Below, one piece after another: positions 1 through 64,000 of a stretch of DNA of 64,000 nt. The notes beneath the pieces were generated by a model. It was not told the DNA's origin, searched no databases, and saw only the letters and a list, made by a program, of their open reading frames with translations. Numbering within the stretch: position 1 is the first letter of the stretch; the number at the start of each line of letters is the position of its first letter. This DNA is from Prosthecobacter dejongeii (GTDB taxonomy: Bacteria > Verrucomicrobiota > Verrucomicrobiia > Verrucomicrobiales > Verrucomicrobiaceae). The stretch covers positions 248,001 to 312,000 of the forward strand of contig NZ_JACHIF010000005.1 in NCBI RefSeq assembly GCF_014203045.1. Reading direction: 5' to 3'. The position numbers and the translations under genes were made by a program.

Positions 1-1
1 C

Positions 2-1870
2 AAGCCGCGTCTCTCGGATGTGTGGGAGAAAAAACGCGCGCAGAAGCTGGAGCAGGCTCCTCATGGGACGCTCGGTAGCCTGGCGGTGCGTTTCAAAGAC
101 TACAAGCTGCCCGAGCTGGATCTACTTTCCTGGCCGGATGAATCTCTGCATAAGCCCACGGATCCACGCGAGCTCATGGCCATCCAGGATACGATCATCA
201 AGGCACTGGCCAGCTTTAATGTGAAGGTGGAGGCGGGCGACATTACCCGTGGCCCCGCCATCACTCGTTATGAAGTGCGGCCTGTGGATGGTTTGCGTGT
301 CGCCCGTATCGCAGCACTGGATGATGACATCGCCCGCGCGACCTGTGCGGAGCGCATCAATATTCTGGCCCCCATTCCGGGCAAGGACACGGTGGGCATC
401 GAGCTGGCAAACAAGGATAAGGTCATCGTGCCGATCCGTGAGCTGCTGGAGGATGAGGTGTTTACCAATGGCAAAGCGCGACTGCCGATCGCGTTGGGGA
501 AAGATGTGTATGGCAAGACCATCATCGGGGACTTGGCATCCATGCCTCACTTGCTGGTGGCGGGGGCTACGGGATCAGGGAAATCGGTCTGTATCAACGG
601 CATCATCACCAGCCTGCTGTGCCGTTTTGCGCCGGATGAGCTGCGCTTCATCATGATCGACCCGAAGGTGGTGGAAATGCAAAACTACGCCAATCTGCCA
701 CATCTGGCCGTGCCCGTGGTGACGGATCCGAAGAAGGCGCTGCTGGCCCTGCGCTGGGTGGTGCGGGAGATGGAGAGCCGCTACCAAATGTTTGCCCAAG
801 AAGGCTGCCGCAACTTTGAAACCTTCAACAACCGCAACCGCAAACGTGCCGCCGCGAATGAGGCGAGAAGGGCTGCCGCTGCGGCGCAGGGCGCGCCAGA
901 ACCGGTAGTGGAGGAAGAACCCACGCCTGAGCCGGAACCTGAGCCCGTGCAGCCTGCGAAGTCTGTCAAGACCTCGGCCGGGACGGATGATGTGCGGGTC
1001 TCTGCGGCCTTTGCCAAGGCTGCTGCGGCGGCGGATCATCTGGTGGATGGCACCTCCCCTCCGTGGGAAGATGCCGAGGTGGCTGCGGAGCTGGAAGCTG
1101 AAACGCTGCCCGTTGAACTGCCTGTGGATCACAATGGCGACTGGATCGGTGATTCACGGCCACCGCCGCCCCGGGCCCGCAGTCAGGAGTTCATCATTCC
1201 TGATACACTGCCTTATATTGTGGTCATTATTGACGAGCTGGCTGACCTCATGCAGACCGCACCGGCGGATATTGAGGTGGCCATTGCCCGCATCACCCAG
1301 ATGGCGCGTGCGGCGGGCATCCACCTCATTGTAGCCACCCAGACGCCGCGTGCGGACGTGCTGACGGGGGTAATCAAGGCGAACATCCCCACGCGCATCG
1401 CCTTCCAAGTTTCCAGTGCGCTGGATAGCCGCGTGATTTTGGATCGCAAAGGGGCGGAAAACCTCGTGGGTAAAGGGGACATGCTGTACGTGCCGCCTGG
1501 TGGTGCGCAGCCGATCCGTAGCCAGGGTGCCTTGGTCACGGATGATGAAATTCATGCAGTGGTGGAGCGTTGTGTGGCCCAGGGTAAGCCGATTTTTGAC
1601 GTCAAAGTGGACGATGAAACCGGCGAAATGGGTGGCGATGACGATGAAGAAGGCAGTGGCGTGAGCAGTGAGGAGGAAGACACCCTGGAGAAATGTCTCG
1701 AAGTCATCCGGCAGGAAAAGAAGGCCTCGACCAGTCTTTTCCAGCGGCGCTTGAAGCTGGGCTATGGCCGCGCGGCCCGTATGATGGATATTTTGGAAGA
1801 TCGCGGCATCATCGGCCCAGGAGAAGGGGCGAAACCTCGCGAAATCCTGGTGGATATGGACATGATTTAA
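2..1870 (+). CDS. ftsK: DNA translocase FtsK, C-terminal motor part (5' end outside window)
   Basis: This is the motor part of an FtsK/SpoIIIE DNA translocase, the septum-bound hexameric ATPase that pumps chromosome ends during division. The frame is open to the left edge, so the membrane domain lies outside the window. Counting from the GTG at 20, the Walker A motif GATGSGKS is at residues 182-189. The Walker B strand and helix, IVVIIDELADLM, follow residue 397. The C-terminal winged-helix gamma domain (KASTSLFQRRLKLGYGRAARM) occupies about the last 60 residues. Odd feature: about 120 residues (275-396) of Ala/Pro/Glu-rich low-complexity sequence sit between the alpha/beta motor motif RNFETFNN and Walker B, where FtsK proteins normally have a short linker. 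Family assignment is secure; the role of the insertion is unknown. Confidence 0.95.
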   Translation, partial: KPRLSDVWEKKRAQKLEQAPHGTLGSLAVRFKDYKLPELDLLSWPDESLHKPTDPRELMAIQDTIIKALASFNVKVEAGDITRGPAITRYEVRPVDGLRVARIAALDDDIARATCAERINILAPIPGKDTVGIELANKDKVIVPIRELLEDEVFTNGKARLPIALGKDVYGKTIIGDLASMPHLLVAGATGSGKSVCINGIITSLLCRFAPDELRFIMIDPKVVEMQNYANLPHLAVPVVTDPKKALLALRWVVREMESRYQMFAQEGCRNFETFNNRNRKRAAANEARRAAAAAQGAPEPVVEEEPTPEPEPEPVQPAKSVKTSAGTDDVRVSAAFAKAAAAADHLVDGTSPPWEDAEVAAELEAETLPVELPVDHNGDWIGDSRPPPPRARSQEFIIPDTLPYIVVIIDELADLMQTAPADIEVAIARITQMARAAGIHLIVATQTPRADVLTGVIKANIPTRIAFQVSSALDSRVILDRKGAENLVGKGDMLYVPPGGAQPIRSQGALVTDDEIHAVVERCVAQGKPIFDVKVDDETGEMGGDDDEEGSGVSSEEEDTLEKCLEVIRQEKKASTSLFQRRLKLGYGRAARMMDILEDRGIIGPGEGAKPREILVDMDMI

Positions 1871-1881
1871 GCCGGACATTT

Positions 1882-1906
1882 GGCCTCCATTGAGAAGGTG
1901 GAGGCC
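1882..1906 (+). terminator. Hairpin after ftsK
   Basis: A perfect 8-bp stem (GGCCTCCA / TGGAGGCC) with a 9-nt loop starts 12 bases after the ftsK stop. No T-run follows, so it is either a weak intrinsic terminator or a 3'-end stabilising hairpin. Confidence 0.35.
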
Positions 1907-2018
1907 GGATGCGGCCAAAGTCAGATTTCAGGTACCAAAAAAGCCATCGCTCAGGTTTGCGAACAAAGCTGGCGACAAAGCGGAAGTTGCGCCATACTGC
2001 ACACTCTGATTTCCTGTC

Positions 2019-3878
2019 ATGACTGAACCTGAAGCGACTCCTGAAACCCCAACCCCGAAACCCGCTGGGATGGTGGACCTCTCTGACCTACGCATGATGC
2101 CCGCCTGGGTCGCTGGCATGAGTGCTCCGAGCAACCTGAGCAAATACGAGGAGCGGGAAGACCGCGGACCTCGACGTGAAGGTGGGCCAGACCGCCGCAG
2201 TGGAGACCGCCGTGGCGGCCCGCCACCGCGCCGTGATGGCGGTGGCTTCGGAGGAGGACCTGGCGGTGGCCCAGGCCGTGACCGGGGTGAATTTCGTCCC
2301 CGCCGTGATGGCCCTCCAGGCCAGGGCGGTGGCCCACGCCGTGATGACCGCGGCGCTCCGCGCCGTTTTGGTGACCGTGATCGCGGTCCTGAGCGCCCGC
2401 AGCGTGAGTGGGTGGAAATCCCGAAGGACATCAAGGTCATCATCGAGCCTGAAGACAAGTCTGCCGAGGCTCTGGCCAATCACATCCGTTCCAGTGGTCA
2501 TGCTTTCAGCATGTTTGATGCGGCGCGTCTGGTCCTCGCAGAAGGTGAGCGTTTCCACGTTCGCTTCAGTTGTGCCCAGGAGCGACCCACGGGCCTGTTT
2601 GTCACCTCTGTGGATGGCGGGTTGTTTTTGAGCCGTGAAGAAGCGCTGAGCCACATTCTGCGTAGCTCCGCCATCGAGTCCTACTACCGCGCCGAGGAAG
2701 TGGAACTGGAAGAGCCAAAGGGTGAATTTAAGAGCATGGGCGTCTGTGGGATGACGGGTGAACTTCTGGGGCCGCCAAGCCACCACAGTTTCCAGTCCAC
2801 CCTCCTGCGTCTGCATCGCGAGCGTTTTGCAAACATGCCCCTGGAGGAGTACAAGCGCCGCGTTCGCACAGAAGTGAATGCGGATCTGGTGGCCAAGTGG
2901 AAAGAGCAGCAGCGCAAAGGCCAGCGCTGGGTGTATTTGAAGGACCAAGTGGAAGGTGCAGAACCCGTGCTGCTAAACAGCCGCGCGGAGATGGAAGCCC
3001 ACTTTCGCCGCACCCATGGTGAAGATGCCGTCATCGAAGGCCGTGAAGTGGTGATCCCAGGCAGCCAGGAAAAAGGCAAGCTGACCCACATCCTGGGCAT
3101 CATGCTGCGCAATGCAGTGGAAGGCGCGCGCAAGCACCTCTTTGAAATGTCTCAGAAACTGGGCGGAGGCTTCGAGCGCCGTGGGCTGAAGCTCTTCAAG
3201 CGCCGTGCCGGTAAACTTTTTGTCTGTCGTGTGAAACCCCGCGCCATTGATCCCGGCGTGGTGTTTTCCGAGCGGGTGGCGAAGATCGTGGAGGTGCTGA
3301 AAACCACCCCGGGCATGCCGCTCAATAAACTGGTGGAAACCATCGTACCAGGGACAGAGCCTGCCCCTGAAGGTGATGCTAAACCGCAGCTTACCGATGA
3401 GCAGATCTCCGTGCTCAAAGATGTGCGCTGGCTGACCAACGAAGGTTACGTCATCGAATACAGCGATGGCATGGTCTTCCTTGGTGTGCAGGGAGAGCCA
3501 AATGCCCCGGATAAATCCAAGGCGGCCGCCAAGACGGAAGCTGCGGAGACTGCAACGCCTGAGGTTGAAGCGAAAGACGCTGAAACGACGACTGAGCCAG
3601 AATCAGAAGCAGTGGAAGCTGCCGAAAATGAAGTCGGCGGTGAAGTGCCCGTGGAGACTGAATTGTCCTCTGACCTGGATAACGAAGTCCTCACCGAAAC
3701 GAAGGTGACCGAAGCGGTGCAGTCCGGAGATTCTGCGGAAGTGCTGGGGGAGAAACCTACCCAGGCCGTCGAATCCGAATTGCCTGTGACCGAGCCTGAA
3801 CCGGTGGCCCCCGAGCTGCCTCAGGTGCAGGAAGCTGTGGAAGAAGAGGCCAAGCCTGAAGCGTCGAAGGCCGAATAA
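2019..3878 (+). CDS. Unknown protein with Arg/Gly-rich N-terminal segment and acidic C-terminal tail
   Basis: I do not recognise the family. The 619-residue product has three parts. Residues about 45-125 are an RGG-like stretch dominated by Arg, Gly, Asp and Pro. Residues about 130-480 form a globular core with the landmarks EWVEIPKDIKVII, LFVTSVDGGLFLSREEAL, EEYKRRVRTEVNADLVAKWKE and FKRRAGKLFVCRVKPRAIDPG. The last ~115 residues are Glu/Ala/Val/Thr-rich and strongly acidic. RGG-like segments and a basic core often indicate RNA or DNA binding, so a nucleic-acid-associated protein is a reasonable inference. The ATG at 2019 is the first in frame after the ftsK hairpin, and a good terminator follows the gene, so it is probably monocistronic. 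Confidence 0.8.
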   Translation: MTEPEATPETPTPKPAGMVDLSDLRMMPAWVAGMSAPSNLSKYEEREDRGPRREGGPDRRSGDRRGGPPPRRDGGGFGGGPGGGPGRDRGEFRPRRDGPPGQGGGPRRDDRGAPRRFGDRDRGPERPQREWVEIPKDIKVIIEPEDKSAEALANHIRSSGHAFSMFDAARLVLAEGERFHVRFSCAQERPTGLFVTSVDGGLFLSREEALSHILRSSAIESYYRAEEVELEEPKGEFKSMGVCGMTGELLGPPSHHSFQSTLLRLHRERFANMPLEEYKRRVRTEVNADLVAKWKEQQRKGQRWVYLKDQVEGAEPVLLNSRAEMEAHFRRTHGEDAVIEGREVVIPGSQEKGKLTHILGIMLRNAVEGARKHLFEMSQKLGGGFERRGLKLFKRRAGKLFVCRVKPRAIDPGVVFSERVAKIVEVLKTTPGMPLNKLVETIVPGTEPAPEGDAKPQLTDEQISVLKDVRWLTNEGYVIEYSDGMVFLGVQGEPNAPDKSKAAAKTEAAETATPEVEAKDAETTTEPESEAVEAAENEVGGEVPVETELSSDLDNEVLTETKVTEAVQSGDSAEVLGEKPTQAVESELPVTEPEPVAPELPQVQEAVEEEAKPEASKAE

Positions 3879-3899
3879 TGGCCTGAACCCATTCTAATT

Positions 3900-3950
3900 G
3901 GCCCAGATCTTGGCGGATTCAGTTCCCCGAGGTCTGGGCCTTTTTATTTT
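3900..3950 (+). terminator. Rho-independent terminator
   Basis: GGCCCAGATCT pairs with AGGTCTGGGCC across a ~19-nt loop (one mismatch or wobble) and is followed directly by TTTTTATTTT. It ends the transcript of the Arg/Gly-rich protein gene. Confidence 0.8.
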
Positions 3951-3991
3951 AAAAGGAGTTAGGCGGGGCACAGGCGCTCGTTCTCATCATC

Positions 3992-4213
3992 GTAGGGCGG
4001 TGTGTGTCCGGCGACTTCCAGGTGATTGTCTCTCCCGTTTCGCCGCCGGATGACCCGCCTCTCTTTGAAGGTGGAGTTTTTCTGTGGTTCATCGTTTGAA
4101 GAAGGAATAAATCGGGTCGGGAGGAAAAAGGGTACCGTCAAAGCAAGGCGGATAATCCGGCGATGGGGTGGAAGAGCTTCGACGTTGTTTCGCGCCGGAC
4201 ACATCCGCCCTAC
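3992..4213 (+). repeat. MITE-like element with terminal inverted repeats, copy 1
   Basis: A 222-bp unit bounded by inverted termini: the left end reads GTAGGGCGGTGTGTGTCCGGCG, and the right end is nearly its reverse complement (CGCCGGACACATCCGCCCTAC). The interior is highly similar to copies at 4621-4838 and 39527-39744, all on the same strand. Short open frames inside it (for example ...RKKG.VKARRIIRRWGGRAS...) recur in each copy only because the DNA is repeated. No transposase is present, so it would need to be mobilised in trans, if it is mobile at all. Confidence 0.8.
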
Positions 4214-4620
4214 CCACGCGGATGCGTTCTCTGGAGACCCTTGAGGAAGGATCGCGTCTAACCAAAAGAGTGGCGACTGAGGCAGAGCCAAAGTAGCCAG
4301 AGCTTTAGCTCGAACAGACTCCATTTTGGATTCGGTGTGTTAGGGCCAGCGCGGAGGACGGAACCTCGTTGAGGTTCGACTTCGGTGGAGACGTTTAAGG
4401 TCTGATTCCCAGGGTTGTGCCAACCCTGGGCTGAAAGGCATAAGCTCTTTGGGCTTGAGGCGGATGGGCGTTTCAACATCCAAGGTTCGCAGCCCTGGGC
4501 TGAAAGCCGTAAGCCCTTTGGGCTTGAGGACTGACGTGGCCTTTATTGAGTGGGAGAGCGGAGCCAAAGTCGTCAGAGCTTTAGCTCGCGGAGACCTCGC
4601 CTTGGATGGGGCGCTCCATT
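4214..4620 (+). repeat. Hairpin-rich composite repeat (module B), copy 1
   Basis: This stretch directly abuts the MITE-like element and is repeated at 39745-40140. It holds several perfect hairpins: AACCTC-GTT-GAGGTT near 4362; CCCAGGGTTG-TGC-CAACCCTGGG at 4408-4430; and AAGCCC-TTT-GGGCTT at 4511-4525, with a variant near 4440. GAGCTTTAGCTC boxes occur near 4310 and 4580. No coding potential is convincing. It resembles REP/ERIC-type intergenic repeats. Confidence 0.7.
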
Positions 4621-4838
4621 GTAGGGCGGTGTGTGTCGGGCGTCTTCCACGTGTTTGTCTCTCCCGTTTCGCCGCCGGACTACCCGCCTTCTTTGAAGAT
4701 GGAGTTTTTCTGCGGTTCATCGCTTGAAGCTATCAATCGGGTCGGGAGGAAAAAGGGTGCCGTCAAAGCAAGGCGGATAATCCGGCGATGGGGTGGAAGA
4801 GCTTCGACGTTTTTTTGCGCCGGACACACCCGCCTTAC
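4621..4838 (+). repeat. MITE-like element, copy 2
   Basis: A second copy of the inverted-repeat element, 218 bp, with left end GTAGGGCGGTGTGTGTCGGG and right end CCGGACACACCCGCCTTAC. Together with copy 1 it brackets module B, giving a MITE-B-MITE arrangement that could move or recombine as one unit. The remaining bases to 4929 hold the promoter region of the next gene, with no clear motif. Confidence 0.8.
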
Positions 4839-4929
4839 GCTGGGCAGGCTGTTCGACGCCACTTGAAAATCTATTCGTTGATTCGTTATAGGATGTGGAG
4901 CTGAACTTCGTTTTGATCTCAGCATCCTC

Positions 4930-5931
4930 ATGGAGACACCTACTCACTCAGTCCTGATCATCGGTTGTGGCAGCATCGGCGAGCGACACCTGCGCTGCTT
5001 CCTCAAAACTGGCCGTGCGCGAGTGGCGGTGTGCGATACGAATGGCCCTCTCCTCCAAGATGTAGCCTCGCGTTATGAAGTGCCGGGTTTTGAGAGCTTG
5101 GAAGCCGCGCAGGCAGGTTTTTCGGCAGATGCGTGGGTGATCTGCACACCGGCGCAGACGCATCTGGGTTTGGCTTTGCGGGGCCTTGCGGCAGGGCAGC
5201 ATCTGCTCATTGAAAAGCCCCTGGCGGTGGATCTGGAGCAGGTGGATGCGGTGCGGGCCGCGATAGCCAAAGCCAATCGCCATGTCGCCGTGGCCTATGT
5301 TTATCACACCATGCCTTGGGTCCAGGATTTGCGACAAGCGTTGCAGGCGGGAATCATCGGTCAGCCCAAGCATGTCACCGTCATCGCTGGGCAGCACTTT
5401 CCCACCTTCCGTCCGGCTTACCGGGAGATTTATTACACCCGACATGAGACAGGCGGGGGGGCGATTCAGGATGCTCTGACTCACCTTGCCAACATGACGG
5501 AATGGTTGTTAGGCCCGACCACGCGGCTGTTTTGTGATGCAGACCATCAAGTGCTGGATGGAGTGACGGTGGAGGATACCGTGAACATTGTGGCCCGGAA
5601 CGGCTCCACGATGGTAACTTACGCCATGAACCAGTTTCAAGCGCCTAACGAAGTGGATGTCCATTTGCATGGCGAACGCGGCAGTCTGGCTCTGCAAGGT
5701 CACAAACGCCGCTGGGGCGTGCAGATGGCGGGTGAGGCGGACTGGACCTGGCAGCTTTATCCCGCCGTCGAACGAGATGATTGGTTCATCCGGCAGGCGG
5801 GGTATTTCCTGGATGGTATCGAAGGGAAGCCCACCGTGCTCTCGACTTTTGAGGAAGCTGTGCAGACACTGAAGTTCAATCTGGCTGCGCTGGAATCGGC
5901 GCGAACGGGCAGGCAGATCGAAATGGCTTGA
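4930..5931 (+). CDS. Gfo/Idh/MocA family oxidoreductase
   Basis: A 333-residue NAD(P)-dependent sugar-type dehydrogenase. The N-terminal Rossmann fold is visible as VLIIGCGSIGERHL (residues about 8-21), followed by the family hallmark LLIEKPLAVDLEQ near residue 95, where the lysine is the usual catalytic residue. The C-terminal half carries the alpha/beta domain with GGGAIQDALTHLANMTEWLLG. Substrate cannot be read from sequence. The gene runs toward the sugar operon on the opposite strand, ending 7 bp from the PfkB kinase gene, so it may serve the same pathway. The ATG at 4930 is the only good start and the length is normal for the family. Confidence 0.85.
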   Translation: METPTHSVLIIGCGSIGERHLRCFLKTGRARVAVCDTNGPLLQDVASRYEVPGFESLEAAQAGFSADAWVICTPAQTHLGLALRGLAAGQHLLIEKPLAVDLEQVDAVRAAIAKANRHVAVAYVYHTMPWVQDLRQALQAGIIGQPKHVTVIAGQHFPTFRPAYREIYYTRHETGGGAIQDALTHLANMTEWLLGPTTRLFCDADHQVLDGVTVEDTVNIVARNGSTMVTYAMNQFQAPNEVDVHLHGERGSLALQGHKRRWGVQMAGEADWTWQLYPAVERDDWFIRQAGYFLDGIEGKPTVLSTFEEAVQTLKFNLAALESARTGRQIEMA

Positions 5932-5938
5932 GCACGGC

Positions 5939-6946
5939 CTAAAACCGGAACGGGAATTGATGTGCCAAGGCTAGGCACGCCGTGACGGATTTCATCCCTC
6001 CTGAAGGGGTCGGGTGGGAGAGGGAAGCGGCGGCGGTGCAGACGGCTAGGCGCAGGCGATCTGCCAGGGAGTGACCTTCATGCAGGCCATAGAGGAGGCC
6101 GGCGGCAAAGGCATCGCCAGCCCCAGTGGCTCCCTGGCTGTAACCTGTGGGCAGGTGGAGCGAGGGTTGGATATGAGTCTCCCCAGCACGGGTGCAGGCG
6201 GCAGCGCCATGCTCCACATGGATGGTCACACTCTGCCTAACGCCAAGTTGTAAAATTTCCTGCGCTGCGGTGAGCAGGGCCTGGAAATCATCCGCCTCAA
6301 GAGGGCGGGAAAGGACACGGGAAGCCTCGATCTCATTGATGATGAGGTGGTCTGTATGAGGCAGGGCACTGAGGGCGATCTCGCGGAACTGGGGGTGCTC
6401 CGTGCTCACCATGTCCACGCTGGTTTCCAGGCCTGCTTGCTGGGCTTGGCGTAGCAGAGTCGTAGCCTGAGTTTCACCCGCTTCGTTAAAGCTATCCAGG
6501 TGATCCAGCAGCATGAGGTAACCCAGGTGCAGGATCTTAGCGGTGGACTTTGTGCAGTCACAGTGGCTGGGCGCAAAGAGCGCATTGGCTCCACGTTGAT
6601 GGAAAAAGGTGCGACGTCCGGTGCTCTGCACCGTCATCGCATCCGTGTAAGAGGTGGAGCGTAGAGCCGTGCTGTGCAGTTGTGTGGTATCAATGCCGTG
6701 GGCTTCACAATCGTTGCGGATCCAGCGGCCATTCGCATCGTCCCCCACGAGGCCGCACGCGGCCAAGGGAAAGCCGACCTGCATGGCAGCTAGATCTTTA
6801 AGCACATTGTAAGGCCCGCCGCCATTGGCCTGCGACTCGCCCAGGATGCTGGCCAGCATGTCCTGCTGGGGGTAGTGATCCACAATCTTCACGTAATCCA
6901 CGATGAAGTTGCCAGCGGCCAGAATGCCTGAGCGAGGGGAGGTCAT
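5939..6946 (-). CDS. PfkB family carbohydrate kinase
   Basis: An ATP-dependent sugar kinase of the ribokinase/PfkB superfamily, last gene of the isomerase-aldolase-dehydrogenase-kinase operon. The substrate-binding signature near the N-terminus is ESQANGGGPYNVLKDLAAM, and the C-terminal anion-hole/catalytic signature is SQGATGAGDAFAAGLLYG, whose Asp is the catalytic base. I place the start at the ATG at 6946 (MTSPRSGILAAGNF...), 13 bp after the preceding gene's stop, because the longer frame to 7054 would overlap that gene by 95 bp with atypical sequence. It probably phosphorylates the ketose made by the isomerase before aldol cleavage; the actual sugar is unknown. Confidence 0.85.
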   Translation of the reverse strand: MTSPRSGILAAGNFIVDYVKIVDHYPQQDMLASILGESQANGGGPYNVLKDLAAMQVGFPLAACGLVGDDANGRWIRNDCEAHGIDTTQLHSTALRSTSYTDAMTVQSTGRRTFFHQRGANALFAPSHCDCTKSTAKILHLGYLMLLDHLDSFNEAGETQATTLLRQAQQAGLETSVDMVSTEHPQFREIALSALPHTDHLIINEIEASRVLSRPLEADDFQALLTAAQEILQLGVRQSVTIHVEHGAAACTRAGETHIQPSLHLPTGYSQGATGAGDAFAAGLLYGLHEGHSLADRLRLAVCTAAASLSHPTPSGGMKSVTACLALAHQFPFRF

Positions 6947-6959
6947 AGCAAAGAGAATC

Positions 6960-8081
6960 TCAGAGACTGACGACGGTGCCGGCGCGTTGGGACTCCAGCG
7001 CTGCGGCAAAGATCTCATGCGTGGCCACGGCCTCTTCAGGCGTGGCGCAGCCAAAGCGACCTTCCAGAAGGCCTTCGCGCTCCATCAGGTAGGCGGCCCA
7101 CATCTGCTGAATGACGTCTGGGAACCCGGGCTCGAAGATGCCTCCGGTCACGGCTTTGAACGGTGTACCAAAGCCGAGCTCGGTACGCTTCCACCACTGT
7201 TCCTTGCCACGCTCAAAGATCCAAAGAGTCTTCGGCTCTGCGGTGCTGAAACGCACGCCGCCATCAGTGCCGAGGATCTCGATGAACCAGGTGTTCGTTG
7301 CTCCAGGGGCCAGGCGCTTCATTTCCAGGCGGAGGGGGACTTCTTGATCGGCGATGGTCGTCCAGGTATGCAGCAGGGCATTGTCCCAGGTATCACAGTT
7401 AGTTACGCCGCCTTTGCCGTCTGGGCGCTGGGGGTAGCCTTTCTGAAGCTGGGCAAACAGGCGTGTCGGTTTCCAGCCGAGGCGGAGGGGTAGGTGGCAT
7501 GAGTGCATGCCCAGGTCATTGAGAGCGCCGCCTTCACCACAAGTGGCATTGATACGCTTCCAGTTAGCCGCCTTCGTGGGGTCCAGATCACTGCTGTGAT
7601 GGAAGCCTGAAACGACTTCCAATACGCGGCCGATTTCGCCTTTGCGGGCGAGTTCAAAGGCACGCTGCGCGCCTGGGAAGAAGGGCATCTCTGAGCTGCA
7701 GCGGACGAAACGCCCGCTGGACTTCACGGCATCCAGGATGCGGCGTGCTGAAGGAAGGTCAATGCCGAAAGGCTTCTCCGCAAAGAGGTCTTTGCCAGCG
7801 GCGAGGACATCCAGATAAAGCTTTTCATGCAGGTTATGCGGCACAGCCACATAGACCACGTCCACGTCAGGATTGGCCAGGAGTTCATGATAGTCCGTGG
7901 TCTTCTGAGTGCAGGAAGGGATGCAGTCAAACCACGCCAAGGTGGCAGGGTTCAAGTCTGCCACAGAGGTGAGCACAGGGCGCACGCTCACATCGATGAG
8001 CGCACACCAGCGGGCGAAGGCGCTGGCCATTTCGCGGCCCATGAGGCCGCCGCCGATGATGCCGATGCGGATGTCTTTCAT
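6960..8081 (-). CDS. Gfo/Idh/MocA family oxidoreductase (operon member)
   Basis: A 373-residue dehydrogenase with an N-terminal Rossmann motif (IRIGIIGGGLMGREMASAF, residues 4-22) and the EKP signature in DLFAEKPFGIDLPSARR near residue 97. The C-terminal domain includes GEGGALNDLGMHSCHLPLRLG, where the His lies at the usual active site. It overlaps the aldolase gene by 4 bp (ATGA at 8078-8081), implying translational coupling. It is only distantly similar to the convergent dehydrogenase at 4930, so the two probably act at different steps or on different substrates. A sugar or sugar-acid oxidation is likely; specificity is not visible. Confidence 0.87.
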   Translation of the reverse strand: MKDIRIGIIGGGLMGREMASAFARWCALIDVSVRPVLTSVADLNPATLAWFDCIPSCTQKTTDYHELLANPDVDVVYVAVPHNLHEKLYLDVLAAGKDLFAEKPFGIDLPSARRILDAVKSSGRFVRCSSEMPFFPGAQRAFELARKGEIGRVLEVVSGFHHSSDLDPTKAANWKRINATCGEGGALNDLGMHSCHLPLRLGWKPTRLFAQLQKGYPQRPDGKGGVTNCDTWDNALLHTWTTIADQEVPLRLEMKRLAPGATNTWFIEILGTDGGVRFSTAEPKTLWIFERGKEQWWKRTELGFGTPFKAVTGGIFEPGFPDVIQQMWAAYLMEREGLLEGRFGCATPEEAVATHEIFAAALESQRAGTVVSL

Positions 8082-8911
8082 GCCGTGACGAGTTCGAGGG
8101 CTTCATCCACGCTGGCATTGTCATGCACCATGGCCATGAGGGCCTGGGTGATGCCTTTGGGATTTGGATGCTGGATGACATTGCGGCCATACACGATGCC
8201 TGCGGCACCTTGAGCCAGCAGGCCCTGCGTGCGCTCCAGGATCTCCTTGTCACTCACACGACCTCCGCCACGAACGAGGATCGGAATGCCGGAGGCGGCA
8301 GCGATGACCTTGTGATAAACACTGACGTCATCAGTCGGATCGGCCTTCACGATGTCGGCGCCCAATTCCACGGCCTGACGGACGAGGTAAGTGATGGCGG
8401 TTTCATCGCCATTCACCATGTAGCCGCCAGCGATGCTGTTGGCTTGAAAAACGAGAGGCTCGATCATCATCGGCATGCCATAATAATCAGCCTGGGGCTT
8501 GAGGCGGAGGATGTTTTCCACGCACTGCTCATGCACCTCAGGGGCACCAGGGATCTGGAAAAGATTCACGCAGACGCAGGCGGCATCCAGGCGCACAGCT
8601 TGCAGCATGGTTTCTTCCAGCATGAGGCTGAAGCGGCTCTCTGGCAGCTCTTTGCCGTAGATGTTGGCCACATCCGTTCGTAGGACTAGGGAAGGTTTAA
8701 AGCGCCCTGGCACTTCCTGCAAATGACGGGCCTGACCCACAGTGAGCTGGATGGCATCCGGGGCGGCATCCACGAGGGTCTTGATGACCACGCGCATATC
8801 TTCGATGCCTTGAAGGAAACCAGGCTGGTTAAAGAAACCATGGTCCACAGCCACATCGAAGCAGCGACCAGACTTGGCATTGAAGAGGCGATTGAGACGG
8901 TATTGTTTCAT
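8078..8911 (-). CDS. Class I aldolase of the DhnA/LacD/DeoC-like group
   Basis: A 277-residue TIM-barrel aldolase related to class I fructose-bisphosphate aldolases (FbaB/DhnA), LacD and LsrF. Landmarks are CFDVAVDHGFFNQPGF at the N-terminus, ADIVKADPTDDVSVYHKVI with the presumed Schiff-base lysine in IVKADP (about residue 185), and a phosphate-binding end IPILVRGGGRVSDKEIL...GAAGIVYGRNV. It sits between the isomerase (22 bp upstream) and the dehydrogenase (4-bp overlap). In this setting it would cleave a phosphorylated ketose produced by the isomerase and PfkB kinase. LsrF-type thiolase activity is the main alternative. Confidence 0.85.
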   Translation of the reverse strand: MKQYRLNRLFNAKSGRCFDVAVDHGFFNQPGFLQGIEDMRVVIKTLVDAAPDAIQLTVGQARHLQEVPGRFKPSLVLRTDVANIYGKELPESRFSLMLEETMLQAVRLDAACVCVNLFQIPGAPEVHEQCVENILRLKPQADYYGMPMMIEPLVFQANSIAGGYMVNGDETAITYLVRQAVELGADIVKADPTDDVSVYHKVIAAASGIPILVRGGGRVSDKEILERTQGLLAQGAAGIVYGRNVIQHPNPKGITQALMAMVHDNASVDEALELVTA

Positions 8912-8933
8912 GGAAGAAGATGTCGTTCAGCGA

Positions 8934-9977
8934 TTATTTAAGTCCCATCAAGTGCTTCATGATGTACAATTCTAACGCTTCGTAGTCACGGGCATCGCGG
9001 AACTGCTGAATGAGATTGTTGTCCACGGTGCGGACTTTTTCCAGAATGTTCAGGAACAGCTCGCGGCTGTTGCTCAGGTGAGCAGTGACGGGGCAGCCGC
9101 GCTGAGTGCGCATGGCCTTGATGTCGAGGCCGATGAATTCACCGCGCTGACCGTAGCCAGCTTCTTCCAGGACGCGCACTTGGTTGAAGGCGACGCGCAG
9201 GTTGGCCCCGCCGAAGTTTTTGTCCTGGTCGTATTTGAGGCCATTCTGGTCATTGAGATGCACGCTGCCCAGCTTGTCATGGGCGAGGGCAAAGGCCATT
9301 TCGTCGCTGGGGTCGAGACCAGCGAGGAGGGCGTGGGCGCTTTCGATGAGACCCTTCACGCGCTTGTGATCGCTGGAGGCGAAGGACAAGGCAATGGCAT
9401 GGCCGATGGTGGGCACGTAGGCTTGGTCGGTGGGTTCATTGGGCTTGGGCTCGATCCAGATTTCGATCTCCTTGTCGTAGTCCAGCATGGCGTTCACCGT
9501 TTCCAAAATGCGCTGGTAGGCCAGGCGGGCATCCTTGGCTTCGCGGATGTAGGTGCCTTCGCGGGAAAGCCAAAGAACGATGGCTTTGCAATCAATCGCG
9601 CGAGCAATATCAATGCACTTTTTGGTGCGGTCCCAGGCATAGGCGCGGTCTGCCGCGCTGTTGGAGGTATACGCACCATCCGTGGTCTGCTCAGCGAACC
9701 ACAGGCGCGGGGCCACGAACTCGGGCGTGAGACCCTGGTTGGCCAGCATGGTTTTCACCGCAGTGGCTTTCTCGGTGAGTTGGCTGGGTGTGAAGCCGTC
9801 CATACCGGGCACCACATCATCATCATGGAACTGCACCCCTTCAAAACCCAGTGGGCGATAAAGGGCATACTTTTCTTCATGGGGGAAAACGGGACGCACT
9901 TCAGTGCCGAACGGGTCGGCGCCTTCGCTGATGTTCCAGGGGCCGAAGGAAAAACGGTAGTTGGTGGGGGTGCTCAT
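8934..9977 (-). CDS. Xylose isomerase-like sugar isomerase
   Basis: A 347-residue TIM-barrel isomerase close to XylA of the actinobacterial type. Retained features are FGPWNISEGADPFG near the N-terminus; the catalytic His/Asp stretch VQFHDDDVVP; the metal-ligand loop IEPKPNEPTDQA (Glu and Lys); an E-x2-H pair in GLIESAHALLAGL matching the second metal site; and HLNDQN plus GLDIKAMR toward the C-terminus. All metal ligands I can align are present, so it should be an active aldose-ketose isomerase. The substrate may not be xylose, because no xylulokinase is nearby and a PfkB kinase and aldolase are instead. It is the first gene of the operon and is transcribed away from the AraC regulator. Confidence 0.82.
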   Translation of the reverse strand: MSTPTNYRFSFGPWNISEGADPFGTEVRPVFPHEEKYALYRPLGFEGVQFHDDDVVPGMDGFTPSQLTEKATAVKTMLANQGLTPEFVAPRLWFAEQTTDGAYTSNSAADRAYAWDRTKKCIDIARAIDCKAIVLWLSREGTYIREAKDARLAYQRILETVNAMLDYDKEIEIWIEPKPNEPTDQAYVPTIGHAIALSFASSDHKRVKGLIESAHALLAGLDPSDEMAFALAHDKLGSVHLNDQNGLKYDQDKNFGGANLRVAFNQVRVLEEAGYGQRGEFIGLDIKAMRTQRGCPVTAHLSNSRELFLNILEKVRTVDNNLIQQFRDARDYEALELYIMKHLMGLK

Positions 9978-10048
9978 GCGGCAGCCTTTTTAGCTGAATG
10001 GAAGTCAAGACTCTACGTGTGCTGTCTCGAAAACTGGCACTATCATCT

Positions 10049-10076
10049 CATTTCGATTTCAGAACGAAGTGAAATG
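10049..10076. promoter_or_regulatory. Possible operator between isomerase operon and araC-type gene
   Basis: The 104-bp divergent intergenic region contains arms CATTTC (10049-10054) and GAAATG (10071-10076) with 16 bp between them, partly extended by ATTTC/GAAGT. The right arm ends 5 bp before the regulator ATG. Position and symmetry suit regulator binding, but the arms are short. Confidence 0.35.
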
Positions 10077-10081
10077 GTGCT

Positions 10082-10987
10082 ATGAAAGTAGTCATGCAGG
10101 GGGAGCGTGAACAGATCCAAATACCCAGCGGGCACTCCTTTCGAGTGCTGCGTTGGTCGCGCTCGCTGAGGGAGGTGGAGTGCGTGCTGGGGCCGGATGA
10201 AGCTGAACGAGTGACAGGTGAGGGGACGCACTGGCACTTTCACCTGGAGATGGAGTTGACGCTTTTCACCTCAGGGGAAGGCACCCGTTTTGTAGGAGAT
10301 CACATCGGCTCCTTCGCTCCCGGGGATCTAGTGCTGCTGGGGGAGAGACTGCCGCACTACTGGCACACGCGTCATGGCTCCAGCGGCATCTCAGTGCAGT
10401 GGTACTTTCCGTTAGGCCACGCCTTTTGGTCCTTCCCCGAGACGGCTAGCATGACCGAGTTGTTTAGGTGCGCGGGACATGGACTGCACCTGCGGGGTAA
10501 GACGGCTGTTGAGGTCTCAGACTGGCTACAGGAAATGACGCAGGTGGAGGGGCTGGATCAACTGGCGCTGCTGCTGCGCATCCTTTCGCGCATCCAGCAA
10601 GCGACAGCAGCGGAGCATCGCGCACTTTCAGGACGTTCTTTTGCCCTCGCGGCAGAGTCACATTACCAGCAGGCTATTGCGAAAGCGGTGCGGCATCTAG
10701 TGGCGCATTTCCGTGAGGAGGTAAGGTTGGAAGAGGTGCTAAAACTGACCCACCTCAGCCGCCCCACCTTTGCGCGTCAGTTCAAGAAACACTCGGGGCG
10801 TACGCTGAGCGAATTTCTCAATCACTTGCGGCTCCAGGCAGCTTGTCGGGAGTTGCTGGAAAGCGACCGCAGTGTGCTGGAAATCGCCCTGCGCTGCGGG
10901 TTTACGCAGGTGTCGTTTTTCAATCGGCTGTTTCGCCGGGTGATGAAGGTCAGCCCCACGGCCTATCGCAAAAGCAGAAAGGGTTGA
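10082..10987 (+). CDS. AraC family transcriptional regulator with cupin-like sensor
   Basis: A 301-residue regulator. The N-terminal ~150 residues form an AraC-type cupin sensor (HWHFHLEMELTLFTSGEGTRFVGDHIGSFAPGDLVLLGERLPHYW). The C-terminal ~100 residues carry the two helix-turn-helix motifs: VRLEEVLKLTHLSRPTFARQFKKHSG, then SVLEIALRCGFTQVSFFNRLFRRVMKVSPTAYRKS, with the canonical G-F-x2-x-S-x-F-x-R-x-F pattern. It is divergent from the isomerase-aldolase-dehydrogenase-kinase operon, which it most likely controls in response to the pathway sugar. The ATG at 10082 lies just beyond the candidate operator, suggesting self-regulation. Confidence 0.9.
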   Translation: MKVVMQGEREQIQIPSGHSFRVLRWSRSLREVECVLGPDEAERVTGEGTHWHFHLEMELTLFTSGEGTRFVGDHIGSFAPGDLVLLGERLPHYWHTRHGSSGISVQWYFPLGHAFWSFPETASMTELFRCAGHGLHLRGKTAVEVSDWLQEMTQVEGLDQLALLLRILSRIQQATAAEHRALSGRSFALAAESHYQQAIAKAVRHLVAHFREEVRLEEVLKLTHLSRPTFARQFKKHSGRTLSEFLNHLRLQAACRELLESDRSVLEIALRCGFTQVSFFNRLFRRVMKVSPTAYRKSRKG

Positions 10988-11443
10988 GGGCTGACGTGAG
11001 CTCTTAGGAGGCGAGTTTTAGAAACTTCGTTTTGAGAATAAGGGCACCTTTTTGCGAATGATGTGCTGCGTGCTACGACCACCCCTCACCTGGGCCTCCT
11101 CCCCGCAAGCGGGGAGAGGGAACGCGTTTTGGTGTGCTATGGGTGAGGGAGCGAACGGGGGTCTCGCGCCCCTCCAGGGCGCGGCGGCAGTGAGCGCGTT
11201 ATTGGTTAGGTGACCGGGGGTTTTCGCTCGCCAAGCCTCGCTGCACCCCCGGCTAATGGCTTTCGCCCCTCCGGGGCGGACAAGGAGTTTTAGGAAGATC
11301 GGGATGAGGGAGCGATCGGGGGTTCTCGCTCGCTTTCAGGTCGCTTTGTCCTTAACGCGTTATTTGTTAGATGTTCAGGGGTGAAGTGTCCCGAGATTCA
11401 CCCTGAACAGAAGGGCGAAGTCTTTCTTTAACCGCTCTAACTA
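10988..11443. other. Gene-free stretch with short GC-rich hairpins
   Basis: No coding frame is convincing. It holds a perfect hairpin CTCCCCGC-AA-GCGGGGAG (11099-11116) and several stretches typical of intergenic repeats in this group: CACCCCCGGCTAATGG followed by GCCCCTCCGGGGCGG around 11246-11280, and two near-copies of gagggagcgaacggggg / gagggagcgatcggggg. I see no promoter that I can defend. Confidence 0.5.
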
Positions 11444-13666
11444 TCAACGACGCAAGACGAACTCTTTGGCGTTCAGGAGAGACCAAGAAATGTCTTCCAG
11501 AGCGGCGCGCCTATCTTTGGCAGAGACGAGCAGGGACTCCATCACCTTGGCCTCATCGGCGGTAGGCGCCCGAGTGAGCAGGGCCCAGTAGAGGTCGCGC
11601 ACCACTTGGCCTGCATTGTCGTTTTTTGCCAAGGAAGCGAGGCGGTTGTATTTATCTCCGAGAGCTTTGCCCACCACGGGGCCACTGATGAACTGGAAAA
11701 TCTGGCCGATGCTGGTGTCGTTAGCGCGTTCGCACTCACAGCTCAGCTCGCGTTTGGGGCGTCCAAATTGAACGAGGAAAGCCTCGGGCGACATCGGGTC
11801 CGGGCTGCCACGGCCTGCTTGAGGTCCCGCGATCTGTCCCGCACGTAGGCCGGACTGATCCCGCAGATTTGGCCTCACGCGCAGGGCGAGGTGCAGGGAG
11901 TCAAAAAGCTGCTCGGCACTGAGACGGCGCGGCAGGTTGTGTGAGTAATTGATCTCGTCGGTGGCGTTGCTGCTGTTGGGGGTGCTGTCCAGTTGATAGG
12001 TGCGGCTGAGCATGATGGTTCGCACCAGGTGGCGTAGGTCGAACCCGCTGCGGATGAAATCCTGAGTAAGATCCTCCAGGAGTTGAGGGTGAGAGGCGGG
12101 GTTAGTCAGGCGAAAGTCATCCACGGGGTCCACCAGCCCACGGCCCATAAGGTGGTACCAGATGCGGTTGACCTGAGACTTGGCGAACAGGGGATTTTGA
12201 GCGCTGGTGAGCCAGAGGGCTGCAGCCTGGAGTTCATCCTGCTGATTGGCCAAAGTGGGCATGTCAGCCCCGAGAAATCGTGCTTTGGCCTTCTCCCCAG
12301 TGCGGGGGTTTTCAACCGTGAGCTTTGGGTTCAAGAAAACGACCTGCTCACCGTTGAACTCATGTTTGTCGTTTTTATCACGCTGTTTGTTAGACAGGAT
12401 TTTGTAATCCACTTGGCTAAAGACGGCAGACCAGTTGTAATAGTCATCCTGAGTCCAGCGGTCAAACGGGTGGTTGTGGCACTCCGCGCATTGTAGCCGG
12501 GTGCCGAGGAAGACCTGGGCGGCTGCGACCGCACGGGCTGTGGGGGTGCGATTGGCCCGGTAAAAATTGGCCGGTGCTTGTTGATAAGTGCTGCCGCGAG
12601 AAGAAACCATGTCCCTTACCAGGGCATCAATGGGGCGGTTTTGAGCGATGTTATCTCGGATCCAGCCGTGAAAGGCTTTCATGCCCGTTTCATCCAGAGT
12701 ACGGCCTTCCACCTTCAGCACATCGGCCCACTTCAAGGCCCAGAAATCAGCAAATTCTTGCCGAACCAAAAGTCTATCCACCAGTCGAGCTCGTTTATCC
12801 GGAGCTTTCTCCTGAGCAAAAGCACGGGCTTCGTCGCTCGTCGGAATCAGGCCGAGCAAATCCAGATAGGCACGACGCATGAAAACCTCGTCACTGCATG
12901 GGCTGCTGGGATTGATGCGCAGGGTCTTCAGCTTGGTGAAGACGTGATTGTCCACGTAGTTGTCGCGGCGGGGTTTGGCCCAGACAAAATCGGGGTTTGC
13001 GCGAAGAAACGTGAGCCGCACGGGCACACTTTGGTCCAGGAAACGGACGAGTACGGTGGGCTCGCCAAACTCCAGCCTTTTCACCAGACCGCCGTGGCTC
13101 ACTTCGACGAGGCCATTTTGCAGCGGTTCATACACGGCCTGGGCTGTGACATCGCGCTGGCTGCCATCGCTGAAGGTGGCCTTGGCGCTGAGTTGCACGC
13201 GGTCCTGCGTCTCTTCTAAAATGAGATTGAGAGGAGAAACTTCGAGTTTTTTGACGCGCAGGTCATCCGCCTTGGCCCCTGGCATACCTGCGGCGATCCA
13301 GTCGCGCAGCACGAGGTATTCCCAGCCGTTGGGGTCCAGGCGTTTGCCGCCTTCGTGGGCGAGTTTGTTGCTGCCTTTGACCAGGAGCAGACTCTCCTCT
13401 GGGGCGAAGGCATTTACCCGGCGACCGGAGACATCACGGGTGAGGGCGGTGTAGTCATACTCCATGTCCTGCCCGCGAAGAGACAACTTAAAACCGCCTT
13501 TGCCGGTGGCATTGCCATGGCAGGTGCCCAGGTTGCAGCCTGCTTTGGACAGGGCTGGCATCACCTCCAGGCGAAAGGAGGGTACTGTCTCCCCATGCGC
13601 AGCCGTGAGCGATCCGAGCACGGAAAGCAGGGCAAACGGGCGTAACAGAGGGAAAGAAACAGGCAT
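11444..13666 (-). CDS. Secreted DUF1549/DUF1553 (PSCyt2/PSD1) domain protein
   Basis: A 740-residue exported protein of the planctomycete/verrucomicrobial PSCyt2-PSD1 type; biochemical function is unproven in the family. It starts with a signal peptide (MPVSFPLLRPFALLSVLGSL) and then a cytochrome-like CNLGTCHG motif (residues ~37-44) with four rather than two residues between the cysteines. Next come an Ig-like middle part, DUF1549 (NPSSPCSDEVFMRRAYLDLLGLIPT to CAECHNHPFDRW), and DUF1553 (QVNRIWYHLMGRGLVDPVDDFR onward). I chose the ATG at 13666 because the longer frame runs antisense through ispG and lacks export features. Such proteins often pair with a DUF1501 sulfatase-like gene; none is adjacent here. 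Confidence 0.87.
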   Translation of the reverse strand: MPVSFPLLRPFALLSVLGSLTAAHGETVPSFRLEVMPALSKAGCNLGTCHGNATGKGGFKLSLRGQDMEYDYTALTRDVSGRRVNAFAPEESLLLVKGSNKLAHEGGKRLDPNGWEYLVLRDWIAAGMPGAKADDLRVKKLEVSPLNLILEETQDRVQLSAKATFSDGSQRDVTAQAVYEPLQNGLVEVSHGGLVKRLEFGEPTVLVRFLDQSVPVRLTFLRANPDFVWAKPRRDNYVDNHVFTKLKTLRINPSSPCSDEVFMRRAYLDLLGLIPTSDEARAFAQEKAPDKRARLVDRLLVRQEFADFWALKWADVLKVEGRTLDETGMKAFHGWIRDNIAQNRPIDALVRDMVSSRGSTYQQAPANFYRANRTPTARAVAAAQVFLGTRLQCAECHNHPFDRWTQDDYYNWSAVFSQVDYKILSNKQRDKNDKHEFNGEQVVFLNPKLTVENPRTGEKAKARFLGADMPTLANQQDELQAAALWLTSAQNPLFAKSQVNRIWYHLMGRGLVDPVDDFRLTNPASHPQLLEDLTQDFIRSGFDLRHLVRTIMLSRTYQLDSTPNSSNATDEINYSHNLPRRLSAEQLFDSLHLALRVRPNLRDQSGLRAGQIAGPQAGRGSPDPMSPEAFLVQFGRPKRELSCECERANDTSIGQIFQFISGPVVGKALGDKYNRLASLAKNDNAGQVVRDLYWALLTRAPTADEAKVMESLLVSAKDRRAALEDISWSLLNAKEFVLRR

Positions 13667-13837
13667 GAGCAGACAGTCTATACGCAGGAAGATGGCCGCT
13701 TTTATGCAGGATTTACCCCTGACGGCCTCCAGGGCAGGGCTAGGAGGACTCTTTTTTGGTCGCAATGAAGCGGGGAGAGTCCACCACTCCGCCATTGCAC
13801 ACGGCCCACCTTGGGGTTTGGTATTCACCCCACCTCC

Positions 13838-15634
13838 ATGACTGCTTCTCGTTTGCTCCGTTACTGCCCCGATCTCTACCATTACCAGCGCCGTGAGACG
13901 CGTCTGGTCACGGTTGGCAATGTCGGCATTGGTGGGGGAAATCCCATCCGTGTGCAGTCCATGCTGACGAGTGATACCCGGGACGCGGAGGCCTGCATCC
14001 AGCAGGCGCTGGAACTGGCCGCAGTGGGCTGTGAGATCGTGCGTGTCACGGCGCAGACGCGTGTGATTGCGGAAAATCTGCAGCACATCCGCGATGGCTT
14101 GCGCGCTGCGGGCTGCGATGTGCCGCTGGTGGCCGACATCCACTTCAAACCGGATGCAGCAATGGAAGCGGTGAAGTGGGTGGAAAAGGTGCGCGTCAAT
14201 CCCGGGAACTATGCGGACAAAAAGAAGTTCGCGGTGAAGGAATACACGGACGATCAATACGCCGAGGAAGTGGCCTACATGGAGGCTCAATTTGTGCCTT
14301 TGGTACAGGAGTGCAAAAAGCTGGGACGCGCGATGCGCATCGGCACCAATCATGGCAGCCTGAGCGACCGCATCATGAATCGCCATGGTGACACGCCTCA
14401 TGGCATGGTGGAAAGTGCGCTGGAGTTTGCCCGAATTGCCCGGGCGAATGATTTCCACAATTTCCTGTTCTCCATGAAGGCCAGCAACCCGAAGGTGATG
14501 ATCGAGGCCTATCGTCTGCTGGTGGCGCATTTGAATGATCTAGGCAGCGATTGGAATTACCCCATTCATCTGGGCGTGACTGAGGCGGGCGATGGCGAAG
14601 ATGGCCGCATCAAGAGCGCGATTGGCATTGGCTCCCTGATGTCGGACGGCATTGGCGATACCATCCGTGTCTCGCTGACGGAGGATGCCATCCATGAAAT
14701 CCCGGTGGCGCAGGCCCTGGTGAAATCCGTGGTGGAAGGTGTGCGTACGGGCCACTGCGGCAGTACCAGCAGCAGCCTGCCCATCAGTTACGATCCCTTC
14801 ACTTATAGCCGCCGTGCCACGGATCGGCTCAGTGTCCTAGGCGTGGATGTGGGCGGCGGTGCGACGGTGGCCGTCTTCACCTCCCGGCGGAAGTGGGATG
14901 CCGTGGCGCACAAACTGGACAAGCTGGGTGATTTCAAACCGGAAGTGGTGGTGGAGGACAGTGGCGTCATCGCTCTGGATCCTCGTGAAGATTCAGCCTT
15001 GCATGACGTCAATGCGTCTATCGAAGCGAAGCTCGTAACAGTGGCGGATGGTCTAGACCTCGCGCCGATTCACGCCTTCCGCTTGCTGGCGGCGAAGCTG
15101 GATGCACGGCATTCGATCTTGCTGAAAGACACTTTGTTAGGTGAGGCGGCGGCGGGTGGGGAATCTGATTTCACCACAAATCTCCTCACGGCAGCGACGA
15201 ACATCGGTTCCCTGCTTTGCGACGGCATTGGCGATGCCATCTTGGTCAATGGGGAAGAAGCACCGGGGCAATCCCTGCGGCTAAGTTACAACATCCTCCA
15301 AGCGGCAGGCGTGCGCATTTTCAAAACGGACTATGTGGCCTGCCCGAGCTGTGGCCGTACGTTGTTTAATTTGCAGAGCACCACACAGAAGATTCGCGCC
15401 TCGACAGGGCATCTCAAAGGTGTGCGCATCGCGGTCATGGGCTGCATTGTCAATGGTCCGGGGGAGATGGCAGATGCCGACTTTGGTTACGTGGGGGGTG
15501 CCCCTGGCAAGATCAATCTCTACGTGGGCAAAACCGCGGTGAAGTTCAATATCCCTGAGGAGGAAGCGGTGGAGCGGCTGGTGGACTTAATCAAAGAACA
15601 CGGGCGCTGGTTTGAGGCACCGGTGGCCGCGTAA
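13838..15634 (+). CDS. ispG: 4-hydroxy-3-methylbut-2-enyl diphosphate synthase, long form
   Basis: IspG (GcpE) converts methylerythritol cyclodiphosphate to HMBPP, the penultimate step of the MEP isoprenoid pathway, using a [4Fe-4S] cluster. The 598-residue length marks the long form with an inserted middle domain, as in plants, chlamydiae and Bacteroidetes, versus ~370 residues in E. coli. The N-terminal TIM barrel shows PIRVQSMLTSDTRD and VADIHFKPDAAMEAV...KVRVNPGNY. The cluster-binding cysteines are in ACPSCGRTLFNLQ and MGCIVNGPGEMADADFGYVGG near the C-terminus. The ATG at 13838 is preferred over the in-frame TTG at 13811 because MTASRLLRYCPDLYHYQRRET is the usual beginning. Confidence 0.95.
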   Translation: MTASRLLRYCPDLYHYQRRETRLVTVGNVGIGGGNPIRVQSMLTSDTRDAEACIQQALELAAVGCEIVRVTAQTRVIAENLQHIRDGLRAAGCDVPLVADIHFKPDAAMEAVKWVEKVRVNPGNYADKKKFAVKEYTDDQYAEEVAYMEAQFVPLVQECKKLGRAMRIGTNHGSLSDRIMNRHGDTPHGMVESALEFARIARANDFHNFLFSMKASNPKVMIEAYRLLVAHLNDLGSDWNYPIHLGVTEAGDGEDGRIKSAIGIGSLMSDGIGDTIRVSLTEDAIHEIPVAQALVKSVVEGVRTGHCGSTSSSLPISYDPFTYSRRATDRLSVLGVDVGGGATVAVFTSRRKWDAVAHKLDKLGDFKPEVVVEDSGVIALDPREDSALHDVNASIEAKLVTVADGLDLAPIHAFRLLAAKLDARHSILLKDTLLGEAAAGGESDFTTNLLTAATNIGSLLCDGIGDAILVNGEEAPGQSLRLSYNILQAAGVRIFKTDYVACPSCGRTLFNLQSTTQKIRASTGHLKGVRIAVMGCIVNGPGEMADADFGYVGGAPGKINLYVGKTAVKFNIPEEEAVERLVDLIKEHGRWFEAPVAA

Positions 15635-15685
15635 GAATGCTGGATGTTTTGGCCTAACCAAGAGCTGTTTATTGCGTCTGCATCC

Positions 15686-17140
15686 CTAAAGCACAGGGAT
15701 GAAGAGGCGGGCGAGGCCATTGCGCAGGCGTTCCGTTAGCGGCAGGTTTTCCAGGCTAGCTTCGGTGACCGGGGTACACTCCTTTTGTTTGGCCAGGAAG
15801 AGATCGTGCAGTCGAGTGGCCAGGGCAGGGGAATGACAGGCGAGATTGAATTCAAAATTCAGACGCAGGCTGCGGGGATCCCAGTTGGTGGAGCCCACGC
15901 AGCTCCAGGCATCATCTATGAGCAGGAGCTTTGAGTGATCAAAGGGCTCGGGCGATTCATAGATGCGGCAGCCCGCTTGGAGAAGTTCACCGTAGAGCGT
16001 GCGAGCGGCCCAGGCCACGAAGGGGATGTTGTTGCGGGCGGGGGTGATGATGATGACCTCTACCTGGCGTGTGGCGCAGAGTTTCAGCGCGGCCATGAGG
16101 ATGGCGGTGGGGAGAAAATAGGGGGTCATCAGGCACACGCGATGACGGGCCGCATTTAGCGCAGCAAAGAGCGCCACGGGCATGACCTCCAGGTCCTCAT
16201 CGGGCCCGTCCACGATGCCCAGGGCATGCACCTCACCTGTCGGCTGCAACGGTGGAAACCAGGTAGGGCCGTCTAGCACTTCGCTAGCGCAAAATTGCCA
16301 ATCCTCAGCAAATACGCGCTGCATCTGCCCCACCACTGGGCCGGTGATGCGAAAGTGCAGATCCCGCACTGGGTGGGCGGGCTGGCGGGAGATCATGTTG
16401 CCCTCACGGATGTTCATCCCGCCGGTGAAGCCGATGCGGCCATCCACAATGAGGATTTTTTTGTGATTGCGCAGGTTCATCGTCAGCAGACGCAGAATGA
16501 ACCGATTGGGCATGAAACGGCAGACGGTCACGCCCTTTTTTGCCAACACTCGCGTGACCGGTGGCCAGGCATAACGGGTGCCGGCATCATCCACCATGAC
16601 CCGCACCTGCACGCCACGCTGATGGGCTGCTGTGAGAGCTGCGACGAACTCTGCGCCGATGTGGGTGGCTTCAAAAATATAGCTGGAAAGGCTGACACTG
16701 ACCTGGGCACTTTCGATGGCGGCGATCATCGCGGGCATGGCTTCGTCGCCATTGATCAATGGCTCCACTGTGTTGCCGGAGGTGAAGTTGAACCGCGAGA
16801 TGCGATCCACTGTCATGGCCAGGGAGCAGTCGCGCTCAGCCAACACAGGATCACTGTGGACAAAGAGGGGGCAGGTGGGCGGTGGGTCGCGGTAGGCTGG
16901 GCCGATGATGCCGCGATACTGCTGGCCGCGCCGCCTGACGAAATTAATCCCGAGCAAACCGTACAAGCAGGCACCAATGAGCGGAGAAAGAACGATCAAG
17001 GCCACCCAAAACGCAGCGGAACGGTGGTCGCGATGATGCGTCAACAAATGCAGCAGAGCCGCGATGCTGAGCGTCAGCGTGACACCAGCCAGGGCCAAAG
17101 TGCCCCAGTTCCATTCCAGCATGATTGAAGCAACCGTCAT
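15686..17140 (-). CDS. cls: Cardiolipin synthase (phospholipase D family)
   Basis: A 484-residue membrane enzyme that condenses two phosphatidylglycerol molecules to cardiolipin. Two N-terminal transmembrane segments (about residues 8-27 and 38-62) precede two PLD domains with intact HxKx4D motifs: NHKKILIVDGRIGFTGGMN (about residue 222) and DHSKLLLIDDAWSCVGSTNWDPRS (about residue 400). Length and architecture are standard for bacterial Cls. It faces the ispG gene end-to-end with a ~50-bp gap. Together with pgsA at 44466 the window encodes two steps of the PG to cardiolipin branch, although the genes are far apart. Confidence 0.92.
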   Translation of the reverse strand: MTVASIMLEWNWGTLALAGVTLTLSIAALLHLLTHHRDHRSAAFWVALIVLSPLIGACLYGLLGINFVRRRGQQYRGIIGPAYRDPPPTCPLFVHSDPVLAERDCSLAMTVDRISRFNFTSGNTVEPLINGDEAMPAMIAAIESAQVSVSLSSYIFEATHIGAEFVAALTAAHQRGVQVRVMVDDAGTRYAWPPVTRVLAKKGVTVCRFMPNRFILRLLTMNLRNHKKILIVDGRIGFTGGMNIREGNMISRQPAHPVRDLHFRITGPVVGQMQRVFAEDWQFCASEVLDGPTWFPPLQPTGEVHALGIVDGPDEDLEVMPVALFAALNAARHRVCLMTPYFLPTAILMAALKLCATRQVEVIIITPARNNIPFVAWAARTLYGELLQAGCRIYESPEPFDHSKLLLIDDAWSCVGSTNWDPRSLRLNFEFNLACHSPALATRLHDLFLAKQKECTPVTEASLENLPLTERLRNGLARLFIPVL

Positions 17141-17369
17141 GACTTACCTTTAGCGAAGAATGCACCTTCGCGCAGAAAAAACCGATGAGGAAGTGAGGGA
17201 GTGAAGCCACGAATGCGGGGCATCGAAAAAACAGCGTTTTAAGGAAGATCAAGAGAGCTGAAAAGCTTTTGTGAAATTTTCATAACCCTCAAACGGAGTC
17301 TAAATAAACGCAGGGGTGTGAGGTAATGCCGCCTTTGAGACGGCACGGCTCTTGTTACACATTGCCCGC

Positions 17370-18545
17370 ATGCGGTCTGCCTTTCTTAATTGCGCTTCTC
17401 TGTCCCTTCTCAGTCTAGGAGGGTTGTTGTCCAGTTGCCAATTGCCTGAAGAAGGCGTGACGGTGCGGCGGGCTGAGTCAGCTTCTGGGCAGACTTTGTA
17501 CACGGGAGGAGGTGCCTTGAATGTGCCGCAGCGGGCGGCTGACATCAATGGAGTGGCGCGGCTGCTGGCCGGGATGGAGACAGATCGTGGGGCGGAACTC
17601 GGAGGTTCGTGGCCCTTTCACCAGCGGCAGATGGATGCACTTTGGCGGCGGCATGATCTAGGCCGTGGGCAGAAGCTCCGCGCCTGGGCTGCCCAGGAGA
17701 TCGGTGATCTCCAGCGCTATCGGGCCCTGTTTTATCCTTTTAGCGGGCCCGATTTCCTCTTTGCTCATGAGCTTTTTCCTTCGGCAGAAACCTACATTCT
17801 CTGTGGTCTGGAGCCCGCAGAGCCGCTGCCAGACCTCGCTAGCCTAAGTGCTGGCGATTTGGCGATGGGGTTGAATGGTCTGCGTCAGTCCCTCAGCAGC
17901 ATCATGGATGCCGGTTACTTTGTCACACAGGACATGCGCAGCGATCTTCAGTCCACACGCTTTCGTGGGACACTGCCCGTGTTGCTCGCCTTCTTAGCAC
18001 GCACAGGGGCCACGGTGGAGAGTGTGGACATTGTGCAGCTCGATGGCTCGGGTACGCCCGTGCTGGCGGCTGTGACGGGAGGGGCAGCACCGGGGTTGAT
18101 GATTCGCTTCCGTCAAGGCATGGGCGGGCTGAAGCGGCTGTTTTACTTCCGCCAAGATCTTTCCAACGGCACTACCCGTCTAGGAGGTGCCTTCCTCACC
18201 TTTGTGGCCAAGCAGGGCACCCCTCCGGCCCTCGTCAAAAGCGCCTCCTACCTCATGCATGGGAGCGATTTTTCAAACATCCGCAGTTACTTGCTGCGTA
18301 GCACCCCAGGTCTGGTGCAGGACCCCTCTGGGGTGCCTTATCAGGACCTAGTGCAGGCGGGTTTGACGGTAGATCTGTATGGCAATTACCAGGGAACCTT
18401 GGGTATTTTCGGTCAGCAGCAGCCAGATTTGATGGCGGCCTACCGAAATGGCCAGCACCGGGTACATCCGGTGGATTTTGGCTTTGGCTACCTGTTCAAC
18501 CGCTCCACCACCAGCATTCTGGTGGCCCGGCGGCGGGGGCCGTGA
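17370..18545 (+). CDS. Putative lipoprotein of unknown function
   Basis: A 391-residue protein with a lipoprotein signal peptide: hydrophobic stretch LNCASLSLLSLGGLLSSC with the lipobox Cys at residue 23. The mature part contains RYRALFYPFSGPDFLFAHELFPSAETYILCGLEPAEPLPDL and FRGTLPVLLAFLARTGATVESVDIV, which suggest one globular alpha/beta domain, but I cannot name a family. The ATG at 17370 is chosen over the TTG at 17352 because it begins directly with the signal peptide. It is probably anchored in a periplasm-facing membrane. Trigger factor follows 187 bp downstream and need not be co-transcribed. Confidence 0.75.
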   Translation: MRSAFLNCASLSLLSLGGLLSSCQLPEEGVTVRRAESASGQTLYTGGGALNVPQRAADINGVARLLAGMETDRGAELGGSWPFHQRQMDALWRRHDLGRGQKLRAWAAQEIGDLQRYRALFYPFSGPDFLFAHELFPSAETYILCGLEPAEPLPDLASLSAGDLAMGLNGLRQSLSSIMDAGYFVTQDMRSDLQSTRFRGTLPVLLAFLARTGATVESVDIVQLDGSGTPVLAAVTGGAAPGLMIRFRQGMGGLKRLFYFRQDLSNGTTRLGGAFLTFVAKQGTPPALVKSASYLMHGSDFSNIRSYLLRSTPGLVQDPSGVPYQDLVQAGLTVDLYGNYQGTLGIFGQQQPDLMAAYRNGQHRVHPVDFGFGYLFNRSTTSILVARRRGP

Positions 18546-18732
18546 GGCGAAAAAGCCCTTCCGGGCGCATACGGGAGCCTCCTGCGAAATTGGGTCTGTT
18601 CGAGGGGGGCTTCTAACAAGATGCGTTCCAGGGTTGTCAAAAGGGGAAAATGTTCTAGCCTGCTTGCCCCTCCGGCCCAGGTGCCTTGTTCTCTGGTTGT
18701 GGGAGGGATCTTTTAAGCCGCCTTTTCAAGCC

Positions 18733-20091
18733 ATGAACATCAACGTCGAACACCAGCCAAACTGCCGCGCTATCGCTCACATCCGTGTGCCGGCCGAAGA
18801 AGTCGCCAAGCAGCGCTCCGCCATCACCGCCTACTTTGCCACCCAGGTGCGCCTGCCCGGCTTCCGTCCAGGTAAGGCCCCGGCTGCTGCCGTGCAAAAG
18901 CGTTTCGGTGATGACATCCGCAGTGAGTTGGAAAAGCAGCTCATCAATGACGGCCTGCGCACCGCCATCAAAAATGAAGGCCTGGAAGTCATCAATATCC
19001 TTTCCGTCACCGACAAGATCCTCCACGAGACGGATCAGAGCTTCAGCTTCAGCGCTGAAATGAGCCTGGCTCCAAAGATTGAGCTGCCCGAGTACAAAGG
19101 CATTCCGGTGAAGCTGGCCCGCATCGAAGTAACCGATGCCGACGTGGACCACGACATCCTGCACCTGCGTGAGCGTTATGCCACCTTTGCCGATGTGGAG
19201 CGTCCTGCGGCCCTGGGTGATGCTGTCGTGCTGGGTTTCACGGGCAGCCTGGAAGGCAAGCCTCTGGCCGAAGTGCTGCCTGATGCGCCAGAGCATCTCA
19301 AGCAGATCGAAGAAAACTGGTTCCTTCTGGACGCTGAAGAAGACTTCCTCCCTGGCTTCTACGCAGGCTTGGTGGGCATCTCGAAAGATGAGCAGCGCAC
19401 ACTTTCCCTGGCGCTTCCAGAGGACTTCGCTTTCGAAGGCCTTCGCGGCAAGACGCTGGACCTGGCTGTGACCTGCAAAGGCGTGAAGGACAAAGTGGTG
19501 CCTGCTCTAGACGCCGAGTTCATTCAAAAAATCGGTGGGGGTGACATGACCGAAGAAACCCTCCGTGGTGAAGTGAAGGAAGCCGTGCGCCGTCGCCGCG
19601 AGCAGGCCCGTGAGACTGCTAAGAGCAATCAGGTCATCGCACACATCTTTGAAAAGGTGGAGTTCGACGTACCTCAGGACATCGTCAATCGTGAGGCTCA
19701 GCGCCGCACGAACGACATCGCCATGCGCGCCATGCAGCAGGGCATTTCCCAAGATGAGTTGGTGAAGCAGCAGGATGAGATCCTGAGCAACGCCACCAAC
19801 CAGGCCAAGCAGAGTGTGAAGGTCAGCTTCATCCTGGAACAGGTGGCTAAGAAGGAAGGTCTCAGCATCACGGATGAGCAGCTCACTTACGCGCTGGCGA
19901 ACATGGCTGCCCGCCAGAAGAAGCCCGTGAAGAAGTTCATGGCTGAAGCTCAGAAAAATGGCATGATCGAGCGCATGCGCGATGATCTTCTGCTAGAAAG
20001 CGCTCTGCAGTTCCTCAAGGACAATGCTCAGATCGAAGAAACCGAGCCTGAAGCTGAACACTGCGATACCCACTCCCCCGCAGCGGCCTAA
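18733..20091 (+). CDS. tig: Trigger factor, ribosome-associated chaperone
   Basis: Trigger factor binds ribosomes near the exit tunnel and shields nascent chains. The 452-residue product shows the N-terminal ribosome-binding domain with the signature loop LPGFRPGKAPAAAVQKRFG (about residues 39-57, including G-F-R-P-G-K). A PPIase-like middle domain (LGDAVVLGFTGSLEGKPL...FLPGFYAGLVGISKDEQRTLSL, about 155-235) and the long helical C-terminal chaperone arms follow. The reading frame extends upstream to 18448, but that part overlaps the lipoprotein gene; MNINVEHQPNCRAIAHIRV at 18733 is the genuine start. A strong terminator ends the transcript. Confidence 0.95.
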   Translation: MNINVEHQPNCRAIAHIRVPAEEVAKQRSAITAYFATQVRLPGFRPGKAPAAAVQKRFGDDIRSELEKQLINDGLRTAIKNEGLEVINILSVTDKILHETDQSFSFSAEMSLAPKIELPEYKGIPVKLARIEVTDADVDHDILHLRERYATFADVERPAALGDAVVLGFTGSLEGKPLAEVLPDAPEHLKQIEENWFLLDAEEDFLPGFYAGLVGISKDEQRTLSLALPEDFAFEGLRGKTLDLAVTCKGVKDKVVPALDAEFIQKIGGGDMTEETLRGEVKEAVRRRREQARETAKSNQVIAHIFEKVEFDVPQDIVNREAQRRTNDIAMRAMQQGISQDELVKQQDEILSNATNQAKQSVKVSFILEQVAKKEGLSITDEQLTYALANMAARQKKPVKKFMAEAQKNGMIERMRDDLLLESALQFLKDNAQIEETEPEAEHCDTHSPAAA

Positions 20092-20127
20092 CTACCCGTT
20101 GTTTTAAGAGGTCTTGTTTCCTCTCAC

Positions 20128-20164
20128 ACTCGCCCAACGGTTCTCCCGTTGGGCGAGTTTTTTT
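20128..20164 (+). terminator. Rho-independent terminator after tig
   Basis: A perfect 13-bp stem (ACTCGCCCAACGG at 20128-20140 with CCGTTGGGCGAGT at 20146-20158) has a 5-nt loop and is followed by a run of seven T. Confidence 0.93.
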
Positions 20165-20230
20165 GGGGCAGCCCATGCTGTGGCAGAATCCTCGGTTGTC
20201 AGAGTTGTCCCTGAGTTGCATCCTGGGCAC

Positions 20231-20824
20231 ATGAAACTCCTCTCCGCTTCTCTCCTGGCCGCCCTGGTATCTTTTGCCTGGGGTTATGTCTCCTGGATGC
20301 TCATGGGTTGGCATCAGCAGAGCCTGCATGATTTCCGTGATGAGGCTGCTGTGGCTGAAGTTCTCAAGGCGAATGCCACGCACGGCACAGGCATTTACAC
20401 GCTGCCCTTTCCCCGAAAAGCCGTCTCCTACGCAGACCCAGCGGAGCAAAAGTCCCTGAACGAAGCCCATGAAAAGGCTAAAAGCGAGGGCCCTTACCTG
20501 TATGCCATTCTGCGCCCCGGCCGCCATGACTGGGATATGAACAGTAGCCTCGGCTGGAGCTTGGGTCGTTCATTTTTGGCCGCGCTTATCTTGGGCGCGT
20601 TGCTGCATCAAACGGTGTTGTCTTTTCCTGGACGGCTGGCTTTTTGTGGTGCGGCGGGCCTCTTTGCTGGGCTGGTGTGTATCTTCCCACAGCACATTTG
20701 GTTTGAGCTGCCCGTGCGTGAGGTCATCGTAGGCATGGCCGATTACGTGATTGAGTGGACTCTGGCAGGACTTGTTTTGGCTCTTTTTCTGAGCAAAGAA
20801 CCCACTGAGCGCGATTTACGCTGA
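20231..20824 (+). CDS. Membrane protein of unknown function
   Basis: A 197-residue integral membrane protein with a hydrophobic N-terminal helix (LLSASLLAALVSFAWGYVSWML), a soluble loop of about 90 residues and three hydrophobic segments in the second half (FLAALILGALLHQTVL, LAFCGAAGLFAGLVCIF, IEWTLAGLVLALFL). The loop lacks cysteine pairs and has no recognised enzyme motif. I start it at the ATG at 20231, right after the trigger factor terminator, since the longer frame would run back through that terminator. It could be transcribed with transaldolase, 110 bp downstream, but the spacing does not require this. Confidence 0.7.
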   Translation: MKLLSASLLAALVSFAWGYVSWMLMGWHQQSLHDFRDEAAVAEVLKANATHGTGIYTLPFPRKAVSYADPAEQKSLNEAHEKAKSEGPYLYAILRPGRHDWDMNSSLGWSLGRSFLAALILGALLHQTVLSFPGRLAFCGAAGLFAGLVCIFPQHIWFELPVREVIVGMADYVIEWTLAGLVLALFLSKEPTERDLR

Positions 20825-20934
20825 GTTTTCTCGCTTTTGGCCTGCCTTTTCTGGCACCGCTTTCCTCTCACCCATGCACCGCCGCTTGCATCCGGCCTGC
20901 TTGCCCTTATTCTCGACGCCCCAAATAAGAACGT

Positions 20935-21888
20935 ATGAACCAGCTCGACCAGCTCAAGCAGCACACCATCGTTGTCGCCGACACGGGTGACTTCGAGGCC
21001 ATGAAGGCCTACAAGCCCCAGGACGCCACCACCAATCCTTCCCTCATTCTCCAGGCTTCTCAGAAGGCGGAGTACAAGTCCCTCGTGGATCAGGCCATTG
21101 CCGAGCACAAAGGCAGCGCCCTCACAGGTGGTGCGAAGGTCGAGTCCATCATGGACCGCATCCTGATTCTTTTCGGGGTCGAAATTCTGAAAATCGTCCC
21201 AGGTCGTGTCTCTACGGAGGTGGATGCCCGCCTTTCCTTTGATACCCAGGGCAATGTGGACAAAGCCCGCCAGCTCATCAGCATGTATGAGAAGGAAGGC
21301 ATCGCCCGTGAGCGTGTGCTGATCAAGATCGCCTCTACCTGGGAAGGCATCAAAGCGGCTGAGATCCTTCAGAAAGAAGGTATCAATTGCAACCTCACTC
21401 TCCTTTTCAGCCTCGCCCAGGCCGTGGCCTGTGCCGAAGGCGGCATCAAGCTCATCTCTCCTTTCGTGGGTCGTATCCTAGACTGGCACAAGAAGAGCAC
21501 AGGCAAGGATTACGCTCCAGCGGAAGACCCCGGTGTGGAGTCCGTGACGCAGATCTACAACTACTACAAGCACTTCGGTTACAAGACTGAGGTCATGGGT
21601 GCAAGCTTCCGCAACAAAGGTGAAATCACCGAGCTGGCTGGCTGCGATCTCCTCACCATCAGCCCGGGTCTTCTTGGCGAACTCCAGGCTTCGGACGAGG
21701 CTCTGACCGCCAAGCTGAATACCGAAAACGCGAAGTCCCTGAAAATCGAGCGCATCGGTAGTGATGAGAAGACCTTCCGCTGGCTCTTCAATGAAGACGC
21801 CATGGCCACGGAAAAGACCGCTGAAGGCATCCGTAACTTCGGCAAGGACATCGTGAAGCTGGAAAAGCTGATCGAAGCAGGTCTGTAA
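20935..21888 (+). CDS. tal: Transaldolase
   Basis: A 317-residue transaldolase of the TalB type, exchanging dihydroxyacetone units between sedoheptulose 7-phosphate and glyceraldehyde 3-phosphate in the pentose phosphate pathway. Hallmarks are [16 protein letters not shown] (residues 27-42), [14 protein letters not shown], and the Schiff-base lysine K131 in [17 protein letters not shown], followed by [13 protein letters not shown]. Length matches classical TalB. The ATG at 20935 is preceded by AATAAGAACGT, a weak ribosome binding site. A strong terminator lies 22 bp after the stop. Confidence 0.95.
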
Positions 21889-21910
21889 TCTGCCTCCCGC
21901 AAATCTCTCG

Positions 21911-21943
21911 GCGCGATCCCTTAATTGGGATCGCGCTTTTTTT
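21911..21943 (+). terminator. Rho-independent terminator after transaldolase
   Basis: A perfect 10-bp stem GCGCGATCCC / GGGATCGCGC with loop TTAATT is followed by TTTTTTT. Confidence 0.93.
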
Positions 21944-21967
21944 GTGTCTATAGGTGAGGGGCAGGTC

Positions 21968-22033
21968 TTTAAATTCCCACTTGATTGAAAGGAATTAAAG
22001 CGTATTTAAATCCACACTCATTAAGTGTGAATT
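21968..22033 (+). promoter_or_regulatory. Promoter and operator of cassette gene A
   Basis: TTTAAATTCCCACTTGA (21968-21984) leads into a sigma70-like promoter with -35 TTGATT (21981), a 16-bp spacer and -10 TATTTA (22003). It is followed by CACACT-CATTA-AGTGTG, a perfect inverted repeat at 22013-22029 whose flanks (AAT/ATT) extend the symmetry. The first 52 bp align without gaps to the region upstream of cassette gene B (26564-26615), sharing about 40 positions. The match marks a common control site for the cassette. Confidence 0.65.
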
Positions 22034-22119
22034 AATGTGTGCGCTACTCTTCCTACGGAAAGCAGCTCTTTCCTCGTCCATTCCCCCCAACTGGACCTTT
22101 TTGAAATGCACCTCCTGCC

Positions 22120-25100
22120 ATGAAAGTTTTTTCCCATCCCTCTTCTCGTCGCCGCGGTATCGCGTTGGTGACGGTGATCTCATTGGTCGCTTTGATGACG
22201 ATGCTGATCGTGGCCATGTTATCCATCTCACAGACCGAATTGAAGTCTGCCCATGTCAGTGCCGATGGGCAGCAGGCCCGCCAGCTTTCCGAAGTGGCGG
22301 TGAATATGGTGATCTCACAACTGCGCAAAGCCACCACGCAGAACACGGGCGCAGCCGGTTGGGAGGCCTGGACCTCACAGCCAGGCGTGGTGCGCCGCTA
22401 CGCCACCAATGGACAGGCACAGTCCGCTTATAAGCTCTACTCCAGCCCCGTGCTGGTGCTGCGTGACCCGGGGAATATCGAAGCTCAATTGTTGGCTGAC
22501 GTCGTTCCAGCAGACTGGCAGGAGCGCCCTCATCGTTTTGTGGACTTGAATCGCCCAGCCGTGCGTTCCAACCCACAGGGGCAGCCGCTGCTACTGTTTC
22601 CCATCCTCGACCCGCGCGCGCAGGGGGACGGCACTCCGAGTGTCGGTGGCTTTTCCTACCGTGAACAAAATGCGGCCGGGCAGCAAGTGGGCGGTGTGCG
22701 CACAGCCGGGGGGGATCGCCAACGGGTGCCTATGCCTGTGGAATGGCTCTATGTCCTGAAGGATGGCACTCTAGGCAGCTTGGATCAGTCTCAAGAATTT
22801 GTGGGGCCTTCACCTGCCACCCCGCAGAACCCCATTGTCGGGCGTGTGGCTTTCTGGACGGATGACGAAGCCTCGAAGGTGAATATCAACACGGCCTCAG
22901 AACCTACCCCGTGGGCCATGCCAACCTTTTTTTATGAAGAGGATGCGAAGTATGCTCGCTATCAACCGGTGGGCGGTGAATTCCAGAGATACCCAGGGCA
23001 CCCGGCCACGACGGCCTTGAGCCCGGTGCTGTTTCCGGGTCAACTTTTAAGCTCAGCGCAAAAAGAATCCATCTATGATCTCATTCCTAAAGTGGGGGCA
23101 GGGGGCAGCCGTGGCGGCACACGAGCCTACAGTGATCCAGACATCGCTGCCGTCGCTTTGTCCACCTTCCGGAAAGAACGCCTTTTTGCCAGTCTAGATG
23201 AGCTGCTCCTGAATGAAAACCGTCAGCCGAATACCCTGGGCAGCACCACGCTAAATGCCACAGACATTCAGCGGGCTGGGTTCTTCCTCACCGCACATAG
23301 TCGTGCACCTGAGGCCAATCCGCTCGGCCTGCCAAAGATCGCGGCCTGGCCAGTCAGTTACCGGGGGCCAGAATATCGTACTTCGTTTGATCAGCTCATA
23401 GCTCACTGCGGCACTCTGCGCACGGTCAACGGCACTCGCAGTTACGTCTTCCAGCGTGGGTGGGCAGACTCTCCCACCCAGGATGTGGATCACCCAGAAA
23501 ACAAGGTGTTGCTGGAATATCTGGAGGAAGTGCTATCCCGGCCTGTTCCCGGATTCACCACTTCAGCGGGGCAAACATTTAACCAAAAGTACGACAAGGA
23601 TTTGAATCAGATCCTGGTGGAAATTTTCGATTATGTTCGCAGTGTGAATCTGCATGACGGCAGTCTCATTCGTGGAACGGATAAGTTCGACGGTACAGGC
23701 AAGGCGCAAAATGCCATGCTAGGATACATCGCTGGGAGTGCCCGCCCCACCACCTTCAAGACCTTTACAGACCCGCGCTTTTTCGGGGCTGCCACGGATC
23801 CTGATGATCCTGATGCAGAAAGTGGCCAGGTAGAAAAGTTAGGCTTTCCAGGACATGGGCAGGTGACACCCGCCCGCTGGACGACCAAGAGTGGAGACGT
23901 GGTGCAGGGCTTTGGCCGCTTCCCCACCATCACAGAAGTGGGGCTGCATTTCATTTGCGCCGCAGACAACACCGATGATCCGAACAACCCTTTGATCGAA
24001 AAAGATCCTTCGATTGGCAAGCCGGGTGGCGGCAGCGCTAAGAAAGGCCAGCTAGGCACGAATCTGCCCAATGGCGCGGAAGATCGTTGGTACTCCAATT
24101 TTCCGCCTCGCCCGTATCCGGATCCCACGCTGAATCAGCCCAAGGATGATGTGAAGTATCCCTTCACAGGAGGCTTTCCTTATGGACCTGACAAGACACA
24201 TCCAGGATATAAAAGAGACAATTGGAATCACCAGCTTCAGTCGAACACGCCTCTGAAACCAGGCTTCCGGCGTATCCAGGCGCGTTTGCTTCTAGAGTTC
24301 TTTATCCCCACGGCGGGTTATACTCTCATTGAGCCCGACCTCACGGTGAAGGTGAAAGGCCTGAGCAAATTCCGCGTCAATGGCAAGCCACTCTTCCTCA
24401 ATGACGAGGAGCTTTTTTACACGGGCCGCAGGGCCACACACCCTGGAGCCCAAATGCAGGGTGGTTATGGCACGGGACTCAAAGGCCTGCTGCGCGGGCG
24501 TGAGGTGCCTGCTCGCTCCCCCATGCCCGCAGACGTGAGCTATGGAAATGATAACTGGGAAGTGAAGCCGACATCCTCCGTGAAGGATACCCAGTGCGTC
24601 TTGAATTATGACCTTATCAGCAACTTTGTGGACATTGAAGTCGGTCGCCAAGGGGAGTTGAACATGCTGCTCAGCAACACAGATCAGGTGCAAGCGGTGC
24701 CTTTGACCGTGGAGGTCTATTCGGGGCATCTGGGGCGCACCACTTCCACTCTAGAGACTCCTGCGGAACTGGTACAGACCCTGCAGCCAGAATTTCCTGC
24801 GGTGTCTCTGCGCCCTCCTACACTCGTGCGCACAGCGGCTCGTCCGGTGGGTCCTGACCAGGGGCGTGAGCCACCGGCTTGGTGGACGTTTTACACCCGA
24901 GGTGCGCTGGGTTTTAACGGTCGCGAGACATTGATCGGCCTGGATAAAAAAGCGCCTCAGGGTGGGGCGACTTTGCGTGGCCGCCTCTTCCGTCATCACA
25001 TCGCCCCGCATGTGAATAATAAGCACACCATGGGTGCTTTCTTTTTTGGCTTTGATTCCGCGCAGCCCGGTGCTCCGCGCATCTTCCGCACTCAGGATAA

Positions 25101-26463
25101 TGCCACCAACCAAAACCTCATTGATCAGGCGGAAGAGAAGGAAGGCAGCGACGTGGTGCAGACGGTCACCATTCGTCATGGGGACTATCGCCTGACTGCG
25201 GCGAAGCAAGTGGTGCCAGCAGCGGATTGGGCCTCACATCGTCATTATGGCAAACGCAGGTTGGCACATAGTTTAACCAACTTTGTATCCAATCATTTGC
25301 CTGGTTATGACTACGGCGGCAATACCGACTATGCCGACCGCTTGGTGCCCAATGTCGCTGGTGCAGGTTACCCCAACCATCGTCTGCCTGACTTCCCCTA
25401 CCTGGCAGATGCACGCGAGGCCGCACATCGTTATGGCGATTTTGACAACGGCTCCGGCACCCATCGGGATGGTCCATACATCAATAAGCCGGATGAGGGG
25501 AATCTGAACATCGTGGCAGGCAATGGGGGCGTCGCTTACTTCAGTGAGAGTGCTCAGCACCGCACGACGGAGCAGGATTTTTATTCGCCCAATCGCATGA
25601 TTCCCTCGCCCGTCATGTTCGGTTCGCTGCCCTCAGGCGTGCATGCGGGAGACCCTTGGAAAACGTTGCTATTCCGTCCTCAGCAAGGTCATCCAGGTGG
25701 GCCGACCAAGCTGGGGGGCAATAGCCCGGCTGACCATTTGTTGCTGGAATACTTCTGGATGCCCGTGGTGGAGCCGTATGCCATCAGCGAGCCGTTCTCC
25801 ACGGCGGGTAAGGTGAATCTGAATTATCAAATTTTTCCCTTCACCCACATCCGCCGCGCCACGGCACTGCATGCAGCCTTAGCGGGGGAAGTGATCCATG
25901 CAGTGCCGACGGAGGATGCGCCTAACTACAAAGTATTTCCAGATGCCAACAACCAGAACGCATTTTGGGGCAGCACACAGGGGAAGCAGTGGCACTACAA
26001 GGTGGATGTGGAAAAGACCCTCGCTCAGTTTGAGCAGCGTTTCGCCCAGGGGCGCACTTTCATCAGTCCTAGCGAGATTTGCGACATCCACTTGGTACCC
26101 AAAGATGTGCCGGGGATTGAGGATCACACCAAGATGGATGACTTCTGGCGTGCTCACCGCCTCACGGGAGATAACACCCGCGAGCGTCCCTACGCTGGCC
26201 TTTATCCACGGGTGACCACGCGGTCAAATACCTTCCGCGTTCACTACATCGCACAGACGATCAAAAAAGCCCGTTCCTCAGGCCCTCAGACAATGGAAGA
26301 GGCCGATAAGATCACAGGTGAGTACCGCGGCTCCACGCTCATTGAGCGGCATTTGGACCCTACCCAACCTGACCTGCCTGACTTCGCGATCAATCCTTCA
26401 GGTCAGACGCTGGATCACTACCATCAGTTCCGCATCTTACAGACTCAGCGTTTTGGCTTTTAG
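22120..26463 (+). CDS. Verru_Chthon cassette protein A (GspK-like N-terminus, giant ectodomain)
   Basis: A 1447-residue protein matching the first member of the Verru_Chthon cassette, a set of families known from Verrucomicrobia without a defined function. The N-terminus RRRGIALVTVISLVALMTMLIVAMLSI resembles class III/type IV prepilin leaders: processing would follow G13. It lacks Glu at +5 (Thr instead), as in the GspK tip pseudopilin of type II secretion. TELKSAHVSADGQQARQLSEVAVNM continues the helix. The ectodomain is about four times the size of GspK and includes the GspK-like stretch VGRVAFWTDDEASKVNINTASEPTPW near residue 240. I infer a surface or secretion-tip role. A terminator follows, so it is probably transcribed alone from its own promoter. 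Confidence 0.85.
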   Translation: MKVFSHPSSRRRGIALVTVISLVALMTMLIVAMLSISQTELKSAHVSADGQQARQLSEVAVNMVISQLRKATTQNTGAAGWEAWTSQPGVVRRYATNGQAQSAYKLYSSPVLVLRDPGNIEAQLLADVVPADWQERPHRFVDLNRPAVRSNPQGQPLLLFPILDPRAQGDGTPSVGGFSYREQNAAGQQVGGVRTAGGDRQRVPMPVEWLYVLKDGTLGSLDQSQEFVGPSPATPQNPIVGRVAFWTDDEASKVNINTASEPTPWAMPTFFYEEDAKYARYQPVGGEFQRYPGHPATTALSPVLFPGQLLSSAQKESIYDLIPKVGAGGSRGGTRAYSDPDIAAVALSTFRKERLFASLDELLLNENRQPNTLGSTTLNATDIQRAGFFLTAHSRAPEANPLGLPKIAAWPVSYRGPEYRTSFDQLIAHCGTLRTVNGTRSYVFQRGWADSPTQDVDHPENKVLLEYLEEVLSRPVPGFTTSAGQTFNQKYDKDLNQILVEIFDYVRSVNLHDGSLIRGTDKFDGTGKAQNAMLGYIAGSARPTTFKTFTDPRFFGAATDPDDPDAESGQVEKLGFPGHGQVTPARWTTKSGDVVQGFGRFPTITEVGLHFICAADNTDDPNNPLIEKDPSIGKPGGGSAKKGQLGTNLPNGAEDRWYSNFPPRPYPDPTLNQPKDDVKYPFTGGFPYGPDKTHPGYKRDNWNHQLQSNTPLKPGFRRIQARLLLEFFIPTAGYTLIEPDLTVKVKGLSKFRVNGKPLFLNDEELFYTGRRATHPGAQMQGGYGTGLKGLLRGREVPARSPMPADVSYGNDNWEVKPTSSVKDTQCVLNYDLISNFVDIEVGRQGELNMLLSNTDQVQAVPLTVEVYSGHLGRTTSTLETPAELVQTLQPEFPAVSLRPPTLVRTAARPVGPDQGREPPAWWTFYTRGALGFNGRETLIGLDKKAPQGGATLRGRLFRHHIAPHVNNKHTMGAFFFGFDSAQPGAPRIFRTQDNATNQNLIDQAEEKEGSDVVQTVTIRHGDYRLTAAKQVVPAADWASHRHYGKRRLAHSLTNFVSNHLPGYDYGGNTDYADRLVPNVAGAGYPNHRLPDFPYLADAREAAHRYGDFDNGSGTHRDGPYINKPDEGNLNIVAGNGGVAYFSESAQHRTTEQDFYSPNRMIPSPVMFGSLPSGVHAGDPWKTLLFRPQQGHPGGPTKLGGNSPADHLLLEYFWMPVVEPYAISEPFSTAGKVNLNYQIFPFTHIRRATALHAALAGEVIHAVPTEDAPNYKVFPDANNQNAFWGSTQGKQWHYKVDVEKTLAQFEQRFAQGRTFISPSEICDIHLVPKDVPGIEDHTKMDDFWRAHRLTGDNTRERPYAGLYPRVTTRSNTFRVHYIAQTIKKARSSGPQTMEEADKITGEYRGSTLIERHLDPTQPDLPDFAINPSGQTLDHYHQFRILQTQRFGF

Positions 26464-26496
26464 ATGGAGCCCTTTTTGAAGTGAGAACTGGACAGG

Positions 26497-26528
26497 CCCG
26501 GTGGGGAAATCTTCCCACCGGGTTTTTT
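26497..26528 (+). terminator. Rho-independent terminator between cassette genes A and B
   Basis: A perfect 9-bp stem CCCGGTGGG (26497-26505) / CCCACCGGG (26514-26522) is followed by TTTTTT. It separates A from B although they form one functional set. Confidence 0.92.
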
Positions 26529-26563
26529 GTATAAGACAGCAATCTGGACGTCCAAAAAATGAA

Positions 26564-26633
26564 TTTAAATTCCCACTTGAACAGGGTGAATTAAGGGTTA
26601 TCTAAATTCACACTCTTTCGATATGGTATATCG
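26564..26633 (+). promoter_or_regulatory. Promoter and operator of cassette gene B
   Basis: This is the near-duplicate of the gene A control region: TTTAAATTCCCACTTGA (26564-26580) is identical, GAATTAA has identical spacing, -35 is TTGAAC and -10 is TATCTA with a 16-bp spacer, then TTCACACTC. Downstream, A and B differ: here the inverted repeat is CGATAT-GGT-ATATCG (26619-26633). Confidence 0.65.
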
Positions 26634-26695
26634 TGGGTGGCGCTGATCCCACGCAGGAAGGCGTTGTTTATCCCCCCCTTTAAACTCCTCCTTTC

Positions 26696-27220
26696 ATGAA
26701 CATTCCTGCTCTCCCTCGTTCTCTTCGCCGTGGTTTCTCTTTAGTGGAGGTCACTTTGGCCAGTGGCATAACGGCGCTGGCTCTGACCACTTTGCTGGGA
26801 CTCATTCCTCAGGGGCTGACAAACATTAAAGAAGCGGGAAACTTAGCGGCTGAGACGAGGATCACTACCCACATCGTCGGCAGTATCAGCCAGGCTCCGT
26901 GGCAAGATGAAAATGGTCAAGATATCTTGGCCCCCGAGTTTAACACGCAACGTTATTTCTTTGATGATCAAGGGGTGGCCATTGAAGGCGAGGAACCCGG
27001 TGCAGATCTGGCCTATGTCGCCGTTGTCCATATTCCTGCTCGCGATGTGACCTTGCCCGCAGATGCTGCCGCTCCTGCGGACGATTCGGATGTGGATCCT
27101 TATTTACGCCGTATCACCGTGAAAGTGACGAGTGTGGCCAATAAAGATTTCGATTTTGAACACGCCTTGCCGATGGCCTATCGGACCCACACGACTTTGA
27201 TCGCTCGCGTTGGACAGTGA
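26696..27220 (+). CDS. Verru_Chthon cassette protein B (GspI-like pseudopilin)
   Basis: A 174-residue prepilin-like protein. The leader ends RRG13, followed by F14-S-L-V-E18 with the canonical Glu at +5 and a hydrophobic helix (VTLASGITALALTTLLGLIPQG). The ectodomain is short and slightly acidic. Size and the N-terminal pattern GFSLVEVTLAS match the GspI class of minor pseudopilins, and its position second in the cassette matches the family known as Verru_Chthon cassette protein B. A leader peptidase (PilD) would be needed for maturation; none lies in the window. It is preceded by its own promoter-like region and could be co-transcribed with genes C and D. Confidence 0.85.
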   Translation: MNIPALPRSLRRGFSLVEVTLASGITALALTTLLGLIPQGLTNIKEAGNLAAETRITTHIVGSISQAPWQDENGQDILAPEFNTQRYFFDDQGVAIEGEEPGADLAYVAVVHIPARDVTLPADAAAPADDSDVDPYLRRITVKVTSVANKDFDFEHALPMAYRTHTTLIARVGQ

Positions 27221-27256
27221 GGTAGGTAGGCCTAACGAATGATTGATTGAGTATAG

Positions 27257-27273
27257 GACGATCAAAGATCGTC
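27257..27273. promoter_or_regulatory. Palindrome upstream of cassette gene C
   Basis: A perfect 7-bp inverted repeat, GACGATC-AAA-GATCGTC, 79 bp before the gene C start. There is no T-run, so an operator or RNA hairpin is more likely than a terminator. Confidence 0.4.
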
Positions 27274-27351
27274 AGGTTCTAGAGGCTTTGAATGCAAGCT
27301 AGAGTCCCGTCCCTCCCCCCTATGCGACCTTAACTGAGGAGCTATCGCCCC

Positions 27352-28500
27352 ATGAATATTTCCGCCTACTTCCTACCTAGCCGCAGGCCGTTTCGGCCAG
27401 CCTTTACCTTGGTCGAGTTGCTCGTTTCCACGGCGGTCCTGTCTATATTGTTGCTTGTGACGTTGTCGGCTTTGGAAACCATGCAGCGTTCCTGGCGGGA
27501 GACGAAGGGGAAGGTGAATCAGTTCCGTGGCGCGCGTATCGCTTTTGAGACGCTCACACGGAATTTGTCCCAAGCGACGCTCAATACCTATTGGGATTAT
27601 CATTTCACGGCGACTGAGTCGAACGTGCCACCTGCGGATGTGGCCTCGCCACCAGCAGGGTATGTGCGTCAGTCAGAATTGGATTTTCGGGTGCTCCCAG
27701 GCGTGGAAGTGGGCACGGGTGAAGAGGCTTCAGAGCTCCCGGGTCATGCCTTGTTTTTTCAAGCTCCCTTAGGGCTTAGTCAGGGGTATCGTGGGCTGGG
27801 AAATCTCCTGAATGCACGAGGTTATTACGTGCGCTTTCAGAGCAATGAGGATCAGCGCCCAGCTTTCCTCCCGGGTGGGGTGGTGCCAGTGAAGTTTCGT
27901 TATCAATTGATGGAGTACCGCCCACCCGCTGAACAGGTGGCCATCCCCGCCACGACTGCCAATACTGGCGGCGGGGCCAATCAAACGGTACAGGGGAACA
28001 CGGTTTACACCCGACCTGACTGGTTTAAGCAGGATTTGGAAACAGCCTCCAGACCCATTGCAGATAATATCCTGCTGCTTTTGATCAGCCCTCAGGTGCC
28101 GATTCAGGCTGCCGAAGCCGCAGCCAAAGCCCCCTACTGGTTAGCTCCGCTTTTCCGTTACTCATCCAGAGATGCTAACAATACGACCCCGGCACTGGAT
28201 AAACCCACTCTGCGGCGTGACGGTACCTTGGATCAAGGCACTCGCCATCTGCTGCCGCCTCTAGTGCGGGTCACTCTGGTGGCAGGAGAAGAGGGCTCGC
28301 TCAACCAATGGCATGCAGCAAATGGGAACGCTGCCGTGGATATTTGTGCAGCTGCGGATGCTCCCTTTGCGGAGGCTCGTCATTATGATCGGGATCTCAC
28401 CCGTTTGAAGGAATACCTCACGCGAGAGAGGCTGAATTTTCGAGTCTTTACCGCTACGGTTCCCATGCGAAATGCAGCCTGGGACAGCACCACTTATTAA
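27352..28500 (+). CDS. Verru_Chthon cassette protein C (GspJ-like pseudopilin)
   Basis: A 382-residue prepilin-like protein. The hydrophobic segment begins PAFTLVELLVSTAVLSILLL, with Phe18 as the expected mature +1 and Glu22 at +5. The residue before the cleavage site is Ala17 instead of the usual Gly, an unusual but tolerated variant. Helix continuation SALETMQRSWRETKGKVNQFRGARIAFETLTRNLSQATLNTYW is typical of the GspJ class. The ectodomain (~320 residues) is larger than GspJ. It is third in the cassette and should assemble with A, B and D. The ATG at 27352 is 131 bp after gene B. Confidence 0.85.
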   Translation: MNISAYFLPSRRPFRPAFTLVELLVSTAVLSILLLVTLSALETMQRSWRETKGKVNQFRGARIAFETLTRNLSQATLNTYWDYHFTATESNVPPADVASPPAGYVRQSELDFRVLPGVEVGTGEEASELPGHALFFQAPLGLSQGYRGLGNLLNARGYYVRFQSNEDQRPAFLPGGVVPVKFRYQLMEYRPPAEQVAIPATTANTGGGANQTVQGNTVYTRPDWFKQDLETASRPIADNILLLLISPQVPIQAAEAAAKAPYWLAPLFRYSSRDANNTTPALDKPTLRRDGTLDQGTRHLLPPLVRVTLVAGEEGSLNQWHAANGNAAVDICAAADAPFAEARHYDRDLTRLKEYLTRERLNFRVFTATVPMRNAAWDSTTY

Positions 28501-28531
28501 AGGAATTGCACTTATTGTTAGACTTTTGTGA

Positions 28532-28567
28532 CCTCAGTTCGGCTGAGGCAGAAATGATTTCATCATT
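28532..28567. promoter_or_regulatory. Two adjacent hairpins before cassette gene D
   Basis: CCTCAG-TTCGG-CTGAGG (28532-28548) is followed by AATGAT-TTC-ATCATT (28553-28567), ending 9 bp before the gene D start codon. The second occupies the normal ribosome binding site position, so it may limit translation of D. Confidence 0.4.
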
Positions 28568-28576
28568 CAATTTGTT

Positions 28577-29209
28577 ATGAAGACTCTCCCTTCTCCGAGG
28601 CCAGTTCGTGCTGGTTTCACCCTGATCGAAAGCCTCAGTGTGGTGCTTATCTTAGGCCTTGTGGTCGCTCTGGCGGCACCGACTATGCTGGGGGCCATCC
28701 GCGCCTCGCGGTTAACTTCTGCAGGCGAGTTGATCAGTGGTAAGATTGTGGAAGCCCAAGGTCTGGCCCTCACCTTTTCTTCAGACGTGGAACTGCGCTT
28801 TTATAAGGCGCCACCCACACTACCGGTGGATGGCAGCAGCGGTCAGTTTTTACAATTGCTGCAATGGGTAGAAAACGATCCTGAACTGACAGATGAAGAA
28901 GACATCGCCACTTTAAAAAAAATAGGAGCTCAGGTCGCAGTGCCCGAAGGCGTCACCCTGGCTACGGACGCAGGCTGGACGAGTCTCTGGAATCTGGAAG
29001 CGCAAACGGAAACCATTGCCGAAGGAGAGCAGGAATATGTGGCCATTCGCTTTCGTCCTGATGGCTCGACGGATCTGCCTGAAGCTGGGGCCTGGCATGT
29101 CACTTTGATTGATCAGCAAGATGCCTTAAAGGGAGAATTACCGGCGAATTTTTACACCTTACAGATTGATCCTGTGACGGCCAAGTTGGAGATCTATCGG
29201 CCCGAATAA
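28577..29209 (+). CDS. Verru_Chthon cassette protein D (GspH-like pseudopilin)
   Basis: A 210-residue prepilin-like protein with leader ending RAG13 and mature F14-T-L-I-E18, then SLSVVLILGLVVALAAPTMLGAIRASRLTSAGELISGKIVEAQGLAL, the GspH-like pattern in which the helix runs into a Glu/Gln-rich segment. It is last in the cassette, matching Verru_Chthon cassette protein D. No ribosome binding site is obvious (CAATTTGTTATG). The gene ends 11 bp from the convergent ABC permease gene. With A (K-like), B (I-like) and C (J-like), the cassette corresponds piece by piece to a minor-pseudopilin tip complex. Confidence 0.85.
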   Translation: MKTLPSPRPVRAGFTLIESLSVVLILGLVVALAAPTMLGAIRASRLTSAGELISGKIVEAQGLALTFSSDVELRFYKAPPTLPVDGSSGQFLQLLQWVENDPELTDEEDIATLKKIGAQVAVPEGVTLATDAGWTSLWNLEAQTETIAEGEQEYVAIRFRPDGSTDLPEAGAWHVTLIDQQDALKGELPANFYTLQIDPVTAKLEIYRPE

Positions 29210-29220
29210 AGCGGATGATC

Positions 29221-30504
29221 TCAGGTGTTGTTCAGGGCGGACTCATCTTGGCCATTGAGGCGAAGTCGAGGGCGATAAAAGGCTGCACTGCGCCATAAGC
29301 CTCTCTGTGTGGCCATGGCTGAAAGGATCAAAGCAAGGCTCCCAAAAATACACTGCCATTCATGGAGGGGAAAGGCGCTCAGGTGTGAAAGTGGGATCAT
29401 CAAGACCATGGGCAGGGTATAGAGATAAACTCGCCAGCCTGAGCTGACGTGAAAAGCGAGCGTCAGCATCGCGGCACCGCCGCCGGCGATGTAAAGGACC
29501 GCGCAGAGGACATCTTGCCAAAGCGGTAAATGCCCACTGCTCAGCCCGAGGCTCCATACCAGCAAGGGGCCCATGATCACGCCCTGCAGGAGAGGCAGAC
29601 TGAGTAGCAGGGCCGTGAGTTGACTGCTACGAAGTGGGAGGATGCGTAGCATGCGCAGGTTCACGGCTTCGAATAAGCCTGTGGGGAGAAACATTGCTAA
29701 GCCCAGCATCATGGAGGCGTAACTAGGGGGCATCGTTTTGGATAGACCTTCTTTGAGTTGAGCAAGCGAGATGATCCCCACCATGAGGGCCACGCTGATG
29801 GCGATCAGGCGCCCATGCACCGTGAGGAGAAAGAGGGATAGCCCTTGGGGGCCCGTGTCGGTCTGTGGGGATGTTTCCTCCTGGAAGGATCGAGTGAGGG
29901 TGGGAGAGGATACCGGGTCGAGCACCCTCGGGGCAGCCCAGTAGGAGATACCAAGCAGCACCGGCACGAGTGCCGCCAGCATCCATTGCCAGGGCTGCAT
30001 CGCCTCTGGGGTGCGTGGAAGGCGTGTGGCGACGAAAACACAAAGAGGAGTCGCTAAAGCCCAGAGCATCCGGCCGGGGATGGCCAATAATTTTCCCAGG
30101 TAAGTGGGTTGTGGTTGGGTGGGCAGTAAAAAAATCAACGCACTGAGTCCCACCCCAAACCATAAAACTACAGCTAAAGAGAACCAGGGGGCGGGCACGG
30201 AGACATGGCGGATGTGTTGCATCACCCACGGATGCAAGGCCGTGGTCGTCACCATGATGGGTAGGCTGAGCAGGCTTGTTAGGCCGACGCTGATAAACCA
30301 CCACGCGCGTTCTTGATCCCTCTTAGTCACGGGCTGAGGTCTCAGGGTGCGGAGGATGCCTTGGTTCCTTTCCGTCATGAGCAATTGCATGAAGAGCGGG
30401 GCAAAACTGAAAGGAAAGACCCACGTCAAAAGGCTGAGAAATACCAAGTAACAAGCGATGACCCAGCGCCAACGCAGGATGAAGTCGAAGATGATGCGTT
30501 TCAT
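29221..30504 (-). CDS. ABC transporter permease-like membrane protein
   Basis: A 427-residue polytopic membrane protein, third gene of the GntR-ATPase-permease operon. At least ten hydrophobic segments are visible, beginning WVIACYLVFLSLLTWVFPFSF and ending with LHEWQCIFGSLALILSAMA. It contains no solute-binding domain or enzyme motif. By position it is the transmembrane partner of the ATPase encoded 63 bp upstream, as in YtrA-YtrB-type export or stress systems. Sequence alone does not tell what is moved. Confidence 0.75.
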   Translation of the reverse strand: MKRIIFDFILRWRWVIACYLVFLSLLTWVFPFSFAPLFMQLLMTERNQGILRTLRPQPVTKRDQERAWWFISVGLTSLLSLPIMVTTTALHPWVMQHIRHVSVPAPWFSLAVVLWFGVGLSALIFLLPTQPQPTYLGKLLAIPGRMLWALATPLCVFVATRLPRTPEAMQPWQWMLAALVPVLLGISYWAAPRVLDPVSSPTLTRSFQEETSPQTDTGPQGLSLFLLTVHGRLIAISVALMVGIISLAQLKEGLSKTMPPSYASMMLGLAMFLPTGLFEAVNLRMLRILPLRSSQLTALLLSLPLLQGVIMGPLLVWSLGLSSGHLPLWQDVLCAVLYIAGGGAAMLTLAFHVSSGWRVYLYTLPMVLMIPLSHLSAFPLHEWQCIFGSLALILSAMATQRGLWRSAAFYRPRLRLNGQDESALNNT

Positions 30505-30567
30505 GGAAGCTCAATAGGCAGAGGATATCATGGAGAAAGCTGCGAGATGATTTAGGGCGGGGCTGTG

Positions 30568-31428
30568 CTAGCTGGTCAGGGCTAGAAATAACTCTTCCAA
30601 AGTCAGGGCTTGGCTGCGGAGGTTTTGTGCGCCGTGGCTCACCAGTCGAGTCAAAGGGAGGACCTGCGTATCCACGATGGCTCGGCATCGTGAGCCTTCC
30701 TGAGCAAGGATGGTTAGGCCTGGAATTTGGATCGGGAGTCCGCCTTCATACTCCACCTGCAAATGTCGCTCCATCAGTTCAGCCGTAGGACCTTCCAGCA
30801 GCAGCCGGCCCCGGTGCAAAACACTCACATGATCTGCGAATCGCTCCAGGTCAGTGATTTGGTGGGAGGATAGCAGGACGGTGCGTGCATCGTCTCTCAC
30901 GATGGCGAGAAGCTCTGAAAAGAGAGCCTTTTTCGCGTGAGCATCCAGGCCCGTGGTGGGCTCATCCAAAACCAGGAAATCGGGGCGCCAAGCCATCGCT
31001 AACAGGAGGGCCAATTTCATCCGTCCCCCGAACGAGAGAGTGGCGATACGATCTCCCTCACTCAGGCCAAAAGACTGCATGAGCCGGGTGGCAAGCCCCT
31101 CATCCCAGCCGGGGTGAAAGCCGCGAACGAAGCGTATGGCACGCCCCACTTTGCCCCAAGAGACATAGCTAAGGTCAGGCCCAGCGTAGGCCGTGCGTTG
31201 TTTGATGGCTACTTCGTCTTGCCGGTGGTCCCGCCCACTCACGCGGATGCTTCCTGCATCTGGCATGCCGATGCCGAAGATCTGGTCTAACAAGGTGGTT
31301 TTCCCGGCTCCATTGGGGCCGATCAGGCCGTAAATCACGCCGCTAGGCACCGTGAGGTGGATGGGCCCGAGGGCAAAGCGTGCATAGCGTTTTTCCAGAG
31401 CTGTAATGACGAGGGCGGGTGGGTTCAT
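30568..31428 (-). CDS. ABC transporter ATP-binding protein
   Basis: A 286-residue ATPase with Walker A GPNGAGKTT (about residues 37-45), a Q-loop region, signature motif LSFGGRMKL (Phe where the canonical motif has Gly; seen in YtrB/CcmA-like subfamilies), Walker B FLVLDEPTTGLD and the switch His in VLLSSHQITDLE. The C-terminal ~80 residues are a substrate- or partner-specific extension. It overlaps the GntR repressor gene by 4 bp (31425-31428) and so is translationally coupled to it. It energises the permease at 29221-30504. Confidence 0.92.
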   Translation of the reverse strand: MNPPALVITALEKRYARFALGPIHLTVPSGVIYGLIGPNGAGKTTLLDQIFGIGMPDAGSIRVSGRDHRQDEVAIKQRTAYAGPDLSYVSWGKVGRAIRFVRGFHPGWDEGLATRLMQSFGLSEGDRIATLSFGGRMKLALLLAMAWRPDFLVLDEPTTGLDAHAKKALFSELLAIVRDDARTVLLSSHQITDLERFADHVSVLHRGRLLLEGPTAELMERHLQVEYEGGLPIQIPGLTILAQEGSRCRAIVDTQVLPLTRLVSHGAQNLRSQALTLEELFLALTS

Positions 31429-31832
31429 GGCTGGCGTGCGTTGAGGATTTCCTGAAATAGCTGATGAATCTCGGGACCAGTGAGGCCGGCTTCGATGGCC
31501 TCCTGGTAAGCCTGGGAGAGAAGGGCGCGGGCTTGATCGAGTTTGACTTCTCGGGAGCGATCTTGCCCACGGGCTGCCACAAACGTGCCGAGCCCTTGCC
31601 TGCGATAGACGATGCCTTCGCGCTCCAGTTCTTCATAAGCGCGCTTCACGGTGATCACACTCACCAGCAATTCCTCTGCTAACTGGCGAAACGAGGGCAG
31701 CGGAGCATCGGCCACCAGCTTGCCTTCGCTAATCACCCGCTTGAGGCCAGTGACGATCTGTTCATACAGGGTTCCCGGTGCTGCGGGTGAGATGGGCGGC
31801 AGTAGCAGCTTGATGGAAACGGGTGAAGGCAT
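31425..31832 (-). CDS. GntR family regulator, YtrA-type
   Basis: A 135-residue short GntR repressor. The winged helix-turn-helix spans about residues 22-88: LYEQIVTGLKRVISEGKLVADAPLPSFRQLAEELLVSVITVKRAYEELEREGIVYRRQGLGTFVA. Only ~45 residues follow, so there is no large effector domain, which defines the YtrA subgroup that usually controls adjacent ABC genes. Its start codon abuts a perfect palindromic operator at 31834-31864, strong evidence that it represses its own operon. The inducing signal is unknown; cell-envelope stress is common in the subgroup. Confidence 0.92.
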   Translation of the reverse strand: MPSPVSIKLLLPPISPAAPGTLYEQIVTGLKRVISEGKLVADAPLPSFRQLAEELLVSVITVKRAYEELEREGIVYRRQGLGTFVAARGQDRSREVKLDQARALLSQAYQEAIEAGLTGPEIHQLFQEILNARQP

Positions 31833-31833
31833 G

Positions 31834-31864
31834 ATTACTGTGTATATTAAATATACACAGTAAT
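31834..31864. promoter_or_regulatory. Palindromic operator for the GntR regulator
   Basis: A perfect inverted repeat, ATTACTGTGTATAT-TAA-ATATACACAGTAAT (14-bp arms), begins 1 bp before the regulator's start codon. The A/T-rich GTGTATA core resembles known YtrA-type sites. Binding here would block transcription or leader translation of the operon. Confidence 0.85.
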
Positions 31865-31990
31865 GTTATGCAACATCAAATTGCCAGTGGAAGCAAAAAA
31901 CAGCTTTGGGCGGTATGAGGGAGAAGCGCAGTCTTACAAGACTTGCAGCCATGGGCTCAAGTCACGGTGCAACTCACATGGAGGTTCTTT

Positions 31991-34180
31991 TCAGCAGTGA
32001 GCTCCCACCAGTGCTGGCCCCTCATTGAGCCGCAGGCAGACCAGCGTGCTGGCTTTGATCTGAAAGGCGACCCCGCCTTCGATGAGACGGGAATCTGCCT
32101 CTAAAAACCCAGCGGGTAAGCTGGTATCGAAAACCACGCTCCACAGGGTCTCTTCGCTGCCGGGCAGGAGGAATTTTTGGGGGAGTTCTCCACGATTGAA
32201 TAACAACAAGAGGGGTGGTGAACCATCCATCAAAGCACCAAAGAAAGCGCGCTTAGGGTCATGCCATTCTTCATGGCAGAGCAGGCTGGCATCTCCCTCC
32301 AGCCAAGTCACATCGGCCAGGCCTGTAGTGGGGTTCATGACCCCGTCAAAATATTGGGTGCGGCGCAGGCTGGAGAATTCTTTGCGCAGAGCGATGATGC
32401 GGCGGGTGAAGTCCAGCATGGCCTCATCGCAGGTGCTCCAGTCTAACCAACTGAGCTCATTGTCTTGGCAGTAGGCGTTGTTGTTGCCCTTTTGCGTGCG
32501 GCCGCGTTCATCCCCAGCATTGATAAAAGGCACACCGATGGAGGTCATCAGGGTGGCCATCAGACTGCGGCGCAGGCGTGCGCGGAGGTTCAGCACCCGG
32601 TAGTCTTGCGTGGGGCCTTCCACCCCGCAGCTCACGCTGTGGTTGGCATTGTCGCCATCGCGGTTGTCCTCACCGTTGGCCTCATTGTGCTTGCTGGCGT
32701 AGCTGACGAGGTCCAGCAGGGTGAAGCCATCGTGACTGGTGAGGAAATTGATGCTACTGAGAGCAGGCCGGAGATTCCAGGCGAAGACGTCCTGGCTGCC
32801 GCAGAAACGTTTGGCAAAGTCGGCCGTGGAGCCCTCATCACCGGCCCAAAATTTACGCACGGCATCTCGATACTTGCCATTCAGTTCACGCCAAGGCTCG
32901 GGAAAGCCGCCGACTTGATAGCTATCCATGCGGAAGATATCCCAAGGCTCGGCGATGAGCTTGACCTGTGACAAGATGGGGTCCTGCGCCACAGCGGCGA
33001 GGAATTGACTGTTGGCATCAAAGTTGTCGTGTTGATCACGAGCCACCGTCACAGCCAAGTCAAAACGAAAGCCATCCACATGCATCTCGGTTACCCAGTA
33101 GCGTAGGCTATCCAAAATGAGACGAAGGGCAGGCGGGGTAGCCGAATCCACCGCATTGCCGCAGCCAGTGATGTTGATGTAATTGGAACCGTGTTCGTCG
33201 AAGGTGTGGCGGTAGTACATGCGGTCATCCAGGCCACGAAACATCAGTGTAGGCCCGCGTTCATCCCCTTCCGCAGTGTGGTTATAAACCACGTCCAGGA
33301 TGACCTCCAAACCTGCCGCGTGGAGGGCGCGCACCATTTCCTTGAACTCGCGGACTTGCTCACTCGGATCTTGGGCTGCGGCATATTCAGCGTGAGGGGC
33401 GAAGAAGCCGACGGTGTTGTATCCCCAGTAATTGGTGAGGCCTTTTTCCAGCAAAAATTGATCGTCCAGATGCTGATGCACAGGCAGCAGTTGCAGACTG
33501 GTCACACCCAGATTTTTGAGGTAAGCGATGACGGCAGGGTGGCCTAGGCCCGCATAGGTCCCGCGCAAAGCTGGCGGCACATCAGGGTGCTTTTGAGTGA
33601 AGCCTTTGACATGCAGTTCATAAAGAATCGTGTCCTGCCAGGGGAGGCGGGGCAGACGATCTCCCTGCCAGTCGAAAGAAGTTTCCACGACAGCGGATTT
33701 CAGGGCCTCGGCTCCATTGTCATAGGCTCCGGGGTAAGTGCCAGGTCCAGTGCCGCCAAGCATACCGGTTCGCCCATCTGGCTGCCCCACGATGGCGAGG
33801 GCGTAGGGATCTAGCAGCAGTTTGCGGGGATTGAATCTGAGTGCGCGGTCAGGGATCCAGGGGCCATGGGCGCGGTAGCCGTAGAGCTGCCCTGCCTTCA
33901 CTCCAGGGACGAAGGCACACCAGAGATCGCATTCACCGCGCCGCATCCGCACACGGCCTATTTCGAGGCTGGGCTGAACCGTCGAATAGAGGCATAGATC
34001 TACCTGAGTGGCGTGACGTGAAAAGACACAGAAGAGCGCACCTTCAGGGGTGAGGGTGACTCCAGGGCGTGCGGGCCCCGCAATGGCTGGGTCAGAAGAC
34101 ATGGTTCTCATGCCATGGAGCAAGGCGCGGGCCGCCGCATGAGGTATTTCAGGATTGTGTGATTTCCGCCGTGCACGCAT
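31991..34180 (-). CDS. glgX: Glycogen debranching enzyme GlgX (GH13 isoamylase-type)
   Basis: A 729-residue GH13 enzyme hydrolysing alpha-1,6 branches of phosphorylase-trimmed glycogen. An N-terminal CBM48-like domain (GVTLTPEGALFCVFSRHATQVDLCLY) precedes the barrel. The catalytic nucleophile Asp is in VDGFRFDLAV, the acid/base Glu in VKLIAEPWD, and the third Asp in NFLTSHDGFTLLDLV; EGDERGPTLMFRG is also typical. I keep the ATG at 34180, but 34111 and 34102 (MSSDPAIAG...) are plausible later starts because the first ~26 residues look unstructured. The neighbours are unrelated, so it is probably transcribed alone. Confidence 0.93.
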   Translation of the reverse strand: MRARRKSHNPEIPHAAARALLHGMRTMSSDPAIAGPARPGVTLTPEGALFCVFSRHATQVDLCLYSTVQPSLEIGRVRMRRGECDLWCAFVPGVKAGQLYGYRAHGPWIPDRALRFNPRKLLLDPYALAIVGQPDGRTGMLGGTGPGTYPGAYDNGAEALKSAVVETSFDWQGDRLPRLPWQDTILYELHVKGFTQKHPDVPPALRGTYAGLGHPAVIAYLKNLGVTSLQLLPVHQHLDDQFLLEKGLTNYWGYNTVGFFAPHAEYAAAQDPSEQVREFKEMVRALHAAGLEVILDVVYNHTAEGDERGPTLMFRGLDDRMYYRHTFDEHGSNYINITGCGNAVDSATPPALRLILDSLRYWVTEMHVDGFRFDLAVTVARDQHDNFDANSQFLAAVAQDPILSQVKLIAEPWDIFRMDSYQVGGFPEPWRELNGKYRDAVRKFWAGDEGSTADFAKRFCGSQDVFAWNLRPALSSINFLTSHDGFTLLDLVSYASKHNEANGEDNRDGDNANHSVSCGVEGPTQDYRVLNLRARLRRSLMATLMTSIGVPFINAGDERGRTQKGNNNAYCQDNELSWLDWSTCDEAMLDFTRRIIALRKEFSSLRRTQYFDGVMNPTTGLADVTWLEGDASLLCHEEWHDPKRAFFGALMDGSPPLLLLFNRGELPQKFLLPGSEETLWSVVFDTSLPAGFLEADSRLIEGGVAFQIKASTLVCLRLNEGPALVGAHC

Positions 34181-34325
34181 GAGAAAAGAAATTCGCAGGT
34201 CGGACTCAGGGTGGACGGGAAGCTTTGGAATAACCAGAATTTTACCATTGGCTGATTGCCCTTGTCATGTGGGGTGTTAGCTTTCCGTCTCTGCGCCGTG
34301 GTGGCGCGTATAGCTTTCAGTTCTT

Positions 34326-35834
34326 ATGCAATGGCTCTCTTCTTTAGGCGTCGTCGGTGAAGTTCTCCGCATCATCATCCTCATTTTTGAGGTGTTGCTG
34401 GTGTTTAACCTCATGATCCTCGTCCACGAATGGGGGCATTTTTTAGCGGCCCGCTGGCGTGGGCTGAAGGTGGAGGCCTTCCAGATTTGGTTCGGTAAAC
34501 CCCTGTGGAAAAAGACCATCAATGGGGTGCAGTACGGCCTGGGCAGCATCCCCGCAGGTGGTTTTGTGAAACTGCCTCAAATGGCACCCATGGGCGCGAT
34601 CGAGGGCGAATCTTCCTCGGATGAGCCGCTTCCTCCCATCACGCCGATGGATAAGATCATCGTCGCTTTTGCGGGCCCCTTATTCAGTTTCGGTCTGGCT
34701 TGTCTTTTTGCCCTCCTCGTCAGCGTGCTGGGTAAGCCCCAGTCGGAACCCTTTGTCACCACAACCATCGGTTACGTGGCGAAGGATAGCCCTGCGGCTA
34801 AGACAGGCTTGAAGCCGGGGGACATCATCCAGGCGATTGACGGCCAGCCGATCCGCCGCTTTGAGGGTTTTGTAGATAGCGTGCGCTGGGGTGTCATCGC
34901 CAGTGAAGGCAGTGAAATTCAGTTCCAGGTGGAGCGTCCCGGTGAAGGCGTGAAAACCGTCGCCGTGGGTGCCAAATGGCCAGACCCGGACAAGAAACCC
35001 AGCGCCTGGTGGATGGGCCTTTTCGAGCGGCCTGTGCTGCGTGAAGTCGGCATCATGGGCAAAGAAACCCCTATGGTGGGCAATGTGCAGGAAAACAGCC
35101 CGGCTGCTGAAGCGGGCCTTCAGCCCAATGATGAACTGCTGAGTGTGGATGGACAGCCTCTTTTGAGCCGCATCTGGTTTGCTGAATACCTGGAGACTAA
35201 GCCCGGACAGCCCGTGCAGGTGATCGTCCGTCGCAAAGACAAAACGACCCTGCAAAGCAGTGAGCTAACCCTCACTCTGACACCCCGTGTGCCAGACCAG
35301 CGGCCACCGGAATACAATCGTCCCATGGTGGGTATCGAGTGGCATGCCACGGGCGAGCGTAAACTGGCCTATCCACCCGTGTCTGAGCAGGTTTCTGACG
35401 CCGCGCGCAGCATGTTCAGCATGATCAGCAAACTGGTCTCTGGAAACTCCGACATCAGCCCCGCGCACATGAGTGGCCCGGTGGGCATCGGCCGGGTGTA
35501 TTACAATCTCCTTCAAGATCCCGCCGCGCTCCTACAGATCTTGTGGTTCAGCGTCGTCTTAAACATCAACCTGGCCATCATGAACATGCTGCCATTTCCC
35601 GTGTTGGATGGCGGGCACATCACCATGGCCATCGCGGAAGGTCTGCGCCGCAAGCCCCTGCATTCGCGAGCCCTGGAGTGGGTGCAGACCGCCTGTGCGC
35701 TCACGCTCTTTGGCTTCATCTTCTTCGTGACGTTCAAGGACTTGGGAGATATTTTCATTGGGGGCAATAAAAAGCCCAACCCCGCTCAGGAACTGAAGTG
35801 GCTGCCGAAAGACCAGCGGCCGGAAGTCAAGTAG
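34326..35834 (+). CDS. rseP: RIP metalloprotease RseP
   Basis: A 502-residue site-2 protease that cleaves transmembrane segments, typically anti-sigma factors. The zinc motif H34-E-W-G-H38 lies in the first membrane helix, and the third ligand motif NMLPFPVLDGGH is near residue 425. Two PDZ domains sit between (GYVAKDSPAAKTGLKPGDIIQAIDGQPI and GNVQENSPAAEAGLQPNDELLSVDGQPL). Slightly longer than E. coli RseP because of loop insertions. The window encodes a membrane anti-sigma-like protein at 45602, which makes a regulated proteolysis link conceivable but not shown. The ATG at 34326 gives the expected short N-terminus. Confidence 0.94.
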   Translation: MQWLSSLGVVGEVLRIIILIFEVLLVFNLMILVHEWGHFLAARWRGLKVEAFQIWFGKPLWKKTINGVQYGLGSIPAGGFVKLPQMAPMGAIEGESSSDEPLPPITPMDKIIVAFAGPLFSFGLACLFALLVSVLGKPQSEPFVTTTIGYVAKDSPAAKTGLKPGDIIQAIDGQPIRRFEGFVDSVRWGVIASEGSEIQFQVERPGEGVKTVAVGAKWPDPDKKPSAWWMGLFERPVLREVGIMGKETPMVGNVQENSPAAEAGLQPNDELLSVDGQPLLSRIWFAEYLETKPGQPVQVIVRRKDKTTLQSSELTLTLTPRVPDQRPPEYNRPMVGIEWHATGERKLAYPPVSEQVSDAARSMFSMISKLVSGNSDISPAHMSGPVGIGRVYYNLLQDPAALLQILWFSVVLNINLAIMNMLPFPVLDGGHITMAIAEGLRRKPLHSRALEWVQTACALTLFGFIFFVTFKDLGDIFIGGNKKPNPAQELKWLPKDQRPEVK

Positions 35835-35851
35835 TGGGCTCTTTGACGGAT

Positions 35852-35873
35852 GCCTCACTTGAAAAAGTGAGGC
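35852..35873. terminator. Convergent-region hairpin
   Basis: A perfect 9-bp stem GCCTCACTT-GAAA-AAGTGAGGC lies between the convergent rseP and moaE-like genes. No T-run follows on either strand, so termination would be weak. Confidence 0.4.
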
Positions 35874-35894
35874 GTTCCGGCTCCCCACAGGTCT

Positions 35895-36293
35895 TCACAC
35901 GGGCTCTGTGTTTGTTTCCTGAAACACCGGACGTTTCCAGATGGGAACGCGGGTTTTGATCTCCTTCAGATACCAACGGCAAAGGTCAAAAGCTGCCGCA
36001 CTGTGACGTGTGCGCACCCAGATGAGAATGGAGGGGGCTTCTGCAGCGACAAAACCCAGCCGATGCTGAATGTAGGCCTCATGCGGCCCGTGCTGCTCCC
36101 GGCCCTGAGCCATTAGCTCCCCTAGCAATCGTTCTGCCATGGGAAGGTAAGCGGTGTAATCAATGCCGGAGATCGTGAGTCCCTCTTCCTCCCCGCGCAC
36201 CACCCCTAGAAAGCGCACCTCAGCCCCTAGCCCTGGGCCAAAAGGACTGGTCGTGTCTGGAATAGGGTCAGCCGATAAAAGAAACGGAGGCAT
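35895..36293 (-). CDS. moaE: MoaE-like molybdopterin synthase catalytic subunit
   Basis: A ~132-residue MoaE homologue; MoaE with MoaD inserts the dithiolene sulphurs into precursor Z. Visible family features are AEVRFLGVVRG near the N-terminus, the YTAYLPMAERLLGELM helix, IQHRLGFVAAEAPSILIWVRTRHSAAAFDLCRWYLKEIKTRVPIWKRPVF (HRxG, HR-like S/AF and the VPIWKR lysine region). The frame reaches 36350, but MPPFLLSADPIPD at 36293 matches the usual distance to the first strand. No other molybdenum cofactor gene is nearby, so MoaD would come from elsewhere. Confidence 0.82.
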   Translation of the reverse strand: MPPFLLSADPIPDTTSPFGPGLGAEVRFLGVVRGEEEGLTISGIDYTAYLPMAERLLGELMAQGREQHGPHEAYIQHRLGFVAAEAPSILIWVRTRHSAAAFDLCRWYLKEIKTRVPIWKRPVFQETNTEPV

Positions 36294-36391
36294 GGGAGTT
36301 AAGAGGAGCGTGCTGCGGTCTTCTTTACTCGGACATTGTTCAAAATCCATCCCAGGCTGGAAAAGAGCGCGTGGCTGGCCATCTGTGATCC

Positions 36392-36772
36392 ATGGACCCT
36401 GTGGCCAATCTTTATCACGACCTCGGCGAAGACCGTTTGCGCCAACTTGTGGCTGCCTTTTATCGGCGGGTTCGGGGGGATGACCTCATCGGCCCCATGT
36501 ACCCGCCTGAGGACTGGGAAGGATCTGAAAAGCGCTTGGCCGATTTCCTAATTTATCGCTTTGGCGGGCCGCAGACGTATCTGGAAGAACGCGGGCACCC
36601 TCGGTTGCGGGGTCGGCACATGCCTTTCAGCATTGGTTTGGCAGAGCGTGACCGTTGGTTAGATCTCATGGGAGCGTCCATGAGAGAGGTGGAAATGCCC
36701 GTGGAACACGTCCCCACCGTAGCCGCCTTTTTTGCCCAAATCGCCGACTTCATGCGCAATCGGCCTGACTGA
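36392..36772 (+). CDS. glbO: Group 2 truncated hemoglobin
   Basis: A 126-residue 2-on-2 globin of the trHbO type. Recognisable features are YHDLGEDRLRQLVAAFYRRVRGDDLIGPMYPPEDWEGSEKRLADFLIYRFGGPQTYLEERGHPRLRGRHMPFSIGLAERDRWLDLM broken into its usual helices: the FGGP turn, HPRLRGRH with the proximal (F8) His, and W in RDRWLDLM at the conserved G8 position. It should bind heme and O2 or NO. Transcribed divergently from the moaE-like gene with ~100 bp between the chosen starts. Confidence 0.88.
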   Translation: MDPVANLYHDLGEDRLRQLVAAFYRRVRGDDLIGPMYPPEDWEGSEKRLADFLIYRFGGPQTYLEERGHPRLRGRHMPFSIGLAERDRWLDLMGASMREVEMPVEHVPTVAAFFAQIADFMRNRPD

Positions 36773-36798
36773 TCCAGCTCCATTCCTTCGATTCTACC

Positions 36799-37737
36799 AT
36801 GTCTCTGCCTGCCGTTCTGCTTTTAGCCCCGCTGCCTGAGTTTTTACTCCAGCCTCTGCGTCAGGTTTGCACCTGCCACGACTATTTTCATGCGGCAGAT
36901 CCCGCTGCTCTCCTTGCCGAGGTAGGTCCTGAGATCCGGGCCATTGCCATGGGCGGCGGCAGTCTGGCCCCCATTTCGCTTCTCCAGCAGTTGCCCGCTC
37001 TGGAGATCCTCAGCGTTTTTGGCGTGGGGTATGACGGAGTGCCTCTTGCCTACTGCCAGGAGCGCGGTCTCCGTGTGACGAATACCCCCGATGTGCTGAC
37101 GGATGATGTGGCAGACATCGCCATGGCCCTGGTGCTGATGACCAGCCGTCGTCTGGGGGAGGCGGAGCGTTTTGCCCGCGCCGGGCAGTGGCCGCAGGGG
37201 AGCTTCCCCTTAGCCCATGCACTGCGCGGAAAGCGGGCTGGCATTGTGGGCCTGGGGCGCATTGGTAAGGCCATCGCTCAGCGGCTCAGCGCTCATGGTC
37301 TTTCCATCTCTTACTATGGACGCCATGCCCAGGCGGTGGACTACCGTTTTGAGCCCAACCTGCACGCCCTCGCGGCGGAGGTGGATTTTCTCATTGTCGC
37401 CTGTCCGGGTGGGGAAGGGACACGTCACCTGATTGATGCCTCCGTGCTGGCTGCCTTGGGGGCTTCTGGCACGCTGATCAACATCGCCCGTGGCAGTATC
37501 GTGGATGAGGTCGCTCTAATCTCTGCGCTCGAGCAGGGGACCATCCGAACGGCGGGTCTGGACGTGTTTGAAAATGAGCCGCACCTTCCTCCAGCGCTGT
37601 GCCAGCATGAAAAGGTCGTGTTACTGCCTCATCTCGGCAGTGGCACGCATGAGGCACGCCTTGCCATGGCCCAGCTTTGCGTGGGAAATCTGGCCGCCCA
37701 CTTTGCTGGCCAACCCTTGCTCACTCCGGTCATTTGA
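36799..37737 (+). CDS. D-isomer-specific 2-hydroxyacid dehydrogenase
   Basis: A 312-residue NAD(P)-dependent dehydrogenase. The Rossmann motif is AGIVGLGRIGKAIAQRL (about residue 150), and the catalytic triad is visible as Arg in LINIARGSIVDEVAL, Glu in GLDVFENEPHLP and His in VLLPHLGSGTHEAR. The sequence resembles the glyoxylate/hydroxypyruvate reductase branch (VFGVGYDGVPLAYCQERGLRVTNTPDVLTDDVADIA). The ATG at 36799 is 26 bp after the globin gene, so they may share a transcript. Substrate is uncertain. Confidence 0.9.
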   Translation: MSLPAVLLLAPLPEFLLQPLRQVCTCHDYFHAADPAALLAEVGPEIRAIAMGGGSLAPISLLQQLPALEILSVFGVGYDGVPLAYCQERGLRVTNTPDVLTDDVADIAMALVLMTSRRLGEAERFARAGQWPQGSFPLAHALRGKRAGIVGLGRIGKAIAQRLSAHGLSISYYGRHAQAVDYRFEPNLHALAAEVDFLIVACPGGEGTRHLIDASVLAALGASGTLINIARGSIVDEVALISALEQGTIRTAGLDVFENEPHLPPALCQHEKVVLLPHLGSGTHEARLAMAQLCVGNLAAHFAGQPLLTPVI

Positions 37738-37826
37738 GGGGTTGAAATGAAGAAATGAGGGCAAAAAGCTCTTTTTAAGGAGACTCGGCTTCTTGAAGTT
37801 CATCCGTCTGGGGTGCATATTTCAAG

Positions 37827-38345
37827 ATGCCCCCGCTGTTGACGCTGATTGCTGCCGTTTCCTCGGACGGATTCATTTCTCGTGGCCAGGGGGTGCCGTG
37901 GGATCTGCCCAAAGATCGCGCTCACTTTCGTGCTTACACCCATGGCAAATGGTTGCTGCTGGGACGGCGCACGTATGAGGAAATGCTGGGCTGGTTTACA
38001 GATCACCACCCACTGGTGCTTTCGCGCCAGCAGGCATTCATCCCTTTTTTAGGCGAGCGAGTTTCGACGGTGGAGGAGGCGCTGCACGTGGCGGAAAAGG
38101 CCCGCAGTGCCGAATTGGTAGTCTGTGGAGGGGCAGGAACTTACACGGCCGCCATGCCGTTGGCGGATCGCCTCATCATCACGCATGTGGAGGACCGTCT
38201 CGGCAGTGGGGTGGCTTTTCCCGCATTTTCCCGCGAGGATTGGGAGCCTATCTCCAGGAAGATTTGTGAGCCCGATGAGACGCATGCCCAGGGATTTGCC
38301 ATCGTGACCTACCAGCGGGTCAGGCATTACCGAAAGGCGGCGTAG
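37827..38345 (+). CDS. folA: Dihydrofolate reductase
   Basis: A 172-residue DHFR making tetrahydrofolate with NADPH. The N-terminus LTLIAAVSSDGFISRGQGVPWDLPKDRAHFRAYT carries the substrate loop, with the catalytic acid D26 in WDLPKD. WLLLGRRTYEEM is the NADPH-binding Lys/Arg-Thr motif, and AELVVCGGAGTYTAAMPLADRLIITHVE gives the conserved GG cofactor turn. FAIVTYQRV ends the family fold. The ATG at 37827 produces the normal start. folE2 at 53804 is another folate-related gene in the window but is unlinked. Confidence 0.9.
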   Translation: MPPLLTLIAAVSSDGFISRGQGVPWDLPKDRAHFRAYTHGKWLLLGRRTYEEMLGWFTDHHPLVLSRQQAFIPFLGERVSTVEEALHVAEKARSAELVVCGGAGTYTAAMPLADRLIITHVEDRLGSGVAFPAFSREDWEPISRKICEPDETHAQGFAIVTYQRVRHYRKAA

Positions 38346-38391
38346 CCGACACCGAAGGTGACAAAAAAGTGACTCTTTCAGAGCACCATTC

Positions 38392-38430
38392 AGGGCCCTA
38401 AGCGCAATCGGAACGCTGGGCCAAAATTTT
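38392..38430 (+). terminator. Possible terminator after folA
   Basis: GGGCCCTAAGCG and CGCTGGGCC can pair with one bulge across a short loop, followed by AAAATTTTT. The pairing is imperfect, so the call is weak. Confidence 0.35.
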
Positions 38431-38532
38431 TCTCGCTTTTCAATCGCTGGGTCTGTCTAATCACGATGTGCGAAGGTTTTTTCAGCCTTCGGACGCATAC
38501 ATCATAATCCAAACCATAAACGCACTACTACC

Positions 38533-39423
38533 ATGAAAAGAGCACTCCAACGAGGTTTCACCCTCATTGAACTCCTGGTGGTGATCACCATCATCGCGAT
38601 CATCGCGAGTTTGGCGGTCCCCACATACAACCTCATCACCGTGAAGGCCAACCAGATGAAAGGGTCCAGCAACTGCCGCCAGATCATCGGCCTTCTGCTG
38701 ACCTACGCTTCGGACAACAACGGCCTGTATCCGGACTCCGTCACGAACCCGACCACGGGCAGCGTGCCGCTGACCTCCAACGATGCTTTCCGCGCCCTCG
38801 TGCAGGAAGGTCTCGTGCAGGACGAAACCATCTTCGGCTGCCCAGGCAGCCGTTTCATGCCTGACAAAAACATCGGTATCGCACCGACGTTTGACCAGGC
38901 TCTGACCGCTGGTGAAAACCATTGGGCCATGACTCAGGGGCAGTCCAACACCAGCTCCAGCATCATGCCGATCGTGTTTGAAAACCCAGCCGCTGCTGGT
39001 TGGCCTCCACAGTGGAACTGCGATGCCGCTGGCAAACCTGTTCCCGGCCGTGCCTGGCAGGGTGGTACCGTCATCATTGGCAAAAACGACGCCAGTGTTG
39101 AAACCGTCAAGCTCATGTCCGCTCAGGGCGCTTCCGTGGGACCAAAACTCCTCGGCAGTGGCTTTGACATGTTCACCATGGCTAGCCCGAATACCCCTCA
39201 GCAGATCCTGAACATCGTGGTCTCTGGCTCCGGCAGCTTTCAGGACATTCCTGGAGCAGGCGGTCTGCCACAGGCTCCTGGTTACGGTGGCCTTCCTCCA
39301 GCCCCAGGTGCTGGTGGTCTGCCAGCCCTTCCAGGCGCAGGTGCCCCAGCCGGTCTGCCAGCCCTCCCAGGTGCTCCTGGTGCAGGCGGTCTGCCTACCC
39401 TTCCAGGTGCTCCTCAGCAGTAA
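38533..39423 (+). CDS. Major-type pseudopilin with Gly-Leu-Pro repeat tail
   Basis: A 296-residue prepilin-like protein. The leader MKRALQRG8 and mature F9-T-L-I-E13-LLVVITIIAIIASLAVP are a textbook class III signal with Glu at +5, as in GspG and DUF1559-like proteins. The ectodomain includes LLTYASDNNGLYPDSVTNP, a motif common to verrucomicrobial/planctomycete pseudopilins, and two Cys (GCPGSR and WNCDAAG) able to form a disulfide. The last ~60 residues are a repeat of GLP-x-PGAGG units (GLPQAPGYGG, GLPPAPGAGG, GLPALPGA), probably a flexible, collagen-like tail. A strong promoter region and a perfect terminator suggest an abundant, monocistronic product. Confidence 0.85.
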   Translation: MKRALQRGFTLIELLVVITIIAIIASLAVPTYNLITVKANQMKGSSNCRQIIGLLLTYASDNNGLYPDSVTNPTTGSVPLTSNDAFRALVQEGLVQDETIFGCPGSRFMPDKNIGIAPTFDQALTAGENHWAMTQGQSNTSSSIMPIVFENPAAAGWPPQWNCDAAGKPVPGRAWQGGTVIIGKNDASVETVKLMSAQGASVGPKLLGSGFDMFTMASPNTPQQILNIVVSGSGSFQDIPGAGGLPQAPGYGGLPPAPGAGGLPALPGAGAPAGLPALPGAPGAGGLPTLPGAPQQ

Positions 39424-39456
39424 TTCGCTGAAGCTACCCGGTTGATTAAAATTACA

Positions 39457-39488
39457 ACGCCGTCTGGAGTCATCCAGACGGCGTTTTT
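39457..39488 (+). terminator. Rho-independent terminator after pseudopilin
   Basis: A perfect 12-bp stem ACGCCGTCTGGA / TCCAGACGGCGT with loop GTCA is followed by TTTTT (the first T shared with the stem). Confidence 0.93.
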
Positions 39489-39526
39489 GTTGGGCGGGAG
39501 AGTATGGTAGATTCGTTCTTTCCATT

Positions 39527-39744
39527 GTAGGGCGGTGTGTGTCCGGCGTCTTCCGCGTGTTTGTCTCTCCCGCTTCGTCGCCGGATTACCCGCCTTCTTT
39601 GAAGGTGAAGTTTTTTTGGGGTTCATCGCTTGAAGGTATCAATCGGGTCGGGAGGAAAAAGGGCACCGTCAAAGCAAGGCGGATAATCCGGCGATGGGGT
39701 GGAAGAGCTTCGACGTTTTTTTGCGCCGGACACATCCGCCCTAC
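39527..39744 (+). repeat. MITE-like element, copy 3
   Basis: A 218-bp copy of the element at 3992 and 4621, with the termini GTAGGGCGGTGTGTGTCCGGCG and CGCCGGACACATCCGCCCTAC. It is in the same orientation, 35.5 kb away. The interior block from AATCGGGTCGGGAGGAAAAA through GGAAGAGCTTCGACGTT is nearly invariant among all three copies. Confidence 0.82.
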
Positions 39745-40140
39745 TCACGGGGATGCGTGCTTTGGAGACCCGTGGAGAGATGATCGCGTCTAACCAAAAG
39801 GGTGGCGGGCGATACAAAGCCAAAGTAGCCAGAGCTTTAGCTCGCGCAGACTCCATTTTGGATTCGGTGTGTTAGGGCCAGCGCGGAGGACGGAACCTCG
39901 TTGAGGTTCGACTTCAGTGGAGACGTTTACGGTCTCATACCCAGGGTTGTGCCAACCCTGGGCTGAAAGACATAAGCCCTTTGGGCTTGTGAGCGACGGG
40001 CGCTTTCAGCATTCAAAGTTTATGACACTAGGCTGTAATGCATAAGCCCTTTGGGCTTGAGGACGGACAGGCTTCTCAACATCCAAGATTCGCGGCATTG
40101 TGCCTGAAAGATGCAAGCCCTTCGAGCATGGGGAACGATG
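39745..40140 (+). repeat. Hairpin-rich composite repeat (module B), copy 2
   Basis: Repeats 4214-4620 right after a MITE-like copy. The first ~200 bp are nearly identical (block from GCCAAAGTAGCC to the AACCTC-GTT-GAGGTT hairpin and the CCCAGGGTTG-TGC-CAACCCTGGG hairpin). The later part is more diverged, with three degenerate AAGCCCTTTGGGCTT-type units. No gene is visible in 39489-40147. Confidence 0.72.
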
Positions 40141-40147
40141 AGGTGTT

Positions 40148-41092
40148 TTAACCCTCCAAGGTCTCGCCATTTTCATGAGCTTCACTGGCCTCAATGACCG
40201 CGCCTGGTCGCACTCGGTAACCGCCGGAGCGATCATCAAAGACGAGGTCGAGGAGCCCGCGTTTCCCCGCAGCCTCCAGCAGTGCATTGAAGGAGCGGAA
40301 ACCATGAAAACGCTCGCTAAACTGGGGTGCGCGGCGTTTCAGGGTTTCCTTCACTTTCCAGCCCCAGACGCCTTGGTCACCGCCTTGCTCGCCGATGAGG
40401 TCATCCACGGTGGCCATCAGCATTTCGATGGCTTTTTCAGGGTCGCCGGCGGGTTTTGGTTCGGCAGGCGCGCGGGGTTCAGTGGGAGCTTGAGCCCCTG
40501 TCGCAGCAGACCGAGGTTGGCGGCCACCCCGGCCTGTCGGGGCGGGGGCGGGCTCCGGTTTGGCCTCTCCGCTGGAGCGGGGCTCAGTGCCATTCGCGGG
40601 CAATGGGGCGCGTGGCAGGCGGGTGCTCCGGCGTTTTTGCTGCTCACGGACGAGGTCATCGTAAAAGATGAATTCATCGCAGTTGCCAATGAAGAGGTCG
40701 CTGGTGGAGTTTTTCACACCCACGCCGATGACGGTCTTGTTATTTTCCCGCAGCTTGCTGACGAGTGGAGAAAAGTCTGAGTCCCCACTGACCACGACGA
40801 AGGTATCCACGTGGGCTTTGGTGTAGCAAAGGTCCAGGGCGTCCACCACCATGCGGATGTCCGCACTGTTTTTACCCGACATGCGCACGTGGGGGATCTC
40901 GATGAGCTCAAAGGCGGCCTCATGCATCGCCTTTTTGAATTCGCGGTAACGCTCCCAGTCACAGTAGGCTTTCTTCACTACGATGCTGCCTTTGACCAGC
41001 AACCGCTCCAACACCTTGCCCATGTCAAACTTGTCATACTTCGCATCCCTGACCCCGAGGGCCAAGTTTTCAAAGTCACAAAAGACTGCCAT
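40148..41092 (-). CDS. NYN (PIN-like) domain protein with C-terminal LOTUS/OST-HTH domain
   Basis: A 314-residue two-domain protein. Residues 1-155 are a NYN/DUF88 (LabA-like) nuclease-type domain: MAVFCDFENLALGVRD, MSGKNSADIRMVVDALDLC, TFVVVSGDSDFSPLVSKLRENNKTVIGVGVKNSTSDLFIGNCDEFIFYDDL, keeping the acidic residues expected for metal-dependent RNA cleavage. A Pro/Ala/Glu-rich linker follows. The last ~90 residues look like an OST-HTH/LOTUS fold (AIEMLMATVDDLIGE...KVKETLKRRAPQFSERFHGFRSFNALLEAAGKRGLLDL), which binds RNA, often G-rich. I start at 41092 since the longer frame overlaps hisC on the other strand. RNA processing is inferred. Confidence 0.85.
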   Translation of the reverse strand: MAVFCDFENLALGVRDAKYDKFDMGKVLERLLVKGSIVVKKAYCDWERYREFKKAMHEAAFELIEIPHVRMSGKNSADIRMVVDALDLCYTKAHVDTFVVVSGDSDFSPLVSKLRENNKTVIGVGVKNSTSDLFIGNCDEFIFYDDLVREQQKRRSTRLPRAPLPANGTEPRSSGEAKPEPAPAPTGRGGRQPRSAATGAQAPTEPRAPAEPKPAGDPEKAIEMLMATVDDLIGEQGGDQGVWGWKVKETLKRRAPQFSERFHGFRSFNALLEAAGKRGLLDLVFDDRSGGYRVRPGAVIEASEAHENGETLEG

Positions 41093-41261
41093 CGTGTGAG
41101 TCCGCTCTGGATTGCGCATGCATGCAGCGTCACGGCGGAGGGGGGAAAGGTCAAGAGAGGGGTGGGGAGAATGGGCGGGGATGTTTCCCACGGCTCTGCG
41201 ACACAGACTTGCCAGCAGGCGTATCTCAGGCGAATACCTCAGCCTCCCAACCCCGACCCTC

Positions 41262-42359
41262 ATGTCCATCTGGAATTACGCCAACCCGCAGCTCAAAGAC
41301 CTCGTCGCCTACGAACCAGGAAAGCCGATCGAAGACGTCGCGCGCGAGCGTGGCTTGCGGCCTGAAGACATCATCAAGATGGCTTCCAATGAGAACCCCC
41401 TGGGCCCTTCCCCCAAGGCCATCGCTGCCATGGAGGAAGCGGTGAAAGAAGTGCACATCTACCCGGATGGAGCTTCCTACAAACTGCGCAATGCCCTGGC
41501 GGATAAGTTCGGCCTGGAGATGGGAAACATCATCATCGGCTGTGGCAGCAATGAGATCATCGAGTTCATCGGTCACGCTTTCTTGCAGCCGGGAGATAAC
41601 ATCATCACAGCCAAGCACGCCTTTGTGGTTTATAAACTCATGGCCAAGGTTTTCGGGGCCGAGACCATCGAAATCGAAGACCCAGGTTTCGTGCATGATC
41701 TGGATGCGATGGCTGCTGCTATCACCCCTCGGACGAAGAAGATCTTCATTGCCAATCCCAATAACCCCACGGGTACTTTGGTCACTCAAGAGGCGATTGA
41801 CCGCTTCATGGATAAAGTTCCCCCGCATGTGGTGGTGGTCTTTGACGAGGCCTATTATGAATTCCTCGATACCCCACCGGACACGCTGAAGTATGTGCGC
41901 GAAGGCCGGAATGTGGTGATCCTGCGCACCTTTTCGAAAATCCAGGGGCTGGCAGGAACCCGTGTCGGTTACGGCATCGGGAACAAAGAGTTGATTGATG
42001 TGCTGCAGCGCACGCGCCAGCCGTTCAATGTGAATTCCGTGGCCCAGGCCGGTGCCCTGGCGGGGCTGCTGGATCAGGAGCATCAGGATAAAACCAAGGC
42101 CATCACGGATGAAGGCCGCGCTTACCTCCAGGCTGAGTTCGCGGCGATGGGGCTGGAATACATCCCGAGTTTTGCCAATTTCGTCCTCGTCAAAGTGGGA
42201 GATGGCAATGCGGTGTTCAAAGCCATGATGGACAAAGGCATCATCCTGCGCGCGATGGCCTCTTATAAACTACCGGAATGGATCCGCGTCTCCGTAGGCA
42301 CGATGCCGCAGAATGAGCGCTGCATCGCCGAGCTGAAAGCGCTTCTCGGAAAGGCTTGA
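41262..42359 (+). CDS. hisC: Histidinol-phosphate aminotransferase
   Basis: A 365-residue class I/II PLP aminotransferase catalysing imidazole acetol phosphate to histidinol phosphate. The N-terminus (LKDLVAYEPGKPIEDVARERGL...KMASNENPLGPSPKA) is the HisC signature. ANPNNPTGT and VVFDEAYYEF precede the PLP lysine in LRTFSKIQGLAGTRVGYG. RVSVGTMPQNERCIAEL carries the substrate-binding Arg. The ATG at 41262 is chosen over the upstream in-frame start, which would overlap the promoter region of the divergent NYN gene. No other his gene is present. Confidence 0.93.
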   Translation: MSIWNYANPQLKDLVAYEPGKPIEDVARERGLRPEDIIKMASNENPLGPSPKAIAAMEEAVKEVHIYPDGASYKLRNALADKFGLEMGNIIIGCGSNEIIEFIGHAFLQPGDNIITAKHAFVVYKLMAKVFGAETIEIEDPGFVHDLDAMAAAITPRTKKIFIANPNNPTGTLVTQEAIDRFMDKVPPHVVVVFDEAYYEFLDTPPDTLKYVREGRNVVILRTFSKIQGLAGTRVGYGIGNKELIDVLQRTRQPFNVNSVAQAGALAGLLDQEHQDKTKAITDEGRAYLQAEFAAMGLEYIPSFANFVLVKVGDGNAVFKAMMDKGIILRAMASYKLPEWIRVSVGTMPQNERCIAELKALLGKA

Positions 42360-42386
42360 TGGGTAGGCCCGTGCCTAACCAGTGAG

Positions 42387-42433
42387 AAAAAAAAGGCGGT
42401 TTAACTTCCTCTGCCCAGAAGGAGTTAAGCCGC
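42387..42433. promoter_or_regulatory. A-tract plus long hairpin enclosing the ribosome binding site
   Basis: Eight A (42387-42394) precede a ~15-bp stem (GCGGTTTAACTTCCT, 42396-42410, with AAGGAGTTAAGCCGC, 42419-42433, three wobbles or mismatches). The 3' arm contains AAGGAG, the best ribosome binding site for the gene starting at 42437. On the minus strand the hairpin followed by T8 reads as an intrinsic terminator. It could do both jobs. Confidence 0.5.
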
Positions 42434-42436
42434 GTA

Positions 42437-42907
42437 ATGCATGGCATGCATCTTCGTGAGTTCCGCCAGAGCCAGGTCCTACCCATCCCCGTGGAGGAGG
42501 CCTGGGCTTTTTTTTCCAATCCGGCGAATCTCAATGAGATCACCCCTCCAGACATGCGTTTTCAGACAGTGGGTGGGGACTTATCTCCCGTGCATGTGGG
42601 ACAGTTGATTTGGTATCGCCTGCAACTGGCTCCATTCATTTACCGCACTTGGGTCACGGAGATCAAGCTGGTGGTCCCGGGTGAATGTTTTGTGGATGAG
42701 CAGCGTTTTGGCCCCTACAAACTTTGGTATCATCGGCACAGTTTCAAAAAGCTCTCTGAGACGCACACGGAAGTGAGTGACCACGTGGTCTATGCCCTGC
42801 CTTTCTGGCCGTTCAGCGAGGTCGCTCACGCCCTTTATGTCCAGCCGATGCATGAGAAAGTCTTCCGCTATCGCCAGCAGGAACTCGTGCGTCGTTTCGG
42901 CTCTTGA
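42437..42907 (+). CDS. SRPBCC family ligand-binding protein
   Basis: A 156-residue START/Bet v1-fold protein. The N-terminal strand and helix FRQSQVLPIPVEEAWAFFSNPANLNEITPPDMRFQ are typical of the SRPBCC group once called cell-division inhibitor-like. Later landmarks are TWVTEIKLVVPGECFVDEQRFGPYKLWYHRHSF and the C-terminal helix. Such proteins bind hydrophobic ligands; the ligand is unknown. Two ATGs (42437 and 42446) are possible; AAGGAG is 12 nt before the first. Its ribosome binding site lies inside a hairpin. Confidence 0.83.
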   Translation: MHGMHLREFRQSQVLPIPVEEAWAFFSNPANLNEITPPDMRFQTVGGDLSPVHVGQLIWYRLQLAPFIYRTWVTEIKLVVPGECFVDEQRFGPYKLWYHRHSFKKLSETHTEVSDHVVYALPFWPFSEVAHALYVQPMHEKVFRYRQQELVRRFGS

Positions 42908-42969
42908 AGGTGTGGTTTGAGCCTGTTTCGTTCGCGAATTTTCTCCAAACTCCGACATCATTTGTCCCT

Positions 42970-43152
42970 ATGCACACGGTCCCTGTTACCTGCCCCTCTT
43001 GTTTTGAGGAGTTCGAAGTCCCTGCTCCTTTCGTCACTGAGACTCCTTGTGATGTGGACTACGACTGCGAGGTCTGCTGCCGGCCGATGCGCATCGCCTT
43101 TGAGGAAGAGGATGATGAAGTGGTGGGCATGGCCTATGGCCTCAATGATTGA
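42970..43152 (+). CDS. CPXCG-motif cysteine-rich small protein
   Basis: A 60-residue zinc-ribbon-like protein. The Cys pairs VTCPSCFEEFEV and YDCEVCCRPMRI match the CPXCG family of short bacterial proteins. The acidic end EEEDDEVVGMAYGLND is also usual. Function is unknown. The ATG at 42970 is preferred over a TTG at 42904, which would fuse it to sequence overlapping the previous gene's end. Confidence 0.8.
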   Translation: MHTVPVTCPSCFEEFEVPAPFVTETPCDVDYDCEVCCRPMRIAFEEEDDEVVGMAYGLND

Positions 43153-43170
43153 GCCAAGCCCCGCGCTCGT

Positions 43171-43635
43171 TCAAGAATGCAGCTCAAAGATGCCCTCGAT
43201 CTCCACAGCGATCTGGCCTGGTAAAGACCCCATGCCGACCGCACTGCGGGCACCGATGCCATTTTCCTCGCCCCAGACCTGGGCAAAGAGTTCACTGCAG
43301 CCGTTGATGACCTTCGGGTGATCGGAAAACTCAGGGGTAGAGTTCACCATGCCCAGGAGTTTGACCACGCGCTTGATGCGGTCCAGGCTGCCCAGTTCTT
43401 TTTGCAACGTGGCCAGCATGGCCAGTCCCGTCTGGCGGGCCGCTGCGTGGGCCTCAGCGAGGTCCAGGTCTTCCCCCACACGCCCACGGATCATCCCTCC
43501 ATCGGCCAAATAGGGACCGTGACCCGAGAGATAGGCCACCTGGCCGACAACCACGACAGGCTTATAAATCCCTCCCTTGGGGGGCGCTGGCGGTAGGGTG
43601 ATGTTCAGGGCAGTGAGTTGGGCTTCGGCGGACAT
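43171..43635 (-). CDS. RidA/YjgF family protein
   Basis: A 154-residue member of the Rid superfamily. RidA itself hydrolyses reactive enamine/imine intermediates from PLP enzymes. Family features are VAYLSGHGPYLADGGMIRGRVGEDLDLAEAHAAARQTGLAMLATLQKELGSLDRIKRVVKLLGMVNS and SAVGMGSLPGQIAVEIEGIFEL. The Arg that binds carboxylate in true RidA (usually R-S/T-x3-V-x2-LP) is seen as ARSAVGMGSLP, so it may be conserved, but the N-terminal substructure looks like a Rid sub-branch. It converges on the CPXCG gene. Confidence 0.87.
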   Translation of the reverse strand: MSAEAQLTALNITLPPAPPKGGIYKPVVVVGQVAYLSGHGPYLADGGMIRGRVGEDLDLAEAHAAARQTGLAMLATLQKELGSLDRIKRVVKLLGMVNSTPEFSDHPKVINGCSELFAQVWGEENGIGARSAVGMGSLPGQIAVEIEGIFELHS

Positions 43636-43706
43636 TTATCGAATTTAACGGAAGCGGGGTAGGATCTCAAGATCACAATCCCAAACGCCGATGAAGGGGA
43701 GTGTCA

Positions 43707-43856
43707 TCACTCTTCTCTTTCCCGCAGCAATTTCACGATCTGCGGATCTGGGCTATCTTCATCGCCTTGCGTATTCCCACGCCACAGTTCAGCGGCTAGG
43801 ATGAGTTGCTCATCAGAACTCAGATGGGCTAAAGCCGGAATGGATTCGATAACCAT
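43707..43856 (-). CDS. Small antitoxin-like protein (addiction module component family), orphan
   Basis: A short reading frame encodes 49 residues beginning MVIESIPALAHLSSDEQLIL, then AAELWRGNTQGDEDSPDP and QIVKLLREREE. The pattern LS-x-D/E-E-x-L-x-L-x-x-E-L-W is typical of the putative addiction module component family, whose partners are RelE/ParE-type toxins. No toxin frame lies next to it: RidA is downstream and pgsA upstream. It may be a remnant or an antitoxin acting in trans. The assignment rests on pattern memory. Confidence 0.5.
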   Translation of the reverse strand: MVIESIPALAHLSSDEQLILAAELWRGNTQGDEDSPDPQIVKLLREREE

Positions 43857-43887
43857 ACCTCAAAATCTACCATGCCTTGGCGTTCTG

Positions 43888-44466
43888 TCACGCGTCGTTG
43901 AACAAATGCCTGTTCTTCCAAAAGTAGCTGAATCCTGAAGCGAGGGTCAAGGTCGTGGTAAAGTAAATGATGAAACCACCCACCCAGTCATGAATGACGG
44001 AGGGAGCAAAAACGGGGGCTAGAAAAGCAAAGATGGGTTCGCGTGAAGCCGCGCTGAGCATGAAGTACAGCACGGTGATGATCTGCCAGACCATTTTGTG
44101 TTTGCCCAGCTTTTCCGCAGCGAGGACGGCACCCTGACCAGCGGCGATTTGGCGGATGCCCGTGACGAAAAATTCGCGCGAGAGGATGGCGATGGTGATC
44201 CAGGAGGGGATCGTCTTATCCACTGAAAGCAGGATGAAGGCCGCAGCGATGAGGATCTTATCCGCGAGGGGATCGAAGAGCTTGCCAAAGTTCGTCACCA
44301 GATTGCGCGCGCGGGCAATGTTGCCATCCAGATAATCGGTAAAACTAGCGATGCCGAAGATGATGACGGCGATGGAATAGGCATTTGCCCAGGGCAGATA
44401 AAAACAAGCCACAAAAAACCCTGTGAGCACGAGGCGTGAGAGGGTGAGTTGATTGGGCAGGTTCAT
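43888..44466 (-). CDS. pgsA: CDP-diacylglycerol--glycerol-3-phosphate 3-phosphatidyltransferase
   Basis: A 192-residue membrane enzyme making phosphatidylglycerol phosphate. The CDP-alcohol phosphotransferase signature is complete: D-Y-L-D-G-N-I-A-R then eight residues to G-K-L-F-D-P-L-A-D (DG-x2-AR-x8-G-x3-D-x3-D). MNLPNQLTLSRL at the N-terminus and 4-5 hydrophobic segments are standard. REFFVTGIRQIAAGQGAVLAAEKLGKHKMVWQ is the PgsA-specific loop. The product feeds cardiolipin synthase (15686-17140). Confidence 0.93.
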   Translation of the reverse strand: MNLPNQLTLSRLVLTGFFVACFYLPWANAYSIAVIIFGIASFTDYLDGNIARARNLVTNFGKLFDPLADKILIAAAFILLSVDKTIPSWITIAILSREFFVTGIRQIAAGQGAVLAAEKLGKHKMVWQIITVLYFMLSAASREPIFAFLAPVFAPSVIHDWVGGFIIYFTTTLTLASGFSYFWKNRHLFNDA

Positions 44467-44552
44467 GAAAGTGGGCGGACTTCTTTTGTTACCGGGGAAT
44501 GTCCCCCCCTGTCAATGAGAGGCTGCGGTTTGTGACGGAAACGTTGAAGCCA

Positions 44553-45128
44553 TCACTCTTGCTTCAGCCAGGGGAGCAAAAGTTCCTTGAGCTGTTTACG
44601 CGCGCGGTAAAGTCGCATTTCCACCACTTTTTCCGTGGTGTTCATGATCTCGGCAATCTCAGCGTGAGACAGGCCTTCGTAGGTGGAAAGGATGAGGGGC
44701 TCCTTGTAATCTTGAGGAAGCTTTAAAATGGCTTCTCGGACGGCCTCGGCACGCTCTTGCCGTTCCAGGCTGTGGCACGGGGTGGGAAGCTCACATTGAA
44801 GTGGTAGATCAGATACCTGTGAAGGTTCCAAAAGGGTCACCGGGTGGCGTTTTTGCCAGCGCAGTTGGTTGCGCGCGAGGTTGGTCGCGATGGCAAAGAG
44901 CCAGGTGGAAAACTTTTGGTTGGGGCGATAACGCTGCCGATGTTTGTAAACGCGAACGAAAGTCTCCTGGGCGAGGTCACAGGCGGTGGTGTGACTGCCG
45001 GTAAGACGGTGCAAATAGGCGATGAGGCGCGCATTCCAGCGGCGCATCAGGACATTTAAGGCCGGGTCATTGCCTCCGGCCAGGGCGATTAAGAGATGTT
45101 TGTCTTCGTCGTCCTCAGGGGTTGTCAT
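44553..45128 (-). CDS. ECF sigma factor (CnrH-like position)
   Basis: A 191-residue sigma70-family ECF factor. Region 2 is AYLHRLTGSHTTACDLAQETFVRVYKHRQRY...FSTWLFAIATNLARNQLRW, and region 4 is LKLPQDYKEPLILSTYEGLSHAEIAEIMNTTEKVVEMRLYRARKQLKELL. No C-terminal extra domain. Its start overlaps the sensor gene by 4 bp (ATGA at 45125-45128), and a membrane-bound regulator gene precedes the sensor. That is the Y-X-H order of the nickel/cobalt regulatory operon cnrYXH, so it is probably held at the membrane by the first protein. Target promoters are unknown. Confidence 0.9.
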   Translation of the reverse strand: MTTPEDDEDKHLLIALAGGNDPALNVLMRRWNARLIAYLHRLTGSHTTACDLAQETFVRVYKHRQRYRPNQKFSTWLFAIATNLARNQLRWQKRHPVTLLEPSQVSDLPLQCELPTPCHSLERQERAEAVREAILKLPQDYKEPLILSTYEGLSHAEIAEIMNTTEKVVEMRLYRARKQLKELLLPWLKQE

Positions 45129-45598
45129 TGAAGCGGCGTGACCTGGGAGCGCAGTTTTTGCAGCTCGGGCGGATTGATGACTTCAGGGAGGATGTCTTTC
45201 AGAAAACGCTCGCCCTGAACGGAGGGCATGAGGGCAGCCACGTTCTTTAAATGCTGGACCATGTTTTCCAGGCAGTTTTCACAGACCGCCTTTTCGCGCT
45301 TGAGCGCGGCAGAGGGGGTTTCTTTTGACTGCGGCGTGCGGCTCCGCTGGATGAGGGGCCGGTGTGCCCGTTCCATGGTGGCGCACATCTCATCGCAGCG
45401 GACGAAGTAGTCCTGATGCAGGGCGGCGATCTTTTCATAAGCCTCCTGGGGGATGTCGTATTCCGCCCGCAGCCACTCCAGCCCGATCTGCCGTGGAGAG
45501 GGTGGCACGGGGCGGAGGTGGATCACTACCTCGTGTGCGGTGTAGGCCAGGAGAATGACCGCTAAGGCCATGAAAAAGAGCTTTTCCCGGATCTTCAT
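45125..45598 (-). CDS. Periplasmic heavy-metal sensor-like protein (CnrX-like)
   Basis: A 157-residue protein with one N-terminal membrane anchor (LFFMALAVILLAYTAHEVVIHL) and an all-helical periplasmic part. The helices LGLEWLRAEYDIPQEAYEKIAALHQDYFVRCDEMCATMERAHRPL and VCENCLENMVQHLKNVAALMPSVQGERFLK resemble CnrX/Spy-like sensors. His, Cys and Met residues are placed where metal ligands occur in that family (LHQDYF, CDEMC, CENC, MVQH). It follows the anti-sigma-like gene by 3 bp and overlaps the sigma gene. Metal sensing is inferred; a general envelope sensor is the alternative. Confidence 0.75.
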   Translation of the reverse strand: MKIREKLFFMALAVILLAYTAHEVVIHLRPVPPSPRQIGLEWLRAEYDIPQEAYEKIAALHQDYFVRCDEMCATMERAHRPLIQRSRTPQSKETPSAALKREKAVCENCLENMVQHLKNVAALMPSVQGERFLKDILPEVINPPELQKLRSQVTPLQ

Positions 45599-45601
45599 GC
45601 C

Positions 45602-45907
45602 TCAGTGGGATGCGAGATGGAGTGAGGCAAAAGGACTGATGGAGCGCACGTAGGCTTCATGAGGATTCAGCCGTGGCGGGCGTGTCTCCACCCACGCGAC
45701 CGTGGCACCGATGAGGATGGAGGCTGCGGTGGCGATAAGCCAGCCACGGGGCTGAACGAGAAAACTCGTGAGTTTTTCCCAGGTGGTGGGCTCGCCCTCA
45801 TTCGTGGCGATGCGTGCCCATACCTCCCTCTGAAAGGAGCTGGGAACCTCCCCATGCACCTGCCACTGCGACAGCAGCTCGTCGAGGGGATCGTCGGGTG
45901 TGTTCAT
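45602..45907 (-). CDS. Membrane anti-sigma-like protein (CnrY-like position)
   Basis: A ~101-residue single-pass membrane protein. The cytoplasmic N-terminus (DDPLDELLSQWQVHGEVPSSFQREVWARIATNE) fits a short sigma-binding helix as in CnrY-type anti-sigmas; there is no zinc-binding HxxxCxxC motif. One transmembrane helix follows (GWLIATAASILIGATVAWV) and a ~30-residue periplasmic tail. An alternative ATG at 45934 adds nine residues. As the first gene of the three-gene operon it is the likely repressor of the ECF factor. Confidence 0.7.
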   Translation of the reverse strand: MNTPDDPLDELLSQWQVHGEVPSSFQREVWARIATNEGEPTTWEKLTSFLVQPRGWLIATAASILIGATVAWVETRPPRLNPHEAYVRSISPFASLHLASH

Positions 45908-45960
45908 GGCAGGTGTGGGGTGGTGATCAAACAAGTCGGCTCAGTGCTTGGCGCAAGCGC

Positions 45961-46212
45961 TCAGCGCACATAGCTCGCTTGCAGGCCGGTTTTGCTCGCG
46001 ATGGGGGATGGGGAGTGATGATAACGAACCTGGCCCGAAGGACCCGAAGGAGTCTGCGCTTTGGTGTCGGTCCAACTGATGCCCGTTTTGTTATGAATCG
46101 GGATCGGGGAGGTGTGGTAGCGGCGGCCGCCCGAGTCTGTGTTCGGGGTGGAGCAGCTCACTCCAGTCATCATCAGGGCTGCAGCAGCAAAGGTGAGGGT
46201 CAGTTTCTTCAT
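45961..46212 (-). CDS. Small lipoprotein-like protein with a duplicated motif
   Basis: An 83-residue secreted protein with signal peptide MKKLTLTFAAAALMMTGVSC and a probable lipidated Cys20 (lipobox slightly off consensus). The mature part is an internal duplication: RRYHTSPIPIHNKTGISW and VRYHHSPSPIASKTGLQASY, both fitting RYHxSPxPIxxKTG. No known family. It lies just upstream of the three-gene sigma operon on the same strand, with 54 bp between, so co-regulation is possible. Confidence 0.65.
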   Translation of the reverse strand: MKKLTLTFAAAALMMTGVSCSTPNTDSGGRRYHTSPIPIHNKTGISWTDTKAQTPSGPSGQVRYHHSPSPIASKTGLQASYVR

Positions 46213-46306
46213 GGTTATAGTTAGGTGGTTTAGGTTGGTTGAAGCCGCTGGTTGGTGCGTCTTCTTCCGGTGCTACCCCGCTGCCTTGCCGACCCCTCAA
46301 AGTTTT

Positions 46307-47185
46307 TTATTTTTTCTCGAGTACCTTGTGAAGCCAGTCGCGAGCCTGCTGGCGCAGGGGGATGTCACGAAGGGTCCAGGCATCGCTGTGATTCCGGTAG
46401 GGAAGGGGGGCGAAGGTCCAGTTTCCCATGATGCCAGTGCTCCGCAGCCAAGCCTCCGTTTCAGCCGTGCTGCCTTCGTGGCTGATGAACTGCGGCCTGC
46501 CCTGGAGGCGTTTCAGCCTCACCAGCGCCGCATCACGATCTGCCCCTCCATAGGGCCAACTTGTTCTGACGCCATCGTAGTGACTGTGGCATAAAAAGCC
46601 GCACCACTGACGGGCGATCTCATCATCATGCAGACCGATGTAATTGCAGGCGATGCTGCCGCGCGAAAAGCCACATAGCAGGACGCGTTTCGGATCCCCG
46701 TGGTAGCGTGCTAGCGTCTCTTTTAGTGTGGCTAGGCAGTAGCGTTTCGTTTCCTCCACATCTCCCCACCACTTGGGCGCATTTTGCCAAGTGCCCTCAA
46801 CTTTTTCCAAGTAAGGCAGGCAGAGCCAAAGGCACCCACGCCCCGCTGTGAGGCCGTAGCCCAGACGGCTGCCCTCCACGCTGCCGTCGCTGACATCGCC
46901 ATACTTGTTCTGGTAACCGCCATTGCCGGCATATTCAACGATGACGGGCCAGTCGCGGTCTGGCTGCCAATCAGTAGGCAGGTAAAGCACATGATGCACT
47001 TGAGTTCCTTCCCAGCCAGCGGTGGTCTGGCGCACGCGGAGGCCCGCCGCTGGGGCACCAGTCTGTATGGCAGGTACTTCCAAATCCACTGCAACGCTGC
47101 TGAGATCTGGCAGGGCAGTGGCCTGTGTAGCCAGTAGAGGCGAAAGTAGGATGTTGAAGACTATCCCCAGGCGAACGCTATTCAT
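46307..47185 (-). CDS. Secreted alpha/beta hydrolase (esterase-like)
   Basis: A 292-residue exported hydrolase: signal peptide MNSVRLGIVFNILLSPLLATQATA, then an alpha/beta-hydrolase core. The oxyanion region is WPVIVEYAGNGGYQNKYGD, the nucleophile elbow VLLCGFSRGSIACNYIG (Ser in GFSRG), and the His candidate LPYRNHSDAWTLRD. An Asp is available in the stretch before. The fold resembles polyhydroxybutyrate depolymerase/feruloyl esterase-type enzymes in planctomycetes and verrucomicrobia. Substrate unknown. Confidence 0.8.
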   Translation of the reverse strand: MNSVRLGIVFNILLSPLLATQATALPDLSSVAVDLEVPAIQTGAPAAGLRVRQTTAGWEGTQVHHVLYLPTDWQPDRDWPVIVEYAGNGGYQNKYGDVSDGSVEGSRLGYGLTAGRGCLWLCLPYLEKVEGTWQNAPKWWGDVEETKRYCLATLKETLARYHGDPKRVLLCGFSRGSIACNYIGLHDDEIARQWCGFLCHSHYDGVRTSWPYGGADRDAALVRLKRLQGRPQFISHEGSTAETEAWLRSTGIMGNWTFAPLPYRNHSDAWTLRDIPLRQQARDWLHKVLEKK

Positions 47186-47315
47186 GAGGGTCTTCTAAAC
47201 GTGGAAGAAATGGGTTCCCATGCGCCACTCGAATTATTTTAACGTCTTGAAACGGGGCGTGTTGAGGCAGGAGTTGCCTGCGAGACACTTTCATCGTAAA
47301 GTCAAATCCAAGATC

Positions 47316-47543
47316 ATGGTAGATTCAGAACAAGCCCTTGATTACCTGGAGCAGCAGATTCCCAGCTTATCCGCAGCAGCGGTGGATGTGGCCTACTGGC
47401 AGGCGCTGGCATCAGGGCAGGCGGTGCTGGTACGAGAAGAAGGCGGTATTTATCAAGCTTTCCCCGATGGAACGCGTAAGCTGATAAAAGTGCTGGAAGC
47501 CCCGTTAAGTGTGCCCATAGGGACTCGTGTGCGCTTGCCATGA
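47316..47543 (+). CDS. Putative antitoxin partner of the zeta-like toxin
   Basis: A 75-residue protein starting at the ATG at 47316 (MVDSEQALDYLEQQIPSLSAAA). The first half is helical and acidic, and the second (AVLVREEGGIYQAFPDGTRKLIKVLEAP) looks like a small beta sheet. I do not recognise the family and see no DNA-binding motif. The ATGA overlap with the downstream zeta-like kinase gene is the usual arrangement of toxin-antitoxin pairs. The antitoxin role is inferred from this context alone. Confidence 0.6.
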   Translation: MVDSEQALDYLEQQIPSLSAAAVDVAYWQALASGQAVLVREEGGIYQAFPDGTRKLIKVLEAPLSVPIGTRVRLP

Positions 47544-48283
47544 GCCGTTGCATTCCTCGGTTACGAATGTTTGCTGGTCCGAATGGTTCCGGTAAAAGCA
47601 CCATCAAAAGCTTGCTGCCAGAAAAGTTATTGGGTGTTTATCTAAATCCAGATGAGATCGAGGCGGGCATTATAGCGACTGGATTTTTAGATACTAAAGC
47701 CTATGGAGTTAAGACGAGCGTTGAAGAGATTCTTCCTTTTTTTGCTCGCTCCGTCTTGCTGAAAAAAGCCGGACTGGATGGCGAAGTGTGCAATCTTCGT
47801 TTTGAAGATGATAAGCTGATTTTTAAAGGTGTGTCGGTGAATGCTTATTTTGCTTCTGTTTGTGCAGATTTTCTACGGCAGAGGTTGCTGGAAAGCGGTG
47901 TGTCATTCTCTTTTGAGACCGTGATGTCTTCTCCTGATAAAGTGGCATTGCTACAACAGGCCCAAATCAGGGGTTATAAAACCTACCTCTATTACATCGC
48001 GACAGATGATCCCGCTATCAATGTGGCACGTGTGAAGGCAAGAGTGAATCTAGGTGGGCATGATGTTCCAGAAGATAAGATCGTCAGCCGTTATTCGCGT
48101 TCATTAGATCTGTTGTTAAATGCGGTGAGATTTACCAATCGTGCTTATCTTTTCGATAATTCAAGGCATGGGGGAGATCATCTCTGGGTGGCGGAGATTA
48201 CAGAAGGCCAGGATCTTGAAATCAAATGCGATCCTTTGCCGCATTGGTTCCAACACTCCGTTTGGGATAAGATCCAACATTAG
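47540..48283 (+). CDS. Zeta toxin-like P-loop kinase
   Basis: A 247-residue kinase of the zeta-toxin/AAA_33 group. Walker A GPNGSGKST is at residues 13-21, YLNPDEIEAG gives the Asp38 expected at the substrate site, SFSFETVMSSPDKVALL (about residue 124) is the conserved Glu/Thr strand, and GGHDVPEDKIVSRYSRSLDLL carries the lid arginines. Zeta toxins phosphorylate UDP-N-acetylglucosamine or related targets. The 4-bp overlap with the preceding small gene points to a toxin-antitoxin pair. Base composition is more AT-rich than its neighbours, suggesting transfer. Confidence 0.8.
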   Translation: MSRCIPRLRMFAGPNGSGKSTIKSLLPEKLLGVYLNPDEIEAGIIATGFLDTKAYGVKTSVEEILPFFARSVLLKKAGLDGEVCNLRFEDDKLIFKGVSVNAYFASVCADFLRQRLLESGVSFSFETVMSSPDKVALLQQAQIRGYKTYLYYIATDDPAINVARVKARVNLGGHDVPEDKIVSRYSRSLDLLLNAVRFTNRAYLFDNSRHGGDHLWVAEITEGQDLEIKCDPLPHWFQHSVWDKIQH

Positions 48284-48372
48284 CATAGAAACCTCACCTG
48301 GACGGACTTTGGACTTCAATGCGGCATTTCGGGGGCCTCAAGTGATCGTGCAGAGCCGTATCCTTTTGCCTC

Positions 48373-51114
48373 ATGCCTCCTCTTCTCACTGTCACTCATC
48401 GCAAGGGCATTTACCTGCCTGAGGCAGATCTATGGCTGGACCCTCACTTCAGCGTGGAACGTGCCTTTATCTCGCATGCTCACAGTGACCATGTGGCGCG
48501 GCATGCAGTGACCTTTGCTTCAGAATTGACCTTGGAACTCATGCGGGCGCGTTATGGGGTGAAGGAGAGCAGCACGTTTCATCCGTTGCCCATGAGGGAA
48601 GTCTTTGAGTGGGAAGGCTGGCAGATGCGGCTTTTCCCTGCCGGGCACATCGTCGGCTCGGCCATGCTGCATCTCACCCGCCTCAGCGATGGGGCGACCC
48701 TGCTATACACCGGCGATTACAAACTGCGCCAGGGCTTGAGCTCTGAGCGCTGTGAGCTGCTGCCAGCGGATACGCTGATCATGGAGACCACCTTTGGCCT
48801 GCCGCAGTTTCACTTTCCGCCCACGGCAGAAATCGTGGCGTCCATGCTCAAATGGGTGCGGGAAACTCTGGATGAAGGGCACATTCCTGTTTTGTTGGGT
48901 TATTCGTTAGGCAAGGCGCAAGAGATCCTTTGTGCTTTGGGTGAGGCAGGCCTTCCTGTCATGGTCCACAAATCCATTTTGGAGATGACGACGGTGGTGG
49001 CTCCCTTGCTGGGGCAGTTGCCCACTTATCGGTTGTTTGATGCTGCCGAGGCCCGCGGCCATGTGTTACTTTTCCCTCCCAGTGGGGCCCGCAGCCAGGC
49101 CATCCGCAAGCTGAAGGTGTGCCGCACGGCCATGCTCAGCGGCTGGGCCATGCAGTCCGGGGCGAAGTATCGCTACCAAGTGGATGAAGTATTCCCGCTG
49201 AGTGACCACGCTGACTATCCGGAACTATTAGAGACGGTGGCCACGGTGAAGCCGCGCCGGGTTTATCTGGTACATGGTTACACCCAGGAATTCGCCGCAG
49301 ATCTCCGTGCTCGGGGGTATGAGGCGTGGACGCTGGAGCGAGCAGATCAGTTGGAGATTCCGCTGGAGACTGCTCCTCGCCCTTCGTTAGAGGAGCCTCC
49401 ATCCTCCTCTGCTGCCGAGCCTCCAGAAAAACCGGACCAATTGGCCCGCTGGGCGCAGGTCTGTTCCCAGGCCGCAGCAGAGTCATCACGATTGAAAAAA
49501 GTGGCGCTGCTGGCGGATTATTTACGCGCGCTGGCAGAGCCTGCCGATCTCGCTTTGGCGGTCCGGTATTGCGCAGGCCTACTCTTTGACCCCGCTGCGG
49601 GTGAAGGTCCCTTGAACACGGGTTGGGCCATCATCCGGCGTGCTTTGCAGGAGCTTTCCGGGCTGAGTGATGCGGAGTATCGAACGCTCTCTCGCAGCCA
49701 GGCAGATGCTGGCCGCACCGCCTACCTGGTCCTCAGCCGGGCCTTGTCGAAGAACCCAACCATGGCTGCTCCCCAGTCTTTGGATCTTCAGGCCACGGAT
49801 GCGCTCTTCCGCTCCTTGCGGGCCGCGCGGGGCCCTGCGCCAAAGACGCAGCGACTGCGGGAGGCGCTGGCCACCCTCAGTCCCCACACGGGGTCCTGGC
49901 TGGTGCGTTTGATGACGGGGGAATTGCGCATGGGGTCCAAAGAAGGCCTCATTGAAGAAGCGGTGGCTGCGGCCTTCGCTCAACCTGCTGAAGCGGTGCG
50001 TGAGGCGGCCATGCTGAGCGGCGATATCGGCCATGCGGCCACCCTCGCGCGTGAGGCTCGTCTGCATGAGGCCGCCCCCAGGCCGCATGTTCCGATCAAG
50101 GTCATGTTGGCTTCTCCTGAAGAAACGGCAGCGGATATTTGGCAGCGCTTGATCAGAGATGAAAAGGCAGCGGAGGCTACCTCTGCGCATTCCGTCTGGC
50201 TGGAGGATAAATACGATGGCATCCGCGCCCAACTGCACGTCAGCGGTGGTCGGGTGGAGATTTACACACGGGATTTAAAGCCCATCGGCCTCCAGTTTCC
50301 AGAGGTCATGCAGGCCGCGCAGGGGATAAGCGCGGAAGTGATTTTGGATGGGGAGATCATCGCCTATGCTGAGGATAAAAAACTTTCGTTTTTTGATTTG
50401 CAAAAGCGGTTAGGCCGTCGGGATCAAGCCGACCTTTTTTTGCCCAGCGATATCAGTGTCAGGTATGTCGTGTTTGATCTCCTTTGGCTCAATGGGCGGC
50501 CCTTGCTCGATCAATCGCTTGAGTCCCGGCGCGTGGCTTTGGAAGGCTTGGTTCTGCCTACTGGCCTCACCTTGATTGAGGTGCAGCGTGTCACTTCGAC
50601 GGTGGAGATTGAGGCTGCGTTTATGGCAGCACGGCGTCGAAATAATGAAGGCCTCATCGCCAAAGATCCCGCCAGCGTGTATAGCCCTGGGCGGCGCGGC
50701 AAGTCCTGGCTCAAGCTCAAAAAAGCGTTCGCGACTCTGGATGTCGTCGTGGTGAAGGCGGAACAAGGCAGTGGCAAACGCAGCCATGTGCTCAGTGATT
50801 ACACCTTTGCCGTGCGGGATGAGCACTCGGCCCTACGTGTCATCGGCAAGGCCTACTCGGGCCTCACGGATGTGGAGATCGAGACACTCACTGAGCATTT
50901 CACCGCTACGACCTTGAGTCAGAAAGGCCGTGTCCGCACCGTCATTCCAGACACGGTCTTGGAGATCGCCTTTGATTCCATCCAGCCAAGTGACCGTCAT
51001 GACAGTGGGCTGTCGCTGAGGTTTCCTCGCATCAAAGCCATCCGCACGGACAAGAGGCCTGAAGAAATAGATACCTTGGCTTATGCGAGAAAACTCGCAG
51101 GGGTGGCCTCATGA
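48373..51114 (+). CDS. Fusion of metallo-beta-lactamase DNA exonuclease and ATP-dependent DNA ligase
   Basis: A single 913-residue polypeptide. Residues 1-335 are a beta-CASP metallo-beta-lactamase nuclease of the ligase-associated exonuclease family: H35-A-H-S-D-H40 zinc motif, AGHIVGSAM, YTGDYKLRQ, LSDHADYPELL and the VYLVHGY end. A Pro/Ser/Glu-rich linker follows. Residues ~360-913 are an ATP-dependent DNA ligase with an N-terminal DNA-binding domain, motif I DKYDGIRAQ (adenylated K613), motif III-like VILDGEIIAY, motif IV EGLIAKDP, motif V KSWLKLKKA and an OB domain. Elsewhere these two activities are usually separate neighbours with Lhr helicase and a phosphoesterase; neither is next to this gene. 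Role: DNA end repair. Confidence 0.92.
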   Translation: MPPLLTVTHRKGIYLPEADLWLDPHFSVERAFISHAHSDHVARHAVTFASELTLELMRARYGVKESSTFHPLPMREVFEWEGWQMRLFPAGHIVGSAMLHLTRLSDGATLLYTGDYKLRQGLSSERCELLPADTLIMETTFGLPQFHFPPTAEIVASMLKWVRETLDEGHIPVLLGYSLGKAQEILCALGEAGLPVMVHKSILEMTTVVAPLLGQLPTYRLFDAAEARGHVLLFPPSGARSQAIRKLKVCRTAMLSGWAMQSGAKYRYQVDEVFPLSDHADYPELLETVATVKPRRVYLVHGYTQEFAADLRARGYEAWTLERADQLEIPLETAPRPSLEEPPSSSAAEPPEKPDQLARWAQVCSQAAAESSRLKKVALLADYLRALAEPADLALAVRYCAGLLFDPAAGEGPLNTGWAIIRRALQELSGLSDAEYRTLSRSQADAGRTAYLVLSRALSKNPTMAAPQSLDLQATDALFRSLRAARGPAPKTQRLREALATLSPHTGSWLVRLMTGELRMGSKEGLIEEAVAAAFAQPAEAVREAAMLSGDIGHAATLAREARLHEAAPRPHVPIKVMLASPEETAADIWQRLIRDEKAAEATSAHSVWLEDKYDGIRAQLHVSGGRVEIYTRDLKPIGLQFPEVMQAAQGISAEVILDGEIIAYAEDKKLSFFDLQKRLGRRDQADLFLPSDISVRYVVFDLLWLNGRPLLDQSLESRRVALEGLVLPTGLTLIEVQRVTSTVEIEAAFMAARRRNNEGLIAKDPASVYSPGRRGKSWLKLKKAFATLDVVVVKAEQGSGKRSHVLSDYTFAVRDEHSALRVIGKAYSGLTDVEIETLTEHFTATTLSQKGRVRTVIPDTVLEIAFDSIQPSDRHDSGLSLRFPRIKAIRTDKRPEEIDTLAYARKLAGVAS

Positions 51115-51298
51115 AGTGGGGTAGAGGAAAGGGGCCGTAAAAAATGTCCGGGCATGATCCGGTTGGGGAAAAGACTGCGCATGTGAGGAGTATGAAACTT
51201 TCTTCCTCCCCCCTTCCTCCCGCATTGATGCGGGATCTACTCACCAGTCTGCTTTTACTCTCCCTAGCCCTCGGGGGAGGGGGCTCGCGGGTTTGGCC

Positions 51299-51517
51299 AT
51301 GGAGGCCAAGCCAGGTGGCAGCACGCAGATGCGTTTGCTCATCGTGTTGCTGGTGCATCCCTTTGCCATGGCGGCGTGGTTATTCTGTGGATTGCCCGGT
51401 TTGGCGCTGGCGCTGAAAAGTCTCCTGGATGCACTTCAGCAACGCCATGTTTTAGCGCTGGTGTTAAGCACGAGCTTGATGGCTTTGAGCTTGGTATGCG
51501 CCACGATGTGGATTTGA
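51299..51517 (+). CDS. Small membrane protein (tentative)
   Basis: A 72-residue frame with two hydrophobic helices (MRLLIVLLVHPFAMAAWLFC and HVLALVLSTSLMALSLVCATMWI) separated by a short amphipathic piece. It ends 11 bp before the ECF sigma factor start, a suitable position for a small partner protein. Nothing beyond hydrophobicity and position supports it, and the codon pattern is not decisive. Starts at 51299 or 51332 are possible. Confidence 0.4.
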   Translation: MEAKPGGSTQMRLLIVLLVHPFAMAAWLFCGLPGLALALKSLLDALQQRHVLALVLSTSLMALSLVCATMWI

Positions 51518-51528
51518 ATGATCTCGCC

Positions 51529-52083
51529 ATGAACCCGATTACCCTTCTCCTCCAATCTTGTCAGCAGGGGGATGTTTCAGCGCCTAACCAACTTTTGATT
51601 GAAGTCTATGCTGAGTTAAGGCGGCTGGCTGCCGCTAAAATGGCACGGGAATTGCCCGGCCAGACTTTGCAGGCCACGGCTCTCGTTCATGAAGCTTGGC
51701 TGCGTCTTGGAGATGCCAACTTTCAGAATCGGGCGCACTTCTTTGCGGCTGCTGCGGAGGCCATGCGACGCATTTTGATTGATCGCGCACGGAAGCGCAA
51801 AGCCGTGCGCCATGGGGCGGGGCAGGTGCACGTGGAGTTAGAAGAAGAACTCCAAATAGCAGCTCCTGCACTCCTGGATGACGAGATCCTGTCCGTGCAT
51901 GAAGCGTTGGATAAGTTAGCTGCCGAAGATGCGCGCAAAGCGGAACTCGTGAAACTGCATTATTTTGTGGGTCTCACCTTTGCTGAAGCGGCGGAAGTTT
52001 TGGGCATTTCAGAGCCTACGGCCAAGCGGGATTGGGCCTACGCCAGGGCTTGGTTGCACCGGGAGATCACGGCCACCCGCTGA
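51529..52083 (+). CDS. ECF sigma factor of the planctomycete/verrucomicrobial type
   Basis: A 184-residue sigma factor of the Sigma70-ECF subgroup typical of planctomycetes, verrucomicrobia and acidobacteria. Region 2 shows LLIEVYAELRRLAAAKMARELPGQTLQATALVHEAWLRLGD (the ALVHEAWLRL stretch is diagnostic), followed by NRAHFFAAAAEAMRRILIDRARKRKAVRHG. Region 4 shows LVKLHYFVGLTFAEAAEVLGISEPTAKRDWAYARAWLHREI. I start it at 51529 (MNPITLLLQSCQQGD), not at the longer frame. No kinase or anti-sigma is adjacent; family members often depend on a WD40/kinase partner. Confidence 0.9.
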   Translation: MNPITLLLQSCQQGDVSAPNQLLIEVYAELRRLAAAKMARELPGQTLQATALVHEAWLRLGDANFQNRAHFFAAAAEAMRRILIDRARKRKAVRHGAGQVHVELEEELQIAAPALLDDEILSVHEALDKLAAEDARKAELVKLHYFVGLTFAEAAEVLGISEPTAKRDWAYARAWLHREITATR

Positions 52084-52230
52084 ATTTCGCCTGTTCTTGC
52101 GGGCCTAGAGCAAATTCTAAGAGGGAATTCCGGTTGCCATTTTTGGTAAAGCACATCACTATCCGCGCCTCTTTTCCGCTGTCGTCCTAGATCGCGGAAC
52201 TCTGCGAACCAACGCCTAACCTCACGAGCC

Positions 52231-53265
52231 ATGCCTGCGAAAAAGAAGCCAGCGCCCAAAGCTCCGGCCAAACCTGCGACTAAAGCCCCTGCCAAACCTG
52301 CCCCTAAAGCGCAGGTGAAGGCTGCCCAACCCGCACCCAAACCATCGGCAAAACCCGTGACGAAGGCTGCGAAACCCGCGCCCCAGAAATCTCCCCCTGT
52401 GAAGAAAGCCCCTGCTAAAACTGCCAAGACCCCTGCTGCCAAAAAAGCGGCGGAGACCCCTGTTGCTAAAAAAGCCGCTCCTAAAGCTGCCGAGCCAGCC
52501 AAGAAAGCTGCCCCAGCCAAAGCAGAAGTGGTGAAGCCAGCCCCTGCAGATAAAAAAGCTGCCCCAGCTCCAAAGGCCGAGAAAGCGGCCCCGGCTCCGA
52601 AGGCGGAGAAAGCAGCTCCAGCGCCGAAGGCAGAAAAAGCCGCGCCTGCCAAAGCCAAGCCTGCCCCGCCTACGCCAAAGATCACGAATGTACGCCGCAT
52701 GGGCCGTGCTGAAGATGAAGGCATCACCATGGACACCCCGCCGAAGAAGCCTGTGCTCCCGGCCGCTTTCCTGAAGCGCATGCGCCAGCGCTTGGTGGAA
52801 CTACGTGACGCCTACCTCAACTCCGCTGAAGGTGTGACGGCTGAAAGCCTCCGTGGTGGTGAAGGGGGCGATTCTTCCGCCTTCGGCATGCACCAGGCTG
52901 ATGCGGGCAGCGATGCCTATGACCGCGACTTCGCCCTCAGCCTTCTGGCCAAGGAGCAGGACGCCATCTACGAAATCAATGAAGCCCTCAAGCGCATTGA
53001 CGCGGGCATGTACGGCATCTGCGAGATGTCCGGTGAAACCATTCCTGAAGAGCGTCTGGAGGCCCTGCCCTTCACACGTTTCACGGTGAGCTGCCAGGAA
53101 CGCCTGGAGCGTGAGCAGCGTAGCGGTCGCTGGAACCGCCCTGTGCGCTCCCTGTTTGGCCTCGATGAGTCCGGCGACGACGCCGATGACGACCGCGATG
53201 AAGAGGAGAGCAGCACGACTTCTAACAGCAATAGTAATGAGTCGCTTGACTTCAGCAAAGAGTAG
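52231..53265 (+). CDS. Histone H1-like Lys/Ala/Pro tail fused to a TraR/DksA-type domain
   Basis: A 344-residue hybrid. Residues 1-150 are almost only Lys, Ala, Pro, Thr, Glu, including repeats of APKAEKAAP, like histone H1/Hc1-type chromatin tails. Residues ~175-300 are a TraR/DksA domain: FLKRMRQRLVELRDAYLNSAEG, DRDFALSLLAKEQDAIYEINEALKRIDAGMYGICEMSGETIPEERLEALPFTRFTVSCQERLE. The C4 zinc finger is degenerate: the first and last Cys remain (ICEMS, SCQE), the second is Ser and the third is Val. The acidic end DDADDDRDEEES follows. Secondary-channel binding to RNA polymerase plus DNA coating is conceivable. It precedes rpmG by 23 bp. Confidence 0.85.
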   Translation: MPAKKKPAPKAPAKPATKAPAKPAPKAQVKAAQPAPKPSAKPVTKAAKPAPQKSPPVKKAPAKTAKTPAAKKAAETPVAKKAAPKAAEPAKKAAPAKAEVVKPAPADKKAAPAPKAEKAAPAPKAEKAAPAPKAEKAAPAKAKPAPPTPKITNVRRMGRAEDEGITMDTPPKKPVLPAAFLKRMRQRLVELRDAYLNSAEGVTAESLRGGEGGDSSAFGMHQADAGSDAYDRDFALSLLAKEQDAIYEINEALKRIDAGMYGICEMSGETIPEERLEALPFTRFTVSCQERLEREQRSGRWNRPVRSLFGLDESGDDADDDRDEEESSTTSNSNSNESLDFSKE

Positions 53266-53288
53266 TCTAGCATTCCACCCCCAATTTT

Positions 53289-53462
53289 ATGGCACGCGAA
53301 ATCATCATCCTAGAATGCACGGAAGCAAAGGCGGAGGGCATGCCCACGTCCCGCTACGTCAGCACTCGCAACAAAAAAAGCCCCCGCACTCCGGGCCGTC
53401 TTGAGAAAGTGAAGTTCAATCATTTCCTCAAGCGTCGCACCCTGCACCGCGAGATCCGCTAA
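53289..53462 (+). CDS. rpmG: Large ribosomal subunit protein bL33
   Basis: A 57-residue protein, MAREIIILECTEAKAEGMPTS then RYVSTRNKKSPRTPGRLEKV and KFNHFLKRRTLHREIR. This is the bL33 pattern (I-x-L-x-C-T, RY-x-T-x-KN/NKK, P-x-R-L-x-x-KK/VKF-x-x-x-x-x-x-H). The zinc-binding Cys pairs of the C+ form are absent apart from C10. It lies 23 bp after the TraR-like gene and 18 bp before rpsR, with which it is certainly co-transcribed. Confidence 0.93.
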   Translation: MAREIIILECTEAKAEGMPTSRYVSTRNKKSPRTPGRLEKVKFNHFLKRRTLHREIR

Positions 53463-53480
53463 TCCGCTGCCGTCACCGTC

Positions 53481-53720
53481 ATGCAACCCAAGACTACTGA
53501 ACGCCTCATCTCCCTCCGCAAGAACAACCGCCGGATGCCCCGCCGTCGGATGGACATCCCGGTTGAGAAGCTGATTTACACCAATCCTGAGCTTCTTTCC
53601 CGTTTCCTGACGGAGACTGGCAAGCTGATCCCACGCCGCACCACCGGTCTGCCAGCCTGGCTGCACCGCAAAGTGACGCGTGAAGTCAAGCGTGCCCGCG
53701 CAGTGAACCTTCTGCCCTGA
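53481..53720 (+). CDS. rpsR: Small ribosomal subunit protein bS18
   Basis: A 79-residue ribosomal protein. The core PVEKLIYTNPELLSRFLTETGKLIPRRTTGLPAWLHRKVTREVKRARAVNLLP matches bS18 (YKN-x-ELL, KI-x-PRR-x-TG, H-x-x-x-x-x-AIKRAR-x-x-x-LP). The N-terminal MQPKTTERLISLRKNNRRMPRRR is a basic extension. A terminator follows within 40 bp, closing the TraR-like/rpmG/rpsR transcript. Confidence 0.93.
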   Translation: MQPKTTERLISLRKNNRRMPRRRMDIPVEKLIYTNPELLSRFLTETGKLIPRRTTGLPAWLHRKVTREVKRARAVNLLP

Positions 53721-53747
53721 GCAGCTACCTGGCGGTGCTATTAATTC

Positions 53748-53784
53748 TTTCCCACTGTTGCTAACTGCGGCAGTGGGAAATTTT
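53748..53784 (+). terminator. Rho-independent terminator after rpsR
   Basis: A perfect 10-bp stem TTTCCCACTG / CAGTGGGAAA with a 13-nt loop, then TTTT and GTTTCG. Confidence 0.8.
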
Positions 53785-53803
53785 GTTTCGTTTATTCTCT
53801 CCG

Positions 53804-54595
53804 ATGCCCAATCTCAAAGACACTCAAAACGAGCGGGACGACCGCAAAATCGCGATTGACCGCGTCGGCGTCAAAAATCTGCGCTTTCCCCTGCGCATTC
53901 GCGACCGTGACCAGTCTCAGCAGCACACCGTCGCTACGGTGACCATGGCGGTGGACCTGCCTCATCAATACAAGGGCACTCACATGAGCCGCTTTGTGGA
54001 GATCCTCCATGCACATGGCCGTGAACTGACGGTGGCCAGCATCGCTGCCATGCCAAAGGAGCTGCTAGCCCGCCTCAATGCGCGCAAAGCTCATGTGGAA
54101 ATGCGGTTCCCCTACTTCCGCGCCAAGCGTGCCCCCATCACCAAGGCCGAAGGGCTGCTGGACTATGGTGTCATTTTTGAGGTCAATGCCGAAGGAGAAG
54201 AAATTGACTACGTCGTCACCGTCGAGGTGCCCGTCACCACCCTCTGCCCTTGCTCCAAGGCCATCAGCGAACGTGGCGCGCACAATCAGCGTGGTGTGGT
54301 CACCCTTTCGGTGAGATTCCGCCAGCCCATCTGGATTGAGGACCTCATCGAACTCGTCGAAGCCAGCGCCAGCAGCCAGCTCTACAGCGTGCTCAAGCGT
54401 CCCGATGAAAAATACGTCACCGAGGCGGCTTATGACAACCCCGTCTTCGTGGAAGATCTGGTGCGCAGCGTGGCCCAGAAGGCTAGCAGCCACAAAAAAA
54501 TCCGTTGGTTCCGCGTGGAGGCCGAAAATTTCGAGTCCATCCACAATCACAATGCCTGGGCCGTCATCGAGAGCACGAACAAAGCGGAGGCTTAG
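53804..54595 (+). CDS. folE2: GTP cyclohydrolase FolE2 (type IB)
   Basis: A 263-residue GCYH-IB enzyme converting GTP to dihydroneopterin triphosphate for folate and queuosine. Family features are VGVKNLRFPLRIRDRDQSQQHTVATVTMAVDLPHQYKGTHMSRFVEIL at the N-terminus, the metal-site motif TTLCPCSKAISERGAHNQRG with the catalytic Cys, and FRVEAENFESIHNHNAWAVIE near the end. The ATG at 53804 is preferred over a start 7 codons earlier that would lie inside the preceding terminator area. FolE2 works with metals other than zinc, useful under zinc limitation. No queuosine gene is adjacent. Confidence 0.93.
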   Translation: MPNLKDTQNERDDRKIAIDRVGVKNLRFPLRIRDRDQSQQHTVATVTMAVDLPHQYKGTHMSRFVEILHAHGRELTVASIAAMPKELLARLNARKAHVEMRFPYFRAKRAPITKAEGLLDYGVIFEVNAEGEEIDYVVTVEVPVTTLCPCSKAISERGAHNQRGVVTLSVRFRQPIWIEDLIELVEASASSQLYSVLKRPDEKYVTEAAYDNPVFVEDLVRSVAQKASSHKKIRWFRVEAENFESIHNHNAWAVIESTNKAEA

Positions 54596-54624
54596 TTCTC
54601 TCAAAGAAGGGCGCGTTCAACTTC

Positions 54625-54654
54625 GGGGCTTACCTGCGAGAGCAAGTAAGCCCC
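54625..54654. terminator. Hairpin after folE2
   Basis: GGGGCTTAC (54625-54633) and GTAAGCCCC (54646-54654) form a perfect 9-bp stem with a 12-nt loop. No T-run follows; possibly a transcript end or processing site. Confidence 0.45.
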
Positions 54655-54671
54655 GCTGGATGTAAGGGGAC

Positions 54672-54800
54672 CCACCCTAAAGTCCGTGGTAAACCATTCG
54701 CACAGATACGGCTGCATTTTATGTCTCTAGCAGTCTGTGCATGATGGGTTTACGAGCATCTGTATCTGGTGCAGAGGCCGTGCGGCTCTAGGGTGGTGGC
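54672..54800 (+). promoter_or_regulatory. Candidate structured leader RNA of the small membrane protein
   Basis: The 129 bases before the ATG at 54801 fold around an outer stem CCACCCTA (54672-54679) / TAGGGTGG (54789-54796). The right arm overlaps the likely ribosome binding site. Inside, GTAAACC (54689-54695) pairs with GGTTTAC (54747-54753) and CACAGA with TCTGTG (54734-54739). CAGATAC (54703-54709) can alternatively pair with GTATCTG (54762-54768), and ACGGC with GCCGT (54777-54781). Two exclusive folds are therefore possible. It could also be an inverted-repeat element. Confidence 0.5.
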
Positions 54801-55052
54801 ATGCACTTGGAACTCTTTTTAGCCGCCATCAGCCGTGAAGATTTGTACCCTTTTAAAATCTTGGCTTGGCTAGGCATCGCAGGCACATTGGCGCTCGGGG
54901 GCTATTTTTGGAAGCACCAGACCCGTCTTTTCGGGTTCGATGAAGAGATCCCCAGCGATACGAGTGGTGGCCGTGACTATGGGCGCATGCAGACCTGGGT
55001 GCTGTGGTGGGGCATGTTGATCGTCTTTGCCTTTTTTGGCCTGGCGCTCTAA
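54801..55052 (+). CDS. Small two-helix membrane protein
   Basis: An 83-residue protein with membrane segments ILAWLGIAGTLALGGYFW and TWVLWWGMLIVFAFFGLAL on either side of a polar loop (KHQTRLFGFDEEIPSDTSGGRDYGRMQ). No family recognised. The AGGGTGGTGG before the ATG may serve as a ribosome binding site and is predicted to be paired within the structured leader. The gene converges on a lipoprotein gene. Confidence 0.65.
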   Translation: MHLELFLAAISREDLYPFKILAWLGIAGTLALGGYFWKHQTRLFGFDEEIPSDTSGGRDYGRMQTWVLWWGMLIVFAFFGLAL

Positions 55053-55059
55053 GTTTCTT

Positions 55060-55464
55060 TTACCAGCAACTGCCGTAGCCATAACCGCCGCCAAAGGCGG
55101 GACCGCAGGGGTAGCCCCCGCCATAGTAGCCTCCCCCGCCGTAAAAGCTGCTGCGGCGGTAGTAGCGCGGTCCGTAGTCTGCCCGCGTGGGGTAGTAGGC
55201 AGGCTGGCGGTAGCCATAATAGTGATCTTGATTCGCCCCCAGGGCAGACCCCGCCAGGGCACCTAGCACCCCGCCGATGGCGGCCCCCTCCAGAGGGCGG
55301 CCACTTTGATTCCCCACGATGGCACCCAGCGTACCTCCGCCAATGGCCCCCACCACGGCTCCATTTCGCTCCCCAGGCCCCGGATACGGGGTAACGCAGG
55401 AACTGAGGCCGCTGGTGAGCCCCAACAAAGTAATGAGGGCGAGGTGACGAAGGGAAGTTTTCAT
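55060..55464 (-). CDS. Glycine-zipper lipoprotein
   Basis: A 134-residue outer-membrane-type lipoprotein. The signal peptide ends GLTSGLSSC with lipidated Cys23. The mature protein contains a glycine-zipper region (GAVVGAIGGGTLGAIVGNQSG and GAAIGGVLGALAGSALG, as in the 17-kDa antigen/OmpA-associated family), then a Tyr/Gly/Arg-rich tail (YYGYRQPAYYPTRADYGPRYYRR, GGGYYGGGYPCG). I chose the ATG at 55464 because it begins the signal peptide. Probably envelope-anchoring or membrane-inserting. Confidence 0.83.
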   Translation of the reverse strand: MKTSLRHLALITLLGLTSGLSSCVTPYPGPGERNGAVVGAIGGGTLGAIVGNQSGRPLEGAAIGGVLGALAGSALGANQDHYYGYRQPAYYPTRADYGPRYYRRSSFYGGGGYYGGGYPCGPAFGGGYGYGSCW

Positions 55465-55701
55465 GGCGTTAGCGGTGAAAGCAAATTTCGAAAAGGCGAC
55501 TGCGATGGAGGATACGCAGCTCTGACGCATGCAGTGCGGCGAGTATTCAAAAAAGAAAATGTGGGAAACGCGAATGCCTAAGAGAGCTGGCGATATGAAT
55601 TTTGCAGACCCTGCATCATCCTTTCACCGCGCCAGCTCCAGTCGTTCCCCGCCCACTCCGCCACGGCTCCCCACCAGCGCGGGGAGCGGGCAAGGAGGGG
55701 A

Positions 55702-57486
55702 TTACTTCTCGGCCAGCACTTTTTCCACGCCGGTGACGATCTCACCGATGCGGAAATTGAGACCATCGGTCTTGCATACGGATTGGATCTTGGGATCCGC
55801 CAGGCTGGCGCGCAGCAGCATGGCGAGCTGGCCGTAACCATAGACACCTGCATCATTCATCTCCACGACGATGACGTGTTTATATTTGGCAAACAGGCCG
55901 TCCAGGCCCGCAGGCATCGGGTGGAGGTGACGCAGGTGGGCCGCACCGACTTTGTGCCCTTCGGCACGCAGGCGATTCACGCTTTCTTTGATGGGCCCGT
56001 AGCTGCTGCCCCAGCCGATGAGCAGCGCATCGCCTTCAGCATCGCCATGCACCTCAGGCAGCGGCAGGCTCTTGGCCAGGGCTACCAGCTTATTCCGGCG
56101 TTTGTCGGTCATCTTCTGGTGCATTTTGGGGTTGCCACTGGGGTGGCCCCATTCGTCGTGCTCCAGACCGGTAACATGCGGGTAGCGGCCACTGGCCATC
56201 TTGCTGCCAGGAGGCGCATGACGGGTGATCTGGTCCAGCGGGTACGGTTTGAAATCTACAGGCCGTTCGGCCAGGTCCAGCCCGGGTTCCATCCAGTGCT
56301 GGTCCAGGTCTGGTTCTGTAAAGGCTTCGATGCGGCTGCTCAGTGCTTGGTCGCTCAAAATGATGACGGGGCAGGAGTATTCGCGGGCGAGCTTGCCCGC
56401 CTCCAGGGCGATGTAAAAGCAGTCTTCCACATCCTTGGGGGCGAGCACGATGCGCGGGCAGTCGCCATGGCTGCCATAGATGGCTTGCAGGAGATCGCTC
56501 TGTTCCACACTTGTGGGTAGGCCGGTGGAGGGGCCTCCACGCTGGACGTTGATGACGATGAGGGGTATCTCCGCCATGCTGGCATAGCTGAGGGCCTCCA
56601 TCTTCAGGCTCAGGCCAGGGCCAGCGCTGCCCGTCACGGCCAGATGGCCTGCATACGCGGCGCCGATGGTCATGGAGACGGCGGCCAGTTCATCCTCCGC
56701 CTGCACGTAGAGGCCTCCGTATTTAGGCAGCTCACTGCGCAGCGTTTCCATGATGCTGGACCAAGGCGTGATGGGGTAGGCCGAGCCGTAGCGCACCCCG
56801 GCAGCGATGAGGCCCATGGTCATCAGCGTGTTGCCATCCGTGCTCAGGCGGTGCTCATCGGTGTGCTCCCCCTCTTCGAAATGGAAGGTGCCCATGTCGC
56901 CGATGGGGTAGGCGTATCCGGCATCGAAGGCCAGCATGGCATTGCGCAGCACGCTCTCATCCTTCTTACCAAACTGGCGGCTGACGATGCCTGCGAGCTT
57001 GTCGCGGTCCAACTGATAAACCGCGCACAGCAGGCCCAGAACGAACATGTTTTTACCGCGATCTCGCGCACTGCCGCCGATGGCCTCCACCGTGGCAGCG
57101 GTGAAGGGAATGCCGATGTGGTGGATGCCACGCTCCTGCTTCAACTCGGTGACTTCACCACTGTCGTAAAAGCAGAGGCCGCCCTCACGCAGGGAGCTGA
57201 AGTGGGCATCGTAACTGTGTTGGTAAAAGGCCACCAAGACATCGCTCTCATCACCGGGGTGCAGTACCTCGCCCGAGCCCAGGTGGAGCTGGAAGATGGA
57301 CGGCCCACCGGAGATGGTGGAGGGGATGGTCATGTAGGTCATGACATCATGCTGGGTGCGCCCCGCGAGACGCGCGAGGAACCCGCCGATGGATTGAATC
57401 CCGTCCTGTGAATTGCCTGCAAGACGGATGACGGCATTGCGGAGAGTCGTCGAGGACGATCCCATGGAAGCGGTGGCTGTGGACAT
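55702..57486 (-). CDS. korA: 2-oxoacid:acceptor oxidoreductase subunit alpha (gamma-alpha fusion)
   Basis: A 594-residue subunit of a 2-oxoacid:ferredoxin oxidoreductase, most like 2-oxoglutarate synthase. The N-terminal ~190 residues are the gamma domain (RLAGNSQDGIQSIGGFLARLAG...MTIPSTISGG). The alpha domain follows, with GVRYGSAYPITPWSSIMETL, EDELAAVSMTIGAAYAGHLAVTGSAGPGLSLKMEALSYASMAEIPLIVINVQRGGPSTGLPTSVEQSDL, and a transketolase-C-like end (GDALLIGWGSSYGPIKESVNRL). The beta subunit holding thiamine diphosphate and a cluster is normally next to it; here it is absent. Confidence 0.9.
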   Translation of the reverse strand: MSTATASMGSSSTTLRNAVIRLAGNSQDGIQSIGGFLARLAGRTQHDVMTYMTIPSTISGGPSIFQLHLGSGEVLHPGDESDVLVAFYQHSYDAHFSSLREGGLCFYDSGEVTELKQERGIHHIGIPFTAATVEAIGGSARDRGKNMFVLGLLCAVYQLDRDKLAGIVSRQFGKKDESVLRNAMLAFDAGYAYPIGDMGTFHFEEGEHTDEHRLSTDGNTLMTMGLIAAGVRYGSAYPITPWSSIMETLRSELPKYGGLYVQAEDELAAVSMTIGAAYAGHLAVTGSAGPGLSLKMEALSYASMAEIPLIVINVQRGGPSTGLPTSVEQSDLLQAIYGSHGDCPRIVLAPKDVEDCFYIALEAGKLAREYSCPVIILSDQALSSRIEAFTEPDLDQHWMEPGLDLAERPVDFKPYPLDQITRHAPPGSKMASGRYPHVTGLEHDEWGHPSGNPKMHQKMTDKRRNKLVALAKSLPLPEVHGDAEGDALLIGWGSSYGPIKESVNRLRAEGHKVGAAHLRHLHPMPAGLDGLFAKYKHVIVVEMNDAGVYGYGQLAMLLRASLADPKIQSVCKTDGLNFRIGEIVTGVEKVLAEK

Positions 57487-57922
57487 GGTGAATCATGCGG
57501 CCCCAGGCGATGGTTGGGTGACTGAGACCTTATTTTCGATGCTGCAATGAGTGGCAGCTCCCCGTCAAGCCAGCGTTTGACAAAGGGAAAGAAAAAAGAG
57601 AGCGGCCTAACCGCGAACGAGATCATCGAGGGTACGGAAGCAGGCGGGGTGAAAGGAGGCTAATGAGGGCAGGGGAGTCGGCTGTTTTTTTGAGTGGGAT
57701 GACTGGATTAACCAGATATGTGTTTGTAGGTGTGGGGTCAGTGAGCGGAAGGGGGCTCGCATGCGCTGATCAGGGGGGGCGGGTGAGAGACGCGGATTCC
57801 GTTTTTCAGGACATGGCCTCCCTCCAGAAAAATAGTTTCTGGATTTGCCATCTGGGACACGACCAGCAAGATGGGCGCGCCCGAACACGGTCACTGTTCG
57901 GGGTTTTCACCCCCTTTCTCTC
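57487..57922. other. Divergent intergenic region with a palindrome near the SDR start
   Basis: No gene is supported in this 436-bp stretch. A perfect 7-bp inverted repeat CCGAACA-CGGTCAC-TGTTCGG (57881-57901) ends 21 bp before the SDR ATG and would be a good operator for the downstream lipid operon. Reads through it toward korA show no conserved motif. Confidence 0.45.
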
Positions 57923-58660
57923 ATGTCAGATCCCCGCCGCCTCCTCATCACTGGTGCTAATGGTACCCTGGGCCATGCCACGGCCCGTTATTTTTTGGAG
58001 CGTGACCCGGCCTGCCTCGTCTTTTTGGGCGTGCGCCAGCGGCAGGAGCAGGCTGCGGCGCTGGTGGCGGAGTTCCCTGGCCGCGCTTTTCTGTGCCCGC
58101 TGGAGGTCACCCAGGCGGAGTCATGGACAGCGGCGCTGGCCCAGGTAGAGGCCCAGGGTGGAGGGCCGCTCTCTGTCCTCATCAACAATGCTGGTTACCA
58201 CGATGACGCCCTGCTGGCCCACATGACGATGCCCCAGTGGGCGGGTGTGCTGGAGGCGAATTTGAGCGCCGTTTTCCTTGGTTGTCAGGCAGCCCTTCAG
58301 CCCATGATGCGCCAGCGCTGGGGCCGCATTGTGAATATCGCCTCCCTCAGCGCTCTGCATTCCCCTGCGGGGCAGACGAACTACGCGGCAGCTAAGGCTG
58401 GCGTGTTGGGGTTGACACAGAGTTTGGCAAAGGAAACGGCGCGCCTGGGCATCACCGTGAATGCCGTATGCCCCGGCCACATCGAAGGTGCACTGCCCGC
58501 AGGCTGGACTGACGAGCAGATCAAAGCGGTGCGGCGGGAGACGCCCATGCGCCGTTTTGCCAAGCCCGAAGAGATTGCTGCGGTGGTTTTCTTCCTTGCT
58601 AGCCCGGAGGCGAGCTATATGACTGGCGCTTCCCTGAAACTCGATGGGGCGCTTGTCTGA
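57923..58660 (+). CDS. FabG-like short-chain dehydrogenase/reductase
   Basis: A 245-residue SDR close to 3-oxoacyl-ACP reductase. The cofactor motif is TGANGTLG (G11-x3-x-x-G17 region), with NNAG after the fourth strand and the catalytic residues S141 (NIAS), Y154 and K158 (NYAAAKAG). GITVNAVCPGHIEG and the C-terminal MTGASLKLDGALV are FabG-like. The ATG at 57923 follows a candidate operator, 26 codons inside the longest frame. It precedes the acyl carrier protein gene by 48 bp and should reduce the keto group of an ACP-bound chain. Confidence 0.9.
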   Translation: MSDPRRLLITGANGTLGHATARYFLERDPACLVFLGVRQRQEQAAALVAEFPGRAFLCPLEVTQAESWTAALAQVEAQGGGPLSVLINNAGYHDDALLAHMTMPQWAGVLEANLSAVFLGCQAALQPMMRQRWGRIVNIASLSALHSPAGQTNYAAAKAGVLGLTQSLAKETARLGITVNAVCPGHIEGALPAGWTDEQIKAVRRETPMRRFAKPEEIAAVVFFLASPEASYMTGASLKLDGALV

Positions 58661-58708
58661 TTCCTGCTCTATTCTTTTCCTACACTCCCCCCTTTTATTA
58701 TCTGACGA

Positions 58709-58963
58709 ATGAACCTCCGCCAACGCATCAAAGAAGTCATGGCCAGCGAACTCATGCTGGAAGTGAGCGCCGACGAAATCACCGATGAAGGCCCTCTTTT
58801 TGGCCCAGATGGCATCGGTCTCGACAGTGTGGATGCCCTGCAACTCGTGGTAGCCATTGAGAAACATTTTAAGCTGAAAATCAGCGATCAAAATAAAGCT
58901 CGTGAAACGCTGCACAGCGTGGACAGCATTGCCAAAGCGATCGAAGAGGCAGGCCTAGCCTGA
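58709..58963 (+). CDS. Acyl carrier protein
   Basis: An 84-residue ACP. The phosphopantetheine site is S40 in GIGLDSVDALQLVVAIE. The N-terminal helix MNLRQRIKEVMASEL is normal, but the loop DEITDEGPLFGPDGIG is characteristic of specialised ACPs of polyketide-like or lipid pathways, not housekeeping AcpP (which usually has LDSLD/DSVELV and FD-x-x-A). It belongs with the FabG-like reductase and the membrane and lipase genes that follow (14 bp spacing to the next gene). Confidence 0.92.
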   Translation: MNLRQRIKEVMASELMLEVSADEITDEGPLFGPDGIGLDSVDALQLVVAIEKHFKLKISDQNKARETLHSVDSIAKAIEEAGLA

Positions 58964-58977
58964 TTCCCCACGGGCGC

Positions 58978-60009
58978 ATGAAAAAGGCCCTGCTTATCCT
59001 GGTCAAACTTGGCATCACCACGGCTCTGCTGTGGATGATTTTTCGCGAGCACCGCTTCACTGTGGCTATCTTGCCACACCTAAAGTCCATGCTCACCGAG
59101 TGGCCGTGGACGCTGGCAGGGCTGGGTTTTGTGGGCCTATCCACCTGGTTCAGCGCCCTGCGCTGGCAGGTGCTCCTCATCGGCCAAGAGCACCCTGTCC
59201 CAGGCCGTGAAGTGCTGCGCGTGACTGTGGTGAGCAATTTTTTTAACATCACCTCTCTGGGCGCGGTGGGCGGGGATGCGTATCGTGTGCTCGCACTCAT
59301 GCAGCGGCCCGGTGCCCGGCGGCTACCCATCTTGGTCTCCATCATGTTGGATCACATGCTGGGCATGCTGGGGCTGGCCGTGCTCTTCCTCACGTGTGGT
59401 TATGCCTTTCGGGATCGGCTAGACAGCTACGGGCCGGAGGTGCATGCCATTGTCAAGGGCTTCAGTTGGTTCATGGGCGGGTCGCTGGTGGGCATCCTGC
59501 TTTCAGCCATCTCCTTCACGCCCCGGCTTTATAACTGGGGGGAGCGGCAGTGGCCGTGGATCTTGGGTTGGCCGCCGCTGAAAAAATTTGCCCAGGCTTG
59601 TGATGCCATCCGCCGGGCCTGGGGCTGCTCACTCATCGCCGCGCTGCTTTCCATCCTCATCTTTGGCACGCATTTCCTGTCTTTTTACTGCGGCATTTAC
59701 GCCGTGGGCGGGCAGGCACCGCTGCTGGAGATCATGGCGGCCATGCCCATTGTGGATACCGCCGCAGGCCTGCCCATCTCCGTCTCCGGCCTGGGCGTGC
59801 GAGAAAAGACTTTCGAGACCCTGGTGAGCGCCATGACCAGTGTGCCGGAGTCCACCGCCGTCTCCGCCTCCCTCGCAGGCTGGGGCATGAGTGTGGCTTG
59901 GGGGCTGCTGGGTGGGTTGCTCTTTATTTTTGGTCGTCGCCCCGCGCTTGCGCCCCCGCTTTCCACGCCCGTTTCTGCCACCTCTGCTACCCCCCCACCC
60001 GACGTTTGA
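58978..60009 (+). CDS. YbhN/UPF0104 family membrane protein (flippase-like)
   Basis: A 343-residue polytopic protein of the lysylphosphatidylglycerol synthase transmembrane-domain family. Typical features are ITTALLWMIFREH, LSTWFSALRWQVLL, VSNFFNITSLGAVGGDAYRVLAL (the family's NFFNxxxPGxxGGD-type motif) and DTAAGLPISVSGLGVREKTFETL. Six to eight membrane helices are visible. Relatives act in lipid or undecaprenyl-linked transport, or lack a known role. The stop codon overlaps the following TTG start (TTGA), which implies translational coupling with the patatin-like gene. Confidence 0.87.
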   Translation: MKKALLILVKLGITTALLWMIFREHRFTVAILPHLKSMLTEWPWTLAGLGFVGLSTWFSALRWQVLLIGQEHPVPGREVLRVTVVSNFFNITSLGAVGGDAYRVLALMQRPGARRLPILVSIMLDHMLGMLGLAVLFLTCGYAFRDRLDSYGPEVHAIVKGFSWFMGGSLVGILLSAISFTPRLYNWGERQWPWILGWPPLKKFAQACDAIRRAWGCSLIAALLSILIFGTHFLSFYCGIYAVGGQAPLLEIMAAMPIVDTAAGLPISVSGLGVREKTFETLVSAMTSVPESTAVSASLAGWGMSVAWGLLGGLLFIFGRRPALAPPLSTPVSATSATPPPDV

Positions 60010-60845
60010 AACCCCGCCTCGCCATCTCCCTAGGCTCCTCATTTTTAGGCTTTGCCACGCATGCCGGGTTCCTGGCCCGTCTGCATGCCCTGGGTGTGCG
60101 CCCCACTGTGGTGGGCGGCTCCTCCGCCGGTGCCATCGCCGCCGGGCTGTATGCCTCTGGCCTGCCGCAGGACATCATCCGCAAGACGGTGCTGGCGCAT
60201 GGCTTTCGCCGCTCCTTCATCCGCCGCACGCCTTGGCTCACGCACTACATCCGCAGCAGTTTTTTTGAATCGAACGTGGGGGCTTTTAAAACGGATGGCG
60301 CCATCGCCTACCTGGAAAAGGTGATGGGTAAAAAGCAGATCGAAGATCTCACCGCGCCTCGCTTTATGGCCGCTGTGAGCAACCTGGAAAGCTGCCGCAC
60401 CCACTTCCTCACCGCAGGGCCACTGGCACAGATCATGGTGGCGAGTTGCTGCATCCCCACCGTCTTCGCCCCCATCCCCCACGGCGGCATGCATTGCTTT
60501 GACGGTGGTGTAGCGCATGAGGCTCCCATTGATCCATGGTTGGAGGATCCCGAGGTGGACGTCATCCTCATGCATCGCGTGACTCACACGGAAAGCGCCC
60601 CCCCGCGTTTATTCCCTCTGAATCTTTTTCACCTCGCCTCGAAAGCGCACGAATGCGCCAGCGAGCAACTGCATGACTACCGTCTGCGCCTGGCTGAGCT
60701 GCATGGGAAAAAAGTCCTCGTCACACGCACTGTCCACTCCCGGCCCGTGGCCTTTTCCGGTCGTGAAATGCCTAACTATTACGCTGCCGGCGAAGCCCAA
60801 GCGCAGAACCTGTACGACACCCAGTTGAAAGCGATGCTGACGTAG
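60006..60845 (+). CDS. Patatin-like phospholipase
   Basis: A 279-residue patatin/RssA-type lipase. The nucleophile elbow is VVGGSSAGAIAAGLYASG, with S40 in G-S-S-A-G, and D166 in HCFDGGVAHEAPIDP completes the Ser-Asp dyad. The oxyanion GSSFLGFATHAGFL is present at the N-terminus. I choose the TTG at 60006 because it overlaps the previous stop by 4 bp and opens directly into the first strand KPRLAISLG; the longer frame lies out of frame within the membrane protein gene. It should hydrolyse acyl chains from lipids, matching the ACP and reductase of this operon. Confidence 0.88.
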   Translation: MKPRLAISLGSSFLGFATHAGFLARLHALGVRPTVVGGSSAGAIAAGLYASGLPQDIIRKTVLAHGFRRSFIRRTPWLTHYIRSSFFESNVGAFKTDGAIAYLEKVMGKKQIEDLTAPRFMAAVSNLESCRTHFLTAGPLAQIMVASCCIPTVFAPIPHGGMHCFDGGVAHEAPIDPWLEDPEVDVILMHRVTHTESAPPRLFPLNLFHLASKAHECASEQLHDYRLRLAELHGKKVLVTRTVHSRPVAFSGREMPNYYAAGEAQAQNLYDTQLKAMLT

Positions 60846-61684
60846 CTAGCTGAGCCATCAGGTGGTGCTAGTTAGGTCGCAGCAAGGTGGCTCTGAGTAT
60901 GGTAGTCCCGTCCCGCAGGCGGGACGGTCTGAGGGGGGAACCCGGGCGTTGAAGGGTGGGTTTTGGACCACGGGCACGCCGCTGGCATCCTTCCAGGATG
61001 CGACCCTCAGTGAAGGTGTTTTTTGGCCTAACCAGGGGTGCGTTCGCTAGGGCTCACTTACCCCCGGCTACCCGCTGTGATGCCTCCGGCATCGGAAAAC
61101 GCAGCGAGCCTGGCGCTGGTGACGTAGCCTCCTTAGCCATCAGGTGGTGCTAGGGAGGTCGCATCAAGGTGGCTCTGAGTATGGTAGTCCCGTCCCGCAG
61201 GCGGGACGGTCTGAGGGGGGGGACCCGGGCGTTGAAGAGTGGGTGTTGGACCCCGGGCATGCCGCTGGCATCCTTTCAGGATGCGACCCTCAGTGAAGGT
61301 ATTTTTTGGCCTAACCAGGGGTGCGTTCGCTAGGGCTCACTTACCCCCGGCTACCTGCTGTGATGCCTCCGGCATCGGAAAACGCAGCGAACCTGGGCGC
61401 TGGTGACGTAGCCTCCTGAGCCATCAGGTGGTGCTAGGGAGGTCGCAGCAAGGTGGCTCCGGGTATTCTAGTCCCGTCCCGCACGCGGGACGGTCTGAGG
61501 GGGGTGAACCCGGGCGTTGAAGGGTGGGCGTTGGACCACGGGCACGCCGCTGGCATCCTTCCAGGATGCGACCCTGAGTGAGGGTGTTTTTTGCCTAACC
61601 AGGGGTGCGTTCGCTAGGGCTCACTTACCCCCGGCTACCCGCTGTGATGCCTCCGGCATCGGAAAACGCAGCGAGCCTGGCGCT
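60842..61684 (+). repeat. Three tandem ~283-bp repeats
   Basis: Units start at 60842, 61124 and 61408 (periods 282 and 284). Each begins GTAGC...GCCATCAGGTGGTGCTAG, contains a perfect hairpin CGTCCCGC-AG-GCGGGACG (the third has one change) and GCATCC-TTCC-AGGATGC, and includes GGGGTGCGTTCGCTAGGGCT, CCCCGGCTACC and TGATGCCTCCGGCATCGG. The units are ~95% alike. No protein frame is conserved in a way that suggests selection; short ORFs result from the repetition. Confidence 0.85.
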
Positions 61685-61869
61685 GCGTTGGTCATCTGCT
61701 TCCCACGTCGGTATGGGGGCGTTATACCACATCCAGTGGATGCAAGTAGGAACCACGCGTGAAGCGTGGTTAGGCGATCTAAAACCTCGGGCGCCTAACC
61801 AAAACCGCGCCAAAATTAGAGCGTCTTTGAAGGGCCCGAGAAACGTTGGTTGCTAGGAGCCAAGCAGGC
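61685..61869. other. Non-coding stretch between repeats and serS
   Basis: Contains ACCACGC-GTGAA-GCGTGGT near 61752, a 7-bp hairpin, and no gene. It may mark the end of the serS transcript (serS stops at 61870 on the minus strand), but no T-run is clear. Confidence 0.4.
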
Positions 61870-63141
61870 TTACCCGATCTTTTCCGCACCAAAGTGGCCG
61901 CGTAAAGCTTCGGGGATGAGGATGCTGCCATCGGACTGCTGGTAGGTTTCCACCAGCGCCACGAACAGGCGGGCCAGGGCGGTGCCGCTGCCGTTCAGGG
62001 TGTGTGGGATTTTGTTTTTACCGTTCTCGTCCTTGTAGCGCAGGTTCATCCGGCGGGCTTGGTAATCGCCAAAGCTGCTGCAACTGGAGACTTCCAGGTA
62101 GGTGCCTTGGCCAGGAGCCCAGACTTCGATGTCGTAGGTCTTGGTGGACCCAAAGCCGATATCTCCGGTGCAGAGTTCAATGACACGGTAATGCAGGCCT
62201 AACAACTGAAGCACTTTTTCGGCATTCGCCGTCAGGCTTTCCAGCTCGGCCATGCTCGTTTCTGGCGTGGTGATTTTTACCAACTCCACTTTGTCAAACT
62301 GGTGCATGCGGATGAGGCCGCGCGTGCCCAGGCCAGCGCTACCGGCCTCGCGGCGGAAGCACGGGGTATAGGCCGCGTAGTTGATGGGAAGTTGGTCCAG
62401 CTTCAGGATCTCATCGCGATGCAGGTTCGTCACCGGCACCTCAGCAGTGGGGATGAGGTAGAGATTATCTTCCGGGCTGTGATAGACTTGATCACCAAAC
62501 TTGGGCAACTGGCCGGTGCCCACGAGGCACTCGGGCTTCACGAGCAGCGGCGGGCTGATTTCGTGATAACCGTGGACGGTGGTGTGGAGGTCCAGCAGAA
62601 AGTTAATGAGGGTGCGTTCCAGTCGTGCACCCTGGCCGCGATAGACGACGAAGGCGCTGCCGGTGATTTTGGCCCCGGCTTCAAAATCAAGCAGGCCCAG
62701 TTGCTGGCCAAGGACGGTGTGGTCCTTCGGCTCAAATTCAAACGTCGGCTTTTTCCCCCACACGCGGACTTCGGGGTTTTCCTCCGCGCTGTGGCCCACA
62801 GGGCAGGCCTCGTGGGGCAGATTGGGCAGGCCTAGGAGGAGCTCGCGCTGGCGGGCGTCGGCACTGTCCGCATCGCGGCCGATCTGGTCAATGCGGTCAT
62901 TGATGCCCCGCACTTCGGCCTCAATGGCGCTCGTGTCCTGGCCATTCTTTTTGGCGATGCCGATGTCCTTGCTGATGCGGTTGCGGTCGCCCTGCAGCTT
63001 CTGCCTCTCCGTCTCCGCCACGCGCCGGGCGGTGTCTATGGAGAGCACTTCATCCACGACGGACGCGTAGTCACCACTGCGGGTGGCGAGGCGTTCTTTG
63101 ACCAGATCAGGGTTGTCGCGGATGAGGCGGATATCGAGCAT
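61870..63141 (-). CDS. serS: Seryl-tRNA synthetase
   Basis: A 423-residue class II synthetase charging tRNA-Ser. The N-terminal coiled-coil arm (residues ~28-105, RRVAETERQKLQGDRNRISKDIG...) binds the tRNA long variable arm. Motif 2 is TPCFRREAGSAGLGTRGLIRMHQFDKVELV, motif 3 is LNGSGTALARLFVALVETYQQ, and TAEVPVTNLHRDEIL is the TxE serine-binding loop. Length is typical. It starts at 63141 (MLDIRLIRDNPDLVKERL), the usual SerRS beginning. Confidence 0.96.
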   Translation of the reverse strand: MLDIRLIRDNPDLVKERLATRSGDYASVVDEVLSIDTARRVAETERQKLQGDRNRISKDIGIAKKNGQDTSAIEAEVRGINDRIDQIGRDADSADARQRELLLGLPNLPHEACPVGHSAEENPEVRVWGKKPTFEFEPKDHTVLGQQLGLLDFEAGAKITGSAFVVYRGQGARLERTLINFLLDLHTTVHGYHEISPPLLVKPECLVGTGQLPKFGDQVYHSPEDNLYLIPTAEVPVTNLHRDEILKLDQLPINYAAYTPCFRREAGSAGLGTRGLIRMHQFDKVELVKITTPETSMAELESLTANAEKVLQLLGLHYRVIELCTGDIGFGSTKTYDIEVWAPGQGTYLEVSSCSSFGDYQARRMNLRYKDENGKNKIPHTLNGSGTALARLFVALVETYQQSDGSILIPEALRGHFGAEKIG

Positions 63142-63396
63142 AGGGCGCGGAGATTAGCGGGAGAATGCGCGTTGTCGAGTGCCTGAGCCACTTTGTCCCG
63201 CAGAAGCCACCTTCTCACCAACAGTGCAGCACAGGAGCAATGCGCCTGCCTGCCTTGGAGAATCATTTTATCTCCGCCGAATGGAAGGTGGAGTATCGAA
63301 CTCCAGGACCCGCTCTGGGGTGAGCTTAGTGACGGCTCTGTCACGGAATGATCTTGCTTCCTTTGACTGAATCTCATAAGGAATACGGATAACTCC

Positions 63397-64000
63397 ATGA
63401 GAATTTATCCTTACTTCGTTCGCTTGCTAGCCTTCCTGGCGGTTCTCATGGTCAGTCAGCATCCTGCACAGGGGCAAGTATTTGCACTGGGGGGCGGCTC
63501 GTTGTTAGATGTGCATTTGGCCACTTTGACGGGACAGAAGGCCAAGGCGAATACCTTGGAGGTGTTGCCTACGGGCGAGATGCTCCTGGCCGGGCAGCTT
63601 TTAGATGGTTCGGGGAATCAGAAAATGATCGTCAGCCGTCTCTTAGCCAACGGGCAGCTAGATACCAACTTTGGCACCAGTGGATTTTTCACATTTTCAG
63701 AAAATACCCAGCCCTTTACCGTTCGTGCCTTGGCCCTTCAGAGCAGTGGTAAAATCATCGTGGCTGGCGATGCGGGAAGCACTTATTACATCCTGCGTCT
63801 GACAGCCCAAGGAACGTTGGACAATACCTTTGCCATCACTCGCTTTTCACATGCCTCCGCTGCCACCCTGACGGACGTGGTATCTTTGGCGAATGGGCGC
63901 ATCATCGTCTCTGGTAATGCTGTCCGCACGGGTGCTGCCGATTTAGATGCTGAGCTCTTTGGCATTGTCGCCGGCGGTGGCAGTGTGGATACCTCCTTTG
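63397..64000 (+). CDS. Secreted delta-60 repeat protein (3' end outside window)
   Basis: The first ~201 codons of an exported protein, open to the right edge. The signal peptide is YFVRLLAFLAVLMVSQHPAQG. Then come delta-60-type repeats, each with a hydrophobic strand and a G-x-L-D-x-x-F end: MIVSRLLANGQLDTNFGTSG, KIIVAGDAGSTYYILRLTAQ followed by GTLDNTFAI, and RIIVSGNAVRT...GGSVDTSF. This family forms a beta-propeller-like repeat in secreted verrucomicrobial proteins, often very long. Function unknown; surface adhesion is a guess. Confidence 0.85.
   Translation, partial: MRIYPYFVRLLAFLAVLMVSQHPAQGQVFALGGGSLLDVHLATLTGQKAKANTLEVLPTGEMLLAGQLLDGSGNQKMIVSRLLANGQLDTNFGTSGFFTFSENTQPFTVRALALQSSGKIIVAGDAGSTYYILRLTAQGTLDNTFAITRFSHASAATLTDVVSLANGRIIVSGNAVRTGAADLDAELFGIVAGGGSVDTSF

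Follow-up and report, generated by a model that had tools for sequence, protein, structure and literature searches.

A four-gene prepilin cassette of Prosthecobacter dejongeii with a giant GspK-like member, a possible exchangeable tip set of type II secretion

Our analysis of a 64,000-nucleotide stretch of the Prosthecobacter dejongeii genome (the window) indicates that the Verru_Chthon A-B-C-D cassette probably encodes relatives of the four minor pseudopilins found at the tip of type II secretion pseudopili, with a GspK-like member of 1447 aa. Homology is well supported by computation for three pairs, A-K, C-J and D-H. We lean, if only slightly, towards the view that A-B-C-D is a spare, exchangeable K-I-J-H tip set which loads a shared type II machine with giant cargo; the giant-cargo role is an inference.

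Results

Composition of the cassette

All four genes are intact and encoded on the + strand:

22120..26463, + strand: gene A, giant GspK-like minor pseudopilin, 1447 aa (TIGR02600, profiles, fold of the relative L195)
22120..22158, + strand: prepilin leader of A, residues 1-13, Gly at -1 (sequence)
22840..22911, + strand: A residues 241-264, GRVAFWTDDEASKVNINTASEPTP, first N-x-N motif, aligned to GspK 108-131 (P 0.003, invariant residues)
22912..25800, + strand: A residues 265-1227, apparent site of most of the extra length relative to GspK (gap between weak colinear matches)
25801..25863, + strand: A residues 1228-1248, TAGKVNLN..., second N-x-N motif, aligned to GspK 249-275 (P 0.11, colinear)
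26197..26286, + strand: A residues 1360-1389, RVTTRSNTFRVHYIAQ..., C-terminal strand, aligned to GspK 315-344 (P 0.03, colinear)
26696..27220, + strand: gene B, GspI-like minor pseudopilin, 174 aa (TIGR02598, leader-region profile match, gene order)
27352..28500, + strand: gene C, GspJ-like minor pseudopilin, 382 aa (TIGR02599, profile, fold)
28577..29209, + strand: gene D, GspH-like minor pseudopilin, 210 aa (TIGR02596, profile)

The prepilin-type N-termini are those given in a preliminary description of this DNA, namely G13-IALVT (preceded by RRR) in A, GFSLVEV in B, AFTLVELLVS in C and GFTLIES...APTML in D. The curated NCBIfam cut-offs of the Verru_Chthon families were passed by A (TIGR02600, 1013.5 bits, cut-off 332.3), B (TIGR02598, 98.2 bits, cut-off 51.4), C (TIGR02599, 328.4 bits, cut-off 256.5) and D (TIGR02596, 111.6 bits, cut-off 70). 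The descriptions of these models provide a name without a function.

Position +5 of A is occupied by Thr instead of Glu. Glu was found at this position in none of 83 A relatives and likewise in none of 31 GspK proteins, which together with the GspK model match of A (below) speaks for more than a chance resemblance. The corresponding counts for B, C and D are not independent observations because the leader search pattern itself demanded Glu at +5. Mature A proteins comprise 1193-1825 residues versus 295-376 in K, and thus exceed the usual GspK size (about 300-380 residues). The size contrast noted before (1447 versus about 330 residues) is also seen within the genome, where the K genes of three ordinary pseudopilin sets (L071, L076 and L234) have 329, 317 and 309 codons.

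Relationship of A to GspK

The GspK model matched A in residues 12-77 only (E 5.1e-9, 36.1 bits) and missed the NF037980 cut-off of 130; a phmmer search with A among PDB sequences gave zero matches. In HMM-HMM comparisons including the leader, K was the best match of A (P 5.8e-7), with strong similarity confined to residues 6-90. Weak matches remained after removal of the leader, and colinear internal matches were present against K and absent against G, H, I and J. Residues 239-268 of A fitted the second GspK motif (238-267; P 0.0055) nearly as well as the first. Most of the extra length of A seems to be located inside the GspK frame, between the two motifs. According to model secondary structure, the interval of residues 265-1227 includes a beta-sandwich-like part, and the long middle of A yielded at best weak C2/sandwich-like rows with Z up to 4.1.

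The fold was modelled on the relative L195, which is 41% identical to the A protein of the window, from mature residue 25 to the end, with 7 of the 64 listed A rows excluded from the folding alignment. This model of 1171 residues (pLDDT 83.0, pTM 0.87) aligned to ETEC GspK (3ci0_K) with Z 10.1 over 261 of 280 residues, spanning model positions 5..1171, and the next row reached Z 4.1. Foldseek alone ranked 3ci0_K 40th (E 0.58).

Relationship of B, C and D to GspI, GspJ and GspH

D-H was the sole pairing that was clearly significant once the leader was removed. H was the best match of D with the leader (P 8.5e-19), and without it, 36 residues being removed, P was 4.7e-7 over 119 columns (prob 92.6). 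Against TIGR01708 (GspH), D scored 20.2 bits over residues 12-163, below the cut-off of 80. C matched J best both with the leader (P 8.6e-11) and without it (P 0.034), and scored 20.1 bits against TIGR01711 (GspJ), below the cut-off of 64.85. The model of the window C (pLDDT 87.5; 6 of 60 rows excluded from the alignment) aligned to J-type pseudopilins of type II systems (EpsJ, XcpW and GspJ entries) with Z 9.8-11.2, the next row having 2.3. C is also longer, with mature lengths of 304-400 versus 217-314 residues for J. For B, I was best with the leader (P 5.6e-11), J being level at 8e-11; after leader removal, P was 0.27 against I and the best match was H (P 0.008). The leader and the gene order nevertheless suggest that B corresponds to GspI.

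Hence, of the K-I-J-H identity put forward in the preliminary description, A-K and C-J are borne out by predicted folds (A-K by that of the A relative) and D-H by profile, and B-I is the weaker assignment. The HMM-HMM comparison proposed there returned the expected best pairs with the leader, B-I tied with J, and left D-H as the only clearly significant pair without it. Similarity extends beyond the leader in D-H, and the predicted folds are GspK-like in the A relative and GspJ-like in C rather than unrelated to pseudopilins.

Secretion machinery

Genes for the assembly ATPase, platform and secretin (GspE, F, L, M, D) were not found beside the cassettes in 1246 ORFs of 97 loci, covering flanks of up to 10 kb and some short contigs; the two incidental exceptions were a GspE-like gene on the opposite strand in L177 and a gene resembling a secretin in L135. 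Control type II loci had motor-gene hits in 11 of 11 cases. ATPase, platform and secretin genes are encoded elsewhere in the genome of the window. Thus, the cassette probably borrows a machine.

The three ordinary pseudopilin sets of this genome, whose G, H, I and J were assigned from leader and order, share with the window cassette the same four roles and the same prepilin class. They differ from it by a K of normal size and by adjoining platform genes, which are E- and F-like for L071 and L076 and F-like for L234. Over the cut-off, the genome contains 13 matches to the T2SSE family, of which six fall in shorter frames of PilT size (357-386 codons). PF03934 (T2SSK), likewise scored over its cut-off, gave only C13:93039, presumably a Tex-like protein judging from its sequence, and a weak match inside a fourth set.

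Large secreted proteins linked to the cassettes

Directly upstream of the cassette, 37 of 77 sets have a gene for a large secreted protein belonging to one of two types; 12 of the 89 sets, with less than 3000 b of upstream sequence, were left uncounted. A same-strand upstream ORF of at least 600 aa was present in 48 of the 77 sets, and by a first tail pattern 26 of these ORFs had PEP-CTERM-like and 11 YFLLP-type tails. A second pattern, which shifts the PEP count slightly (27 instead of 26), found PEP-like tails in 27 of 77 upstream, 3 of 70 downstream and 13 of 700 other ORFs. The linked proteins contain Ig, PATR and PEP-CTERM domains and have the look of surface or matrix proteins. Partner types cluster on a tree of 82 A proteins, a quick tree with long branches and warnings, on which the partner label changes at least 14 times. 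The linked loci are not independent since they are partly syntenic relatives; the upstream enrichment of PEP-like tails together with the grouping on the tree suggests more than chance.

Among the best 80 of 314 related loci, L129 is the closest to the window (75%) and encodes a typed large protein 507 b upstream. It is the only member of the window's subclade of six with such a partner. An upstream ORF of at least 600 aa was not found at the window, L094, L130 and L131, and that of L092 (1290 codons) has neither tail type. In the genome of the window, the L129 protein is best matched (57% over 944 residues) by a 2590-aa protein encoded at an unlinked site (C1:113094-120866), which from this similarity may be a candidate cargo of the window's set. 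The genome contains 28 matches to PEP-CTERM and 30 to the second tail type versus three TIGR02600 cassettes; therefore, one tip per cargo cannot be general. Two exosortases are also encoded in this genome.

Discussion

In our proposal, A-B-C-D would represent four minor pseudopilins (K, I, J, H) capping a type II secretion pseudopilus. Having no motor of its own, the set would be assembled in trans by an ordinary type II machine of the cell, whose major pseudopilin GspG would form the shaft. The tip subunit K, in the form of A, appears to have acquired about 1000 extra residues, the majority of them between two K-frame motifs. Its head may bind or accommodate a single class of exported proteins of very large size; exchanging the tip would then exchange the cargo. 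It is possible, if rather doubtful, that a cell keeps several such motorless tip sets, each giant K head being fitted to one kind of giant protein of up to about 6000 residues, and that a machine common to all of them exports the cargo accepted by the tip that is mounted.

The cassette resembles the type II tip complex GspK/XcpX-GspI-GspJ-GspH in its four prepilin-leader proteins, a K without Glu at +5, the GspK fold of the A relative, the GspJ fold of C, the GspH profile match of D, and the gene order H-I-J-K in some cassette sets. It differs in the size of A (1447 aa versus 309-329 codons for K in the same genome), in the greater length of C, and in that the cassette of the window has no gene for GspG, E, F, L, M or D. 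What is new compared with the Verru_Chthon annotation is the tip reading, the missing motor and the connection with giant proteins.

Alternatively, the set might prime and cap a surface type IV pilus with the A head as tip adhesin, the linked giants being co-regulated surface proteins instead of cargo. The excerpt of PMC7248040 available to us describes the core minor pilins of type IVa pili as homologous to GspH-K, and the surface- or matrix-like linked proteins and the 13 T2SSE-family matches, six of them PilT-sized, would also suit a pilus. According to the same excerpt, however, the large GspK insertion is reportedly missing from P. aeruginosa PilX, the type IV equivalent (PMC7248040). The A relative aligns to almost the entire GspK, and the cassettes of the 97 loci have no adjoining pilus motor genes, incidental hits aside, so that we regard a pilus as unlikely. 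The excerpt further describes CofB/TcpB of type IVb pili as single tip subunits starting pilus assembly (PMC7248040); likened by description, they are one subunit versus four in the cassette.

Another explanation would be general or polysaccharide-related pseudopilins that borrow a pilus machine, with the linkage to giants reflecting operonic inheritance without a physical role. The model for this are the Hps pseudopilins of cyanobacteria, minor pseudopilin groups which are said to use a separate pilus motor and are tied to polysaccharide secretion; to our knowledge, they include no giant K. The J-like protein of the fourth set matched HpsC in residues 10-74 (E 2.9e-8, 33.6 bits, cut-off 200), and D matched HpsB very weakly (E 0.74). 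The two exosortases are consistent with this explanation, as is the accompaniment of exopolysaccharide genes by PEP-CTERM systems, which the part of PMC1569441 at hand describes. The upstream position of PEP-like proteins (27 of 77 versus 3 of 70 downstream) and the clustering of partner types on the A tree argue against it, and we judge it quite improbable.

A dedicated exporter separate from a housekeeping type II system, as suggested in the preliminary description, was not supported. Several cassettes per genome and distinct clades on the A tree would agree with a self-standing exporter with its own machine, but the ORFs of 97 loci with flanks of up to 10 kb contained no homologue of GspE, F, L, M or D except the hits in L177 and L135, and the genome carries three ordinary pseudopilin sets. 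This possibility was rejected as very improbable. Equally far-fetched is a shared leader with the rest of A an unrelated exported domain on a prepilin helix: it would agree with the strong HMM similarity at residues 6-90 only and the weak Foldseek E-values, but we rejected it because the GspK fold alignment of the A relative runs end to end, even though Foldseek alone would have missed that match, and because the colinear internal matches occur with K and not with G, H, I or J.

Our searches of the open-licence PMC literature found nothing on Verru_Chthon, on verrucomicrobial pseudopilins/GspK or prepilin-type cassettes, on PEP-CTERM together with type II secretion pseudopilins, on hormogonium polysaccharide pseudopilins (hpsB), or on pseudopilin substrate recognition (XcpW, secretin). 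If the exchangeable-tip reading is true, it would assign a functional class to four protein families so far carrying just a cassette name, and would provide giant proteins, those with PEP-CTERM and others like them, with a concrete outer-membrane route. Fourfold growth of the tip subunit is apparently possible in the type II piston, and the linked giants indicate a testable partner set. Tips that are duplicated in nature and tied to individual giants would allow direct tests of which part of the type II machine chooses substrates and of how giants with PEP-CTERM traverse the outer membrane.

Gene order and conservation of the cassette

The order D-B-C-A, corresponding to canonical H-I-J-K, occurs in 4 of 89 sets. 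Five B/C/D ORFs failing a stricter leader pattern were excluded, as were six A ORFs without the leader pattern, of which two were restored by hand; the absence of B in some sets (e.g. L137, L144) may stem from the ORF overlap filter. TIGR02597, which we take to be the neighbouring family number of the Verru_Chthon models, has matches in the genome, none above its cut-off. Intact cassette relatives are present within the same genus. Between A-D of the window and L094, pS was 0.76-0.82 and pN 0.18-0.27; dN/dS is beyond computation because synonymous sites are saturated, and the pattern fits purifying selection.

Relation of the cassette to type II pseudopilins

The Verru_Chthon cassette of the window consists of four intact genes, and each product exceeds the curated cut-off of its own family:

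22120-26463, + strand: gene A (TIGR02600), 1447 aa
26696-27220, + strand: gene B (TIGR02598)
27352-28500, + strand: gene C (TIGR02599)
28577-29209, + strand: gene D (TIGR02596)

The prepilin leaders and lengths of the four proteins, taken from the window sequences, agreed with the preliminary description. A Pfam scan gave no match for A; the N-terminal methylation motif was recognized in B, C and D, for B below the cut-off, and C also matched ComGE weakly (E 0.17).

Type II loci of Verrucomicrobiota, the window's own genome included, supplied profiles for GspG, GspH, GspI, GspJ and GspK, with pseudopilin roles set by a K profile, the leader and gene order. These were compared with a profile built for each cassette family, once with leaders and once after removal of 36 mature residues. 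With leaders, the top partners were A-K, B-I (in a tie with J), C-J and D-H. After removal, D-H remained significant (P 4.7e-7, 119 columns), A still matched K weakly (best P 0.0032) and the other pseudopilins no better than P 0.088, C matched J best (P 0.034), and the top match of B was H (P 0.008) rather than I. Three weak matches between the window's A and one GspK are colinear, pairing A residues 241-264, 1228-1248 and 1360-1389 with GspK residues 108-131 (P 0.003), 249-275 (P 0.11) and 315-344 (P 0.03); about 960 residues separate the first two in A versus about 120 in K. This pairing is not firm, because A residues 239-268, which cover the first motif, fit the second GspK motif as well (K 238-267, P 0.0055).

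As the window's A exceeds the folding length limit, its relative from locus L195 (41% identical) was folded instead, from mature residue 25 to the end with an alignment of 57 sequences. For this model (pLDDT 83.0, pTM 0.87), ETEC GspK (3ci0_K) was the top VIA-align row (Z 10.1, 261 of 280 residues, rmsd 3.8), aligned across model residues 5-1171, and the next row had Z 4.1. Foldseek alone placed 3ci0_K at rank 40 (E 0.58), mostly behind C2 domains. Such a match, plain to VIA-align but barely visible to the faster Foldseek, is what a small core split by a large insert would be expected to produce. The window's own C was modelled with pLDDT 87.5. Its ten best entries (Z 9.8-11.2; next row Z 2.3) were J-type pseudopilin structures (EpsJ, XcpW, GspJ and a model of the Xcp filament), apart from two of the pilin-like TTHA1219; Foldseek alone gave weak E-values with EpsJ first (0.11). 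As far as it could be tested, the K-I-J-H identity proposed earlier for A-B-C-D stands, carried by the D-H profile match, the J-like fold of C and the GspK-like fold of the A relative, while for B no significant match to I was found past the leader.

Machinery genes

When GspE, GspF, GspL, GspM, GspD and a PilT-like protein were used as queries, the 1246 ORFs from 97 loci (flanks up to 10 kb, some contigs short) gave two hits, both incidental, and all 11 control type II loci gave hits. Ordinary pseudopilin sets are present at three other loci of the window's genome (L071, L076 and L234), and their K genes have 329, 317 and 309 codons. TIGR02600 proteins over the cut-off occurred in 8 of the 387 phylum genomes; each of these eight contains a GspK match elsewhere, in a frame of 310-360 codons in seven and of 597 codons in genome G078. 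With motor genes nearly absent nearby and ordinary pseudopilin sets present elsewhere, the cassette is probably an additional tip set served by another system's machine. The separate, dedicated exporter suggested in the preliminary description is, given the near absence of motor genes beside the cassettes, wrong or unproven.

In the Xcp system, the four minor pseudopilins make the tip, with XcpX (K) on top, and this tip is said to be critical for substrate recognition (PMC6211770). A large insertion is described as setting GspK apart from the pilus protein PilX (PMC7248040). Compared with GspK, Verru_Chthon A resembles a further enlargement of this exposed inserted part. Such a large head would fit a giant cargo, and swapping the tip could change the cargo. 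The Verru_Chthon families had been named before. A search of open-licence PMC papers found no earlier account of their reading as a tip set, of a shared machine or of giant partner proteins.

Giant proteins upstream of the cassettes

Upstream sequence of at least 3000 b was available for 77 sets, including that of the window. In 48 of them, a same-strand ORF of at least 600 aa ends no more than 1500 b from the first cassette gene; 26 of the 48 ORFs carry a PEP-CTERM-like tail, 11 a tail of the G-Y-F-L-L-P...L-S-G-Q-V type and 11 neither; the tailed ones span from 828 codons up to the 10 kb flank limit. By a second pattern, PEP-like tails were found in 27 of 77 upstream, 3 of 70 downstream and 13 of 700 other ORFs. 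Many of the giant-linked loci are syntenic relatives, so these counts are not independent events; the downstream gene shared by many of them presumably encodes IMP dehydrogenase. Partner types cluster on the A tree with at least 14 label changes, counted with no shuffled control.

The PEP_CTERM profile confirmed the tail type in three of the four such PEP-like proteins scanned (L091, L085 and L087, not L086), and beta-strand repeats were found in those of L091, L085 and L086. Ig-like domains occur in two proteins with the second tail type (L009 and L129), and repeats also in that of L009. The latter is encoded in the window's genome by a 6051-codon open frame directly upstream of its cassette (contig C5:365008-383160), which contains beta-strand, delta-60 and Ig-like repeats. 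A tail of the second type, on a C-terminal region common to many large proteins of this genome, was seen in 30 places and is a possible sorting or export signal.

No giant is encoded beside the window's own cassette; its upstream neighbour is what we take to be a transaldolase gene, and the genes downstream, on the opposite strand, presumably encode an ABC transporter. Its neighbours on the A tree are L092 (80% identity), L094, L129, L130 and L131. L129 (75% identity), which is nearest among the 80 named loci (best 80 of 314), encodes a second-tail-type protein 507 b upstream of its cassette, in a frame cut at 946 codons by the contig end. In the window's genome it is best matched by a protein of 2590 aa (C1:113094-120866, L238; 57% identity over 944 residues), and the remaining 29 matches share at most 42% identity. 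No cassette gene was found within 20 kb of sequence around the 2590-aa protein gene. Judged by sequence, the 2590-aa protein is an apparent, unlinked orthologue of the L129 giant, and we take it as the likeliest cargo candidate of the window's set. A simple one-to-one scheme of tips and cargos is disfavoured, because the window's genome has 28 PEP-CTERM and 30 second-tail-type matches versus 3 TIGR02600 cassettes.

Distribution and gene order

Three proteins of the window's 6.0 Mb genome exceeded the TIGR02600 cut-off, and a fourth, distant relative matched at the N-terminus only. At E <=0.001, 207 of the 387 phylum genomes have TIGR02600 matches, mostly N-terminal; among the matches listed, the majority lie in frames of 700-1700 codons. 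Together with a quartet containing a large K-like protein at locus L013, this suggests that giant K-like heads may be a phylum-wide habit. In the L013 quartet, a fourth and distant one at the start of contig 5 of the window's genome (L013:1612-7271), the gene for the K-like protein (1134 aa) precedes those for H-, I- and J-like proteins, and the Verru_Chthon models are matched weakly, at the N-terminus.

Among 89 sets with a long A, all four genes were detected in 50, and the order was ABCD in 39. Four sets have the order D-B-C-A, which matches the canonical H-I-J-K order. In the clade of L009 and its relatives (L095, L199, L171, L202 and L205) the order is A-C-D and the GspI-like B was not detected; in L009 and L095 the A-C gap is too small for it. 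In this clade A has about 1750 residues and the giants have no PEP-CTERM-like tail. One of the four D-B-C-A sets, L011, belongs to the window's own genome. There (L011:157-6767), proteins of 1644 and 549 aa, which we assume to be DUF1800-like and DUF1501-like, respectively, are encoded upstream of the cassette, with an opposite-strand gene between.
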